Shown: in pieces, positions 1 to 43,479 of the stretch
How the letters are laid out: each line of letters opens with the position of its first letter
How positions within the stretch are numbered: the first letter of the stretch is position 1
Virus record (IMG/VR): IMGVR_UViG_3300032081_000311
Span: 1-43,479 of that record
From: a virus
Strand: one strand, 5' to 3'
DNA length: 43,479 bases
Program-made: the position numbers and the translations under genes
The notes under the pieces: generated by a model
What the model was told of the DNA's origin: nothing
What the model saw: the letters and a program-made list of their open reading frames with translations, nothing else
Database searches by the model: none

Positions 1-23
1 AGTGGTTTAGTTTTATCACTCAT
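1..23 (-). CDS. N-terminus of a CDS leaving the window on the left
   Basis: An ATG at position 23 on the minus strand begins MSDKTKP and runs off the left edge. It is preceded by a good ribosome-binding site (CTAAGGAGATTTACT before the ATG) and lies about 35 bases downstream of the promoter at 58-85. Only seven residues are visible, so no product can be named. It shows that the leftward gene series continues beyond the window. Confidence 0.6.
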
Positions 24-57
24 AGTAAATCTCCTTAGTTATTTTTTACTTATATAT

Positions 58-85
58 AGTATAAAGCCGAGCCTAGCGAATAAAA
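58..85 (-). promoter_or_regulatory. Early promoter P1 (sigma-70 like)
   Basis: Read on the minus strand: TTTTAT, a 16-base spacer, then TATACT. The -35 context GCTTTTATTC is a diverged copy of the GCTTTACTTT block seen at the other early promoters. It lies directly after the stop of the gene at 97-528 and before the partial gene at 1-23. It is the weakest member of the family by match. Confidence 0.6.
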
Positions 86-96
86 GCAGCCCTGCA

Positions 97-528
97 CTAC
101 CACCAACAAACCATTCTCGCATTAAACTCACTCGCACAACGTAATAACAATTCTAAGTCTTTGACTTCTTGATAAGTATATTCATACGGTGATCCGTGAT
201 GTGTTTGATAAATTATCGTATCGTGTTCTAAAGTGCGTTCTTCTTCTTTAGCATCTGATTCGATCGCATGTAATAAATCAGCTAGAGCTTGAGCTTGTTC
301 TTTTAACTCAGACGTTTGAATATGAATACTCTCTTCTGTATGCCATATACAATCTTCTTGCATCAACTCATCCATTAAAGGTTCATAATATTTACCTCGA
401 AACGATCCGTCGGCACCGTGACCGCTCATCATCCCACCGATTAAGTTCACGTTTTTTATACGTGGATCATCTTCGTAAGTAAAATCGGTCTCACAGTCGT
501 CGTGTTTAATATAACAATCTAATCCCAT
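97..528 (-). CDS. Hypothetical phage protein, 143 aa
   Basis: I do not recognise the function. The ATG at 528 follows GGAGGAATAATT, a strong ribosome-binding site. The protein begins MGLDCYIKHDD, is acidic in the middle and ends in Trp-Trp. A Gly/His-rich stretch (GGMMSGHGADGSFRGKYYE, about residues 31-49) is its most distinctive part. No signal peptide or membrane segment is visible. It is the last gene of the operon that starts at promoter P2 (1820-1847). Confidence 0.75.
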   Translation of the reverse strand: MGLDCYIKHDDCETDFTYEDDPRIKNVNLIGGMMSGHGADGSFRGKYYEPLMDELMQEDCIWHTEESIHIQTSELKEQAQALADLLHAIESDAKEEERTLEHDTIIYQTHHGSPYEYTYQEVKDLELLLRCASEFNARMVCWW

Positions 529-530
529 AA

Positions 531-698
531 TTATTCCTCCGTTGGATCCCAGTTTTCGTTATCAAATATTTCAGTATTTAATGCTTTAGGGCTCATCTCG
601 CCATTAGCAATCAACTTAATAATCTCGACATAATCGATATTTTCGGTTTCTACCCAAAATTTGACCTGTTCTTCGCTTAGTTGTGGTACAAACCTCAT
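531..698 (-). CDS. Small hypothetical protein, 55 aa
   Basis: A short gene filling the gap between its neighbours. The ATG at 698 overlaps the TGA of the upstream gene (ATGA), and the stop TAA lies at 531-533, just before the next gene. The product begins MRFVPQLSEEQVKFWVE and is acidic, without membrane segments or known motifs. The tight start-stop overlap and the lack of any other use for this stretch argue that it is real. Function unknown. Confidence 0.7.
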   Translation of the reverse strand: MRFVPQLSEEQVKFWVETENIDYVEIIKLIANGEMSPKALNTEIFDNENWDPTEE

Positions 699-1042
699 CT
701 TACTGATATAGGTGTAAAGTGCTTATCATCGTAATCCCACTCGACATCTAAAGTATCAGGTAAACCGTCAACATAACCATCATGGTCATAAAACTCAGAC
801 CAAGTTTTAAATTTTAAGTCGTCAGTATCTTTACTGCCGTCATAAGGTATGTCGTCCCAGTGATGTTTTACTTCATCCCAATTATTAAAATGTCCTATAG
901 GAAAACAACCTGCAATACTTAGTGCATGGTCTTCGGGAGACTCACCACTAGACCAAGCTTCTAATAAATCAGCTCGATTGTATTCTTCATGTATCCATGG
1001 AACAAATAAATGATAAGAAATAATTAATTTTTCTTGTTTCAT
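695..1042 (-). CDS. Hypothetical acidic protein, 115 aa
   Basis: Function not recognised. The ATG at 1042 overlaps the stop of the upstream gene and is preceded by AGAAGGAGATGCACTG, a good ribosome-binding site. The product is acidic and rich in Trp, Asp and His (for example WDEVKHHWDDIPYDG near residues 55-69). No membrane segment or signal peptide is seen. It is the third gene of the P2 operon and is translationally coupled to both neighbours by overlapping start and stop codons. Confidence 0.75.
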   Translation of the reverse strand: MKQEKLIISYHLFVPWIHEEYNRADLLEAWSSGESPEDHALSIAGCFPIGHFNNWDEVKHHWDDIPYDGSKDTDDLKFKTWSEFYDHDGYVDGLPDTLDVEWDYDDKHFTPISVR

Positions 1043-1425
1043 CAGTGCATCTCCTTCTCATCGGGAATCGGTATAAACTGCATAAAAGGTTCTTCGACAT
1101 GATCTTCAGGCATCCACTCGATCGTATCAGCATTATAACTACCGCTAATAGTCGCACCCTCATCATCATAACCAACAATAATGGCACGACCTGCTAATGG
1201 CTGATGGAACTCTGATAGTTTGAAATATCGTTGACCACCTAATACTTCATCTTTAAGTAAACCCTCATCATCAACTATGACCATCGTATCATCAGTTAAT
1301 GTAACAATATCAATAGGTCCTTCAAGTTGCATAAATTTCTTAGCGTCAGCTAGAGTAGAGTCTTCTGACAACTCTACTCTGGTAACAATTTGCTCGAACG
1401 GGTCGATAAGTAGTCCGTGTATCAT
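1042..1425 (-). CDS. DUF3846-like phage protein, 127 aa
   Basis: The ATG at 1425 overlaps the TGA of the upstream gene (ATGA), so I prefer it over an in-frame GTG three codons earlier. The order of elements resembles the phage DUF3846 family: MIHGLLIDPFEQIVTRVEL at the start, a central segment predicting the current value of a parameter (TLTDDTMVIVDDEGLL), and a later LAGRAIIVGYDDEG strand. That family is common in phages and plasmids and its role is unknown. Family assignment is by eye. Confidence 0.6.
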   Translation of the reverse strand: MIHGLLIDPFEQIVTRVELSEDSTLADAKKFMQLEGPIDIVTLTDDTMVIVDDEGLLKDEVLGGQRYFKLSEFHQPLAGRAIIVGYDDEGATISGSYNADTIEWMPEDHVEEPFMQFIPIPDEKEMH

Positions 1426-1769
1426 CTTGCCCACACTGATAAACTACCGTCGTCTAACTCGGCACTGAAATCCATATTTTGGATAGCACCTTTGGCGATA
1501 TCTTCGATACCTTCTTCAGTGTACTCACGAGCTTCTATATTATCGATACGAGCAGTTAGCTCAGATAATGTATTAAGTACTTTTTGCTCGGCTTCTTTCG
1601 ATAAATCAGCAGGATCGATTACTCGAGGCTGTAAATCATCTAAAACATCGGTAATACGATGTAATGAAGTCAGTAAGTCTGAATTAAATTCGCTGACTGT
1701 AGCATGTTCTAATAAACTGACATTGTTTTTAAGGTCAGCCACCTGTTGTTGGATTTTTTCAATATCCAT
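1422..1769 (-). CDS. Coiled-coil hypothetical protein, 115 aa
   Basis: The ATG at 1769 follows AAAGGAGAAAGAT, the strong ribosome-binding site typical of the first gene of an operon here. The product MDIEKIQQQVADLKNNVSL has heptad-like spacing of hydrophobic residues over residues 1-80, suggesting a coiled coil and probably oligomerisation. No catalytic motif is visible. It is the first gene downstream of promoter P2, whose transcript carries a 9-bp hairpin ahead of this gene. Function unknown. Confidence 0.75.
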   Translation of the reverse strand: MDIEKIQQQVADLKNNVSLLEHATVSEFNSDLLTSLHRITDVLDDLQPRVIDPADLSKEAEQKVLNTLSELTARIDNIEAREYTEEGIEDIAKGAIQNMDFSAELDDGSLSVWAR

Positions 1770-1791
1770 ATCTTTCTCCTTTCTAGTTAAT

Positions 1792-1812
1792 GTTATTAAA
1801 CCATTTAATAAC
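1792..1812 (-). promoter_or_regulatory. 5'-end hairpin of the P2 transcript
   Basis: A perfect 9-bp inverted repeat with a 3-base loop (GTTATTAAA, CCA, TTTAATAAC on the plus strand). It starts about where transcription from P2 should begin (near 1813). It may protect the mRNA 5' end or serve as an operator. There is no U tract on the minus side, so it is not a convincing terminator. Confidence 0.5.
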
Positions 1813-1819
1813 TAATACA

Positions 1820-1847
1820 AGTATGCCTAAGAGTACCGCGAAGTAAA
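1820..1847 (-). promoter_or_regulatory. Early promoter P2
   Basis: On the minus strand: CTGCTTTACTTC containing -35 TTTACT, a 16-base spacer, then -10 CATACT. It lies between the stop of the MazG-like gene and the start of the gene at 1422-1769. It belongs to the family of early promoters with an extended GCTTTACTT block. Confidence 0.7.
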
Positions 1848-1869
1848 GCAGTACTAGAAGGCAAGAAAC

Positions 1870-2175
1870 CTAGAGGTCTTCTTGTTTCTTCCATAAACCG
1901 TTTTCCAATCGACCTGTACGACCAGATATCTCATCGTAAGCGGCTTGCATGCACTCCTCGAGCGTTAAACCTTTTTGTTCGGCTAAAACGATCAAACAAA
2001 CAACACAATCCCCTATCCCGTCTTTTAATCCAGGTGCATCATCGTAAGCGAGTGCTCGAGCTGTTTCACCGACTTCTTCTACAAGTTTCAACATCTGTTT
2101 TTCAGGTTGTATATCGGGACCATAAAGTAGACCACGGACTTCCGCCCAATCAGCTATATCATCAATTACTTTCAT
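1870..2175 (-). CDS. MazG-like NTP pyrophosphohydrolase, 101 aa
   Basis: This resembles the MazG/all-alpha NTP pyrophosphohydrolase fold, which hydrolyses (d)NTPs to monophosphate and pyrophosphate. The metal-binding pattern is visible: KLVEEVGETARAL (residues 30-42, with Glu33, Glu34 and Glu37) and KDGIGDCVVCLI (residues 51-62, with Asp52 and Asp56). At 101 aa it is a single-domain form, as usual in phages, where such enzymes are thought to adjust nucleotide pools or alarmone levels. It is the last gene of the P3 unit and overlaps the preceding gene by 14 bases. Confidence 0.8.
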   Translation of the reverse strand: MKVIDDIADWAEVRGLLYGPDIQPEKQMLKLVEEVGETARALAYDDAPGLKDGIGDCVVCLIVLAEQKGLTLEECMQAAYDEISGRTGRLENGLWKKQEDL

Positions 2176-2407
2176 TATTACTCCAAGTTTTAGGTGGTTC
2201 GGTAGGTGGTAGACTTAAATCAAAAGCTATTTGTTTTTTATCGATCATCCTGCGTAAAGCTTCATGAACGTGAAACATTTCGATTCGACCGTTTTCGCCC
2301 TCAGGAAGCTTAAATGCTATTTTAATGGTAGCAATCGGATAATCTTGTGATTCGTCCGTATGTGAGATTCTATAACCTACAGCACCCATCATATTGAAAT
2401 CACTCAT
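2162..2407 (-). CDS. Hypothetical protein, 81 aa
   Basis: Function not recognised. The ATG at 2407 overlaps the stop of the upstream membrane-protein gene (ATGA), and its 3' end overlaps the MazG-like gene. The product, MSDFNMMGAVGYRISHTDES onwards, is a soluble small protein with no known motif. Its place between a membrane protein and MazG in a tightly overlapped series supports it as a real gene. Confidence 0.7.
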   Translation of the reverse strand: MSDFNMMGAVGYRISHTDESQDYPIATIKIAFKLPEGENGRIEMFHVHEALRRMIDKKQIAFDLSLPPTEPPKTWSNNESN

Positions 2408-2589
2408 TTAGTCATCCTCGTAATTTTTATTAATTTATATACAACTAATGCAAAACACATTCCTAATAAAACAGCAGGAATTAATATTTGCCACTGGATG
2501 TTTTCTACAAACAAAAAGTCAAGCCAATATTCAATTCCTCTTTCTTCCCAATAAGCTGTATTCCAAAAAGTTTCTCTAAATATCATCAT
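2404..2589 (-). CDS. Small single-pass membrane protein, 61 aa
   Basis: The product has an aromatic, acidic N-terminal part and one strong hydrophobic segment (about residues 33-54, around ILIPAVLLGMCFALVVY), followed by a basic tail (KLIKITRMTK). This suggests one membrane helix with a cytoplasmic C-terminus. The start is ATG at 2589 or the adjacent ATG at 2586; the ribosome-binding site is weak. It overlaps the preceding 59-aa gene by 14 bases. Function unknown; an early-expressed phage membrane protein could alter host envelope physiology. Confidence 0.65.
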   Translation of the reverse strand: MMIFRETFWNTAYWEERGIEYWLDFLFVENIQWQILIPAVLLGMCFALVVYKLIKITRMTK

Positions 2590-2755
2590 TTTTATGACTC
2601 AAATCTGTTGTAACAACTCGACCGCTTTTATATTTAAGTTCGCGATAATGCGTTGTTGGACTTTTTTGATAATAATATGAAACTAGTTTGTTATTATCTT
2701 CTTCTTGTGCAAGTTTTTCGCGTTGTTGCTCAACGACTGCCTTATGTTGTGTCAT
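2576..2755 (-). CDS. Small hypothetical protein, 59 aa
   Basis: A short gene filling the space between its neighbours. The ATG at 2755 overlaps the upstream TGA (ATGA) and follows AAGGAGGACTT, one of the best ribosome-binding sites in this region. The stop is TAG at 2576-2578. The product, MTQHKAVVEQQREKLAQEED onwards, is charged, with a helical N-terminal half and a basic, Tyr-rich middle. No known motif. Confidence 0.75.
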   Translation of the reverse strand: MTQHKAVVEQQREKLAQEEDNNKLVSYYYQKSPTTHYRELKYKSGRVVTTDLSHKNDDI

Positions 2756-3000
2756 AAGTCCTCCTTATAATCGAAACCTTCTAACATAGCATCGGTTATT
2801 TTTTCATAATCGATAACGTCATCGGCTTCTAATGTATCAAATAATAATGCTATACCCCTTTCGACTCTATTACGATCCATACGTGCTAAATATTCTTCAG
2901 ACGTTTGATCAGCTATATAAGGCTCTAAAGCAATAGCGATCGTCGCAACAGCTCGTTCTATAGGGTTTAAATCAAACTTGGGTTTAGCTTTTCGTGGCAT
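2752..3000 (-). CDS. Hypothetical protein, 82 aa
   Basis: I place the start at ATG 3000 (MPRKAKPKFDLN) because GAAGG lies five bases upstream; an in-frame GTG at 3006 is the alternative. The product has a basic N-terminus and an acidic, helical remainder (IERAVATIAIALEPYIADQ near residues 15-33). It overlaps the upstream gene by 17 bases. No family recognised. Confidence 0.7.
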   Translation of the reverse strand: MPRKAKPKFDLNPIERAVATIAIALEPYIADQTSEEYLARMDRNRVERGIALLFDTLEADDVIDYEKITDAMLEGFDYKEDL

Positions 3001-3235
3001 CTTCACCTTCTTTTTTGAAACGGTTAATCATCGTATCGAAGATATCGTTAATCGCAACAGGTTCTTTTGTTTTGATTACGTTAGCTTCGACCTCGAGTTT
3101 TTTAATACGTTGTATCAACATATTATTCACATCGAGTTGTGCTTGCATAAACTCCTGTGTTTTACGTTGCGTATCAACTAATAAATCGAGACTACGTGTA
3201 AGCGTATCGATCATTTGCATTATTTCTTTATCCAT
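2984..3235 (-). CDS. Coiled-coil hypothetical protein, 83 aa
   Basis: The ATG at 3235 follows AAAGGAGAAATAT, the operon-head ribosome-binding site. The product, MDKEIMQMIDTLTRSLDLL onwards, looks largely alpha-helical with coiled-coil spacing over residues 1-55. It is the first protein-coding gene downstream of the structured RNA block at 3250-3761, so its leader is about 500 bases if the transcript is continuous from promoter P3. Function unknown. Confidence 0.75.
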   Translation of the reverse strand: MDKEIMQMIDTLTRSLDLLVDTQRKTQEFMQAQLDVNNMLIQRIKKLEVEANVIKTKEPVAINDIFDTMINRFKKEGEDATKS

Positions 3236-3249
3236 ATATTTCTCCTTTC

Positions 3250-3761
3250 TTATTAATAAATGGATGAGTTTATTTTATTCTCAAAACTCATACCTGCTAA
3301 AGTAGAGAGCAATTAAAGTGAGGGAACAATGTGCATCGCAGGTGCGACCTGCTTTGACTATTTGATTACACACGCTAGTCAGGATTTTTCTGGTGTAACC
3401 CTCTATCCACATGGAACTGTAAAAAGTGTGGCGATGAGAGGAACTCGGTTTCCACATATACCTCCGTTCATCCTAACCGACTCGAAAGTACAGGCTTTTA
3501 CAAGGATCGGGACATCACCACATTGAAGGTCTAGTAGTTTTGAGTCACTTCTCGGGATAACCTTCTCGCACCCGATGGCTGACTGGTTGTGGCTTGAGTA
3601 TTTAACAAGTCTCATTTAACTGACCTCGTGAATCTTGTCAGCACCACGTTTTGTGCCAGAGAGGTGAGCGGTCTAACTAAAAAACTCCGCTCGGTATCAT
3701 TATTTAATGGAGTAATCATATGAATCTCTCTGGACTTATCAAACTTGTTCTAGTAAACATA
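3250..3761 (-). ncRNA. Candidate structured RNA or long structured 5' leader
   Basis: No convincing gene lies in this roughly 500-base gap. It is richer in G+C (about 45% over 3301-3720 by hand count) than nearby genes. It begins at the predicted start site of promoter P3 (near 3760). On the minus strand it can form nested helices: 3741-3749 with 3604-3612 (9 bp, one G-U) closing a multibranch region; 3726-3733 with 3656-3663 (8 bp); 3687-3692 with 3666-3671 (6 GC-rich bp); 3637-3641 with 3620-3624. Further 3' are a possible pseudoknot (3588-3592 with 3518-3522, interleaved with 3571-3576 and 3506-3511), a 6-bp helix 3475-3480 with 3445-3450, a 6-bp hairpin at 3338-3352 and an 8-bp hairpin at 3264-3291. 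It could be a free ncRNA or a regulatory leader of the gene at 2984-3235. I do not recognise a known class. Confidence 0.6.
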
Positions 3762-3766
3762 CTTAT

Positions 3767-3796
3767 AGTATAAAGTACGAAAGTTAGCAAAGTAAA
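3767..3796 (-). promoter_or_regulatory. Early promoter P3
   Basis: On the minus strand: TAGTGCTTTACTTTGC containing -35 TTTACT, an 18-base spacer, then -10 TATACT. It directly follows the stop of the gene at 3803-3991 and points into the structured RNA block. The extended block matches P4-P7 closely. Confidence 0.8.
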
Positions 3797-3802
3797 GCAC
3801 TA

Positions 3803-3991
3803 TTAAGAACCCCTCATTCGTGCCATAGTTTTTGTTTTTCGATATATTGCACGACCGCACTTTGGGTCTAAAAAGATCGTAGGTAGTAAAGTACCAAACC
3901 GATCTTTTGTTTGTACGTGTTTAGCGTCTCGCCAATCAGCTCCACCTGTTGCTAACACTTTGCGTAATAATTTAGCTTTCTTTAAATTCAT
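3803..3991 (-). CDS. Small basic phage protein, 62 aa
   Basis: A small basic protein starting MNLKKAKLLRKVLATGG, with a C-terminal LDPKCGRAIYRKTKTMARM segment. This arrangement (NLKKAKxLR near the start, then a Pro-x-x-Gly-Arg-Ala-x-Tyr motif) is familiar from small phage proteins of unknown function. The ATG at 3991 overlaps the end of the upstream lipoprotein gene by 20 bases. It may bind nucleic acid given its charge, but no domain shows this. Confidence 0.7.
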   Translation of the reverse strand: MNLKKAKLLRKVLATGGADWRDAKHVQTKDRFGTLLPTIFLDPKCGRAIYRKTKTMARMRGS

Positions 3992-4184
3992 AATCTATTT
4001 CCATACATTTTGACCATTGGTCTTGGTTAACTTCTTCAGGATAGGTTGTATACAACTTATCCCGACATTCTTTAAACTGTTTACGCCAAGCCGCAGGATC
4101 ATATCGATCGTTCCATTCCTTAGTTTCTGGAACGTATGCCGCACAGCCTGTAATGATAAATACTGTTAATAATCGATAAATCAT
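3972..4184 (-). CDS. Small predicted lipoprotein, 70 aa
   Basis: The N-terminus MIYRLLTVFIITGCAAYVP is a short lipoprotein signal: a positive residue, a hydrophobic core and an ITGC lipobox with Cys14 as the predicted lipidated residue. The mature part is about 57 residues, charged and Trp/Tyr-rich, with two further Cys residues (in KECRDKL and SKCMEID). The ATG overlaps the upstream stop (ATGA). It lies among early genes, away from the lysis genes, which fits an envelope or superinfection-exclusion role better than an outer spanin, but this is inference. Confidence 0.7.
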   Translation of the reverse strand: MIYRLLTVFIITGCAAYVPETKEWNDRYDPAAWRKQFKECRDKLYTTYPEEVNQDQWSKCMEIDYEFKES

Positions 4185-4498
4185 AATTCGTCTGACAGGA
4201 TATTGTTGGGTAAATCAACATAAGGTAGATTGTTATAATCTTCGTATTCCATATCTAAAAAGAATCGCTCGTTTGCTTCTGGATCAGGTCCTGGAATTAC
4301 AAACATAGCTCTAACTTCTATATCGTTATGATCTAAAGTGTAAGTAATTGGTAGTTTGACTTTTTCTAAATCGTAACCTAATTCGAGTAAAGCTCCGTTA
4401 ACAATCCCTACGTCAGGGTATCTGTTTTTGCCAGAGTCTTCGGCTTTTTGTGTAAGAGTTTCTAATAGCTCAACCGTTGCATATTTAACTTGTGCCAT
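4181..4498 (-). CDS. Hypothetical protein, 105 aa
   Basis: Function not recognised. The product, MAQVKYATVELLETLTQKAED onwards, is acidic, with predicted mixed helix and strand and no membrane segment. Its ATG at 4498 lies inside the end of the upstream gene (14-base overlap), and its stop overlaps the start of the lipoprotein gene. It belongs to a four-gene series (4688 to 3803) without a clear promoter of its own, so it may depend on readthrough of the terminator at 4700-4735. Confidence 0.7.
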   Translation of the reverse strand: MAQVKYATVELLETLTQKAEDSGKNRYPDVGIVNGALLELGYDLEKVKLPITYTLDHNDIEVRAMFVIPGPDPEANERFFLDMEYEDYNNLPYVDLPNNILSDEL

Positions 4499-4688
4499 GT
4501 TTTTCCTCTATAAGATTATCGATTGCTTCATACATAACGTTATGTACTGCTTTTTCAAAAAGTTCAGCATCCTCGTTTTTAATTTCAATAAACGGATCTT
4601 TTAACATTGCGTGTATTACGTGTCGTGCTAAAACTGCTACATTGGTTTTAAACGTTAATCCGTTTTGTTTAGTTATTTCTATTTCCAT
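4485..4688 (-). CDS. Hypothetical protein, 67 aa
   Basis: The ATG at 4688 follows AGGGGAAAACG, a usable ribosome-binding site that itself follows the U tract of the terminator at 4700-4735. The product, MEIEITKQNGLTFKTNVAVL onwards, is small and acidic with alternating strand and helix and no known motif. It is the first gene of the four-gene series that ends at 3803. Confidence 0.65.
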   Translation of the reverse strand: MEIEITKQNGLTFKTNVAVLARHVIHAMLKDPFIEIKNEDAELFEKAVHNVMYEAIDNLIEEKHGTS

Positions 4689-4699
4689 CGTTTTCCCCT

Positions 4700-4735
4700 A
4701 AAAAATAAGTGCACAACAAACATTGTTATGCACTT
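4700..4735 (-). terminator. Strong intrinsic terminator
   Basis: On the minus strand a 13-bp stem pairs positions 4735-4723 with 4719-4707 around a 3-base loop and is followed by ATTTTTT (4706-4700). One pair is G-U in the minus-strand RNA but would be a C-A mismatch in a plus-strand RNA, which supports minus orientation. It lies just after the stop at 4742 and should end the transcript of the histone-like gene. Confidence 0.85.
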
Positions 4736-4741
4736 AACAGA

Positions 4742-5113
4742 TTATACCTTTGCGAAGTAGCCTTCATCAACAAGTCTTTTCGCATAAAATCTAAAGATTC
4801 TAAGCGGGTCTTGACCTGTAGTCAGATTGCCTTGCTTCACTGCAAGAGATACTAGATCTTGTGCTGTAAAACTAGCAGAGTCTAAATCACTCTTTTTAGC
4901 TTCACTAACAGTTAAGATCAAGGCTCTCATCTGCGGAGTAAAACCTTTAGACTCAGGAACTTTGCCTATGAACTTATATAAAGTTCTAGAAGCTCCTTTG
5001 CCTGTTGAACTAGGCTTCGGGACTGCTGTCACTTTAGCTTTGCTCAAAGGTTTTGTTACTGCTTTCGCAGGAACTCTCTTTGCAGAGGTAGATGTAGATG
5101 TTGCTGTTTGCAT
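4742..5113 (-). CDS. Histone-tail-like DNA-binding protein with winged-helix-like C-terminus, 123 aa
   Basis: I start at ATG 5113 (MQTATSTSTSAKRVPAKAV) because it follows AAAGGAGAAAGAT; an ATG 27 bases upstream lacks such a site. The first 48 or so residues are rich in Lys, Ala, Pro, Ser and Thr, like a histone H1 tail. The rest (SRTLYKFIGKVP to the end) looks like a compact helical domain with a final strand or wing (RFYAKRLVDEGYFAKV), as in small winged-helix proteins. It has its own promoter (P4) and terminator, so it is a monocistronic and probably highly expressed early gene. DNA coating or host-gene control is plausible but not shown. Confidence 0.7.
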   Translation of the reverse strand: MQTATSTSTSAKRVPAKAVTKPLSKAKVTAVPKPSSTGKGASRTLYKFIGKVPESKGFTPQMRALILTVSEAKKSDLDSASFTAQDLVSLAVKQGNLTTGQDPLRIFRFYAKRLVDEGYFAKV

Positions 5114-5141
5114 ATCTTTCTCCTTTCTTTTGGTTAACAAA

Positions 5142-5159
5142 TTCTAACTTGCGTTAGAA
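5142..5159 (-). promoter_or_regulatory. 5'-end hairpin of the P4 transcript
   Basis: A perfect 7-bp inverted repeat (TTCTAAC, TTGC, GTTAGAA on the plus strand) beginning about five bases after the predicted P4 start site. The position matches hairpins found behind P2 and P5. It may stabilise the mRNA end or act as an operator. Confidence 0.55.
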
Positions 5160-5170
5160 CAACTATTAAT

Positions 5171-5199
5171 AGTATGCCTACGAAATACGTGAAAGTAAA
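5171..5199 (-). promoter_or_regulatory. Early promoter P4
   Basis: On the minus strand: TAGTGCTTTACTTTCAC containing -35 TTTACT, a 17-base spacer, then -10 CATACT. It drives the histone-like gene at 4742-5113. The extended block is the same as at P3, P5 and P6. Confidence 0.8.
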
Positions 5200-5231
5200 G
5201 CACTATAACGAGTACCTCATAGGCAGACTGT

Positions 5232-5492
5232 TTACAAGCTACGCCAAACGCGGACGCCTGAGATTTCGTTTTCTAAACGATATCTAATGACGAACTTCCA
5301 TTCGGGTTCTTGTTTTTTGCCAAAGCCTCGACTGGCTTGAGCTAAACGGTTCTTCATTCGCTGAGAGTTATCGCTTGGGCTAAGTGGGAAGAAGATCGAG
5401 TCTCCTACTTTCATCTTAGCAAACGGATAGCTTGTCTGCGAACGTTGATCCTCAGGTAAAGGTATACCTGATTCTATTATAGGTTCTTGCAT
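5232..5492 (-). CDS. DUF7303-like phage protein, 86 aa
   Basis: A small protein with the pattern YPFAKMKVGDSIFFPLS in the middle and GVRVWRSL at the end. This 'M-x-V-G-D-S ... V-R-V-W-R' layout is a common phage family of unknown function, sometimes labelled DUF7303; I assign it by eye. The middle is basic (RLAQASRGFGKK), which may favour nucleic-acid binding. The ATG at 5492 coincides with the stop of the upstream gene. It is the last gene of the P5 operon. Confidence 0.65.
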   Translation of the reverse strand: MQEPIIESGIPLPEDQRSQTSYPFAKMKVGDSIFFPLSPSDNSQRMKNRLAQASRGFGKKQEPEWKFVIRYRLENEISGVRVWRSL

Positions 5493-5731
5493 TAGTGCAC
5501 CTCCTTAGGTGGGTCGGAAAACTCAACTAGACCTTTTTCTTCTAGGAAATTTTTCCAGAACATTAAAATTAATGATTGATCAGTAATACCGTGTAGTTCT
5601 TGACAGCCCTGAGCAATCATCGTGTCACGTATGACGGAAGCTAACTCATCGTTAGCTCCCTCATACAATGCTGACCAGACCATGGCTAAAACTTCACCAT
5701 CAACTAAATATGATTTAGGGTCTTGAGCCAT
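5492..5731 (-). CDS. Hypothetical protein, 79 aa
   Basis: Function not recognised. The product is acidic and mostly helical (YLVDGEVLAMVWSALYEGAND near the start) with no membrane segment. It lies between the DUF932 gene and the DUF7303-like gene, with start and stop codons overlapping both neighbours (TAATG type). Co-transcription from P5 is likely. Confidence 0.7.
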   Translation of the reverse strand: MAQDPKSYLVDGEVLAMVWSALYEGANDELASVIRDTMIAQGCQELHGITDQSLILMFWKNFLEEKGLVEFSDPPKEVH

Positions 5732-6765
5732 TACACAGCCTCCGCATATTTCACAGCTAAATCTAAAGCTTTGGCTTTACGATTAGCCGCAGCACCAAAC
5801 CATGAACTATGTAGAGCGTTGCCTTCGGTTACAGACTCACGTAAATGGTCTTCAACGTAGGTGACAGCATTCAATGCTCCCCACCACGTACCTTTAGCAG
5901 ACTTCAGGTTTGCACCTGGAGACTGTTCTAAAGCGTCAACAGCTAGAAGTGGAAACTTGTTAAATTGATCAACAAGAGGTTCTTGCATACCTATCAACTT
6001 ACCTTCAGCTTTGAGCTGTTGGTCGTGTCTATAAGCAGCAATCATATCAGGTTGATAAATATCACCTACAAACTCAAGGAACTGAGAATGTTTAGCTTTC
6101 TTCCTAGAGAGTAAGTTTGCGGCTTCTCTAAACTCTGTCATACGCTCAGCAGATAACCCTAGAGCTTCTTCTGCGATCTGTATAACATCGTCATCGAATG
6201 CTTTAACGTGTGGCATACGGAAGGACGCTGTGCCACCGTGTTGTAAAGCCATCGTTAAAGTGTTGTTGCAAACAACTCTGATAGGTGTCAACTTAATAGT
6301 CATTGCTCGACCAACGATATGTGGTTGGTTGATAAGCAAATAACCTTTAATAAGGTCGTCACCCGCTAGTTCGAAGTCTTCTGAGATTTTAGCTAAACCC
6401 CAAATTTCTCCACCGTCTTTCAAACTACCTGCGGTTTCCATGGTCATATGACCAGCATCCGTAAAGCGTTTGAAGAACTTGAATACGTCTTCATTCTGTA
6501 TAGGGACATAGTCTCTACCACAATGCGATAGTATTCGGTTATCGCTATCTCGAACAACGTGGAAGGTATTCTCCGCTTGGATAAGACCTACATCGTCACT
6601 CCACTCAGGAGCGTCTATAGTATAACTAGGACGTTTGCTAACTGTCCAGTCTAACTGAGCCGCTTTCTGCATTTCAGATGGTTTAAGGTTAGAATCAACC
6701 TCGACACCTAATCCGTGCCAAGGTACATCCCCCGTCCAAGCCATCGTTTCTACTTGGTGTGCCAT
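5731..6765 (-). CDS. DUF932 phage/plasmid-like protein, 344 aa
   Basis: The start at 6765 (MAHQVETMAWTGDVPWHGLG) follows GAAAGGAGAAAATT. The opening AWTGDVPWHGLG, the later FHVVRDSDNRILSHCGRDYVPIQNEDVF (about residues 68-95, shown here in part) and LTPIRVVCNNTLTMAL are the usual hallmarks of the DUF932 family, frequent on phages and plasmids. Length is normal for the family. No enzymatic function is established. It heads the P5 operon, next to replication genes, so a role in DNA metabolism is possible. Confidence 0.85.
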   Translation of the reverse strand: MAHQVETMAWTGDVPWHGLGVEVDSNLKPSEMQKAAQLDWTVSKRPSYTIDAPEWSDDVGLIQAENTFHVVRDSDNRILSHCGRDYVPIQNEDVFKFFKRFTDAGHMTMETAGSLKDGGEIWGLAKISEDFELAGDDLIKGYLLINQPHIVGRAMTIKLTPIRVVCNNTLTMALQHGGTASFRMPHVKAFDDDVIQIAEEALGLSAERMTEFREAANLLSRKKAKHSQFLEFVGDIYQPDMIAAYRHDQQLKAEGKLIGMQEPLVDQFNKFPLLAVDALEQSPGANLKSAKGTWWGALNAVTYVEDHLRESVTEGNALHSSWFGAAANRKAKALDLAVKYAEAV

Positions 6766-6806
6766 AATTTTCTCCTTTCTAATGTGCATGGCTGCACTGG
6801 TTAATC

Positions 6807-6826
6807 ACGTAGCCTATTAGCTACGT
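6807..6826 (-). promoter_or_regulatory. 5'-end hairpin or operator of the P5 transcript
   Basis: A perfect 7-bp inverted repeat (ACGTAGC, six-base loop, GCTACGT) that starts at the predicted P5 start site (near 6825). It could be an mRNA-stabilising hairpin or a repressor site. Confidence 0.55.
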
Positions 6827-6831
6827 TTACC

Positions 6832-6860
6832 ATTATAGGTACGAAAACTACGAAAGTAAA
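6832..6860 (-). promoter_or_regulatory. Early promoter P5, best match
   Basis: On the minus strand: GTTAGTGCTTTACTTTCG containing -35 TTTACT, a 17-base spacer and a perfect -10 TATAAT. The -35 block lies inside the last codons and stop of the nuclease gene at 6848-7237, so promoter and coding sequence share bases. Confidence 0.9.
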
Positions 6861-7237
6861 GCACTAACAAGAGCGTCCCAATCGTAAGGAATCGTAAGAG
6901 TCACAAGAGCTTTTGATTTATAACCAGTCTTAACGAGGTCTTGAATACCTGTAAGACTGTCGATATGGTAGAGCTTAATCTCATCGTTTTTACGAGCCAT
7001 AACGAAAACTTGACCACCAAACGATGCACGTTTCGCTAACCACGATATTTGCATAGGTCGTAGAGTAAGAGCATTACCTGAATGTATTTCTTTGAGCTCG
7101 ATCCAGAACTCTTTACCTTTGGCACAACCGTTAACGTCAGGAACACCTGCTCCTGTCATACCTGTTTCAATTCGTTGTAAATGTATTTCAGGCAGATTTG
7201 ATCTTAACAAGAGCCATAAATTTTTTTCTTTCGCCAT
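6848..7237 (-). CDS. PD-(D/E)XK / VRR-NUC-like endonuclease, 129 aa
   Basis: A small nuclease-like protein. GVPDVNG (Asp34), FWIELKE (Glu47 and Lys49) and the downstream RPMQISWL (Gln63) form the expected D...ExK...Q pattern of the PD-(D/E)XK superfamily, close to VRR-NUC and Holliday-resolvase-like phage nucleases. Such enzymes process branched or damaged DNA during replication and recombination. The start overlaps the upstream gene by 50 bases and has a weak ribosome-binding site, but the N-terminal helix (LWLLLRSNLPEIHLQRIETG) belongs to the fold. Its last codons coincide with promoter P5. Confidence 0.75.
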   Translation of the reverse strand: MAKEKNLWLLLRSNLPEIHLQRIETGMTGAGVPDVNGCAKGKEFWIELKEIHSGNALTLRPMQISWLAKRASFGGQVFVMARKNDEIKLYHIDSLTGIQDLVKTGYKSKALVTLTIPYDWDALVSALLS

Positions 7238-7901
7238 ATTTCATTTTACGGTAACGTTTCATAATCGAGCGTTTTGTTAAAATAGACCAACGTTCATTAA
7301 AAGAACGACTGTTTGAATATTTTGCTCGTTTTCGATGTTTAGATATATTAGGTTCTCGCCACCAATAATTTCTCCATTTTTTCAATTTAAACGATAAAGG
7401 ATCAGGTTTGTATACAGTTCCGTCTGAGTATCTAGGTGTTGTATGTTCTTCATTTAATACACGTTCAAGCCACTCCATATCTTCTTGTACGTAAGGTTCA
7501 TCAGTCGCTAGATATTCTATATGGTCTAAAATATCGTTATCTATAACCGCTTCGTCATAAGCACATTGACACCAGTTTTGATAATGACCAGATAAAACCT
7601 GTTTTCTTTTACCCGAGCCATACGTTGACATAGGGTCTTTATTTTTAGAATATTGATGTTGTTTTTGACAATGTTTAGAACAATAATTTAATAATCCAGT
7701 CTGATTCTTAAAAAACTCAACAGAACAATACACACATGATCGAGGAATATCTATGATCGGTTTTTTGCCTTCAGCGTTATGAAACGTGTTACCGCATTCG
7801 GCACTACAAAACTTTCGTCTTTGTCCGTATAAAGGTTTCGAACATACCTTGCACTCTCCGTTGTTCGGTAGTTCTATTTGTGTGTTACTTGCTAAAAACA
7901 T
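7188..7901 (-). CDS. Double zinc-knuckle protein, 237 aa
   Basis: Two Cys-rich motifs lie near the N-terminus: C17-x2-C20-x11-C32-x3-C36 and C56-x2-C59-x14-C74-x3-C78, each suited to bind one zinc. The rest is hydrophilic, Trp/Tyr-rich and ends in a strongly basic region. I see no HNH or nuclease motif; a nucleic-acid-binding role is likely. The ATG at 7901 has no proper ribosome-binding site, and the -10 of promoter P6 lies only nine bases upstream, which predicts a leaderless or nearly leaderless mRNA. Confidence 0.7.
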   Translation of the reverse strand: MFLASNTQIELPNNGECKVCSKPLYGQRRKFCSAECGNTFHNAEGKKPIIDIPRSCVYCSVEFFKNQTGLLNYCSKHCQKQHQYSKNKDPMSTYGSGKRKQVLSGHYQNWCQCAYDEAVIDNDILDHIEYLATDEPYVQEDMEWLERVLNEEHTTPRYSDGTVYKPDPLSFKLKKWRNYWWREPNISKHRKRAKYSNSRSFNERWSILTKRSIMKRYRKMKYGERKKFMALVKIKSA

Positions 7902-7909
7902 ATACCTTA

Positions 7910-7938
7910 AATATAAAAGGCAAAGTTTAGAAAGTAAA
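7910..7938 (-). promoter_or_regulatory. Early promoter P6
   Basis: On the minus strand: CAGTGCTTTACTTTC containing -35 TTTACT, a 17-base spacer, then -10 TATATT. The predicted start site (about 7902-7903) is next to the ATG at 7901. It drives the zinc-knuckle and nuclease genes. Confidence 0.8.
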
Positions 7939-7946
7939 GCACTGTA

Positions 7947-8291
7947 CTAGCCCGACCAGTCCCAACCAGTATGTGGAGCGGCTTTTTGGTTATTAGCAAT
8001 AAGTTTGATGTCTCTTTCTTTTAACCAGTCATCGAAAGCACGTTTAGTCTGATCGAGGTCATCGTACATATTTTTAAACTCAGACCATTTGTTCCGAGCA
8101 ATCTGTGTACCATAGTAGTAATCACCGTCACCGAGTTTACAACGTGTAATAATCTGCCACATACGTTGTTTTGTTAAATTATGCTCTCTACCCATTTGTT
8201 CTAGAGTTGTAGAGCTCTCTACCCATTGTTCGTACATTCGTCTGTACTTAATAGAGTATTCTTTAGCTTTTTCTTGTGAGATACCTTTCAT
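7947..8291 (-). CDS. Small HTH protein, 114 aa
   Basis: I place the start at ATG 8291 (MKGISQEKAKEYSIKYRRMY), which follows AAAGGAAATAAA and overlaps the polymerase stop (ATGA). Residues about 28-50 (TTLEQMGREHNLTKQRMWQI) look like the helix-turn-helix of sigma-factor region 4 or a similar DNA-binding domain. It is too short for a sigma factor. It is the last gene of the long P7 operon, and a transcription regulator is a reasonable guess. Confidence 0.65.
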   Translation of the reverse strand: MKGISQEKAKEYSIKYRRMYEQWVESSTTLEQMGREHNLTKQRMWQIITRCKLGDGDYYYGTQIARNKWSEFKNMYDDLDQTKRAFDDWLKERDIKLIANNQKAAPHTGWDWSG

Positions 8292-10153
8292 TTTATTTCC
8301 TTTGTTTCGCCCCATGAACTTCCGAGTTCCTTATCCACTAGTAGGGGTACTGCAAGTTCTACACAAGTTTCCATTATTTCTGCAATCTTGTCAGCTTGTT
8401 CAGTGTTCTCTACTGAGATATCAACCTCATCGTGGACTTGTAGGTGAGGAACAATTCCTTCCTCCCACAGACCGAGCATTGCTAACTTCGTCATGTCAGC
8501 AGCCGATCCTTGAATCAACCGATTCAGAGCCTTATATGTATATGATCTTTTTAAATTATCACCGTATTTTTCCTGTGCTTCTTCGTACGGTAGAGGTAGA
8601 GTACGTTCATATCTATCTTCCCATAGATTAAACCTACAACGTCTACCAGCAAACGTTCGTATATAGCCACGTTCCATGGCTACCCTTGCACACTGATCTT
8701 GTAACCCTCTTATAAAGGGAACTTTAGCATGATACTGCTGAAATAACCCCTCAGCTTCCGTATCGTCTATCCCCAGCTCTTTAATAAGCTTTTCTTTACC
8801 CATCCCATAGCTAAGTCCTAGATTAATCGTCTTAGCCTGTTTACGCGGTATATTAGCCATATCTGCAACGATCTGGTGGAAATCCGCGTTCTTTTCTGTA
8901 TATTCAACTACCGCATCTTTTGCCCCTGCTAAGTTCATTCGATCAGCGTAATGAACGGTAAGCCTTGGCTCTTGTTGTGAATAATCGAATACACCCCACT
9001 GACAACCATCCTCTGGAATAAACAAAGATCGTATTAAATTACCGATCTCTGGATCTCTTGCAGGAACTTGTTGTAGATTAGGATTACTATAGCTAAATCT
9101 ACCACTAACCGTGCCGCCACGATCGTTACGCATAGCGTGAGCTTCTGCGTGTATACGACCATCGAAGCAGTGATCTTTAATCATCTTATCGATAAAAGTA
9201 GTTCTAGCTTTATTAAGTTTCCTGGCTCGAACAATAAGTTGTGGTAACTCGTGTTCATGTCCCTCTAACCAGTCTTTTTGAAAACTAGCCATACCTTTTG
9301 CGGTTCTAGGAAACCATATCTTGTTCTTTTCAAAGATAGCTTCTAACGATGCATTAGCCCATAAATTAACTTCTGCACCATATTTACGTTTAATCTCGAC
9401 CTGTAGCTTTTGTTCTTCGATCGATAACTTTTTACTAACATCATCAGCTTTTTGTTCATCGATTCTAACCCCTCGCCATCGCATTTCTAATAGTAAAGGA
9501 ATCAGTCGGCATTCCATATCGAGTATTTTTTCTAACCCTTGTTCTTGAACTTCGATCTTTAATTTTTGCCAAAGTTTTAGAGTTAATGCTGCATCTTGCT
9601 CACCATAAGGTCCAACGAACTTAGACGGTAATTTATACATTTCTGATTTAGGATTTACCCCAAACGATAGAGCAGCATTTTGTAATAACGATTCATCTTT
9701 CTTTTCGTTACAGTAAAACTCACCGAGGTTATCTAAAGAATAAGAATACCTATTCTCGTTTACTAGGGGAGCCGCTACGATCGTATCTAATATTTTACCA
9801 CCTACGTGTACGCCTTCTCTACGGAGCCACCCTACGTCGTATAAGGCGTTATGAAATATAACGTCTCGCTTTTCCGATGCTAAAGTGTTGCGTAACCAAC
9901 GTAATACAATATCTTCGTCAAGATTACCTCCGCCTTGATGACGGATAGGAAAGTAACCCTTCCAACCCTCTGTCGCAATACCAACACCTACGATATACCC
10001 ACGACCTGTAGCCCATCCTGGACCACAAGTCATGAGGTGTGGATCGTAAGTTTCTAAATCTACTGCTATTGTTTCTGTCTCAGAAAACTGAGGGAAAACT
10101 TCTGGAATAGACCAGTCACTTGTTGGAGCGAACATAGGGGTTTGTAAAATCAC
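8288..10153 (-). CDS. polA: Family A DNA polymerase with 3'-5' exonuclease, 621 aa
   Basis: The replicative polymerase of the phage. Exonuclease motifs: VDLETYD (Asp32, Glu34), HNALYDVGW (Asp106) and YGEQDAAL (Tyr183, Asp187). Polymerase motif A is DYSQQEPRL (Asp390), motif B RKQAKTINLGLSYG (Arg437, Lys441, Tyr449), motif C VHDEVD (His574, Asp575, Glu576). The residue equivalent to E. coli Phe762 is Leu445. There is no 5'-nuclease domain, as usual in phages. The ATG at 10153 overlaps the upstream stop (ATGA). The start is short and the exonuclease domain is complete. Confidence 0.95.
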   Translation of the reverse strand: MILQTPMFAPTSDWSIPEVFPQFSETETIAVDLETYDPHLMTCGPGWATGRGYIVGVGIATEGWKGYFPIRHQGGGNLDEDIVLRWLRNTLASEKRDVIFHNALYDVGWLRREGVHVGGKILDTIVAAPLVNENRYSYSLDNLGEFYCNEKKDESLLQNAALSFGVNPKSEMYKLPSKFVGPYGEQDAALTLKLWQKLKIEVQEQGLEKILDMECRLIPLLLEMRWRGVRIDEQKADDVSKKLSIEEQKLQVEIKRKYGAEVNLWANASLEAIFEKNKIWFPRTAKGMASFQKDWLEGHEHELPQLIVRARKLNKARTTFIDKMIKDHCFDGRIHAEAHAMRNDRGGTVSGRFSYSNPNLQQVPARDPEIGNLIRSLFIPEDGCQWGVFDYSQQEPRLTVHYADRMNLAGAKDAVVEYTEKNADFHQIVADMANIPRKQAKTINLGLSYGMGKEKLIKELGIDDTEAEGLFQQYHAKVPFIRGLQDQCARVAMERGYIRTFAGRRCRFNLWEDRYERTLPLPYEEAQEKYGDNLKRSYTYKALNRLIQGSAADMTKLAMLGLWEEGIVPHLQVHDEVDISVENTEQADKIAEIMETCVELAVPLLVDKELGSSWGETKEIK

Positions 10154-10491
10154 TTTTTCTTTTTGATCCTCGTGACTTTAGTTTTCTTAGCTTTTGGCTT
10201 TTTTGCAGGAGCTTTACCACCTTCCCAAGCTTCGTTAACATTTGGAGTAGACTTATCGTCTGCCTTATATGTTCCTTTTTTCGTTCTAGCTCGTTTAGGA
10301 TCTTTCTGCACCACTTCATAGATGTTCCCCGCTTTAAGTTCGTCGTCAAACTTCTTTAAAACAACTTCAGCATCTTTGATTGCTTTTTCAAGAACTTCTT
10401 CCTTTACAACTTTTTTAGGTTGTAGTTCTTCTTTTGGTAACGGTGTAAAAAATTTAACAAACTTTTTCCACCAACTATCTGTATTACTCAT
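10150..10491 (-). CDS. Basic-tailed hypothetical protein, 113 aa
   Basis: The product begins MSNTDSWWKKFVKFFTPL, an amphipathic aromatic segment, continues with an acidic helical part, and ends in a Lys/Pro/Ala-rich basic tail (KAPAKKPKAKKTKVTRIKKK). It may contact DNA or the polymerase encoded immediately downstream, to which it is translationally coupled. No family recognised. Confidence 0.7.
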   Translation of the reverse strand: MSNTDSWWKKFVKFFTPLPKEELQPKKVVKEEVLEKAIKDAEVVLKKFDDELKAGNIYEVVQKDPKRARTKKGTYKADDKSTPNVNEAWEGGKAPAKKPKAKKTKVTRIKKKK

Positions 10492-10838
10492 TAGTAATCC
10501 TCCTTGCCATCTTCTGCGGCATAATTAACATCGTCAGCTTCAACGCTAACTTGATTAGTATTAGCTAAAATGTATTCTTCAACTAATAATAAATATCTAC
10601 GTAAGTCTCGAATATCATCGAGTAAACCTGCTTCGCCTTTGTAGACTTCACCTGCTTCGAAGATATCCCACCCGTGCTTTTCAGACTGGTGTTCTATACG
10701 ATCGAACTTACGTGCTAACATCATAAAGGCACCAACACCTCCACGACGTCTCCAAGAATCACCGTACGAAGTCTCTGCTCGTTTAAGAGCTTCAAGATCG
10801 TTTTGGGCAACTTCTTTCATGCTTTCCCATTTGCTCAT
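10491..10838 (-). CDS. Nmad1 (DUF1599)-like nucleotide-modification-associated protein, 115 aa
   Basis: The ATG at 10838 (MSKWESMKEVAQ) follows AGGAGAAAGCAA and overlaps the stop of the thymidylate-synthase-like gene (ATGA). The core YGDSWRRRGGVGAFMMLARK, followed by a helical LDDIRDLRRYLLLVEE segment, is typical of a phage family related to the 'nucleotide modification associated domain 1' (DUF1599). Its biochemical role is unknown. Coupling to the thymidylate-synthase-like gene fits nucleotide or base modification. Family assignment is by eye. Confidence 0.65.
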   Translation of the reverse strand: MSKWESMKEVAQNDLEALKRAETSYGDSWRRRGGVGAFMMLARKFDRIEHQSEKHGWDIFEAGEVYKGEAGLLDDIRDLRRYLLLVEEYILANTNQVSVEADDVNYAAEDGKEDY

Positions 10839-11926
10839 TTGCTTTCTCCTATATCCGCATTGTTTAAAGTATAGGCGGTGTCTCGTTTGCGGATCCACTC
10901 AAAACACGCCTCCATCCAATCGAGAGACTTAATAGACTGTACTTCTCGATACGAATTCAAATAATCTCTTTCTTTATGATAATGAAATGCTTTTAACATA
11001 GGCACTGCTACGTCTGGAAAAATATTATTATCCCATTCGATATCATCTGTTCTTTTTAGCATTTCTTTTGGATTATATCTAAAAGTTTCAAAATAATCGA
11101 AGAAGAACCTGACTTCTCTGTTAAAAGAAATAAGGTCATTAACAATAGGTACAGGCTCATATTCATCGATAAGATCGTAATGATTTTGTATATGTTTATA
11201 GGTGTATACATTTAGTTCAATATCTTTAACTTTTTCCCACACAGGAGTGTTTGGATAAATATGAAAACTATCACTAATTTGAGTATAATCACCCATCGGT
11301 AAATTTAGATTAAGAGCTACGAACTCTTGCAACATAGACATATGAACTGCGTTAGCACCATAAGCTCCCCAAAGCATATCGTTAGAACGATTACAAACGG
11401 TCATACATAACTTACCATCACGTACTTTAAAATAAATATTCGTATTACAAGGTACATCCTTACGTTCTTTTTTCTTATTACAAGCTCTCGCTAAATCTTC
11501 ATGAGTGTCCCACATTTGTAAAACTGCTCGTCTTTCATAAGGATTATCTTTTAACAACCCGATAATTGCGGCTATTTGATCTTTATTCCAATAACTTCTC
11601 CATCGCCAACCATAAGCTCCCCATAAAGTTTCACCGTCGTCTGAAAAATCAAACATCGATTTAACAAAATAAGTTAGTGGTTCTAAGTCGTTACGACCAT
11701 CGAGCATCCATAACCCTTCTATAAAATGAAAAAATGGATTAGCGTCTCTTTGTTTTATTAAACAAACTCTTTCCCAAGGTTTTTTGTATACGGTAGCTAC
11801 AGGTGTCTTAGCTTCATACGTTATACCATTACGACTTTCCTGTACTCTATATTCAGTAGGGTCTTGAAATAAATCTATACCTTTTTCTAACGCGTCGTTT
11901 ACGTTTCTTGCATTAATTACTTTCAT
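10835..11926 (-). CDS. Thymidylate synthase family enzyme (ThyA or dUMP hydroxymethylase), 363 aa
   Basis: The catalytic framework is present: Glu70 in FIEGLW, GAYGWRWR (residues 103-110), Arg132-Arg133, Cys160 in DVPCN, CNRSND (178-183) and FHIY (His222, Tyr224). Asn192, in the place of the ThyA Asn that recognises uracil, suggests dUMP rather than dCMP as substrate, since dCMP hydroxymethylases carry Asp there. The enzyme either makes dTMP or makes 5-hydroxymethyl-dUMP for base modification. The second option gains weight from the adjacent hypermodification gene. It overlaps both neighbours by ATGA. Confidence 0.85.
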   Translation of the reverse strand: MKVINARNVNDALEKGIDLFQDPTEYRVQESRNGITYEAKTPVATVYKKPWERVCLIKQRDANPFFHFIEGLWMLDGRNDLEPLTYFVKSMFDFSDDGETLWGAYGWRWRSYWNKDQIAAIIGLLKDNPYERRAVLQMWDTHEDLARACNKKKERKDVPCNTNIYFKVRDGKLCMTVCNRSNDMLWGAYGANAVHMSMLQEFVALNLNLPMGDYTQISDSFHIYPNTPVWEKVKDIELNVYTYKHIQNHYDLIDEYEPVPIVNDLISFNREVRFFFDYFETFRYNPKEMLKRTDDIEWDNNIFPDVAVPMLKAFHYHKERDYLNSYREVQSIKSLDWMEACFEWIRKRDTAYTLNNADIGESK

Positions 11927-12141
11927 AATGTGTCTTGATAACCTCCTACTATTTCATGTATCACAAAACGAATTTCTTCATCGTTTAACATTGGTACTTT
12001 TCTTTTTATAAAAGCTATTGCAAGTCGCTCATCTGCGGCTACTTTTAGAAAGAAAGCTACCTCTAAAAACTGTGTATAATGTATATCGATTACATCACCA
12101 TACTCTTCTAACAACTCTATTACTCTATCACTCATTCCCAT
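11923..12141 (-). CDS. Small hypothetical protein, 72 aa
   Basis: Function not recognised. The product MGMSDRVIELLEEYGDVIDI is helical and acidic, with a hydrophobic middle but no clear membrane segment. The ATG at 12141 follows AGAAGGAGAAAGTAAGT. It overlaps the base-modification gene upstream and the thymidylate-synthase-like gene downstream, so it is co-expressed with them and could be an accessory factor. Confidence 0.7.
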   Translation of the reverse strand: MGMSDRVIELLEEYGDVIDIHYTQFLEVAFFLKVAADERLAIAFIKRKVPMLNDEEIRFVIHEIVGGYQDTL

Positions 12142-13060
12142 ACTTACTTTCTCCTTCTATTAAGTCTTCCACCATTGGAAGATTATTATGTTTATACACC
12201 GATCGTGTTCGTCCCTCGCCTTTATATATTCGAGAGTATTTATCAAACTCACATAGACCACCTTCGATCTCTCGCATTTCATAATTAGCACCGTTTCTAA
12301 AAATAATCGAAGGAGCTAATACTTTCTTTACTTCTTTAAATAGGTCTTGCATTTCTTTACACCATGGATGGCTTTTACGACTATAGTCTAACGGTCTGCC
12401 TGTAAGACGATTAAGTCCTCGCATGGCTCCTGGACCTGCATTAGCCCAAGTCATAATATCGTTAGCGTTTTCTAATAAATAGGTATGTCTTAAATCAGTA
12501 ACAACTTCGTAAGCCATAAATGGACCCATGTATGGATAATCTCTAAGAATTAACCATGTTGCTTCTAATGAAGATTCACCCTTTACTAAATTCTCATGTA
12601 ATCTAGATAATATAGATTCTCTAGCTTTCCAAATATGTGAAACACACTCGGCTACTCCTGTTACTTTATCCATACCGTTTGGTGTTTTAATAATGTAAGC
12701 ACCCGTGATCCACTTAGGTTGTTTAGTTATTTCATAAATAGCTTTCTTTCTATTCCACTTACGTAATAAATCATGATCGATTAAAGTTCTCCCTGTTTCT
12801 ATTAAATTAAACCAACGGAATATAATCGTAGCCATAAGAACGTCTTCTTCGTTCCGCATAGGCTCTCTTATATGTGTTCTAAACCAACGTGTTGTACGAT
12901 CATCTTCTCTAAACACTTGGCAGAACTTAAACTCCTGCAAAATTGGATCGTCAGTCCAGGGAGGGGAAAGAACTGCAGATTCTTTTTTAATGCGTATCGA
13001 CTCACGTTCAGTTTGCCAATAGCAATAACGATCCAACTCTGCGGGAATAAACTCAGTCAT
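12128..13060 (-). CDS. HMUDK_hel / aGPT-PPlase-type DNA base hypermodification protein, 310 aa
   Basis: The layout PPWTDDPILQEFKFCQVFRE (residues 33-52), DRTTRWF, GAYIIKT (120-126), a helix-hairpin-like YPYMGPFMAYEVVTDLR (175-191) and WANAGPGAMRGLNRL (205-219) matches the predicted glycosylase-like helical proteins linked to thymine hypermodification. These are known from comparative genomics as aGPT-PPlase or the helical part of 5-hmdU DNA kinase. Relatives act on 5-hydroxymethyluracil or its pyrophosphorylated form in phage DNA. No P-loop kinase domain is attached here. The neighbouring thymidylate-synthase-like gene could supply the modified nucleotide. Confidence 0.75.
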   Translation of the reverse strand: MTEFIPAELDRYCYWQTERESIRIKKESAVLSPPWTDDPILQEFKFCQVFREDDRTTRWFRTHIREPMRNEEDVLMATIIFRWFNLIETGRTLIDHDLLRKWNRKKAIYEITKQPKWITGAYIIKTPNGMDKVTGVAECVSHIWKARESILSRLHENLVKGESSLEATWLILRDYPYMGPFMAYEVVTDLRHTYLLENANDIMTWANAGPGAMRGLNRLTGRPLDYSRKSHPWCKEMQDLFKEVKKVLAPSIIFRNGANYEMREIEGGLCEFDKYSRIYKGEGRTRSVYKHNNLPMVEDLIEGESKYGNE

Positions 13061-13902
13061 TACTTTTTACGTAACACCCAAGAACAGTTATTAGCGACTT
13101 CAGGATAAAACGTGGCGGCAACAACTCGTAAAAACTGTCTACCGTATCTGTTTTGTAATTTTTGAAACTGTTCAGGAGTCCATCCTGTTTCAGAATCTTC
13201 TTTCATCGCTTTCTTTAAATTAGGTAATTGTATAAACGTTCCTGTAACGTCTACGATCTCGAAGTTTCTTTCTAATTCTTCTTTTAGTTCTTGAAACCCC
13301 CACTCGTATACGTGATCTTCAGGAAGCTTGTCGTTAGAACCATCGTGGTTAGGAGTAGATACAAAAGCTAACCCATTCGGTCTTATAGCTCTAGCGGCAT
13401 CATCTAACCATGCACCAATAAACTCTCTACCCATATGTTCTATAACTTCAGTAGTCCAGAAAAAATCTACGCTTTCATCTTCTAGTTTAAATACAGGATC
13501 AACAGTTAAATCTTGTATACGTATTTCACCGTTAAAGTTCTGAAACCATGTAGAATCAGCTAACTCTCCACCTGCATTAGACCAAAAAGGATTTTCTAAT
13601 TCACAAGCAGGATCGATATCGTAACCATAATACGATCTGATAATATCTGATTTCTTTACAACATAAGCTTTATATAGATTTCTGAGCGTCCAACACTCAC
13701 CACAACCAACTTCAAATGTATCGAGTGGTCGACCTAAACGTTTAGCTTCAGCGATACACATAGAAGCGATCTTATCGAATCGACTTATATGAGCAAGTTC
13801 ATCGGGTCTCCAGTTTGCTAACACACCTGCACTAGCTATATCCATTCTAGTATTTTTACTGTCGTTTTCATTAACAGTAAGTTTCTTTCTTATTGATGAC
13901 AT
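13060..13902 (-). CDS. Class I SAM-dependent methyltransferase, 280 aa
   Basis: Motif I is FEVGCGECW (about residues 63-71), followed by YYGYDID (91-97) with the acidic residue for the ribose. The post-motif region has FFWTTEVIEHMG (147-158) and IRPNGLAFVSTPN (173-185), as in Methyltransferase_11/23-type enzymes that act on small molecules or sugars. It lacks the (D/N)PP(Y/W) motif of DNA amino-methyltransferases. ATG 13902 follows GGAGGTAAATTAA. Its place in the base-modification operon suggests it could methylate a modified base or precursor; the substrate is unknown. Confidence 0.8.
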   Translation of the reverse strand: MSSIRKKLTVNENDSKNTRMDIASAGVLANWRPDELAHISRFDKIASMCIAEAKRLGRPLDTFEVGCGECWTLRNLYKAYVVKKSDIIRSYYGYDIDPACELENPFWSNAGGELADSTWFQNFNGEIRIQDLTVDPVFKLEDESVDFFWTTEVIEHMGREFIGAWLDDAARAIRPNGLAFVSTPNHDGSNDKLPEDHVYEWGFQELKEELERNFEIVDVTGTFIQLPNLKKAMKEDSETGWTPEQFQKLQNRYGRQFLRVVAATFYPEVANNCSWVLRKK

Positions 13903-13907
13903 TTAAT

Positions 13908-14390
13908 TTACCTCCACCAACTTGGTTTAGTTCTACCCTTTTCCCACTTAGCGTAATGTTTCTCGTTAATAACGTAATTACGATAAGCTAGAACAGAGTC
14001 CTCGTTTTTATATTCGTCAGGCATCGCTTGAGCAACTGGTGTCATAAGACCTCGAGTAATGTTTTTAGGCATCACATACAAGGCGTCTGACAATTTAGCA
14101 AGACTTGCATGAGTCCGTTGGTAACGATATGTATATTCGTTACCTAACGCTATAAAATGTTTATAAAGCCAATAATAGTTACCACTGCATTCTCTAGCCC
14201 AGATTGTACAGGGATGGTTCATATAAGCTTTCCTATATAACCCTACACTATCTGCATATTCGTCTCCGTCTAATAAACGGTGAGCTGTACAGAGCATCTG
14301 TGCGGTTTCTAATGGCATCTTCACTAGCATTTTATCTGGTTGCGACTTAGCCGCAATCACAGGATCTTCGTTAAAATAGAATATGTTCAT
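13908..14390 (-). CDS. Conserved-looking phage protein of unknown function, 160 aa
   Basis: The pattern DKMLVKMPLETAQMLCTAH (about residues 19-37), YMNHPCTIWARECSGNYYWL and GNEYTYRYQRTH, ending PSWW, belongs to a family I have seen in many phages without an assigned function. The order of a helix, an N-H-P-x-x-x-W segment and a later Tyr/Arg-rich helix loosely recalls pyrimidine-dimer glycosylases of the DenV type; this is speculative. ATG 14390 follows GAAAGGAGAAAATT. It is the first gene of the P7 operon, which also carries the base-modification and polymerase genes. Confidence 0.7.
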   Translation of the reverse strand: MNIFYFNEDPVIAAKSQPDKMLVKMPLETAQMLCTAHRLLDGDEYADSVGLYRKAYMNHPCTIWARECSGNYYWLYKHFIALGNEYTYRYQRTHASLAKLSDALYVMPKNITRGLMTPVAQAMPDEYKNEDSVLAYRNYVINEKHYAKWEKGRTKPSWWR

Positions 14391-14426
14391 AATTTTCTCC
14401 TTTCTTTAAACATAAATATAAGTACC

Positions 14427-14456
14427 TTTATACTTTACTTTTATGTGCAAAGTAAA
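14427..14456 (-). promoter_or_regulatory. Early promoter P7
   Basis: On the minus strand: AAGTGCTTTACTTTGC containing -35 TTTACT, an 18-base spacer, then -10 TATAAA. It follows the helicase stop directly and drives the long operon from 14390 to 7947 (modification genes, polymerase, HTH protein). Confidence 0.8.
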
Positions 14457-14462
14457 GCACTT

Positions 14463-15959
14463 TCACATTTGATAGCAGCGTGTTGTTTTAGGCTCTATCA
14501 AATACAGGTTTTCTTTTGTTCTTGTAATACCCACATAGAATACTCTATTTTCCTCATCAGGGTTTTGTTGATAATTTTTATAAACTCTTGTAGTTATATC
14601 CGTAAGTAATACAACGTTGGTAGCTTCTCCACCTTTAGCCGCATGAATCGTAGATAATCTGATACGTGGTTGTTTAGTAATCTTTTCTCCTCTACGTAAC
14701 ATAGCTCGTATGTAACTAATATCTTTAGGACTTAATAATGTAAAAACATCGTACCAATGACCATCAGGCAAGTCTGGAAGATGACTTTTCAGATCTTCGT
14801 ACTGTAAAACTAAATCAGTATCTAATAAATCAAGTTTCTTAGGTGTTTTAACTTTGATATATTTTAGAATGTTTGCACATTCAGCCAAGGTTACTGTTTG
14901 ACCTTTACGTAATCGTTCCCAATAGATAACTGCTCTAACCTTTGCCTCTGAAATAGACGGTCGACCTTTAACTTCGAAAAACCATCCTTCGTTTCTACAA
15001 TACTCATCAACGCTTTCTAATAAATAATTTGTTCTAGCTAACACTAACCACTCACCTTGATCCATGTTTACCTGTTCTATCGTAGCTTCCCAACGTACCA
15101 AACCTTCATCTGTTCTAGGTTTCCATTCTTTATAAATACGCGAACCTACTTGACCTATACATCGACTAGCAACTTTATGTACAGAAGACGGTACTCGATA
15201 AGATTGTTTTAGTATCATAGCGTCGGTAGAATTTTTTATCAAATACTCAACATCCGCTCCCGCCCAACGATAGATCGCTTGGTCATCATCTCCTGCTACG
15301 TATATCTTTTTGGCTTTTTCTGCTAACTTACGCACCACCGCCCACTGCAAAGGAGAAAGGTCTTGTGCTTCATCTACGAACATAACATCTAATACAGGTA
15401 CATCACCATCAACTAAAAAGTTTTGTAACATATCTGTATAATCAACAAGCAACCGATCTTCTTTAAATAACTTCAATCCTCGAGCGAAACGTTCTAGCTC
15501 GAACCAACCGACCGCATCTTCAACCTCGTGCCATTGTTCTTTTAGTGGTACGTCTCTCATCCTAGCTAAGTTTTCTATAAAGGCTAGACGATCATCATGA
15601 GTCATACCGAATAAATGACCATCATCGGAAGTTGTTCTGCCTGTGAGTTTTAAATTAAGTTTTTCGTTTAGGTCTGAGATGTCTGAATTACTTACTACGC
15701 TTTCTCTAGTAAGTCCTAGTTGTCTAAAAGCTAATGAATGTAGAGTACGGAAAAATGGCAGTTGTTTATTAGTAATACTAAAACGATTCATGGCTCTTTC
15801 TTTACCTTCATTTACTGCTTTTTTAGTAAACGTGAAGAAACCAATACGTTCAGGTTCAGTACCGTTTTCTAGTTCGTCTTCGATTAAGCCAAGGAGTGTG
15901 CTAGTTTTCCCTGTTCCTGGAGGTCCAAGGATCACTTGCGTATGGCTAGGTAAGGTCAT
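14463..15959 (-). CDS. UvrD/Rep-type superfamily 1 helicase, 498 aa
   Basis: Motifs in order: Walker A GPPGTGKT (12-19), motif Ia around FFTFTKKAV, Walker B VDEAQD (195-200), motif III GDDDQAIYRW, LKQSYRVP, motif V STIHAAKGGEATNVVLL and motif VI FYVGITRTKENLYL. The family unwinds DNA 3' to 5' during replication and repair. It is shorter than bacterial UvrD (about 720 aa), so accessory subdomains are reduced. Motif V has GGEA where UvrD usually has GLEW. The start overlaps the stop of the AlkB-like gene. Confidence 0.9.
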   Translation of the reverse strand: MTLPSHTQVILGPPGTGKTSTLLGLIEDELENGTEPERIGFFTFTKKAVNEGKERAMNRFSITNKQLPFFRTLHSLAFRQLGLTRESVVSNSDISDLNEKLNLKLTGRTTSDDGHLFGMTHDDRLAFIENLARMRDVPLKEQWHEVEDAVGWFELERFARGLKLFKEDRLLVDYTDMLQNFLVDGDVPVLDVMFVDEAQDLSPLQWAVVRKLAEKAKKIYVAGDDDQAIYRWAGADVEYLIKNSTDAMILKQSYRVPSSVHKVASRCIGQVGSRIYKEWKPRTDEGLVRWEATIEQVNMDQGEWLVLARTNYLLESVDEYCRNEGWFFEVKGRPSISEAKVRAVIYWERLRKGQTVTLAECANILKYIKVKTPKKLDLLDTDLVLQYEDLKSHLPDLPDGHWYDVFTLLSPKDISYIRAMLRRGEKITKQPRIRLSTIHAAKGGEATNVVLLTDITTRVYKNYQQNPDEENRVFYVGITRTKENLYLIEPKTTRCYQM

Positions 15960-16534
15960 AAACCACTTCTAAAAGTTAAATTAACTCTTTCTTCTGCTCC
16001 TACTAAATCAGGAACAGCATGAGTAGCTTTCATCTGTGAGTATCCATCGAACATAATTACATCACCGTGCTCAAGAAGATATAACTTCTCATCTTTTATA
16101 AAATTTTCCTTAAAATCTACATCACTGGTATTTGTATGTCGTTTTATATTATTTTGATAAGTTCTCCAAGCAAAAACTCTAGGTGCACCAAAACTTAAAG
16201 AAACAACCACGTCATCAAGAGTAGGTACAGTATCGCTGTGGTGAGGTATACCTTTATCATCAGGATAAAAACCACATAAACAAAAAGTAAATTTGATTTC
16301 TTTATTAAAAACTCTAGAAGCTACATCTTCTGCCGCAACCTTAATTAATTGCATTTTATGAGTCCATGGTTCAGGCTCATATAACTTACCTGCATAATTA
16401 AAAGTTGAATCACCAAATCCACGAGTCGGTCGACCTTTAACCATCGTGCCTTCGAACATACGTTCACGAGGATCGTCCCACTTATCTATCCCGTGTTCGA
16501 ACTCTGCAAAAATATGTTTGATATGTTTAATCAC
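15956..16534 (-). CDS. AlkB-like 2-oxoglutarate/Fe(II) oxygenase, 192 aa
   Basis: The iron ligands His99 and Asp101 (HHSD) and His172 (ATHAVP) and the 2-oxoglutarate-binding arginines Arg183 and Arg189 (RVNLTFR) are all present. SLSFGAPRVFAWR (112-124) is the usual AlkB core. AlkB enzymes remove alkyl groups from bases by oxidation. In a phage it could repair DNA or RNA, or oxidise a modified base, since base-modification genes lie in the next operon. It is coupled to the primase upstream and the helicase downstream by ATGA overlaps. Confidence 0.85.
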   Translation of the reverse strand: MIKHIKHIFAEFEHGIDKWDDPRERMFEGTMVKGRPTRGFGDSTFNYAGKLYEPEPWTHKMQLIKVAAEDVASRVFNKEIKFTFCLCGFYPDDKGIPHHSDTVPTLDDVVVSLSFGAPRVFAWRTYQNNIKRHTNTSDVDFKENFIKDEKLYLLEHGDVIMFDGYSQMKATHAVPDLVGAEERVNLTFRSGL

Positions 16535-18054
16535 AATAAGTTATCGTTAAATTCTGGTAAATCATGTGGTTCGTCTTGAGCTTTAAATTCTTCTATATAC
16601 CAAACGTTTACTCCTCGTCCTTTTATGTTAAAGAAGTGTGGTTCTCCATGTAATTGTTTTAGTTTAGATGTTAAATTATTTCTTTGATAGTCTTTAAAGT
16701 TATGTCGATGTAAATATTCCATTAAATCACCAAGTCGGAAATAAGTTTTACCATTATCTGTCCATGGTTTATGTAATAAAAGCTCATCACGTTCTCTCGC
16801 AGGTCGTTCTGTACAAAAATTCTCTAATAGTTCTAAAAAGTGCCCTTCTGTGGAACTTTCTTTAGGAACTTCGACCACGGTTAACGCATCTAGGAGCTGC
16901 TGGATGATCTGTCTCCAGACGTTTTCCTTAACCTTCTGAGGTATCTTATTTAGAGCATCCATACACTTTCTTTGAAATCTGTTTTGATTTAGTAAGTCAT
17001 CTGTCTCTAATTCTAACCTGCCGCCTTCTACATCCAGGAACCAAATCGGTGGTTCACTATCTTGTTTGGTTAAATTACTAAATAACGGTGTACCGCCATT
17101 AGCACCAATCCCATATTTACGTGTTCGACATAGCGGACTATTACAATGACTAGCTATTGGCTGATCATTACATTTATAAAAGTAATCTTTACGTTGTACT
17201 TGCTTACCGACGGTCAACACTTCTTGTGCTCCTAGCGGTGGTTGCATATATTTTATATTTACATCCTCTAATCTTTTTTCCCAATCGTCAGGAAATTTCT
17301 TTCTAAGAAATACTCCTACATTAAATAATCCTGAATTACGCGTACCTTTAGGAAACCCCTGTACGATTAAATGTTGTATACATGGGGGTGATTGATCTAA
17401 CCAATCAATAGCTTCGTTTAATGGACTGGCTTCTAATTTTTCTAACTGGTTTGCAGTTAAGGCTAGTTCAGATGCGAAGTTAAGGAACTCTTCTGGAGTT
17501 AATGCTCCACCGTCTCTACCGTAAGCATAACGTGTTGAGTTCTCTCCTCCGAAGTAAGGCATATTTAACGTGCTACCTCTATCACCACGTTCTAATAACA
17601 GTTGTGTTTGTTTAGGAAATATCTCTGCTTGACCGTAGCCGATTGCTGCGGCTAATTGTCTAAGCTTTCGTTGTAGCATCGAAGCCGCAACAGGTTCTTG
17701 TAGGAAGATATAGATATGTGCTCCTCCGCTTTTACTTCGACAAAGTATTAGAGGTAATTCTTGTTTAGCTAGTTTCTTAGAAAGGTCTTTTAAATCTAGT
17801 TGATACTCATCAACATCGATCGCTCCCCAAACACAGCTATTGTTTTCATCTATCGCTACAATCCCTACGCTTTGACGACCTGACAAGTGGTCATCCCACA
17901 GCTTCAGAAGATCTTTATCAGATAACTCCTTAGATATGGTAATGTTTTTACCACTTGCCTTGCCATCCTCTCGAGTTTCATCACTTGCGGTAAACGTACC
18001 GTAAGCTTTCCGCAATCCAGCATAGCGTGTAGCAAATTTCTCTGCTAACGACAT
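16531..18054 (-). CDS. Archaeo-eukaryotic-type primase (TOTE-like AEP), 507 aa
   Basis: The AEP core is visible: WGAIDVDEYQ with catalytic Asp80 and Asp82, then RSKSGGAHIYIFL with His113, and LLERGDRGSTLNMPYFGG as the third element. This resembles the AEP domain named from TOTE conflict systems and used as a stand-alone primase in marine phages. A Cys/His cluster further on (CNDQPIASHCNSPLCRTRK) may bind zinc. The C-terminal 150 residues are helical. It makes primers for the polymerase. ATG 18054 follows AAGGAGGGGTTTT. No fused helicase is seen. Confidence 0.85.
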   Translation of the reverse strand: MSLAEKFATRYAGLRKAYGTFTASDETREDGKASGKNITISKELSDKDLLKLWDDHLSGRQSVGIVAIDENNSCVWGAIDVDEYQLDLKDLSKKLAKQELPLILCRSKSGGAHIYIFLQEPVAASMLQRKLRQLAAAIGYGQAEIFPKQTQLLLERGDRGSTLNMPYFGGENSTRYAYGRDGGALTPEEFLNFASELALTANQLEKLEASPLNEAIDWLDQSPPCIQHLIVQGFPKGTRNSGLFNVGVFLRKKFPDDWEKRLEDVNIKYMQPPLGAQEVLTVGKQVQRKDYFYKCNDQPIASHCNSPLCRTRKYGIGANGGTPLFSNLTKQDSEPPIWFLDVEGGRLELETDDLLNQNRFQRKCMDALNKIPQKVKENVWRQIIQQLLDALTVVEVPKESSTEGHFLELLENFCTERPARERDELLLHKPWTDNGKTYFRLGDLMEYLHRHNFKDYQRNNLTSKLKQLHGEPHFFNIKGRGVNVWYIEEFKAQDEPHDLPEFNDNLL

Positions 18055-18068
18055 AAAACCCCTCCTTG

Positions 18069-18854
18069 TTAGATTGCGTCGTCAAACGTAGTATCTTTTA
18101 CGTCATCTCTTTGATGTTCCTCTTTAACTTGAACGTCTCCTGCTCTTGCCGCAGACATAAAGTCTTTAGCCATCATTGCAATAGGCATCTCTGTAGCACC
18201 TTCTTGGTTAACAGAATATCCGTTCCAACTACCTTTATCGTTAGACTGTGTAGTTGTAGTAAGTCTATAAGTATAAGCAAACATTGGTGCTTCTACAGAC
18301 TCACCTTTACTGTTTTCTACTCTAGCCATTCTTAACATCGTTAACCATTTTCTAGCTACACCTAATTGTGTAGAAGTAAACGTTACTACAGCCTGTTGTG
18401 GAGAACCACCTTCTAATACTAAAACGAAAAACTGTGCAGTTTCTACAATCTCGTTACCGTCTGGCGTATATGACCGTCTAGTTTCAGGATCTTTAGTACA
18501 TTTAGATAAGATAGAAATGTCATGGTTAGCGTTTACTAAACCACCACCTTTCTCTCTAGGAATCCATTCGATGTACTTTTTGTTATAAGCACACGGAACA
18601 ATTAATATTCCTTTTTCTCCGTCGTGGGCTTCACCTGTTACAGTGTTATACAGATCACCTGCACTCGCACCTTGTACATAACTACCGTGTTGTTTTTGTA
18701 GTTGTGGTGACATGGGTTGAAGAACTCTTATAAAGGGGATCGCAAAATCCTCTGTAGTTGTTTCTTCTAGTCCTGTACCGCCTGACAATAAAGTATCGTC
18801 AAAAGTGCTGATAGCGGTATTAGATGTTTCAGCTATATCTTTTTTATCTGTCAT
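18069..18854 (-). CDS. Putative single-stranded-DNA-binding protein, 261 aa
   Basis: A soluble protein that ends in an acidic tail (RDDVKDTTFDDAI), as in phage single-stranded-DNA-binding proteins whose acidic tips contact partners. The body has many beta-like segments (GILIVPCAYNKKYIEW, AQFFVLVLEGG, QQAVVTFTSTQLG). It lies directly before the primase in the replication operon, where such proteins are usually found. I cannot identify an OB-fold by eye, so the assignment rests on tail, size and context. Confidence 0.6.
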   Translation of the reverse strand: MTDKKDIAETSNTAISTFDDTLLSGGTGLEETTTEDFAIPFIRVLQPMSPQLQKQHGSYVQGASAGDLYNTVTGEAHDGEKGILIVPCAYNKKYIEWIPREKGGGLVNANHDISILSKCTKDPETRRSYTPDGNEIVETAQFFVLVLEGGSPQQAVVTFTSTQLGVARKWLTMLRMARVENSKGESVEAPMFAYTYRLTTTTQSNDKGSWNGYSVNQEGATEMPIAMMAKDFMSAARAGDVQVKEEHQRDDVKDTTFDDAI

Positions 18855-18856
18855 AA

Positions 18857-19429
18857 TTAATCCTTTTTAATGGTTGCTTTAGTACCTATATAGATACCAA
18901 ATGGTTCGGTTGGTATATCGTTACCCGAAGTAAACTGCTCTTTTACAAAAGCTTTTAATGTACTCGGATGAACACTCTGTCGCACTTCTGGTGATAGACC
19001 TCTAGATTGCAGAGCCGAAACAGTTTCGTCTACGACTGTGCTTTCCTCACGTCCGAACTTTAAAAGAACCTCGTTCTTTATAAGTCCTTCGTGACCGTTT
19101 TCTACTAACCACTGATATGCTACTTCTTGGTTTGCCTTCGATATGTGAGCGTTATAGAACTCATTAATAGAGATTTTCTCTCCAGTACTAAGTACTATTT
19201 GATTAAGACCTGCTGCTTGCATCGCGTCAGGTAGTTCTTGCTCCGAAGTTAAACGAAGTTCTTCTTTCTTAGCTTTGAGATCTTCTTCTAACGTGGCTAC
19301 TTGCCTAGCTAGTTGAAGTTGTTTCTTAGCTAAGTTAGAAACAATATTAAGTTCTCCGTCAGATACTTCATTCGTCCATTCTTCAACGGATTCCGTACCG
19401 ACTAAGTCCTCAAAAGTTGGTTTATTCAT
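18857..19429 (-). CDS. Replication-operon protein of unknown function, 190 aa
   Basis: A coiled-coil segment (KKQLQLARQVATLEEDLKAK, about residues 34-53) is followed by a globular part with LPDAMQAAGLNQIVLSTGEK. The general build recalls phage proteins encoded next to ssDNA-binding proteins, but I know of no established function. The ATG at 19429 follows GAAAGGAGAAATAG and overlaps the preceding gene by eight bases. Co-expressed with the putative SSB and primase from P8. Confidence 0.7.
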   Translation of the reverse strand: MNKPTFEDLVGTESVEEWTNEVSDGELNIVSNLAKKQLQLARQVATLEEDLKAKKEELRLTSEQELPDAMQAAGLNQIVLSTGEKISINEFYNAHISKANQEVAYQWLVENGHEGLIKNEVLLKFGREESTVVDETVSALQSRGLSPEVRQSVHPSTLKAFVKEQFTSGNDIPTEPFGIYIGTKATIKKD

Positions 19430-19748
19430 CTATTTCTCCTTTCTGATGTAGATCGATATCAACAGGATAGTATAAACTTTCCTGTCGATCCCACTTTAAT
19501 ATACTATATCTACCTCGGTTATAAAATGCAGCGATAGAACACGCTACGCCAATGGCGGCAGGATCGCCTATTAATAATAAGTAATCTCCTTCTTTGAAGT
19601 CCTGTAAGAGTTTTTTCATCCTACGAACAGAGGGAGCAGCACTTAACATAATTTGTGTGTTAGAGGGTAACAGAACTTGAAAATCACCATAGCTTCTAGC
19701 CGAGGCAATGTTACGTCCTGGAATCTCTTGTACGACATATACTGTCAC
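19422..19748 (-). CDS. Conserved-looking phage protein, 108 aa
   Basis: The start is GTG at 19748, preceded by AAGAAAGGAGAAAAAAAA. The most distinctive piece is YLLLIGDPAAIGVACSIAA (about residues 56-74), followed by LKWDRQESLYYPV. This G-D-P-A-A-I-G pattern occurs in small phage proteins near replication genes, with no known activity. It is the first gene of the P8 operon, so it should be made early and strongly. Confidence 0.7.
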   Translation of the reverse strand: MTVYVVQEIPGRNIASARSYGDFQVLLPSNTQIMLSAAPSVRRMKKLLQDFKEGDYLLLIGDPAAIGVACSIAAFYNRGRYSILKWDRQESLYYPVDIDLHQKGEIDE

Positions 19749-19781
19749 TTTTTTTTCTCCTTTCTTATTTCTAGAACTTAA

Positions 19782-19810
19782 ATAATATCTAGCAATACCG
19801 ACAAAGTAAA
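19782..19810 (-). promoter_or_regulatory. Early promoter P8
   Basis: On the minus strand: TAGCTTTACTTTGTC containing -35 TTTACT, a 17-base spacer, then -10 TATTAT. It drives the replication operon 19748 to 14463. A CTATTAG repeat unit lies at its upstream edge (19812-19818), so repeat-binding proteins could affect it. Confidence 0.8.
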
Positions 19811-19983
19811 GCTATTAGTTATATAGTAGTTTTAAGAATAAAAAAGTTTATAGGAAAAACTTTTTGAAAACTACTAATATCGGTAATAATCTAATAGATT
19901 TTTAAACAAAACCAGTGTTTAAGAGTGTTACAGTCTATTAGATTGTACGATTCAATCTATTAGAAACTACTAATTCTATTAGA
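19811..19983. repeat. Repeat cluster in the divergent intergenic region, candidate origin or operator
   Basis: The 315-base gap between the leftward P8 operon and the rightward SNF2 gene holds no gene. It carries TCTATTAGA at 19934-19942, 19956-19964 and 19975-19983, and once inverted at 19890-19898; a partial CTATTAG is at 19812-19818. An 11-mer AAACTACTAAT occurs at 19868-19878 and 19964-19974, with an inverted partial copy at 19825-19832. The repeats are spaced about 20 bases apart and the DNA is very AT-rich. This fits a replication origin (iterons) or an operator array between divergent promoters. Confidence 0.7.
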
Positions 19984-20011
19984 GGGCATGAGAAAACTTT
20001 TTAGTTTGGGG

Positions 20012-20040
20012 CTTTTTATAAGTAAATTGTAATATATAAT
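20012..20040 (+). promoter_or_regulatory. Promoter P9 for the SNF2-type helicase
   Basis: On the plus strand GGGGCTTTTTATAAG precedes a perfect TATAAT at 20035-20040; taking TTTTTA (20013-20018) as the -35 gives a 16-base spacer. The GCTTTTTA block resembles the minus-strand early promoters. The gene starts 24 bases after the -10, behind AGAAAGA. Confidence 0.65.
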
Positions 20041-20063
20041 GGGAACTAGAAATTAGAAAGAAT

Positions 20064-21506
20064 ATGCAGTATAAGTTTAAAACCAAGCCTTATGAGCATC
20101 AGCTTGAGGCATTAAAAAGATCATGGAATAAGCGTGAATATGCTTATTTTATGGAAATGGGTACAGGTAAATCTAAAGTACTTATAGACAATATCGCACT
20201 TTTATATGATAAAGGTGGGATAAACGCGGCTATCATTGTAGCACCCAAAGGGGTCTATCGGAACTGGTCTGGAAAAGAAATACCTGCTCATATGCCTGAC
20301 CACGTAGAACGAGAAGTTGGTGTATGGAATCCCGCACCTACGGTAAAACAAAAAGCAGAACTAATGAAGTTGTTCGAAGTTTCGCATGAACTTAAAATAT
20401 TAATTATTAATGTCGAAGCTTTTAGCACTAAAAAAGGTGTAGCTTTTGTTGAGAAGTTTATACTCGCTCACAATGCACTGATCGCGGTTGATGAATCTAC
20501 GACTATTAAGAACCCTAAAGCACAACGAACTAAGAACTTATTAAAGTTAGCTCTTAATACCAAGTACCGTAGAATCCTTACAGGTTTTCCCGTAACGCAA
20601 TCACCGTTAGATTTATATAGCCAAAGTGCATTCTTATCTACACAGTTATTAGGTTACTCATCGTTCTATTCATTTCAAAACAGGTATGCAAAAGTTATTA
20701 ATAGAAGTATGGGACAACGAACTTTTAGACAGGTGGTCGGTTATCAAAACTTAGAAGAACTTACAGAAAATGTAAATGAGTTCTCTTACAGAGTGCTAAA
20801 GAAAGAATGTTTAGACTTGCCCGATAAAGTATATCAACGCAGAGAAGTTGAACTAACGCCTGAACAAAAGAAAGTTTATAAACAATTAAAAGATTATGCT
20901 ATCGCACAATTAGAATCTAGTGAATTAGTAAGTGTTACTTCTGTTCTAACACAGATTCTTAGGCTACACCAAGTTGTTTGTGGTTTTGTTAAACACGATC
21001 AAGGTGATGAAGTAGAAATTAAAAGCAATCGTTTAGATAGTTTATTAGATGTATTAGCAGAAACTCAAGGTAAAGTTATTATATGGGCTAATTATCAATA
21101 CGATATCAAACGTATCTTAAAAACATTACAAGATACCGTGGGTACAGAAGCAGTAACAACTTACTACGGTGAAACGTTAGATGAAGATAGACAACAAATC
21201 ATTAAATCATTTCAAGATCCTGACTCACCCCTTACCTATTTAATTAGTAATGTGCAAACAGGTGGTTATGGTATTACGCTGACCGAAGCAAGTACCGTGA
21301 TTTATTATTCTAATAATTACGATTTAGAAAAACGTTTACAATCAGAAGATAGGGCTCATCGTATAGGTCAAACAAATAAAGTTACCTATATTGATTTAGT
21401 TGCTAAAGGCACGGTTGATGAAAAGATCGTAAAAGCTCTTAGAAATAAACTTGACCTAGCACAAGAAGTACTGGGTGATGAAAAGTGGAAAGACTGGATC
21501 GATTAA
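20064..21506 (+). CDS. SNF2-type superfamily 2 helicase/translocase, 480 aa
   Basis: The only plus-strand gene. Motifs: EMGTGKSKVL (Walker A, Gly33-Ser37), VAPKGVYRNW (Ia), AVDESTTIKN with DEST at 143-146 (motif II), RRILTGFP (III), a second RecA domain from about residue 310, and QSEDRAHRIGQ (VI). These are the marks of compact SNF2-family ATPases, which translocate on double-stranded DNA and remodel protein-DNA complexes. Marine phages often encode one. It may help replication-fork reversal or strip host proteins. Its stop codon overlaps that of the convergent gene at 21503. Confidence 0.92.
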   Translation: MQYKFKTKPYEHQLEALKRSWNKREYAYFMEMGTGKSKVLIDNIALLYDKGGINAAIIVAPKGVYRNWSGKEIPAHMPDHVEREVGVWNPAPTVKQKAELMKLFEVSHELKILIINVEAFSTKKGVAFVEKFILAHNALIAVDESTTIKNPKAQRTKNLLKLALNTKYRRILTGFPVTQSPLDLYSQSAFLSTQLLGYSSFYSFQNRYAKVINRSMGQRTFRQVVGYQNLEELTENVNEFSYRVLKKECLDLPDKVYQRREVELTPEQKKVYKQLKDYAIAQLESSELVSVTSVLTQILRLHQVVCGFVKHDQGDEVEIKSNRLDSLLDVLAETQGKVIIWANYQYDIKRILKTLQDTVGTEAVTTYYGETLDEDRQQIIKSFQDPDSPLTYLISNVQTGGYGITLTEASTVIYYSNNYDLEKRLQSEDRAHRIGQTNKVTYIDLVAKGTVDEKIVKALRNKLDLAQEVLGDEKWKDWID

Positions 21507-22312
21507 CGTAAAGACATCTGATACGCAATAGCAGCATTTGCAGCTTCTTGAGTACGATTATCAGAATTCATATTCATATAGTTTCGTAAATCTTTCTCAG
21601 AAAGAGTTCTGCCTGTTTCGCTATTCATATTCATATAGTTTTGTAAATCTTTATCGGATAATCCTCTGCCTGAAGTAGTACGGTTATCAGAAACATCTCT
21701 ACCTAAAACATCATTACTTAACTGAGATACAGCTGTTCTTACATTTTGCCCCATAGGACTTGTAATATTATAAGCTCCTTCACTATTTAGTACAGGGTTT
21801 TCTCTAATACTATTCATAATCATTTGTTTCATCGTTTCAGTATCTGTTAAAGGCATACCCTCTTCAGCATATAACGGTCCACCCATTTCTCTTTTTAAAA
21901 TTTTATCAACGACTTCAGGGTTTGTTTTTTGTAAGGCTTGTAATCCTGGATTTAATGCACCACCACCTGCCATCATCATAGGTTCTTCTTGACCACCTTG
22001 CATCAACATGGCTTTAGCTGTATCTAAAATAGCGACTGCTGCTTGAGGATCACCACCTGTTCTACCGATTGTTGCTTCGGCTAACATTGCTGCATCTTGT
22101 TCAATAGACATTCCTTGTTCTTGAGGTTGTTCAGAAGGCATTTCTTGTCCGCCCATCGGAGGCATAGCTCTTTGTTCTTCTACTACAGGAGGCATTGTTG
22201 GTTGTCCTGATCCCATAGAAGCTAAACCACCTTGCATAGGAGGTCTAGGGGGAACGTTTTGTGTACCGCCTGTTGTTCGTATATTCATTAAGTCTTCTAT
22301 TCCGTTTGCCAT
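21503..22312 (-). CDS. Putative virion protein with LSxKDL repeat, 269 aa
   Basis: The N-terminal half is rich in Met, Pro, Gly and Gln (low complexity). The C-terminal part carries a duplicated unit: GRGLSDKDLQNYMNMNS followed by GRTLSEKDLRNYMNMNS. A related GRTLSDKDL occurs in the virion protein at 26720-28390. The Gly-rich AGGGALNPG (about residues 114-122) is like segments in neighbouring proteins. It is the last gene of the late series and probably an internal virion or accessory structural protein. The stop overlaps the stop of the convergent helicase gene. Confidence 0.65.
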   Translation of the reverse strand: MANGIEDLMNIRTTGGTQNVPPRPPMQGGLASMGSGQPTMPPVVEEQRAMPPMGGQEMPSEQPQEQGMSIEQDAAMLAEATIGRTGGDPQAAVAILDTAKAMLMQGGQEEPMMMAGGGALNPGLQALQKTNPEVVDKILKREMGGPLYAEEGMPLTDTETMKQMIMNSIRENPVLNSEGAYNITSPMGQNVRTAVSQLSNDVLGRDVSDNRTTSGRGLSDKDLQNYMNMNSETGRTLSEKDLRNYMNMNSDNRTQEAANAAIAYQMSLR

Positions 22313-22313
22313 T

Positions 22314-23366
22314 TTATCTCCGTGGTCTAAAGCCTGATTGGAACACTTGAGTAAGTGTATCGTTTTGTTGATTTAAGGGCAACCTTGATAGCCCACTATT
22401 TAACATATTATTATTCCCCATAGGTACTCGACCGCCAAATTTCATACCAGGAGGTTTTGGTATAGGGTCATCTTCAAATCCTGGAGTACTACCAAATAAA
22501 CTTGGATCCATTGGAGGAGTGTATCCTGCTGAAGGATTACTCATAGGTAATTCGTATGGTGTGTAAGGGTTTACAACATCCCGCCCCGTGTATGGATTTT
22601 TTGGAGGTGGCGGAGGTGGCGGAGGTGGTGGTGTATAAATTTCTGGTGGTGTTGTTCCTGGAGGGTAAACGGGTCCTTCATCAGTAAATCCTGGAGGTAA
22701 ATCTCCTGTTTCAGGATCTCTAACCACGACTCCTGGTCCAGGATTATCTGGTGTTCCCACTACTAAAACTAAATCACCGCCTGTTTCAGGGTCGGTAAGG
22801 AGGTTATCTGATACAGGAATATCTACATCAGATGTAGTCGTATCAAATACTTCTTCATAAGGATTAGTTACAACTTCTTCTGGAATATCGGGTATATTTA
22901 TTGGAATATCGTCAAAATTAATATCTATATCTTCAAAATTAATATCGGGTGGAATCGTTGGAATCGTTGGAATATCGGGTAGGTTTATTGGAATATCTTC
23001 AAAATTAATATCGGGTAAAATTTCTGAAATATCTATATCTTCAAAATTAATATCAGGGGGAGTAAAAGGTATACCAAATATTGTAGGATCAAGATTTGTA
23101 TAATCGATATTAGGTATATTAGGTAATGTTGGTATATTAGGTATAAAAGGTGCATTAGGTAACGAAGCTATCCCTTGTTCTGCTTCAGTTGCTTGTATAT
23201 TTTTAAAATCAGCAACGTCAGCTTCGTATTGATCCGTTGCATTACCTCTAGCAAGATTCGCTTCTTTACGCATTTCCATAACATCAACAAGTTCAGGACT
23301 CATAATTCCTGACATATCGAAATCTTCGAATTGAAACATATTGTTATTAAATCTATTTACTGCCAT
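22314..23366 (-). CDS. Low-complexity Pro/Asp/Ile-rich virion protein, 350 aa
   Basis: Residues about 68-165 repeat short INFEDIDI / INLPDIPTIP units, and about 245-260 form a poly-proline run. A Gly-rich MKFGGRVPMGNNNM and a basic end (FRPRR) follow. Such extended, disordered proteins are typical of internal or accessory virion proteins of marine podoviruses. It is coupled to the large gene upstream by a TAATG overlap. No enzymatic motif. Confidence 0.65.
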   Translation of the reverse strand: MAVNRFNNNMFQFEDFDMSGIMSPELVDVMEMRKEANLARGNATDQYEADVADFKNIQATEAEQGIASLPNAPFIPNIPTLPNIPNIDYTNLDPTIFGIPFTPPDINFEDIDISEILPDINFEDIPINLPDIPTIPTIPPDINFEDIDINFDDIPINIPDIPEEVVTNPYEEVFDTTTSDVDIPVSDNLLTDPETGGDLVLVVGTPDNPGPGVVVRDPETGDLPPGFTDEGPVYPPGTTPPEIYTPPPPPPPPPPKNPYTGRDVVNPYTPYELPMSNPSAGYTPPMDPSLFGSTPGFEDDPIPKPPGMKFGGRVPMGNNNMLNSGLSRLPLNQQNDTLTQVFQSGFRPRR

Positions 23367-26300
23367 TATTGAAATGCTCCTACTGCTCTATCTACAACAT
23401 CATCTACAGTTTGTGTTGTTGCCCTACGGGACGGTTGTGTTTTTGTTCCTGTATCATAATCTTCTAAATCATTAGCCAAATCTTGTGTAGCGACTGTTCC
23501 GTATGAAGTTAAAAATCTTATAAAGTTTTGTGCTTTTACTCGACCATCTGCGTAATTCATAGTCATTCTAAACAAGTCAGGGTCTAATAACATTTCACCA
23601 ATAAACCTTCGACTAGCTTCATTAGTTCGTTTTTCTGCCGCGTTAACTCGTCTACCAAACTGTGTGAGTGGTGGGATAACAAATTTCTTAATATATTCAA
23701 TTTTAGTAGCAGGAGCTTCTCGTAATATAGATTGTTCTGCTGCTGATGAAGTAGCAGGTCCTATTTCTCGTTGTACTAAATTGTTAAAAGTTTTAAATAA
23801 TTTGATATATTCTTTACCTTCTTTTCCTAATAAAGGTGTAATAAAATTATCAAAAGTTAATACAGGTCCAGTAACATCTTGTGGTCCAAATCCTTCTGTA
23901 ATTAATCTATTTAAAGCAACGGGATCAACTTCTACTCCACCTGCAACACCTTGTTTAGGTTTTAATATTGATTGATTTATATAACGTTTCGTAACTGCCG
24001 CAACTTGTTCTTTTAATTCAGGGTTATCTTTTATTAAATTCATCAAATATTTTTGATCTTCTAATATTTGTCCTGAAAGTTTTTGTGTTTTACCTGTTTC
24101 TAATAACAACTCTACAACGTTTGCAGCACTCGGGTTAGGGTTGTTCGCACTACCAAACCTTGCACGTAAAAACTGAATCGTATCTTCATTCTTTTGTAAT
24201 TGTTGAATAACGTTTTTCTCGAACTGTTTAGGACTAAAATCAAACATTTTATAATTATCACCAAATATTTCTTTTAACGTACCTCTATGTAATTTCATAA
24301 ATTCACGATAATCTTTAGTAATTTGTAAAGGTGTTTTATCTGCTTGGTCTAAAATATTACGTTGAACATAAGTAGCGATACCTTTTTGTATATCTAATAC
24401 TTCATCAGAACCTTCTTCACGTAAAACTTTCATTAATTGACCAACTCGAGTATTAACGTTACTGCCTGACGTGCTCGAACCTAATAAAAAATCTACAACT
24501 TTTTCAGGCTGTTGTTGATTTAAACTTCTAAATATTTCTGAATTACTTAATTGAATTGCTTCTTTTTGATTAGACCAAGCACCTTTTAAATCTTCTCCGT
24601 AACCTGTGTTTTGTTTATATTCACGTAAAGATTTTTTAGTTACTTTTATGCCTTGAGCTTCCATCTGAGCTTTTGCTCCCTCATCTATTAAAGAATTTAT
24701 CTGTTTTTCTATACCACGTTCTAAGTTTCTAGCAAACCCGACAGCTCCTTTTAAGTTAGGATTGTTACTAGCAAAATCATTTAAAACTACACGAGCATTG
24801 TTTAATTCTTGTAATGTAAAATTAGGATTTTCAAAACCTTCTTTACCTAATCCTTGTAGTCTTTTTAAAACTGCACCCCCTTCTGTGCCTAACATTTGCA
24901 TCAAAATATCTTTTGATTCTTTAGAATCTAAACTACGTAATAATTGATCAGAACCTTTTTTAGTAGATTTAGACCAAGCTGTAGCAGGAGCTCTTGTATA
25001 TCCCGCACCTGTAGTTAAGTCTGTGTACAGTGGGTTGTTTAACGCGTCTGACCAAGCTTGATTAAAAGGTTTTATATAATTTTCTCTTATCTCATTTAAA
25101 CGTGTACGTGTACGAGGAAACATTCCTTCCCCTGCTTTTGCGTCATCTACTTGTTTAAGTAATGTTTGACCTGCGACTGCGGGATCTTCAGCACCGATTA
25201 AATTATTACGCATATTAGTAACAGCGGCTCTTGAATTTTCTTCAAAAGCTAAAACATCTTGTTCTACTAAATTACGTATACTTTGACTTGTTGTTGCACC
25301 TGTAACAGCAGACGTTGCTAAATCAGGTCCTACTTCTTCATTCAAAGCTACAATAAAACGATCGATTATTTCTTGATTTCCGTTTTTAATTTGTTGATAT
25401 AAAGCAGCAAGTTCAGGTGAGTCAGCATTCTTTAAGAAAATAGTTTCTAAATCAGCGGCTTCTATACTCCCTGTTGCTGAAGCTAATGTAGGGTTATATG
25501 CTTTAAGTTCCGCACCTGTACGATTAGCTAGTTCTACTATTGCTTCTTGTATTTCTTGAACAGATCCAGCATTACCGTATAAAACACCATCCGTAGAAAC
25601 AACACCACCTTCAGAAGCTCTTGCTTGTTTCATCAAATCATCTATTTTTTCGAAAAACTCAGGCGGAACATCTTTTCCTGTTATATTTCTCCATATTTTA
25701 GGAACAATATTAACTGCTGTACTAATCGCAGCAGTACCTGCAAAAGCTAAAGAACCAATCATTCCTGATTCTTTTAAAATATCCATAAAATCTCTATCGT
25801 GAGCTCCTGCTACTTGTCCTGCAGTTAGTCTTAAAAAGTCTCCACCTGCCGCACCAACTGCTGACAGACCTGAAATACCTAAAACTTGACCTGCTCGTCG
25901 AATAACTCCTGGATCTTTGGTAGCTGCTCCTCTTAATAAAGGTTCAAACTTTTTAGCTCCATAAACTGTAAGAGCAATATCTCCTGCAATCGCAGGAACT
26001 TCGTTTATTAAAAACTTGTATGTATCTTCAGCTGTAATATAAGGCGTGTTTACTAACTGTTCTTCATCAGAACCTTTTGCTTTATAAACTAACCCTAATG
26101 AAGGCTTACTAGGATTTATATATCGATAAGTTCCGTCTAAACCATATTGATTACCGATAAATTCAATATCTTCTTTTGTTAAATTACGCGGAGCTAAACC
26201 TATTTTAGTTCTAAACCCTGCTTGATCGCCAAAATTATCGAAAGTTATTTCTTTAGCAGGATCAAAACCAAATGCGGCAATCTCTTTAGCTTTTTCAATA

Positions 26301-26716
26301 CCGAAAGGAGCTTGAGGCTCGAATGGTTTATAGTCATCAGGATAATTACCTCTAACTTTAGCGTCTAAACTTCTTGATTGACCTTCAGGTGAATTAAAAT
26401 AATCAACTTGTTTCATATATTCAGGATGACGCTCATACATATCGTATTCGATCGGAGCTCTGTTATAGGGTTTTACTCGATTTTCGAAATCAACAGAAGC
26501 TTCTATTTGATTTAATATATCTTGATCAAATATTTCATTAGCACGAGCATTAAGTTCAGGACTAAAGATAATAGCTGCTGATTGTAATTCTTGGGGAGAA
26601 AGCACCTGTCCGTAGGTAACGTTTGGGTTATTAGTAAGAGCTTGTGTGCCTAATGCTTTTGCCGCTTCGTTCCTTTGCTCAATAAAAGAGTCGTATTGTG
26701 CTTGTGTAACATCCAT
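23366..26716 (-). CDS. Large internal virion (DNA-ejection) protein, 1116 aa
   Basis: The largest protein here. It is mostly helical, with coiled-coil stretches and three hydrophobic segments near residues 238-253, 278-299 and 317-338 (for example LAFAGTAAISTAVNIVPKIW). Size, membrane-active helices and position in a cluster of internal proteins fit the inner-core/ejection proteins of podoviruses that carry DNA across the host envelope (functional analogues of T7 gp15 or gp16). I see no transglycosylase or other enzyme motif. Confidence 0.65.
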   Translation of the reverse strand: MDVTQAQYDSFIEQRNEAAKALGTQALTNNPNVTYGQVLSPQELQSAAIIFSPELNARANEIFDQDILNQIEASVDFENRVKPYNRAPIEYDMYERHPEYMKQVDYFNSPEGQSRSLDAKVRGNYPDDYKPFEPQAPFGIEKAKEIAAFGFDPAKEITFDNFGDQAGFRTKIGLAPRNLTKEDIEFIGNQYGLDGTYRYINPSKPSLGLVYKAKGSDEEQLVNTPYITAEDTYKFLINEVPAIAGDIALTVYGAKKFEPLLRGAATKDPGVIRRAGQVLGISGLSAVGAAGGDFLRLTAGQVAGAHDRDFMDILKESGMIGSLAFAGTAAISTAVNIVPKIWRNITGKDVPPEFFEKIDDLMKQARASEGGVVSTDGVLYGNAGSVQEIQEAIVELANRTGAELKAYNPTLASATGSIEAADLETIFLKNADSPELAALYQQIKNGNQEIIDRFIVALNEEVGPDLATSAVTGATTSQSIRNLVEQDVLAFEENSRAAVTNMRNNLIGAEDPAVAGQTLLKQVDDAKAGEGMFPRTRTRLNEIRENYIKPFNQAWSDALNNPLYTDLTTGAGYTRAPATAWSKSTKKGSDQLLRSLDSKESKDILMQMLGTEGGAVLKRLQGLGKEGFENPNFTLQELNNARVVLNDFASNNPNLKGAVGFARNLERGIEKQINSLIDEGAKAQMEAQGIKVTKKSLREYKQNTGYGEDLKGAWSNQKEAIQLSNSEIFRSLNQQQPEKVVDFLLGSSTSGSNVNTRVGQLMKVLREEGSDEVLDIQKGIATYVQRNILDQADKTPLQITKDYREFMKLHRGTLKEIFGDNYKMFDFSPKQFEKNVIQQLQKNEDTIQFLRARFGSANNPNPSAANVVELLLETGKTQKLSGQILEDQKYLMNLIKDNPELKEQVAAVTKRYINQSILKPKQGVAGGVEVDPVALNRLITEGFGPQDVTGPVLTFDNFITPLLGKEGKEYIKLFKTFNNLVQREIGPATSSAAEQSILREAPATKIEYIKKFVIPPLTQFGRRVNAAEKRTNEASRRFIGEMLLDPDLFRMTMNYADGRVKAQNFIRFLTSYGTVATQDLANDLEDYDTGTKTQPSRRATTQTVDDVVDRAVGAFQ

Positions 26717-26719
26717 ACC

Positions 26720-28390
26720 TTACTGAGTTAAGTCTCTTATTTTTTGTATTTCGAAACTATATTCTTTATTAGGATCTATTGGGTCTCCAGGACGGACGGC
26801 TGTTTTTTGATTTTTTCTATCGTAGAATTTTGCTTCGTGTTGTTGCCATTTTTGTAACTGAGGATTACTTCCATATCTTTGGAAAAAAGGTTTATATGTA
26901 TAAGAATTATAATCTAACCATTGAGCGGTATCTTTACCCTCTACATTAGGCTTGACCATAGGATTATAATACATTTGAACAATCGATTGATAACTCGGAT
27001 CCATCATATCGTATCTAGGCATACCATTAATAGAAATAGCTACTTGTGTTTCAGAATCTAATCCTCGTACTAATTGATCTCCATAACGAAGTAAATTATC
27101 GTTTAATGTTTGAGGAACTTGAGAACTACCAAACCCAACAATTTGTAAATGATAAGCTAAATCTTTATCTGATAACGTTCTACCTGTCTGTCCGTTTGCC
27201 GCAGCAGCCATATAAGCCATTTGTAAAAAGTTTGCACGAGTTGCTGTGTTATTGTAAGAAGCTTCGCCTATAATATCCCTTAAACTTACTCCAGTTGAGT
27301 TTTCAAAATCAAGGGTAGCTTGATTAATTTGATCTTCGTCACCTGATTTAATAGCTAAATAAAGTTGTTTAGCATTATTACCATTACCGAGTAATGTACC
27401 ACCAGTATTATCAGTACTAAAAGCTCCTAAAACCCCATCACTACCACCTATTGTTGCAGCTATTACATCAAAATTAACTAAAGCACTAGCACCTATATTC
27501 ATTAAAGCAGAAGCTGTAGTTGTACCTGCTTTAGTTGGATCTTTAATACCTTCTTGTAACATTTCAATCGTTGAATCAGCTACGTTTAAAAAACTTACAA
27601 CCGCTTGATCTCTAGCAGTTAGTGTTTTATTAGTTTCTACCAAAGCTTTATAGTTAGGATTTTGAAATATATCTAACCCACTGCCCGAGCCTGAGTCTAG
27701 TTTAGCAGGATCAACCCAATTAGGTCCTGCGGGTCTAAAACCATTCTCATCTGCATCAGGGTGTTCAGGATCATTTATAAAAGCAACCCCTGCTTGTGGT
27801 CCTTTGCTTTTTACAAATCCTGGACGGATATCAACAATTCCTACTTTAGCAGAGTCTGAATCTTGTAAATTTAAAAATGCAGCAGTTCCAGTATCTAATT
27901 GATTTTTAATGAAAGCAGCTCTTGTTGTTTCTGTTTGAGCATCTTTAGTAGCGTCGGCTTTACGCATAGCCACATAAGTACTTGCGTAATCTTTTGCTCC
28001 TCTACCCATTTGAGAACTAGCTACAATATTAGCTATTTCATCTAATCCGAAAGTATTAGCTTCTGCTCGTGGTCCAAATAGTTTATATGCGTCTAACGAA
28101 GCTTGTTCTACATCGGTTATATTTTCAGGATCAGCTCCTAAATTTTGTAAATATTGTTCGTCTGTTAATGTTTCAGGTTTTCCTTGAAACATATCCATAA
28201 TACCACCGACTAAAAAAGGTGCTAGTGGTGCTAGTTTTTCTTTAGTCGTTGGCTCTACTGATCTTCGTGGAGCTTGTCTACGTGCTGTAGGAAATTTAAC
28301 AGCCGCAGGATTCATTTTAATAGTCGTTATTCCCCCACCACCACCTTGTTGTGGATTAAGAGATGCGGGACCTATAAACGGTAAAGCCAT
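26720..28390 (-). CDS. Putative internal virion protein, 556 aa
   Basis: The N-terminus is Gly/Gln-rich (LNPQQGGGGGITT), then a helical body. NGQTGRTLSDKDLAYHL (about residues 395-411) shares the GRTLSxKDL element with the protein at 21503-22312. The C-terminus carries YNPMVKPNVEGKD and charged segments. No catalytic motif. It lies between the large ejection-like protein and the coiled-coil protein in the same late series, so a role in the internal core or ejection is likely. Confidence 0.65.
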   Translation of the reverse strand: MALPFIGPASLNPQQGGGGGITTIKMNPAAVKFPTARRQAPRRSVEPTTKEKLAPLAPFLVGGIMDMFQGKPETLTDEQYLQNLGADPENITDVEQASLDAYKLFGPRAEANTFGLDEIANIVASSQMGRGAKDYASTYVAMRKADATKDAQTETTRAAFIKNQLDTGTAAFLNLQDSDSAKVGIVDIRPGFVKSKGPQAGVAFINDPEHPDADENGFRPAGPNWVDPAKLDSGSGSGLDIFQNPNYKALVETNKTLTARDQAVVSFLNVADSTIEMLQEGIKDPTKAGTTTASALMNIGASALVNFDVIAATIGGSDGVLGAFSTDNTGGTLLGNGNNAKQLYLAIKSGDEDQINQATLDFENSTGVSLRDIIGEASYNNTATRANFLQMAYMAAAANGQTGRTLSDKDLAYHLQIVGFGSSQVPQTLNDNLLRYGDQLVRGLDSETQVAISINGMPRYDMMDPSYQSIVQMYYNPMVKPNVEGKDTAQWLDYNSYTYKPFFQRYGSNPQLQKWQQHEAKFYDRKNQKTAVRPGDPIDPNKEYSFEIQKIRDLTQ

Positions 28391-30375
28391 TATCTTCTAT
28401 ACCTATTATACAGTCCTGGAAGACCGATTCCTCCACCACCAGCAAACCTTTGAATAGGACCTGTGGGATCAAATGGAACATAAGGTCCACCAGGAGGTGT
28501 AGTTCCAGGAGGATAAGGTCCACCAGGAGGATAAGGTCCACCAGGAGGTGTAGTTCCAGGAGGTGTAGTTCCAGGAGGTGTAGTTCCAGGAGGTGTAGTT
28601 CCAGGAGGTGTAGTTCCAGGATTATTTACAGGAGGAAGATACGGATTAGGAATAGTCCCTATGTTTGGGTAATAGTTTGAATTATACGCAGGTGCTGCAC
28701 CTGCGTAACCATAACCACCTGCTAACGGTCCAAGAGCCGCGGTAAGCGAACCAACGTTTTGTAAAGTTTGCATCGGTAAGTTGTATTGACCCACAAAGTT
28801 TTGATAATTAAGATCCATAAGGGATTGTTGCCTACCTCTACCTAACCCACCTAATGCTAATTGTTGGTTAATATCGTTTTGTTGTAGCTGTGGTAATAAA
28901 GAAGCCATGCCGCTGTACTGTTGACCAAGAGCACCTAATCCTTGTGCTGCTTGTTGACCTAGTCCTGCGATACCTTGACCGCCTTGTAACCCCATGTTAA
29001 ATTGTTGTTGACCAAGAGCACCTAATTGTTGTCCTCTTTGCATTTGATTTTGAAAAGCTTGTTGATCTAATTGATTTAAAGCTTGCCCTCTTTGCATAGC
29101 TACGTTAATAGCGTTCATCTCTGATTGATTTAAAGCTTCTCCTCGGGCTAATTTAGCTTGTGCTTGTTGTGCTTCAAAACTTCCTAACTGTGCCGCTCTT
29201 GCTAACGTATTTTGAGCTTCTGTTGTTGAAAGATCTCCAAACTGTCTTCCTCTAGCCAATGCTGCAGAACCTTCTTGTTCTGCAAAACCTGCTTCTTGAC
29301 CTGCTAACGAACCTAATTGTTGTGCTCTACCTAAAGCTGTTTGTGCTTGTTGTCCTGAGAAGCCTCCTTCTATACCTGCTAATCCTGATTGTAATCCTGC
29401 TAAACCTGCTTGTCTTGCTTGTTGTGATTCAAATGCTTGTTGTGCTGCATTTCTAGCACCTTCAAAACCTCCTGAACGTATTCCTGCTACTGCTTCTGCT
29501 GCTCCCCTTGCTGTATTTTCAGCAAGTTCACCACGTCTCATTCTAGATCGTGCACCGCCAAAAGCCCCACTACTAACTGCTTCATCTCTAAGACCCATAT
29601 CGCCTTTAGCTAATCCCTCTCTAACATCTGCTAAAGTTTGTTCTACGACTGCATCTTCAAAAGGATTGTAAAAACTACTAACATTACTAGGATTAAAAGC
29701 TCGAGTAGAACCATACCCACTCATTTCTGCTCTACCTAAAGCTCCTCTCGCTTCACCGTAATCTGGTCTTGCTCCTGCAAGTTCTGCTGCTGAACCCGCT
29801 AAACCTGTTCTTGCACCTCTAAAATCTGGTCTTGCTGAAGCTGTTTCAAACCTAGCTAAATCTAAGTTAGGTGCTCCCGCTCTAGTCATTGCTGAAGCTT
29901 CATTAAAACTGGGGAGTGATGATCTAAAATCAGCTAATCCTGGTTGTGTAAATTGAGCGTTTTGTATATCGGCTCTACCTGATTGATCAAAAGTAGCTCC
30001 TCTTGTTATATCGGAAGCTTGTCCACTTAACTGTCTACCTGTAGTTAATCCTCGAGATATTTCATCGGTTCCTCTACCCGTAGCTCTACGTGTTAAACCT
30101 GAAGCTTCGTCTAATAACCCCGCTTGTGCTCCTAAATAGGGTCTATAACTACCAATAGCTGAATCTGCAAGATTCATTGCATATCTTTCTCTAGGATCAA
30201 ATTGAGCTACTCGTGGACCTGTATAAGTAAACGGACTTGAATCAGCTTGTCCTAAATTACTAAATTGATCTCTTAAGAATTGTTGAGCATACGGGAAAAT
30301 ACCTTGTTGTAAAAAATCACCTACGTAACCCGCGGGGGCTTGACTTGAATATTCTTGTTCTTCTCTAGTTGCCAT
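28390..30375 (-). CDS. Coiled-coil, Gln/Ala/Gly-rich virion protein with PPGTT repeats, 661 aa
   Basis: The central 300 residues are rich in Ala, Gln, Gly, Leu and Arg with repeating patterns such as ALARGRQFGDL, TLARAAQLGSF and KLARGEALNQ (a roughly regular helical array). Near the C-terminus six PPGTT units and two PGGPYP units form a collagen-like or extended spacer, followed by FAGGGGIGLPGLYNRY. Size and composition fit an internal or tail-associated structural protein. It follows the gene at 30379 with a three-base gap. Confidence 0.65.
   Translation of the reverse strand: MATREEQEYSSQAPAGYVGDFLQQGIFPYAQQFLRDQFSNLGQADSSPFTYTGPRVAQFDPRERYAMNLADSAIGSYRPYLGAQAGLLDEASGLTRRATGRGTDEISRGLTTGRQLSGQASDITRGATFDQSGRADIQNAQFTQPGLADFRSSLPSFNEASAMTRAGAPNLDLARFETASARPDFRGARTGLAGSAAELAGARPDYGEARGALGRAEMSGYGSTRAFNPSNVSSFYNPFEDAVVEQTLADVREGLAKGDMGLRDEAVSSGAFGGARSRMRRGELAENTARGAAEAVAGIRSGGFEGARNAAQQAFESQQARQAGLAGLQSGLAGIEGGFSGQQAQTALGRAQQLGSLAGQEAGFAEQEGSAALARGRQFGDLSTTEAQNTLARAAQLGSFEAQQAQAKLARGEALNQSEMNAINVAMQRGQALNQLDQQAFQNQMQRGQQLGALGQQQFNMGLQGGQGIAGLGQQAAQGLGALGQQYSGMASLLPQLQQNDINQQLALGGLGRGRQQSLMDLNYQNFVGQYNLPMQTLQNVGSLTAALGPLAGGYGYAGAAPAYNSNYYPNIGTIPNPYLPPVNNPGTTPPGTTPPGTTPPGTTPPGTTPPGGPYPPGGPYPPGTTPPGGPYVPFDPTGPIQRFAGGGGIGLPGLYNRYRR
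28485..28620. repeat. 15-bp tandem repeat inside a virion gene
   Basis: On the plus strand the unit CCAGGAGGTGTAGTT recurs at least five times in tandem (28556-28620) with related units before it. It encodes the PPGTT repeats of the protein at 28390-30375. Copy number is likely to vary by slippage. Confidence 0.8.
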
Positions 30376-30378
30376 AAA

Positions 30379-31386
30379 TTATCCGTATCTTTGATTACCC
30401 ATTTTATTAAACGCGTCTAAACGAGCTAAACCTTTAGCATGACTACCACCACCTGCAGCATCAACTGCGGCTTTAGAAAGCATATATTCACCGTTACTTG
30501 CCATTACAGGTATAAGGTCATCTTTAGGACCTCCTGGACCTCGCATCTGTCCTCCGTGAGGCATGAACATCGGTCTTTGTAAGGCTTTACCTTGGTTAGC
30601 AAAAGTAATTTTAGAACCACCAATCGGTTGTATATTCATTTGTGCTGATCTTCTACGTGCTGAATTTCCTGGAAGTGTTTGTGTACTAACGATACTACCT
30701 TTACGTTCAGGAGCGTCAGAAAGAGCCGCACTTAATACTTTAGTAATTGCACCAATTCCTGCATTAAACATTTCAGGGTTTTCTCCTGCGTAGTTAGATA
30801 TTTCTTGCATCATTGTTTGTTCTTGTCTTATTTCAGGATCGATTCCCGCTAATATTTCAGATTTTGTTGTATCGTTATTAACTATCTGATTTTCCATTAT
30901 ATCTTCAAGCGGTGGGTTTTCTATAATTCCTGATTCAAAATCTACGCCTGAGTCTGGACGAGGCTCTGGTTTAGAAGGTCTACCTGACATTTTTGCAATC
31001 ATAGCTTGGAGTTCTTCAAATTGTTTTAAACCATCAGAGTCTAATAAATTTGTAATTCCAAAACCGTTAGCTCTATACTGAACAGGTCCACCAAAAGCTA
31101 ATGAAGCTAACCCATCTGCATCAAAACCTGATTGTTGTAACATCAATAATAGTTTTTCTTGTTCTGTCATTTCATCAGACATAGCCATGTTTTCACTTTC
31201 GAAATCACCAAAATCTTGTACATCACTTCCTTCAACAGGAGTAACTTGAATATCTCCTCCAGGTTGTAATGCAGGTGCTGTACCGCTACCAATAGCGGCT
31301 TTAGGATCGTTTGCAGTATTACGAGCTATTTTACCTGCAAGAAGATTACCTCCTATGGTAATTATCGCAGTTTTTATCATACTCAT
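30379..31386 (-). CDS. Putative virion protein, 335 aa
   Basis: The start MSMIKTAIITIGGNLLAGKI has a hydrophobic N-terminus. The body has FGGPVQYRANGFG, and the C-terminus has GGPKDDLIPVMASNGEYMLS followed by AGGGSHAKGLARLDAFNKMG. The last pattern (P-x-D-x-I-P-x-M-x-S-x-G-E-Y) is frequent at the ends of phage structural proteins. No enzyme motif. ATG 31386 overlaps the cupin stop (ATGA). Probably a structural or assembly protein. Confidence 0.65.
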   Translation of the reverse strand: MSMIKTAIITIGGNLLAGKIARNTANDPKAAIGSGTAPALQPGGDIQVTPVEGSDVQDFGDFESENMAMSDEMTEQEKLLLMLQQSGFDADGLASLAFGGPVQYRANGFGITNLLDSDGLKQFEELQAMIAKMSGRPSKPEPRPDSGVDFESGIIENPPLEDIMENQIVNNDTTKSEILAGIDPEIRQEQTMMQEISNYAGENPEMFNAGIGAITKVLSAALSDAPERKGSIVSTQTLPGNSARRRSAQMNIQPIGGSKITFANQGKALQRPMFMPHGGQMRGPGGPKDDLIPVMASNGEYMLSKAAVDAAGGGSHAKGLARLDAFNKMGNQRYG

Positions 31387-31943
31387 GAAAACACCTCAAA
31401 CTTATTTACTAAGTTATCTATTTGTTTTAAATCAAAACCTTCTAAAGAACTTTCTGATAAATTTTCTATAGTTACTTCTTTTATCACTTCTTCTGGAGTT
31501 AAACAATCTGTTCTATGGACCGTTATAAAAGTACATTCTTCATGAATAAACATTAATCTTTGTGTACCTGCTAAAGTGATTCCGTTATGAGGAGCTTTTA
31601 CACGTTCTAATCCTTTTTCAGTATAAATAGAACATTCACCTTGCATAATAAAAAACGGATGATTTTTGTTATGAATTTTACTAACTAAAGTTAACCCTTT
31701 TGGCATAACAATCGTTCTAATGTATTGTCCGTCTGCAAAATCATGAGTAACAGCTCCTTCCGTTTCGCCTTTTAACGAAGCTAAGTTACTGTCTTGTCCT
31801 GTGTCTTTACACAACTTATCTAAAAGTTTTTGAAACTTAGATACTTTAGTAGTGAATTCTTGTAAATTTTGTTTGTAATTTATAAACTCAGAAATTTCTT
31901 GATCAGAAAAGTTAGGCACTGTTTTTAAAGCATTAAGACTCAT
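31383..31943 (-). CDS. Cupin-fold protein, 186 aa
   Basis: The middle forms a run of beta strands with the spacing of a small cupin barrel: RTIVMPKGLTLVSKIHNKNH, FFIMQGECSIYTEKG, then HNGITLAGTQRLMFIHEEC. His residues in KIHNKNH and Glu in QGEC could bind a metal. Cupins occur in some marine phage late operons without a known role. N-terminal residues 1-50 are helical. It overlaps neighbours at both ends. The function could be structural or sugar-binding; no evidence for catalysis. Confidence 0.65.
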   Translation of the reverse strand: MSLNALKTVPNFSDQEISEFINYKQNLQEFTTKVSKFQKLLDKLCKDTGQDSNLASLKGETEGAVTHDFADGQYIRTIVMPKGLTLVSKIHNKNHPFFIMQGECSIYTEKGLERVKAPHNGITLAGTQRLMFIHEECTFITVHRTDCLTPEEVIKEVTIENLSESSLEGFDLKQIDNLVNKFEVFS

Positions 31944-32050
31944 TAGAACCTACTCCTAGCTTTTGTTTTCTTGCCTTTAGATGAATAAATTACGAAGTCA
32001 GAACGACGACCTTTATTCTTTTTGTATGTCTTTTTATCAACTCCAACCAT
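31943..32050 (-). CDS. Very small basic protein, 35 aa
   Basis: ATG 32050 follows TGAGGAAACA; the stop overlaps the cupin start (TAATG). The product begins MVGVDKKTYKKNKGRRSDF and is rich in Lys and Arg. It is the first gene behind the promoter at 32126-32155. Its charge suggests DNA or RNA contact or packaging into the virion. The short length makes it less certain than its neighbours. Confidence 0.6.
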   Translation of the reverse strand: MVGVDKKTYKKNKGRRSDFVIYSSKGKKTKARSRF

Positions 32051-32120
32051 TGTTTCCTCAGCGTATATAAACGTTTTGCGAGTTATAGCTCACCCCGTAA
32101 ACTGCAGCACAATGGCTGAA

Positions 32121-32139
32121 CTTTGATTATATATCAAAG
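32121..32139. promoter_or_regulatory. Perfect inverted repeat over the P10 -10 box
   Basis: CTTTGAT, five bases, ATCAAAG: a perfect 7-bp inverted repeat that contains the TATAAT box of promoter P10. This position suits a repressor operator, so the unit may be switched rather than constitutive. Confidence 0.5.
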
Positions 32140-32155
32140 AAAGGGTTAATGTAAA
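32126..32155 (-). promoter_or_regulatory. Promoter P10 within the late region
   Basis: On the minus strand -35 TTTACA (32155-32150), an 18-base spacer, then a perfect TATAAT (32131-32126). It lies in the only gap of the late region and would drive the 35-aa, cupin and internal virion genes from 32050 to 21503. The -35 falls inside the last codons of the gene at 32146-32328. Confidence 0.65.
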
Positions 32156-32162
32156 ACCCTTT
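32140..32162 (-). terminator. Possible weak terminator/hairpin
   Basis: AAAGGGTT (32140-32147) pairs with AACCCTTT (32155-32162) around a seven-base loop holding the stop codon of the gene at 32146-32328. On the minus strand it is followed by CTTTGATATAT, so the U tract is poor. It may reduce readthrough ahead of P10. Confidence 0.4.
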
Positions 32163-32328
32163 TATACTCATCTTCGTTGTGATCAGTGATGATTACATCA
32201 AGCATACCGACTACATTTACCGAATATAACTCCGCAGTTTCTTCTGCGGCTTCAAATGATTCTGCTACAATATTAGGACCTTCGTAAAAAAGTCCATCGT
32301 GTAGGAACTCTGTAATAAAAACTTTCAT
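32146..32328 (-). CDS. Small hypothetical protein, 60 aa
   Basis: Function not recognised. ATG 32328 overlaps the upstream stop (TAATG). The product MKVFITEFLHDGLFYEGPNI is acidic, with alternating strand and helix, and no membrane segment. Its last codons contain both the P10 -35 box and one arm of a hairpin. Confidence 0.65.
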   Translation of the reverse strand: MKVFITEFLHDGLFYEGPNIVAESFEAAEETAELYSVNVVGMLDVIITDHNEDEYKRVLH

Positions 32329-32687
32329 TATCCGTTTAATGGATTATCGTCTTTTTTATCTAATTTAGTTTCTACTTTACGTAAGTTATCATCTAAGCTT
32401 TCTAAATCAGCTTTAATCGTAGCTATATCCGTTTTAATTTCAGTAACATCTGGAACAGCTATACCATCAATACTTTTTTCTAAAAACTGTACAGATGTTT
32501 CGATAGCCGCGAAACGTTCTTCAATAATCTTTTGAGCGTCTTCAGTATCTCCGATACCGCCTATCTTAGCTTCTAGGTTTTCTACTCTATTAACGTAGGT
32601 CGCACCTGTGTAGCCGAACCCTGCAAGAGTTGAAACAATACCTACAAGAGCTATTATTTGTGTTGTTTTATTTTGAAACCAATCCAT
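32328..32687 (-). CDS. Membrane-anchored coiled-coil protein, 119 aa
   Basis: A hydrophobic segment at residues 9-29 (TQIIALVGIVSTLAGFGYTG) is followed by a long coiled coil (residues 33-115: NRVENLEAKIGGIG to ESLDDNLRKVETKLDKKDD). This is the build of an inner-membrane spanin-like or holin-associated protein, or a virion assembly factor. No outer spanin partner is next to it. ATG 32687 follows AGGAGAATTACT. Confidence 0.65.
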   Translation of the reverse strand: MDWFQNKTTQIIALVGIVSTLAGFGYTGATYVNRVENLEAKIGGIGDTEDAQKIIEERFAAIETSVQFLEKSIDGIAVPDVTEIKTDIATIKADLESLDDNLRKVETKLDKKDDNPLNG

Positions 32688-32697
32688 AGTAATTCTC

Positions 32698-34998
32698 CTA
32701 TAAAGGTGGTTGTGAATTTATTATATCGTTCATTTTGCTTATATTACTACCCGCTAGTCCATAAAAAGCGTTTATATTATCAGGCATCGTCTCAGTATAG
32801 ATGGTTCTAGACGTATACCATTGATCTTGATCTACCATTAAAACTTTCTCGTAAGTATTAAATCCAGGAACAAAACCCATATATGCAATAATCGTATCTT
32901 CTGAACCATATTCACCTGTTTCTTCTTGTTGAGCTTCTACTTCTTCTTGTGCTGTTTGTAAATTTTGTGCTATTACATCTTCTACTGTAGTATCTGTGTC
33001 AGAAGATGTACTCATAGAACTAATCGAAGTATCTATCTGATCTTGAACTGTATTAGTATTTACGTTAGCAACAACAACCGAAGTATTAACATCGGTTGCA
33101 TTCATAGAATCACTAGTAGAAGAACTAGAAACAGACATAGAACTCATATCCAATACTTGATTTGTTTGTACGGTAGCTGAAGCAAACTGGTCTGACATAC
33201 TTGGAGAACTACTCGTACTTATTCCTGCGTTACCCGACGAAGCTCCTGTAGAACTATTACTTACAACATTACCAGAAACCGCACTATTACCTGTAGCATG
33301 AATACTATTACCTGCGGTTGTTCCACTTACACTTTGTGTAGCTGTAGCTATGGTCGAAGAAACAACTCGTAAAGCTATGTCTCTACTAATTGAACTTTTG
33401 CCTCTAGTATTTTCTCGTTCAGCTATTTCAAACTCTTCTTCAAAAACTTCTTCTCTTTCGATTCTTTCTTCCTCTATTTCCGCTTCTGTTATGCGTTCTT
33501 CAATCGCTTCAAACACTTCTTCTACGGCTTCTTCCTCGAAAATTTCTTCAATAAATTCTTCTTCAGGCTCAGCAAGATCAGCAAATTCTTCTTCAATTCT
33601 TTCTTCAAAACGTTCATTAATTTCTTCTTCAAACCACTCTTCCAGTTCTTCTACGTTATCAAATTCAATAAATGTTTCAGGTTCATTATAATCCTCTACT
33701 AAAAATGTTTCTTGGAATATAAACTCATCTATTAATACTTCGTCTTGATGGAGAGGTTCGTCATGAAGGGGACTAAAAGTATCGATAAAGGGTAAAGGTT
33801 CAGGATCAAAAAATATAACAACTTCTTCAGGTTCATAACTATCAAATTGTTCATAAGATGGAAACATTTCTTCTTCATAACCGTAATCTACGTTAGTATC
33901 GTCAAAAAAAGCTACTGATTCTTCTTGTCTATACCCTGCACAAAAAGGAGCATATTGCGGATCCTCTTCACATTGCTGGTCATCGTATGCATCCCAATAG
34001 TTAGGACATGATTCACTATAAAGATCAGTTATATCGCATTGTTGAGATAAATAAGTTTCTGCATAATATGGACATTCTTCAGAATAAAGTTGATCAATAT
34101 CACATTGTTGAGTTTGATAAGCTTGAGCATATCCAGAACAAGACTCTGAATACAGTTGATCAATATCACATTGTTGAGTTTGATAAGCTTGAGCATATCC
34201 AGAACAAGATTCAGAGTATAGCTGGTCTATATCACATTGTTGAGTTTGATAGGCATCATCATAACCTGGACAAGTAGCATCATTCAAAGGGTTGCTACAA
34301 TCAAGCCCACTACCAGACCCCCAGCCAAATAAAGAACCACCATTTTCTAAGTTTGTATTTTTATCAGAGTTATTCCAATCATAGTTGTAACAACTAGAAG
34401 TGTTGGTTGAGCCAGTATTGCACTCATCATGATAGTAATAAGTGTATGAATTGTCTTTATTAGCCCCAACCTCACCTATAAGAACATCATGATTAATAAT
34501 ATCTAGTTCTCCGTATCGTAAATCGAAAGAATTATTATTCCAAAGTATAATTTCAAAACTATTATCAGATGCTCTATTGTATTCTCGAAGGTTATACCAA
34601 CCAAAAATCATCTTACTTGAGTCTCCCCAAGACTTCATACGAGAATCGCTATCTCTTATGAGATCAGTCCAGAAAGGGTATATGGTATAAGTGTGCTGTC
34701 CGTTAATAGGGTCAGGAGTATAGTCATTACAATAGCTCCCACTATTACCAAAATGGAGACATCCATTCGTTGCCATTCTTGCTTGGCTAAACGTAGAGCC
34801 ATAAAAAGTAAAATTAAAAGAAAGGTCAATCGCAGGACTAATTCCATCATCAGATACCTCGTATGCTAATTCACCGTTAAAGTTATTAGCATTAGCATTA
34901 AGATCATAAAGGTCTTGATTAGCTTCGTATGTATACTGTCCCAATACATTAAAACTAACTAAACACCCTAATGCGTAGAATAAAACTCTTTTTTGCAT
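32698..34998 (-). CDS. Exported multidomain protein: nidogen-like domain, Cys repeats, acidic stalk, 766 aa
   Basis: The first 20 residues (MQKRVLFYALGCLVSFNVLG) look like a Sec signal peptide. Residues 25-190 resemble a nidogen-like extracellular domain (DLSFNFTFYGSTFSQARMAT, TIYPFWTDL, FDLRYGELDI). Residues 234-353 form 22-residue repeats with two Cys each (C-x9-C-x11). Then come a Glu-rich stalk (about 360-540) and a Ser/Thr/Asn-rich part (about 545-680). The C-terminus has GFVPGFNTYEKVLMVDQDQWY. It could be an adhesin displayed on the virion or host surface. The start lacks a clear ribosome-binding site and lies 31 bases inside the upstream gene. Confidence 0.65.
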   Translation of the reverse strand: MQKRVLFYALGCLVSFNVLGQYTYEANQDLYDLNANANNFNGELAYEVSDDGISPAIDLSFNFTFYGSTFSQARMATNGCLHFGNSGSYCNDYTPDPINGQHTYTIYPFWTDLIRDSDSRMKSWGDSSKMIFGWYNLREYNRASDNSFEIILWNNNSFDLRYGELDIINHDVLIGEVGANKDNSYTYYYHDECNTGSTNTSSCYNYDWNNSDKNTNLENGGSLFGWGSGSGLDCSNPLNDATCPGYDDAYQTQQCDIDQLYSESCSGYAQAYQTQQCDIDQLYSESCSGYAQAYQTQQCDIDQLYSEECPYYAETYLSQQCDITDLYSESCPNYWDAYDDQQCEEDPQYAPFCAGYRQEESVAFFDDTNVDYGYEEEMFPSYEQFDSYEPEEVVIFFDPEPLPFIDTFSPLHDEPLHQDEVLIDEFIFQETFLVEDYNEPETFIEFDNVEELEEWFEEEINERFEERIEEEFADLAEPEEEFIEEIFEEEAVEEVFEAIEERITEAEIEEERIEREEVFEEEFEIAERENTRGKSSISRDIALRVVSSTIATATQSVSGTTAGNSIHATGNSAVSGNVVSNSSTGASSGNAGISTSSSPSMSDQFASATVQTNQVLDMSSMSVSSSSTSDSMNATDVNTSVVVANVNTNTVQDQIDTSISSMSTSSDTDTTVEDVIAQNLQTAQEEVEAQQEETGEYGSEDTIIAYMGFVPGFNTYEKVLMVDQDQWYTSRTIYTETMPDNINAFYGLAGSNISKMNDIINSQPPL
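33940..34299. repeat. 66-bp repeats encoding the Cys-rich 22-residue units
   Basis: About five and a half tandem units in the gene at 32698-34998. Two neighbouring units are nearly identical in DNA (around 34100-34230), the outer ones more diverged. Each encodes a C-x9-C-x11 unit with YSESC and AYQTQQC as the most conserved parts. Confidence 0.75.
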
Positions 34999-36107
34999 TG
35001 TTTAGCTGTTTTAGTTTTCCGTGTATACGTTTTTTTAACTAAACCTACAACATCTTTATTAATCTTGTCTCTCTTGGGGTTAGCTTCATGTGTACATTGA
35101 GCAATATAATCTTCTAAAGCGTCATCTTTATCAGGTCTTTTTTGTGGGTTTTCTTCCCACGCTACGGTAGCTTCTTTACCAATTTTACCGTTATACGGAC
35201 AAGGCGTACCAGCCATCGACATAGCTTTAAATACTCTTTCGTCTTGACAGAGTAATGCAACCGATGCTACTTTCATTCCCATATCGTATAGATACTTAGA
35301 TAGTTTTAACCTTTCACAGTTTTCATCAACAATAGTTTTACCACCAGATAAACCAAACACCTGTCCTTGAAAAGCTCCTGAGACACCTGTTGTACAGAGG
35401 TCTTGTGAGTAAGACATGATACTAGGAGCTATCGCAGACGCAGGAGGGGCTTCGCTTTTTACGTTTTGGTTAATCGTTTGCGTACTGTTCGATTCGTTTA
35501 TGTTTCGATTCGTATTATCAGACTTTGAATTATTATTGTTTGTGTTGGTATTGTCTGTAGTAACGTTCGAATCTGAAGTTGATTGATTTACGTTAGTGTT
35601 AGTGTTCGTATTATTCGATGTTGAAGTTGAATTATTTGTATTATTAACGTTTTGATTAACTGTTGAATTTACCGTTGAATTAGAAGTCGAAGTGTTAACG
35701 TTATTGTTTGTGTTGGTGTTGTTTGAAGTCGAAGTCGCTGTTGAAGTGTTTACATTATTGTTCGTATTGGTGTTGACATTGGTATTTGAATTTGTGTTTG
35801 TTGCTGTACTCGTTGTTGTATTAGTATTAAGGTTGTTGTTCGTGTTGGTATTATTGTTCGTGTTCGTGTTCGTATTGGTGTTCGTGTTGGTGTTCGTATT
35901 GGTATTTGTGTTAGTCGTTGTCGTTGTGTTGGTAGTGTCTAAACTATTGTTTTCACAGTATTGAGAACCATTAACACAAGCGGTACCAGATTGTTGGCTA
36001 GATTGAGCGTTTACGTTTATAGATAAACCAATTACAACGGTTATTAAAAACAAAATTCCAACACACGAAAAAATTTTGTCGTGTTGTTCTTCTTCTTTTT
36101 TATTCAA
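34968..36107 (-). CDS. Exported protein with Asn/Thr spacer and Cys-containing C-terminal domain, 379 aa
   Basis: After a charged start, a hydrophobic stretch (VGILFLITVVIGLSINVNAQ, residues 16-35) with a VNA-QS junction suggests signal-peptidase cleavage or a membrane anchor. Residues about 55-215 are almost only Asn, Thr, Ser and Val (NTNTNTN type), an extended stalk. The C-terminal domain (from about 220) contains SQDLCTTGVSGAFQGQVFGL, LYDMGMKVASVALLCQDERV and GTPCPYNGKIG. This domain looks conserved in marine phages to me, function unknown. It is coupled to the holin-like gene upstream and overlaps the exported protein downstream. Confidence 0.65.
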   Translation of the reverse strand: MNKKEEEQHDKIFSCVGILFLITVVIGLSINVNAQSSQQSGTACVNGSQYCENNSLDTTNTTTTTNTNTNTNTNTNTNTNTNTNNNTNTNNNLNTNTTTSTATNTNSNTNVNTNTNNNVNTSTATSTSNNTNTNNNVNTSTSNSTVNSTVNQNVNNTNNSTSTSNNTNTNTNVNQSTSDSNVTTDNTNTNNNNSKSDNTNRNINESNSTQTINQNVKSEAPPASAIAPSIMSYSQDLCTTGVSGAFQGQVFGLSGGKTIVDENCERLKLSKYLYDMGMKVASVALLCQDERVFKAMSMAGTPCPYNGKIGKEATVAWEENPQKRPDKDDALEDYIAQCTHEANPKRDKINKDVVGLVKKTYTRKTKTAKQCKKEFYSTH

Positions 36108-36487
36108 GAATCTTCACCTTTAAACTGTTTACTACTACCTGTTGTACCAGCATATAAACCAAACCATGCGGCACCCGCACCTACTACAATAGAAATAAGA
36201 CCTGATTGTTCAAAACTAGGTTCAGGAAGTTCCATAAACCAAATAGTACATTTATACAATAAAACAATATAAACAGTTAAAAAAGCTCTAGGGAAAATAC
36301 GCCATGAGTCTACCGCTTTAGCTAAATGAATCCATTTTTGATGTGGGTTTATTTTATCATCAGCTTCTAAATCTCTTATTTTATCTTTAAGATCAGATAT
36401 TTCTTGTATCATCGCCATGAACTTATTGAGATCCATCTCAACTTCATTACGATCCATATCTCCACCAAATCTACCGTCGTTATTCAT
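36104..36487 (-). CDS. Holin-like membrane protein, 127 aa
   Basis: A hydrophilic, partly coiled N-terminal part (residues 1-60) precedes two predicted membrane segments: about 65-85 (FPRAFLTVYIVLLYKCTIWF) and 96-113 (GLISIVVGAGAAWFGLYA). A charged C-terminal tail follows. Two-helix proteins of this kind next to late genes often act as holins that time lysis. ATG 36487 follows AACGGAGAAATAAA. Confidence 0.65.
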   Translation of the reverse strand: MNNDGRFGGDMDRNEVEMDLNKFMAMIQEISDLKDKIRDLEADDKINPHQKWIHLAKAVDSWRIFPRAFLTVYIVLLYKCTIWFMELPEPSFEQSGLISIVVGAGAAWFGLYAGTTGSSKQFKGEDS

Positions 36488-36488
36488 T

Positions 36489-36920
36489 TTATTTCTCCGT
36501 TTCTACTGGAACAAACTCTCCTAATTCTATTAACTTGCGTCTGTTTTCCATATGCTCTGCTTCAACGTCTTCTTTGTTTTGACCATGATACCTAACTGCA
36601 AGAAAGTTTAATACCATTTTTTCGTTAATGTCTACACCGTCTACAATAACAGCCCCTAAAACACGTCCATATTTACCTTTAGAATCTTTTAGTTTAGATT
36701 GTAAAACAATTTTTTTACCATTGTTTATTGCGTCTTGTAAGAACTTAGAGGCTAATTTACCTCTAGCTTTTTCGTCTTTGTCTCGGGTTCTGCTTTCAGG
36801 CGTGTCAATACCGTATAAGCGTACTCTACACTTATGCAATATATCAAAACCAAGATCAAGAGTAACGTCAATGGTATCGCCATCAACCACTTTGTTAACC
36901 CTACAACTATATTCATACAT
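36489..36920 (-). CDS. Staphylococcal-nuclease-like (SNase/thermonuclease) protein, 143 aa
   Basis: The catalytic pattern of the SNase fold is complete: VVDGDTIDV (Asp15, Asp18), CRVRLYGIDTPES (Arg34, Asp39, Thr40, Glu42) and KYGRVLG (Arg86). These enzymes cleave DNA and RNA with calcium. No signal peptide is present, so it acts in the cytoplasm or in the virion. It may degrade host DNA for nucleotides. The ATG at 36920 directly follows the stop of the basic protein gene. Confidence 0.9.
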   Translation of the reverse strand: MYEYSCRVNKVVDGDTIDVTLDLGFDILHKCRVRLYGIDTPESRTRDKDEKARGKLASKFLQDAINNGKKIVLQSKLKDSKGKYGRVLGAVIVDGVDINEKMVLNFLAVRYHGQNKEDVEAEHMENRRKLIELGEFVPVETEK

Positions 36921-37196
36921 CTAACATTTCCATCTTCTTCTAGCCGCTTTACCTCGTTCACCTTTCCAACCTTTTGATCTAGCACAAAATGATTTACGTC
37001 TTTTTGCTGCTTTACTACCTTTTTTAACTTTACCTGTAACCGCTGTTTTTAGTTTTGATCCAGGATTTTTACGTCGATAAGCCGCTACGCCTTTCTTAGT
37101 CATACCCGCACCAGACTTAGTAGATCGGAAATTAGCTCCCTTACCCTTCGTAGTACGTCGTATAGACTTTTCTTTGCGTTTCTTAGCCTTAGCCAT
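36921..37196 (-). CDS. Very basic DUF6321-like protein, 91 aa
   Basis: The second half, with GAGMTKKGVAAYRRKNPGSK, KVKKGSKAAKRRKSFCARS and a Trp-Lys-Cys end, is typical of a marine-phage family I know as DUF6321. It is extremely rich in Lys, Arg and Gly. A role in DNA condensation or as a minor virion protein is plausible. ATG 37196 overlaps the stop of the upstream basic gene (TAATG). Confidence 0.75.
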   Translation of the reverse strand: MAKAKKRKEKSIRRTTKGKGANFRSTKSGAGMTKKGVAAYRRKNPGSKLKTAVTGKVKKGSKAAKRRKSFCARSKGWKGERGKAARRRWKC

Positions 37197-37384
37197 TACT
37201 TTTTCTTTTTAAGCTTCTTAGCGGTCTTAGCGGAACGTTTAAAGGCTGCTGCAGTCGGAGCACCTTTAGCTCCTTTCTTTCGCATTTTTCTGCCTTCTTT
37301 ACGTTTTTTGTTTATATTGTAATATAAACCTTTTTTAGCTGTTCGACCATCTTTAGTCTTGTGGGTTTTACTTTTTCTTGGCAC
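37196..37384 (-). CDS. Small very basic protein, 62 aa
   Basis: Over a third of the residues are Lys or Arg. KKGLYYNINKKRKEGRKMRK is a common core in small marine-phage proteins located beside lysis or structural genes. No fold or function is known. It overlaps the 38-aa gene upstream by 17 bases and the DUF6321-like gene downstream by a TAATG junction, forming a run of three basic genes. Confidence 0.75.
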   Translation of the reverse strand: MPRKSKTHKTKDGRTAKKGLYYNINKKRKEGRKMRKKGAKGAPTAAAFKRSAKTAKKLKKKK

Positions 37385-37484
37385 TACTTTTTCCCTTTTT
37401 CTTTTTCATTTTCTTAGCATAAGCTTTTGCTGCTGCTTTCCCTTTAGCGGTGTATGAAAATTTTTTTGTTCCTACTTTTGGCAT
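37368..37484 (-). CDS. Very small basic protein, 38 aa
   Basis: ATG 37484 follows AAAGGAGGATTATA, a strong ribosome-binding site located in the last codons of the lysozyme gene (TAATG overlap). The product begins MPKVGTKKFSYTAKGKAAAK and ends in a Lys-rich tail. The same kind of peptide (MPKVGxKKFxYTxKG) is frequent in marine phages. Function unknown. Confidence 0.75.
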   Translation of the reverse strand: MPKVGTKKFSYTAKGKAAAKAYAKKMKKKKGKSSAKKK

Positions 37485-37930
37485 TATAATCCTCCTTTTA
37501 ATACTCTATCTCTTAACCTAGTCGCACGAGGTCCTACTTGTGTAGCCCAACGACTATCCATCATCTCAACTGCAGCAGTATTCCAATCCTGTTTTTCTAT
37601 CGCAGTTAAAAACTTTTGAAACTTTAACAACCTTGTAATACCTAAATTAAAACACATATTAGCTAATACACGTTTTATATCTTCAGGCTGATTAGAAGCC
37701 CAAGGCATATTTCTTTCTAAATCAGCAAACACAGACTCTATATCTTTTTCAAAACATTCGATAACTCGTTCCTTTGATACTGGGGTTCCAACTGGTTCTC
37801 CGTGTTCGGGATCGCTTTCAAGTACAAGGTGACCAATACCAAAAGTGGGATAACCCAAATGATCATTATAAATTTCGTATATACACCCTTCATCAAACTC
37901 TAACTCTTCTCTTAATTTATTAATATTCAT
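37484..37930 (-). CDS. T4-type lysozyme (GH24 muramidase), 148 aa
   Basis: The start at 37930 (MNINKLREELEFDEGCIYEI) puts the catalytic triad at Glu14, Asp23 and Thr29 with T4 lysozyme spacing (E-x8-D-x5-T). TFGIGHLV and the C-terminal W-N-T-A-A region (WNTAAVEMMDSRWATQ) also match. It cleaves peptidoglycan at the end of infection. No signal peptide, so it needs a holin. A longer reading with 43 extra residues overlaps the upstream gene and is unlikely. Confidence 0.92.
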   Translation of the reverse strand: MNINKLREELEFDEGCIYEIYNDHLGYPTFGIGHLVLESDPEHGEPVGTPVSKERVIECFEKDIESVFADLERNMPWASNQPEDIKRVLANMCFNLGITRLLKFQKFLTAIEKQDWNTAAVEMMDSRWATQVGPRATRLRDRVLKGGL

Positions 37931-37932
37931 AC

Positions 37933-38265
37933 TTAATTTATTCCTAATTCTATTGAAGTAGCTCCCCCAGTAGCTACAGTTATATTGCCTATCTGTCCTA
38001 CTGCTTGAATTCCTTTTTCGTTGCCAGAATATAAATCTACCCACGTTTGACCATTCCATAGTTGTAATTGGTTAGTGGAAAGATTCCATATAATATCACC
38101 ATTATTAAATTTATTTTCATTACGCTGAGTTTCGTTTACTGATAGTGTGGAATCTACGTCAACCCTGTTTAAACTTAATTCTAAAACCCTTACTAAACGA
38201 TTAAAAGTATCTGAAGAAACTTCGCCAATAGAAATAGGTAATTTAGTTTCTAATAATTTACCCAT
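37933..38265 (-). CDS. Small tail/structural protein, 110 aa
   Basis: The product MGKLLETKLPISIGEVSSDT carries a helical middle and a beta-rich part with DIIWNLSTNQLQLWNGQTW, a pattern often found in phage tail or needle proteins. It is coupled to the gp10-like gene upstream by a TAATG junction and precedes lysozyme. The exact role is unknown. Confidence 0.6.
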   Translation of the reverse strand: MGKLLETKLPISIGEVSSDTFNRLVRVLELSLNRVDVDSTLSVNETQRNENKFNNGDIIWNLSTNQLQLWNGQTWVDLYSGNEKGIQAVGQIGNITVATGGATSIELGIN

Positions 38266-40145
38266 TACCGTCTACCATCAGGTCTGAAGTTTAATCGCAT
38301 AGCTCCTACTCTAAACCCTACGCCTTCTGTACTTCCTGGTGCTCCATCATCATCTGATTCTACTCGTAAAACAGCTTGTCTGCCTCTAACTCTCGTATCA
38401 ATTTTAGTTGTTGCTGAATCACAAACACTAGTTACTGCTGTTGTTAAACTTTCTCCAGGAAAATTCCTACGTTTTAAAACAACATTAACGCTTTGTCCTC
38501 CACTTCCAGTTGAACCACTTCCTGTAAACTGTATATCAGGAATAATTCTACTAATAAATTGAAAATCTTCTCCTCCTGGATCAATATCAAAATCACTGGA
38601 TTCAATAAATACGTTCGTCATAGGAGAACCATCATTATCATTACCTGTTTCGTGGTCATAAAGATAGCCTATATCTGAAGAAGAACTTGTTGCTTTAGGT
38701 GTACTAAAAATACCTTCGTCTATCCAACATGTTCTGGTTAAAGTTCCTATAGTCCAAACCTGTTCTTCATAATTGAAAACTACGTATTTATTAAGAGTAT
38801 TCGAACCACTGCTACAATAAAACCACCCAACCTCATCGAAAGCTTTATTTACAAAACCAAAAATCTGATAACTTTGACTTTCATTTAAATCACTAAAAAC
38901 ATAAGCTTGTACACTACAAGGAATATCTTGGGTGGCTCCTGTATAAGTATAAAAACCTTTTTTATCCATCCAAAAAATTCCTTTAGGAGTGTTAACCATA
39001 GCGTTGGGGCTAACTAACCCCACTCCTTCATTAACTAAATTTAAACTAAAAGTAAAAGGCTGACCTATAAAAGTCATAGAGTATAGGGAAGTGTCCGTCC
39101 AAACTAAAATTTCTTGTTTAGCACGTATGGCTCCTACGATAGATGATCCTGCTGATAACCTAAAAGAACCTGCTGTGTTTGTAGATAAAGGTTCCCATTG
39201 AACAGCATTTTCTTGGTCACTCCAAGCAATAAACATAGGATCGATAGCTCCTGTTCTAGCTGTTTCTCCAGTATTTAAAGGATCAGCACCAAAACAAATC
39301 ACGTGTCGGTCAATATCAGAAACCATTACCTGTAAAGCTAAAGTAGGAGGAAGATTTGCACCTGCTAAATCTGAAAGAGCTACTGCTCGAGTTTCTGTTC
39401 CGTTTGTTTTATCCCAGTAATAAACAGAACCTGCTCTCGGGTTTATTATTAAATCTTCACCAAAATTATCGTGTGACCATAAACGTAATTGATTATTAAA
39501 ACTAAGCGTTGTAGTTGACCCAAAAGCTCCAGCTCCCCAAAGTCCTGCTCCCCAACCCGTTGATTGAACATAAACATCCAAACCAGTGTTTATTTGATAA
39601 GCAGCATCGGTAGAACTTCCACCATTTCCAGTATCACTAGAATTTGCTGTAGCCGAGGCGGTAAACGTATAGGTGTTAGCCGATGGAACAGAAGTTATTT
39701 GATGCTCTTGATTTAAAACAGTAGCGGTAATATTACCGCCTAAAGATACAGCACTACTAATAGTTACAAAATCATCGATACTTGCTCCATGGTTTGTATC
39801 TGTAGCTGTAATAACCGCACTACCATCAGTAGCGGAAAAAGTTGTAACGTTTAAATCAGTTGAGCGGATTGGAGTGATGTCTGAAAAACTATCTCCATCT
39901 AAAATATAATATTTCCACGTTGTTCCTAAGCCTAAAAGTTTCGTTCCGTCTAAAGCTACCCAAGCGTGGAGTGCTCTACCTGTAGACTGAAAATAATTAG
40001 CAGTTGCTTTAGACCATCCACCAATTTTTTCGGGAAGCCCTTTTCTAAAACGAACTAAATTAGAATCAAACCAACCGCCTTCATTTGAATAAGCTGTTCC
40101 TTCTTTGTTGATTCCAGGTTTAAAAAGGAACTTTTGTAAAGGCAT
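38265..40145 (-). CDS. P22 gp10-like tail hub/DNA stabilisation protein, 626 aa
   Basis: The opening FLFKPGINKEGTAYSNEGGW followed by DSNLVRFRKGLPEKIGGW is the usual start of podovirus head-completion or packaged-DNA stabilisation proteins of the P22 gp10 kind. The body has many beta segments with Gly/Ser/Thr-rich turns, consistent with a beta-propeller-like hub. The C-terminal part includes RGRQAVLRVESDDDGAP. It closes the head and supports the tail fibre. ATG 40145 follows GTAGGAAAGTCAG. Confidence 0.65.
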   Translation of the reverse strand: MPLQKFLFKPGINKEGTAYSNEGGWFDSNLVRFRKGLPEKIGGWSKATANYFQSTGRALHAWVALDGTKLLGLGTTWKYYILDGDSFSDITPIRSTDLNVTTFSATDGSAVITATDTNHGASIDDFVTISSAVSLGGNITATVLNQEHQITSVPSANTYTFTASATANSSDTGNGGSSTDAAYQINTGLDVYVQSTGWGAGLWGAGAFGSTTTLSFNNQLRLWSHDNFGEDLIINPRAGSVYYWDKTNGTETRAVALSDLAGANLPPTLALQVMVSDIDRHVICFGADPLNTGETARTGAIDPMFIAWSDQENAVQWEPLSTNTAGSFRLSAGSSIVGAIRAKQEILVWTDTSLYSMTFIGQPFTFSLNLVNEGVGLVSPNAMVNTPKGIFWMDKKGFYTYTGATQDIPCSVQAYVFSDLNESQSYQIFGFVNKAFDEVGWFYCSSGSNTLNKYVVFNYEEQVWTIGTLTRTCWIDEGIFSTPKATSSSSDIGYLYDHETGNDNDGSPMTNVFIESSDFDIDPGGEDFQFISRIIPDIQFTGSGSTGSGGQSVNVVLKRRNFPGESLTTAVTSVCDSATTKIDTRVRGRQAVLRVESDDDGAPGSTEGVGFRVGAMRLNFRPDGRR

Positions 40146-40154
40146 CTGACTTTC

Positions 40155-40337
40155 CTACAATAGTTTATCTACACCTAAAGAAGCTGCAATTAAACCATAC
40201 AAACCCCATAGAATAAATTCTAGTCTTTTAAACTTAGCAGAGCCTTCATCAAGACGTTTTTCTATGTATTCGTAACGAATAGCACATTCTCTTTCATGTG
40301 CTTCTAATTTAATTAAAGCTTCTTTTGTAGTAGTCAT
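40155..40337 (-). CDS. Small membrane protein, 60 aa (XhlA/holin-like)
   Basis: A coiled, charged N-terminal part (TKEALIKLEAHERECAIRYE) is followed by one hydrophobic segment at about residues 40-56 (FILWGLYGLIAASLGV). The build resembles XhlA-like lysis accessory proteins. It is one of three small membrane proteins in a row (40155-40610). Confidence 0.65.
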   Translation of the reverse strand: MTTTKEALIKLEAHERECAIRYEYIEKRLDEGSAKFKRLEFILWGLYGLIAASLGVDKLL

Positions 40338-40340
40338 GAG

Positions 40341-40508
40341 TTATTTTTCTTTTGCTTTCCCTACATTAATAGCACACCAGTCGATCAGTTTATAAATTTT
40401 ACCAATCATTTGATCGTCTTTTGGTGTTGGTGTTAAAGCACAAATTAATGATGCTCCTGAAATAATCCAAGGTGCTAATTGAATTATGTTTAATATCATA
40501 TCTAACAT
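40341..40508 (-). CDS. Putative holin, 55 aa
   Basis: ATG 40508 follows AAAAGGAGAAAAAT. The product begins MLDMILNIIQLAPWIISGAS, with a hydrophobic stretch at residues 4-25, then TPTPKDDQMIGKIYKLIDWC and a Lys-rich end. The PTPKDD-x-x-x-GK-x-YK-x-ID pattern is frequent in small marine-phage proteins that I associate with holins. It sits between two other small membrane proteins. Confidence 0.65.
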   Translation of the reverse strand: MLDMILNIIQLAPWIISGASLICALTPTPKDDQMIGKIYKLIDWCAINVGKAKEK

Positions 40509-40520
40509 ATTTTTCTCCTT

Positions 40521-40610
40521 TTAAAGTGGATGATTATCATCCATTAATAAAACAGCGATACTTACAACACAAAATATTGCAATACTTAATTGCAAAATAG
40601 TATAAATCAC
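40521..40610 (-). CDS. Tiny single-pass membrane peptide, 29 aa
   Basis: A GTG start at 40610 overlaps the stop of the upstream gene (GTGA), and the frame ends with TAA at 40521-40523, just before the ribosome-binding site of the putative holin. The peptide is mostly hydrophobic (LQLSIAIFCVVSIAVLLM) with a short acidic tail. It fits a small lysis regulator, but its size makes it uncertain. Confidence 0.5.
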   Translation of the reverse strand: MIYTILQLSIAIFCVVSIAVLLMDDNHPL

Positions 40611-40810
40611 TCTTCTGAAAGTTTTTCAGAAACTTCTTTTGACTCTTCTATAAATGCTTGATTAAAAACTTGTTGACAAGCTTTTATTTGATCTAATTGA
40701 AACATTAAACTATTTTCTTTATTTTGAAGATCGTTTAGTTGGGACTGTAAATATTTTTGTCGTTCTGTTAATTCGACTTCTTTTGTTTCTACTTTTTTAT
40801 TTTCTGACAT
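40607..40810 (-). CDS. Coiled-coil hypothetical protein, 67 aa
   Basis: The product MSENKKVETKEVELTERQKY is almost entirely helical and charged (QSQLNDLQNKENSLMFQLDQ), suggesting a coiled coil. No membrane segment. It lies between a 90-aa protein and the tiny membrane peptide. Function unknown; a chaperone or structural spacer is possible. Confidence 0.65.
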   Translation of the reverse strand: MSENKKVETKEVELTERQKYLQSQLNDLQNKENSLMFQLDQIKACQQVFNQAFIEESKEVSEKLSEE

Positions 40811-40822
40811 TATTTATTCCTT

Positions 40823-41095
40823 TTAACTGTTATCAGTTATGTAAGCTTTGCCAGTTGTAATTGCACTTGTATAGCTAGACTTATCTGATGAGTCTCCTAC
40901 TACGTCAGGTGTTTCATCATCTTCGTCTACTGGTGCATAAGCCAAGATAATTTCAAGATGGTCTACATTTCTTTGTACCATTTCGTTTATTTCTTCTTGA
41001 GTCATGCCTGTTACATCATGTGTACCATCATTGACAGCGTTGATAAGCGTTACGCTATCGGTTGCTGCTGTTAATACTTTTGTTACTGTTGCCAT
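40823..41095 (-). CDS. Small acidic protein, 90 aa
   Basis: The first half looks beta/helix mixed (VTKVLTAATDSVTLINAVND), then VTGMTQEEINEMVQRNVDHL and a strongly acidic stretch (PVDEDDETPDVVGDSSDKS). It directly follows the tail fibre gene, a typical place for a fibre assembly or chaperone protein, but nothing in the sequence proves this. Confidence 0.65.
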   Translation of the reverse strand: MATVTKVLTAATDSVTLINAVNDGTHDVTGMTQEEINEMVQRNVDHLEIILAYAPVDEDDETPDVVGDSSDKSSYTSAITTGKAYITDNS

Positions 41096-41113
41096 TTTAT
41101 ACTCCTATTGTTG

Positions 41114-43479
41114 TTAGCCTTCTAAGGCTTCTATTCTTGTTGTTAAAGCATCTATTTTATCATCTGCTTCTTGTAAAGCTTTAATTAATGGCATAACAAA
41201 TTGACCATAATCTAGTGTTTGCATGCCATCAGGTTCTTGACCCCAACCATTAAATTTTTCAGCATCTACACCTAAATTGTCTAAGGCTGCTTTAACCTCT
41301 TGAGCCAACATACCTGTTTGCCAAGTGGTTATTTTTGCTTCTGTTTCGTGTGGTTGGTGGGTATCCCATTCTTCAGGAACATCACAAGGAGCTTTAATGT
41401 GGTAATTTACTGTTCTTAGTTGATTAATAAAATCTAAACCCAAAGGATGGTCTGTAATATCCTTTTTCTTGCGTTCATCAGAACCAGTGGTAAAACTAGA
41501 ACCCCCATAAGAAAGTCTTGACCAGTCAGTGCCACTTCTACCAAAAGTTATGGCGTAATCTGCTGTACCAGTATCTCCGTTATTATAACCAATGTGTCCT
41601 CTTACACTTCCTGTGGCTGAAGTCCGCATAGCATACCCAATAGCCAGATTTCCCGTACCAGTTGTTGTGTTATCCCCAGCAAGAGTACCAATAAAAGTGT
41701 TTAATGAACCAGTAGTAACAGAACCACCAGCCGCATATCCAACTGCTGTGTTGCTATTTACTGTAGCCATAGCATCCAAAGCCTGTGTACCAATTGCTGT
41801 ATTGTAACTTCCAGTGGTAATATCTCCACCTGCTAAGTAACCAAGGGTTGTATTGTAATTTCCTGTGGTTGTATTTACAGAAGAACTTTTACCAACTGCG
41901 GTGTTATAAGCTCCTGTAGTATTTTCAAAAAGTGCTGCGTGTCCCACCGCAGTGTTTGCTGTGGAAGTTGTAGAATCATATAAGGCTGATGCACCAACAG
42001 CTGTATTATTTTCACCAGTTGTGTTTGCGGTAAGTGCGGAGATACCAACTGCTGTACAGTTTGAGGCGGTGGTGTTAGCATCTAAAGCACCTTTACCAAC
42101 TGCGGTGTTACTTGCTCCTGTAGTATTTGCAATCATTGCTTGATGTCCTACCGCAGTATTAGAAGCACCAGTTGTATTGACTCGTAATGCCATACGACCA
42201 ACTGCTGTGTTATTAGATGCTGTGGTATTGGCTGATAGAGCTGAAGTACCTACAGCAGTGTTTTCTGAACCTGTGGTGTTTGCATCTCCTGCTAAAGCAC
42301 CCACTGCAACATTTTCTGTACCTGTGGTGTTTGCTAGTAAAGCCTGATGACCCACTGCTGTATTGTTATCTGCTGTGGTGTTGGCATCTAAAGCTTGTAC
42401 TCCAATAGCAACATTATTATCTCCTTCCGTATTAGCTTCTAAAGAATTAACACCAAGCCCTACATTACTACCACCTGTGGTATTGTTTATTAGTGAGGTT
42501 CTGCCGATAGCAGTATTATTAGCCCCTGTGGTGTTTGCTGTTAAAGCACCTTTACCAACTGCTGTGTTGGAAGATGCTGTCGTATTATTCCTCAATGCAT
42601 CAGCTCCAACTGCTGTATTTTCAGCACCAGTTGTGTTTGCTGATAAAGCAACATCACCAATAGCTGTGTTGTTAGAAGCAGTGGTGTTGGCATCTAAGGC
42701 ATCAGCTCCAACTGCTACATTGTCTGTACCAGTGGTGTTTGCTCCTAGTGCATTAGCACCTATACCAACATTGTTAGAAGCTGTGGTATTGGCATCTAAT
42801 GCTGTAACTCCAATCGCAACATTCCCTGCACCTGTGGTGTTAGCATCTAAAGCAGCATAACCAATTGCGATGTTGTTGTTTGCTGTGGTGTTATTATCTA
42901 AAGCATTAGCACCCAAGGCTACGTTAAATGCACCAGTTGTATTTGCTGATAAAGAAGCGTAACCAACTGCTGTGTTGTTATTTGCTGTTGTATTAGCATC
43001 TAAGGCTAAAGCACCTAATGCTACGTTGCTTGTGCCTGTTGTGTTTAAATATAGAGCTTGAAAACCCACTCCTGTGTTGTTATCTGCTGTTGTATTGGTA
43101 CTTAAAGCAAGTCCCCCAACGGCTGTATTATAATCACCTGTAGTACTGGCATCTAAAGTAGCATAACCTAACGCAGTATTACGAGTACCAGTTGTATTTG
43201 CTAGTAAAGCATTTCTACCAACAGCAGTGTTACCACTTGCAGTGGTACTTAAACCTAATGCACCTGTACCTACTGCTGTATTTTCATCACCACTTGTTAA
43301 AGCTGCAAAAACACCTACACCTAAACCTGTATTATAGTTAGCTGCATCAATTGTGCCTGTGGTTGTGTCTCCAATCATTATTGAGGATGTGCCAAAGGTT
43401 TTACTTGCTATACCGTTATAAGTAGCTGCTGTTGAAGCTCCTGTAATTGTTAAATCTCCACCTACTGAAGCATCATCTG
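41114..43479 (-). CDS. Tail fibre with YadA-like repeats and S74 chaperone domain, 5'-truncated
   Basis: The frame is open to the right edge (upstream of an internal ATG at 43378 it reads DDASVGGDLTITGASTAATY and on), so the true start lies outside. Then about 34 units of 17 residues with the pattern N-T-A-V-G-x-x-A-L-x-A-N-T-T form a left-handed beta-roll or similar stalk, as in YadA-head-type repeats. The C-terminus has the S74 intramolecular chaperone: SDERKKKDI (catalytic Ser and Lys), then GMLAQEVKAALDNL and a trimeric coiled-coil end. It should trimerise, self-cleave and bind host receptors. Confidence 0.9.
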   Translation of the reverse strand, partial: DDASVGGDLTITGASTAATYNGIASKTFGTSSIMIGDTTTGTIDAANYNTGLGVGVFAALTSGDENTAVGTGALGLSTTASGNTAVGRNALLANTTGTRNTALGYATLDASTTGDYNTAVGGLALSTNTTADNNTGVGFQALYLNTTGTSNVALGALALDANTTANNNTAVGYASLSANTTGAFNVALGANALDNNTTANNNIAIGYAALDANTTGAGNVAIGVTALDANTTASNNVGIGANALGANTTGTDNVAVGADALDANTTASNNTAIGDVALSANTTGAENTAVGADALRNNTTASSNTAVGKGALTANTTGANNTAIGRTSLINNTTGGSNVGLGVNSLEANTEGDNNVAIGVQALDANTTADNNTAVGHQALLANTTGTENVAVGALAGDANTTGSENTAVGTSALSANTTASNNTAVGRMALRVNTTGASNTAVGHQAMIANTTGASNTAVGKGALDANTTASNCTAVGISALTANTTGENNTAVGASALYDSTTSTANTAVGHAALFENTTGAYNTAVGKSSSVNTTTGNYNTTLGYLAGGDITTGSYNTAIGTQALDAMATVNSNTAVGYAAGGSVTTGSLNTFIGTLAGDNTTTGTGNLAIGYAMRTSATGSVRGHIGYNNGDTGTADYAITFGRSGTDWSRLSYGGSSFTTGSDERKKKDITDHPLGLDFINQLRTVNYHIKAPCDVPEEWDTHQPHETEAKITTWQTGMLAQEVKAALDNLGVDAEKFNGWGQEPDGMQTLDYGQFVMPLIKALQEADDKIDALTTRIEALEG
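41600..43333. repeat. 51-bp tandem repeat array in the tail-fibre gene
   Basis: About 34 units of 51 bp, diverged but in register, encode the 17-residue repeat. In units 4-15 the ends alternate strictly between an Ala and a Gly form (NTTA / NTTG), suggesting duplication in steps of two units (102 bp). Confidence 0.85.

Follow-up and report, generated by a model that had tools for sequence, protein, structure and literature searches.

A modular array of structured RNA units on the minus strand of a viral contig, drawn from a pool common to several marine phage groups

Structured RNA encoded on the minus strand between two small genes of a viral contig was found to be organized as a modular array of separate RNA units, a conclusion that is well supported by the comparison of related loci, and the array was shown to be one of many arrangements of a pool of units common to several marine phage groups. 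The window, i.e. the whole stretch of DNA that was analysed (43,479 nucleotides), is the 43.5-kb virus contig IMGVR_UViG_3300032081_000311, positions 1 to 43,479. It encodes a family-A DNA polymerase, a UvrD-like helicase, a thymidylate synthase and a DUF932 protein, and the nearest annotated polymerases were those of phage 023Pt_psg01 (∼53% identity) and pelagiphage HTVC023P (48%). All listed gene-like proteins of at least 100 aa were encoded on the minus strand except for one SNF2-like helicase, whose gene (20064-21506, plus strand) runs opposite to the other window genes. A 754-aa protein (41114-43378, minus strand), composed of many near-identical NTAVG repeats and a different C-terminal part, is probably a tail fibre or spike.

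As given in a preliminary description of this DNA, the block is gene-free and richer in G+C than its surroundings. It is bounded by the end of a 62-aa gene (3803-3991), which adjoins the array and is conserved in close relatives, and by an 83-aa gene (2984-3235), the first gene 3' of the array, both on the minus strand; the G+C content was 41% for positions 3250-3761 and 45% for 3320-3735, as compared with 37% in the flanks. The ribosome-binding site and start codon of the 83-aa gene lie at 3233-3250 (minus strand). Its product is coiled-coil-like, and a weak match to a CARF model (E 0.003), the only one of its kind, is probably coiled-coil noise. The proteins neighbouring the array gave no toxin match in Pfam, PHROG or PADLOC, and no toxin or clear defence gene was found adjoining it.

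A sigma-70-like promoter on the plus strand had been proposed to open the block. Nothing of the kind was detected near 3250, and the promoter-like site adjoining the block lies at its opposite end on the minus strand (3796-3767). The predicted promoter (3767-3800, minus strand) consists of the box GTGCTTTACTTT at 3789-3800 and the −10 hexamer TATACT at 3767-3772, and reads into the array. Five exact copies of GTGCTTTACTTT were detected in the window, with 0.4 expected (up to one mismatch), every one of them on the minus strand and preceding a gene of that strand (3789-3800, 5192-5203, 6853-6864, 7931-7942 and 14449-14460). The box was also present in relatives, and TATAAT or TATACT was kept directly upstream of the first unit in these. 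GTGCTTTACTTT is therefore best described as a putative phage-wide early promoter element. The distance from the box to the next start codon was 29, 51, 58 and 63 nt for four of the copies, whose leaders were without array-like structure, and 553 nt for the copy at 3789-3800. The array therefore represents an insertion of ∼500 nt between an early-type promoter and an ordinary ribosome site. Transcription would start from the site at 3767-3800, and the 3260-3760 gap would then constitute a 5' leader on the minus strand, extending from the promoter to the ribosome site of the 83-aa gene.

Read in gene direction, the window chain comprises six different units in the order T-D-C-B-A-Z, all on the minus strand. 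Unit T (3655-3735) is a constant first hairpin with the outer stem CCAGAGAG/CTCTCTGG, the inner stem GAGCGG/CCGCTC and a U-rich loop; it occupied the same position throughout the clade of the window, was the sole unit in L020-L023, and the pairing in its stem was kept as the sequence changed (117 Watson-Crick, 7 GU and 4 AC cells). In relatives (L017, L106) the U-rich loop of T (UUUUUAUAGUUU) is complementary to AAAACUAUA near the RNA 5' end, the window positions of loop and partner being 3666-3692 and about 3746-3760 (minus strand), and a loop-loop contact is possible. Unit D (3589-3647), a possible pseudoknot closed by GUGGU/GCCAC, was also encountered beside other neighbours in L017 and L025. 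Unit C (3525-3584) is an H-type pseudoknot formed by AGUCA/UGACU, UCGGG/CCCGA and the pseudoknot helix GAAGGU/ACCUUC. Unit B (3428-3521), a member of the B/E family, is a three-way junction of P1, P3 and P2 with the putative pseudoknot GGUY/AACC, and unit A (3320-3417) combines P1 (GAGGG/CCCUC), P2 (GACUA/UAGUC) and P3 (GCAGG/CCUGC) with the pseudoknot UUACAC/GUGUAA. Unit Z (3262-3312) is the last hairpin (AUGAGUUU/AAACUCAU) and was also found in another phage group beside a B/E unit (L150/L184), with one sense-strand G.U change. Across all loci the units measured about 35-160 nt and several carried pseudoknots; a compact one of ∼36 nt, unit G (GAUAGC/GCUAUC with GGAA/UUCC; L101, L122 and L037), has the size of the ToxI antitoxin RNA. 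Three covariance models were built (one for A and two rounds for B/E) and patterns were used for the other units; units T, D, F, G, I, J, K, M, N, P, X and Z were defined by recurrence, with a stem tally for T only.

Units A, C and B/E are conserved structured RNAs, their covarying pairs exceeding both shuffled and slid controls. In unit A (15 sequences), 99.0% of the cells were paired, with 32 two-sided changes against 11.0 ± 2.7 in shuffled alignments and a covariation of 0.294 against 0.116 when shuffled and at most 0.108 in slid versions. Its consensus comprises P1 GRGGG/CCCYC, P2 GACUA/UAGUC, a variable P3 and the pseudoknot UURCAC/GUGUAA; the changes fall in P1 and P3, P2 and most of the pseudoknot being invariant and so outside the covariation support. 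The unit A covariance model matched the window at 3319-3421 (minus strand) with 111.6 bits. In unit C (11 sequences), seven of the 16 pairs had changed on both sides, in all three helices including the pseudoknot (variants GAAGGU/ACCUUC, GAGAGU/ACUCUC, GGAAGU/ACUUCC and GAGGGU/ACCCUC), with 17 two-sided cells against 5.1 and a covariation of 0.293 against 0.131 in shuffled alignments, whereas its loops were nearly invariant. For the B/E family (36 distinct sequences; P1, P3 and P2), compensatory changes were present in all 19 pairs (144 cells against 38.3 ± 5.1) and covariation reached 0.618 against 0.208 shuffled and at most 0.077 slid, in an alignment (A6) that was model-guided and is hence biased towards structure. 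The unfitted alignment A5 gave a covariation of 0.230 against 0.116 and nine pairs changing on both sides; the GGUY/AACC pseudoknot is constant in A5 and was proposed from sequence alone. Model R2, built without any B sequence, located unit B of the window at the expected borders (3428-3522, minus strand; 20.2 bits, E 0.076), while the value of 8e-11 obtained with model R3 is not independent, as R3 includes B sequences. Long unpaired stretches were likewise nearly invariant within A, C and B/E.

The significance of the structure derives from covariation and not from folding energy. Whole-block minimum-energy folding was rejected as proof of structure, since z-scores of −1.23 (plus) and −0.75 (minus) are not exceptional, 12 of 100 plus-strand and 25 of 100 minus-strand shuffles folding at least as well; the statement that the nested complementarity was unlikely by chance thus finds no backing in energy. 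The 9-bp helix named in the preliminary description (3604-3612 with 3741-3749) needs one A.C mismatch on the plus strand, joins unit D with the start of T, which are exchanged separately, and is lost in relatives. Covarying pairs were found among homologues in units A, C and B/E. An ACCTGC arm had been assigned to 3338-3343 with two GCAGGT partners; these positions read GCAGGT, present as a single copy, and it is ACCTGC that occurs twice (3292, 3347), the complementary pair 3338/3347 being hairpin P3 of unit A.

The plus strand had been taken as the transcribed one. Where helix positions varied, the minus strand had G.U and the plus strand A.C, with minus-strand G.U to A.C cells of 12:1 in unit A, 25:2 in B/E and 7:4 in T; the cells are not independent events, and at the level of pairs the B/E ratio is 9 to 1. 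A DNA element would show no preference for G.U, and the large excess of G.U over A.C therefore indicates that the array acts as minus-strand RNA. An assignment of the plus strand as sense, from an A-rich loop, was overturned by these counts and by the promoter. The sense of unit A was that of the upstream gene in every context examined. Folding energy does not favour the minus strand, and A and T fold slightly better as antisense.

Hence one long nested RNA with its own early promoter on the plus strand gives way to separate small domains on the minus strand with a minus-strand promoter. Structured RNA is nonetheless present, as covariation and pseudoknots conserved across evolution attest: the hint of structure in the preliminary description was right and most of its details were wrong. 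Its suggestion of an undescribed phage ncRNA is supported by the strong covariation, by the absence of matches in Rfam 15 and by the short reading frames of the block, which are not conserved because the units that they span are deleted, swapped or reordered in relatives.

The Rfam search that had been recommended yielded no Rfam 15 match at the gathering score in the window and 23 related loci, and nothing at a permissive threshold (best sub-threshold match E 4.5); no riboswitch aptamer, catalytic RNA or antitoxin RNA family of Rfam 15 matched any unit. ARAGORN detected no tRNA or tmRNA in the window or in 15 related loci. When the block and the arrays of two other phage groups were compared by BLAST with 50,697 phage records, no match was returned, and a search of 72,556 plasmids was equally negative. 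A B/E covariance search of 12 genomes from marine or related phages, HMO-2011 and HTVC pelagiphages among them, gave nothing convincing (one match, E 0.39). In a pattern scan of 84,980 bacterial and archaeal genomes unit C was absent, and 15 matches to the 15-base core of unit A were discarded as they were without the rest of the unit and had no score with the A model. None was found in 385 Alphaproteobacteria (A and B/E) and 369 Gammaproteobacteria (B/E), which, with strict filters and no positive control, is only weak evidence that the units are absent there. No further contigs came from relaxed patterns for A and C.

The modular nature of the array became evident from 80 related loci fetched via the DUF932 protein. 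In close relatives the flanking genes were mostly 90-100% identical, yet the block did not persist intact: sharply bounded pieces were present, absent or replaced, and where the neighbour genes were 95-100% identical, replacement had affected either single units or the entire array. In L005 both edges were kept at 98% and everything between them was replaced. Close relatives carried the chains T-B-A, T-B, T-C-B, T-B-C-I, T-B-J, T-X, T-X-J and T-I, and more distant ones T-C-E, T-D-C-E, T-C-E-A, T-E-A, T-C-F-E, T-G-C-F-E and T-G-F-E. Altogether ∼40 unit orders were seen, including both B-C and C-B, A-J and J-A, and C-E and E-C, in a tally whose single-'A' row takes in chance bacterial 15-mers. 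The otherwise unrelated units B, D, E, F, I and X have in common a GUGG...CCAC closing helix (GUGUGG...CCACAC in E). These common ends amount to short DNA homology flanking different units and may therefore explain the clean swaps; units would accordingly be exchanged via their ends. A smaller piece, CCUAGAUUARAUUCGGGG, was inserted inside B/E and I units (L011, L008, L010, L082, L141, L150, L154, L169 and L174), as if small helices were swapped within units too. In L109, repeated hairpin copies (GCAAGCGTGGTTCACTTGTGTGACGAAACGAACC) about 150-500 nt upstream of unit A were the only tandem repetition of one unit seen.

Pattern scans of IMG/VR revealed unit C in 22 contigs, A in 24, G in four, F in seven and the B/E core in 46, three of which look like chance. 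Many of the unit-bearing contigs belong to other phage groups. Protein comparison of 20 loci separated the groups {window, L017, L029, L045, L151}, {L109, L112, L118, L119}, {L158, L164, L174} and {L143, L159}, with L104, L105, L154 and L169 also standing apart; across groups there were few or no homologous proteins, and the units were nevertheless common. Unit A lay beside different genes in L104, L105, L109, L112, L118 and L119, as did B/E in L143, L154, L164 and L169, all of them in groups with almost no proteins in common with the window. Units preceded different genes in L104, L105, L112 and L119, whereas in L107, L116 and L118 they were located between convergent genes and followed by a hairpin (AUAGCCCAAG...CUUGGGCUAU), with a U run after it in L118, that looks like an intrinsic terminator. 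One contig, IMGVR_UViG_3300046167_000092, carried two B/E-containing arrays ∼50 kb apart (L149 and L155).

Units are variably gained and lost between conserved genes and occur across unrelated phages, their loops are invariant, and they are not tied to a particular gene; taken together, these traits lead us to favour, with a confidence just short of even, a chain of RNAs that act in trans as decoys or binders of host (defence) factors and are exchanged as units. This agrees with the host-directed role listed among the options of the preliminary description, and we arrive at it by inference. The host RNA polymerase would transcribe the chain early after infection, and the RNA would form the long leader of an operon of small genes; other phages would have their units in different early gaps between genes or before a terminator-like hairpin. 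Every unit would fold alone in the cell and act in trans. Its most likely action would be to bind and occupy a protein, a nuclease or a signalling molecule of the host, which plausibly belongs to a defence system, and the phage would gain or lose units as its hosts change. Since units are found ahead of genes that are unrelated, or between convergent ones, and T is alone in some loci, they appear to act apart from the neighbouring gene. Counting against this proposal are the negative searches for a known antitoxin RNA, an Rfam family and an adjoining toxin or clear defence gene. In addition, the array in the clade of the window is always in the leader of the same gene, and there it may have a role in cis.

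That constant position, ending 10-30 nt before the ribosome site of the 83-aa gene in relatives, is what a tandem cis-regulatory leader would predict, in which riboswitch- or thermometer-like units adjust how the early operon downstream is translated or transcribed; pseudoknotted units whose loops are conserved resemble aptamers, and riboswitches are used by marine phages (PMC9004378). We nevertheless regard this as doubtful, since before the same gene the units are interchangeable, in any order, or missing save for T, no common expression platform was seen and no Rfam riboswitch matched. A riboswitch class is tied to related downstream genes, whereas the genes that follow unit A are unrelated, and in places the unit is flanked by convergent ones; a riboswitch-like leader, as had also been suggested, is thus possible for single units but fits poorly. 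Many different folds at one site behind a strong promoter, several of them compact pseudoknots, with the T hairpin constant near the 5' end, could instead reflect protection or maturation of the early transcript by exonuclease-blocking pseudoknots or RNase sites, for which any good fold suffices. However, the near-invariant unpaired stretches of A, C and B/E exceed the needs of a generic obstacle and the short leaders of the other four like promoters are devoid of such structure, which makes this explanation unlikely.

Compact pseudoknotted folds of several helices, in which many loop bases are invariant (A, C and B/E) and which are independent of neighbouring genes, would also suit small self-cleaving ribozymes or other catalytic RNAs in series that excise themselves from the transcript, a decidedly improbable reading given that no catalytic RNA family of Rfam 15 matched. 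An element acting as DNA, such as integron attC-like recombination sites, an origin of replication or a packaging site bearing inverted repeats, appears highly implausible: the cassette-like exchange bounded by GTGTGG/CCACAC inverted repeats and the hairpins in both strands speak for it, but the 12:1 and 25:2 excess of G.U over A.C points to single-stranded RNA from one strand, the orientation always follows transcription, and several different units and positions occur per phage with no integrase seen adjoining. Recombination of the attC type was set aside on account of this strand asymmetry.

Extending the proposal of trans-acting decoys or binders, marine phages might have in common a mobile set of structured RNA units, at least a dozen in number, arranged in early chains of free order, each neutralizing or occupying a different host factor; this broader idea we put forward only tentatively. 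Phage genomes are read mainly for proteins, and a pool of RNA domains of this kind would, if true, give viruses a novel means of building functions and would indicate numerous host targets in bacteria that are abundant in the ocean. With the A and B/E models and the patterns for the remaining units, any phage collection can be surveyed.

Several known systems resemble the array in part. Marine phages carry structured, pseudoknotted riboswitches, some of them in leaders, such as the glnA type in Melnitz and Mosig (PMC9004378) and wcaG/manA-type motifs (PMC2864571), whereas the array units are multiple, interchangeable, located before unrelated genes and a terminator-like hairpin, and without Rfam match. 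The pseudo-ToxI RNA of phage PhiTE imitates an antitoxin RNA of the host and evolves through recombination and the expansion of its repeats (PMC3475682); ToxI and pseudo-ToxI (PMC3475682, PMC5086642) are like the array in being phage-encoded non-coding RNAs with small pseudoknots at an expanding and recombining locus, and the trans-acting decoy function of pseudo-ToxI is what we propose by analogy for the array units. The H-type pseudoknot is found in unit C, where it covaries, those of A and B/E being of another type with pairs that barely vary, and unit G matches ToxI in size. In contrast to the tandem direct repeats of one ∼36-nt unit in ToxI, the array consists of many unrelated folds, and it has no toxN-like endoribonuclease or toxin gene nearby and no Rfam antitoxin match. 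GOLLD and ROOL, large ornate RNAs of unknown role in phages and mobile elements (PMC12286853), are likewise long and highly structured. They have single conserved architectures, whereas the array units, of 60-110 nt each, fold alone and occur in free order. In the anti-defence gene islands of phages, small units are variably gained and lost between conserved genes and are common to otherwise unrelated phages. The array shows the same variable gain and loss and the same sharing across phages, its units being RNA rather than proteins and their counter-defence role putative. Single structured RNAs without an assigned role are familiar. In the open-access literature searched, however, a freely reordered chain of different RNA domains from a pool common to several phage groups was not described.
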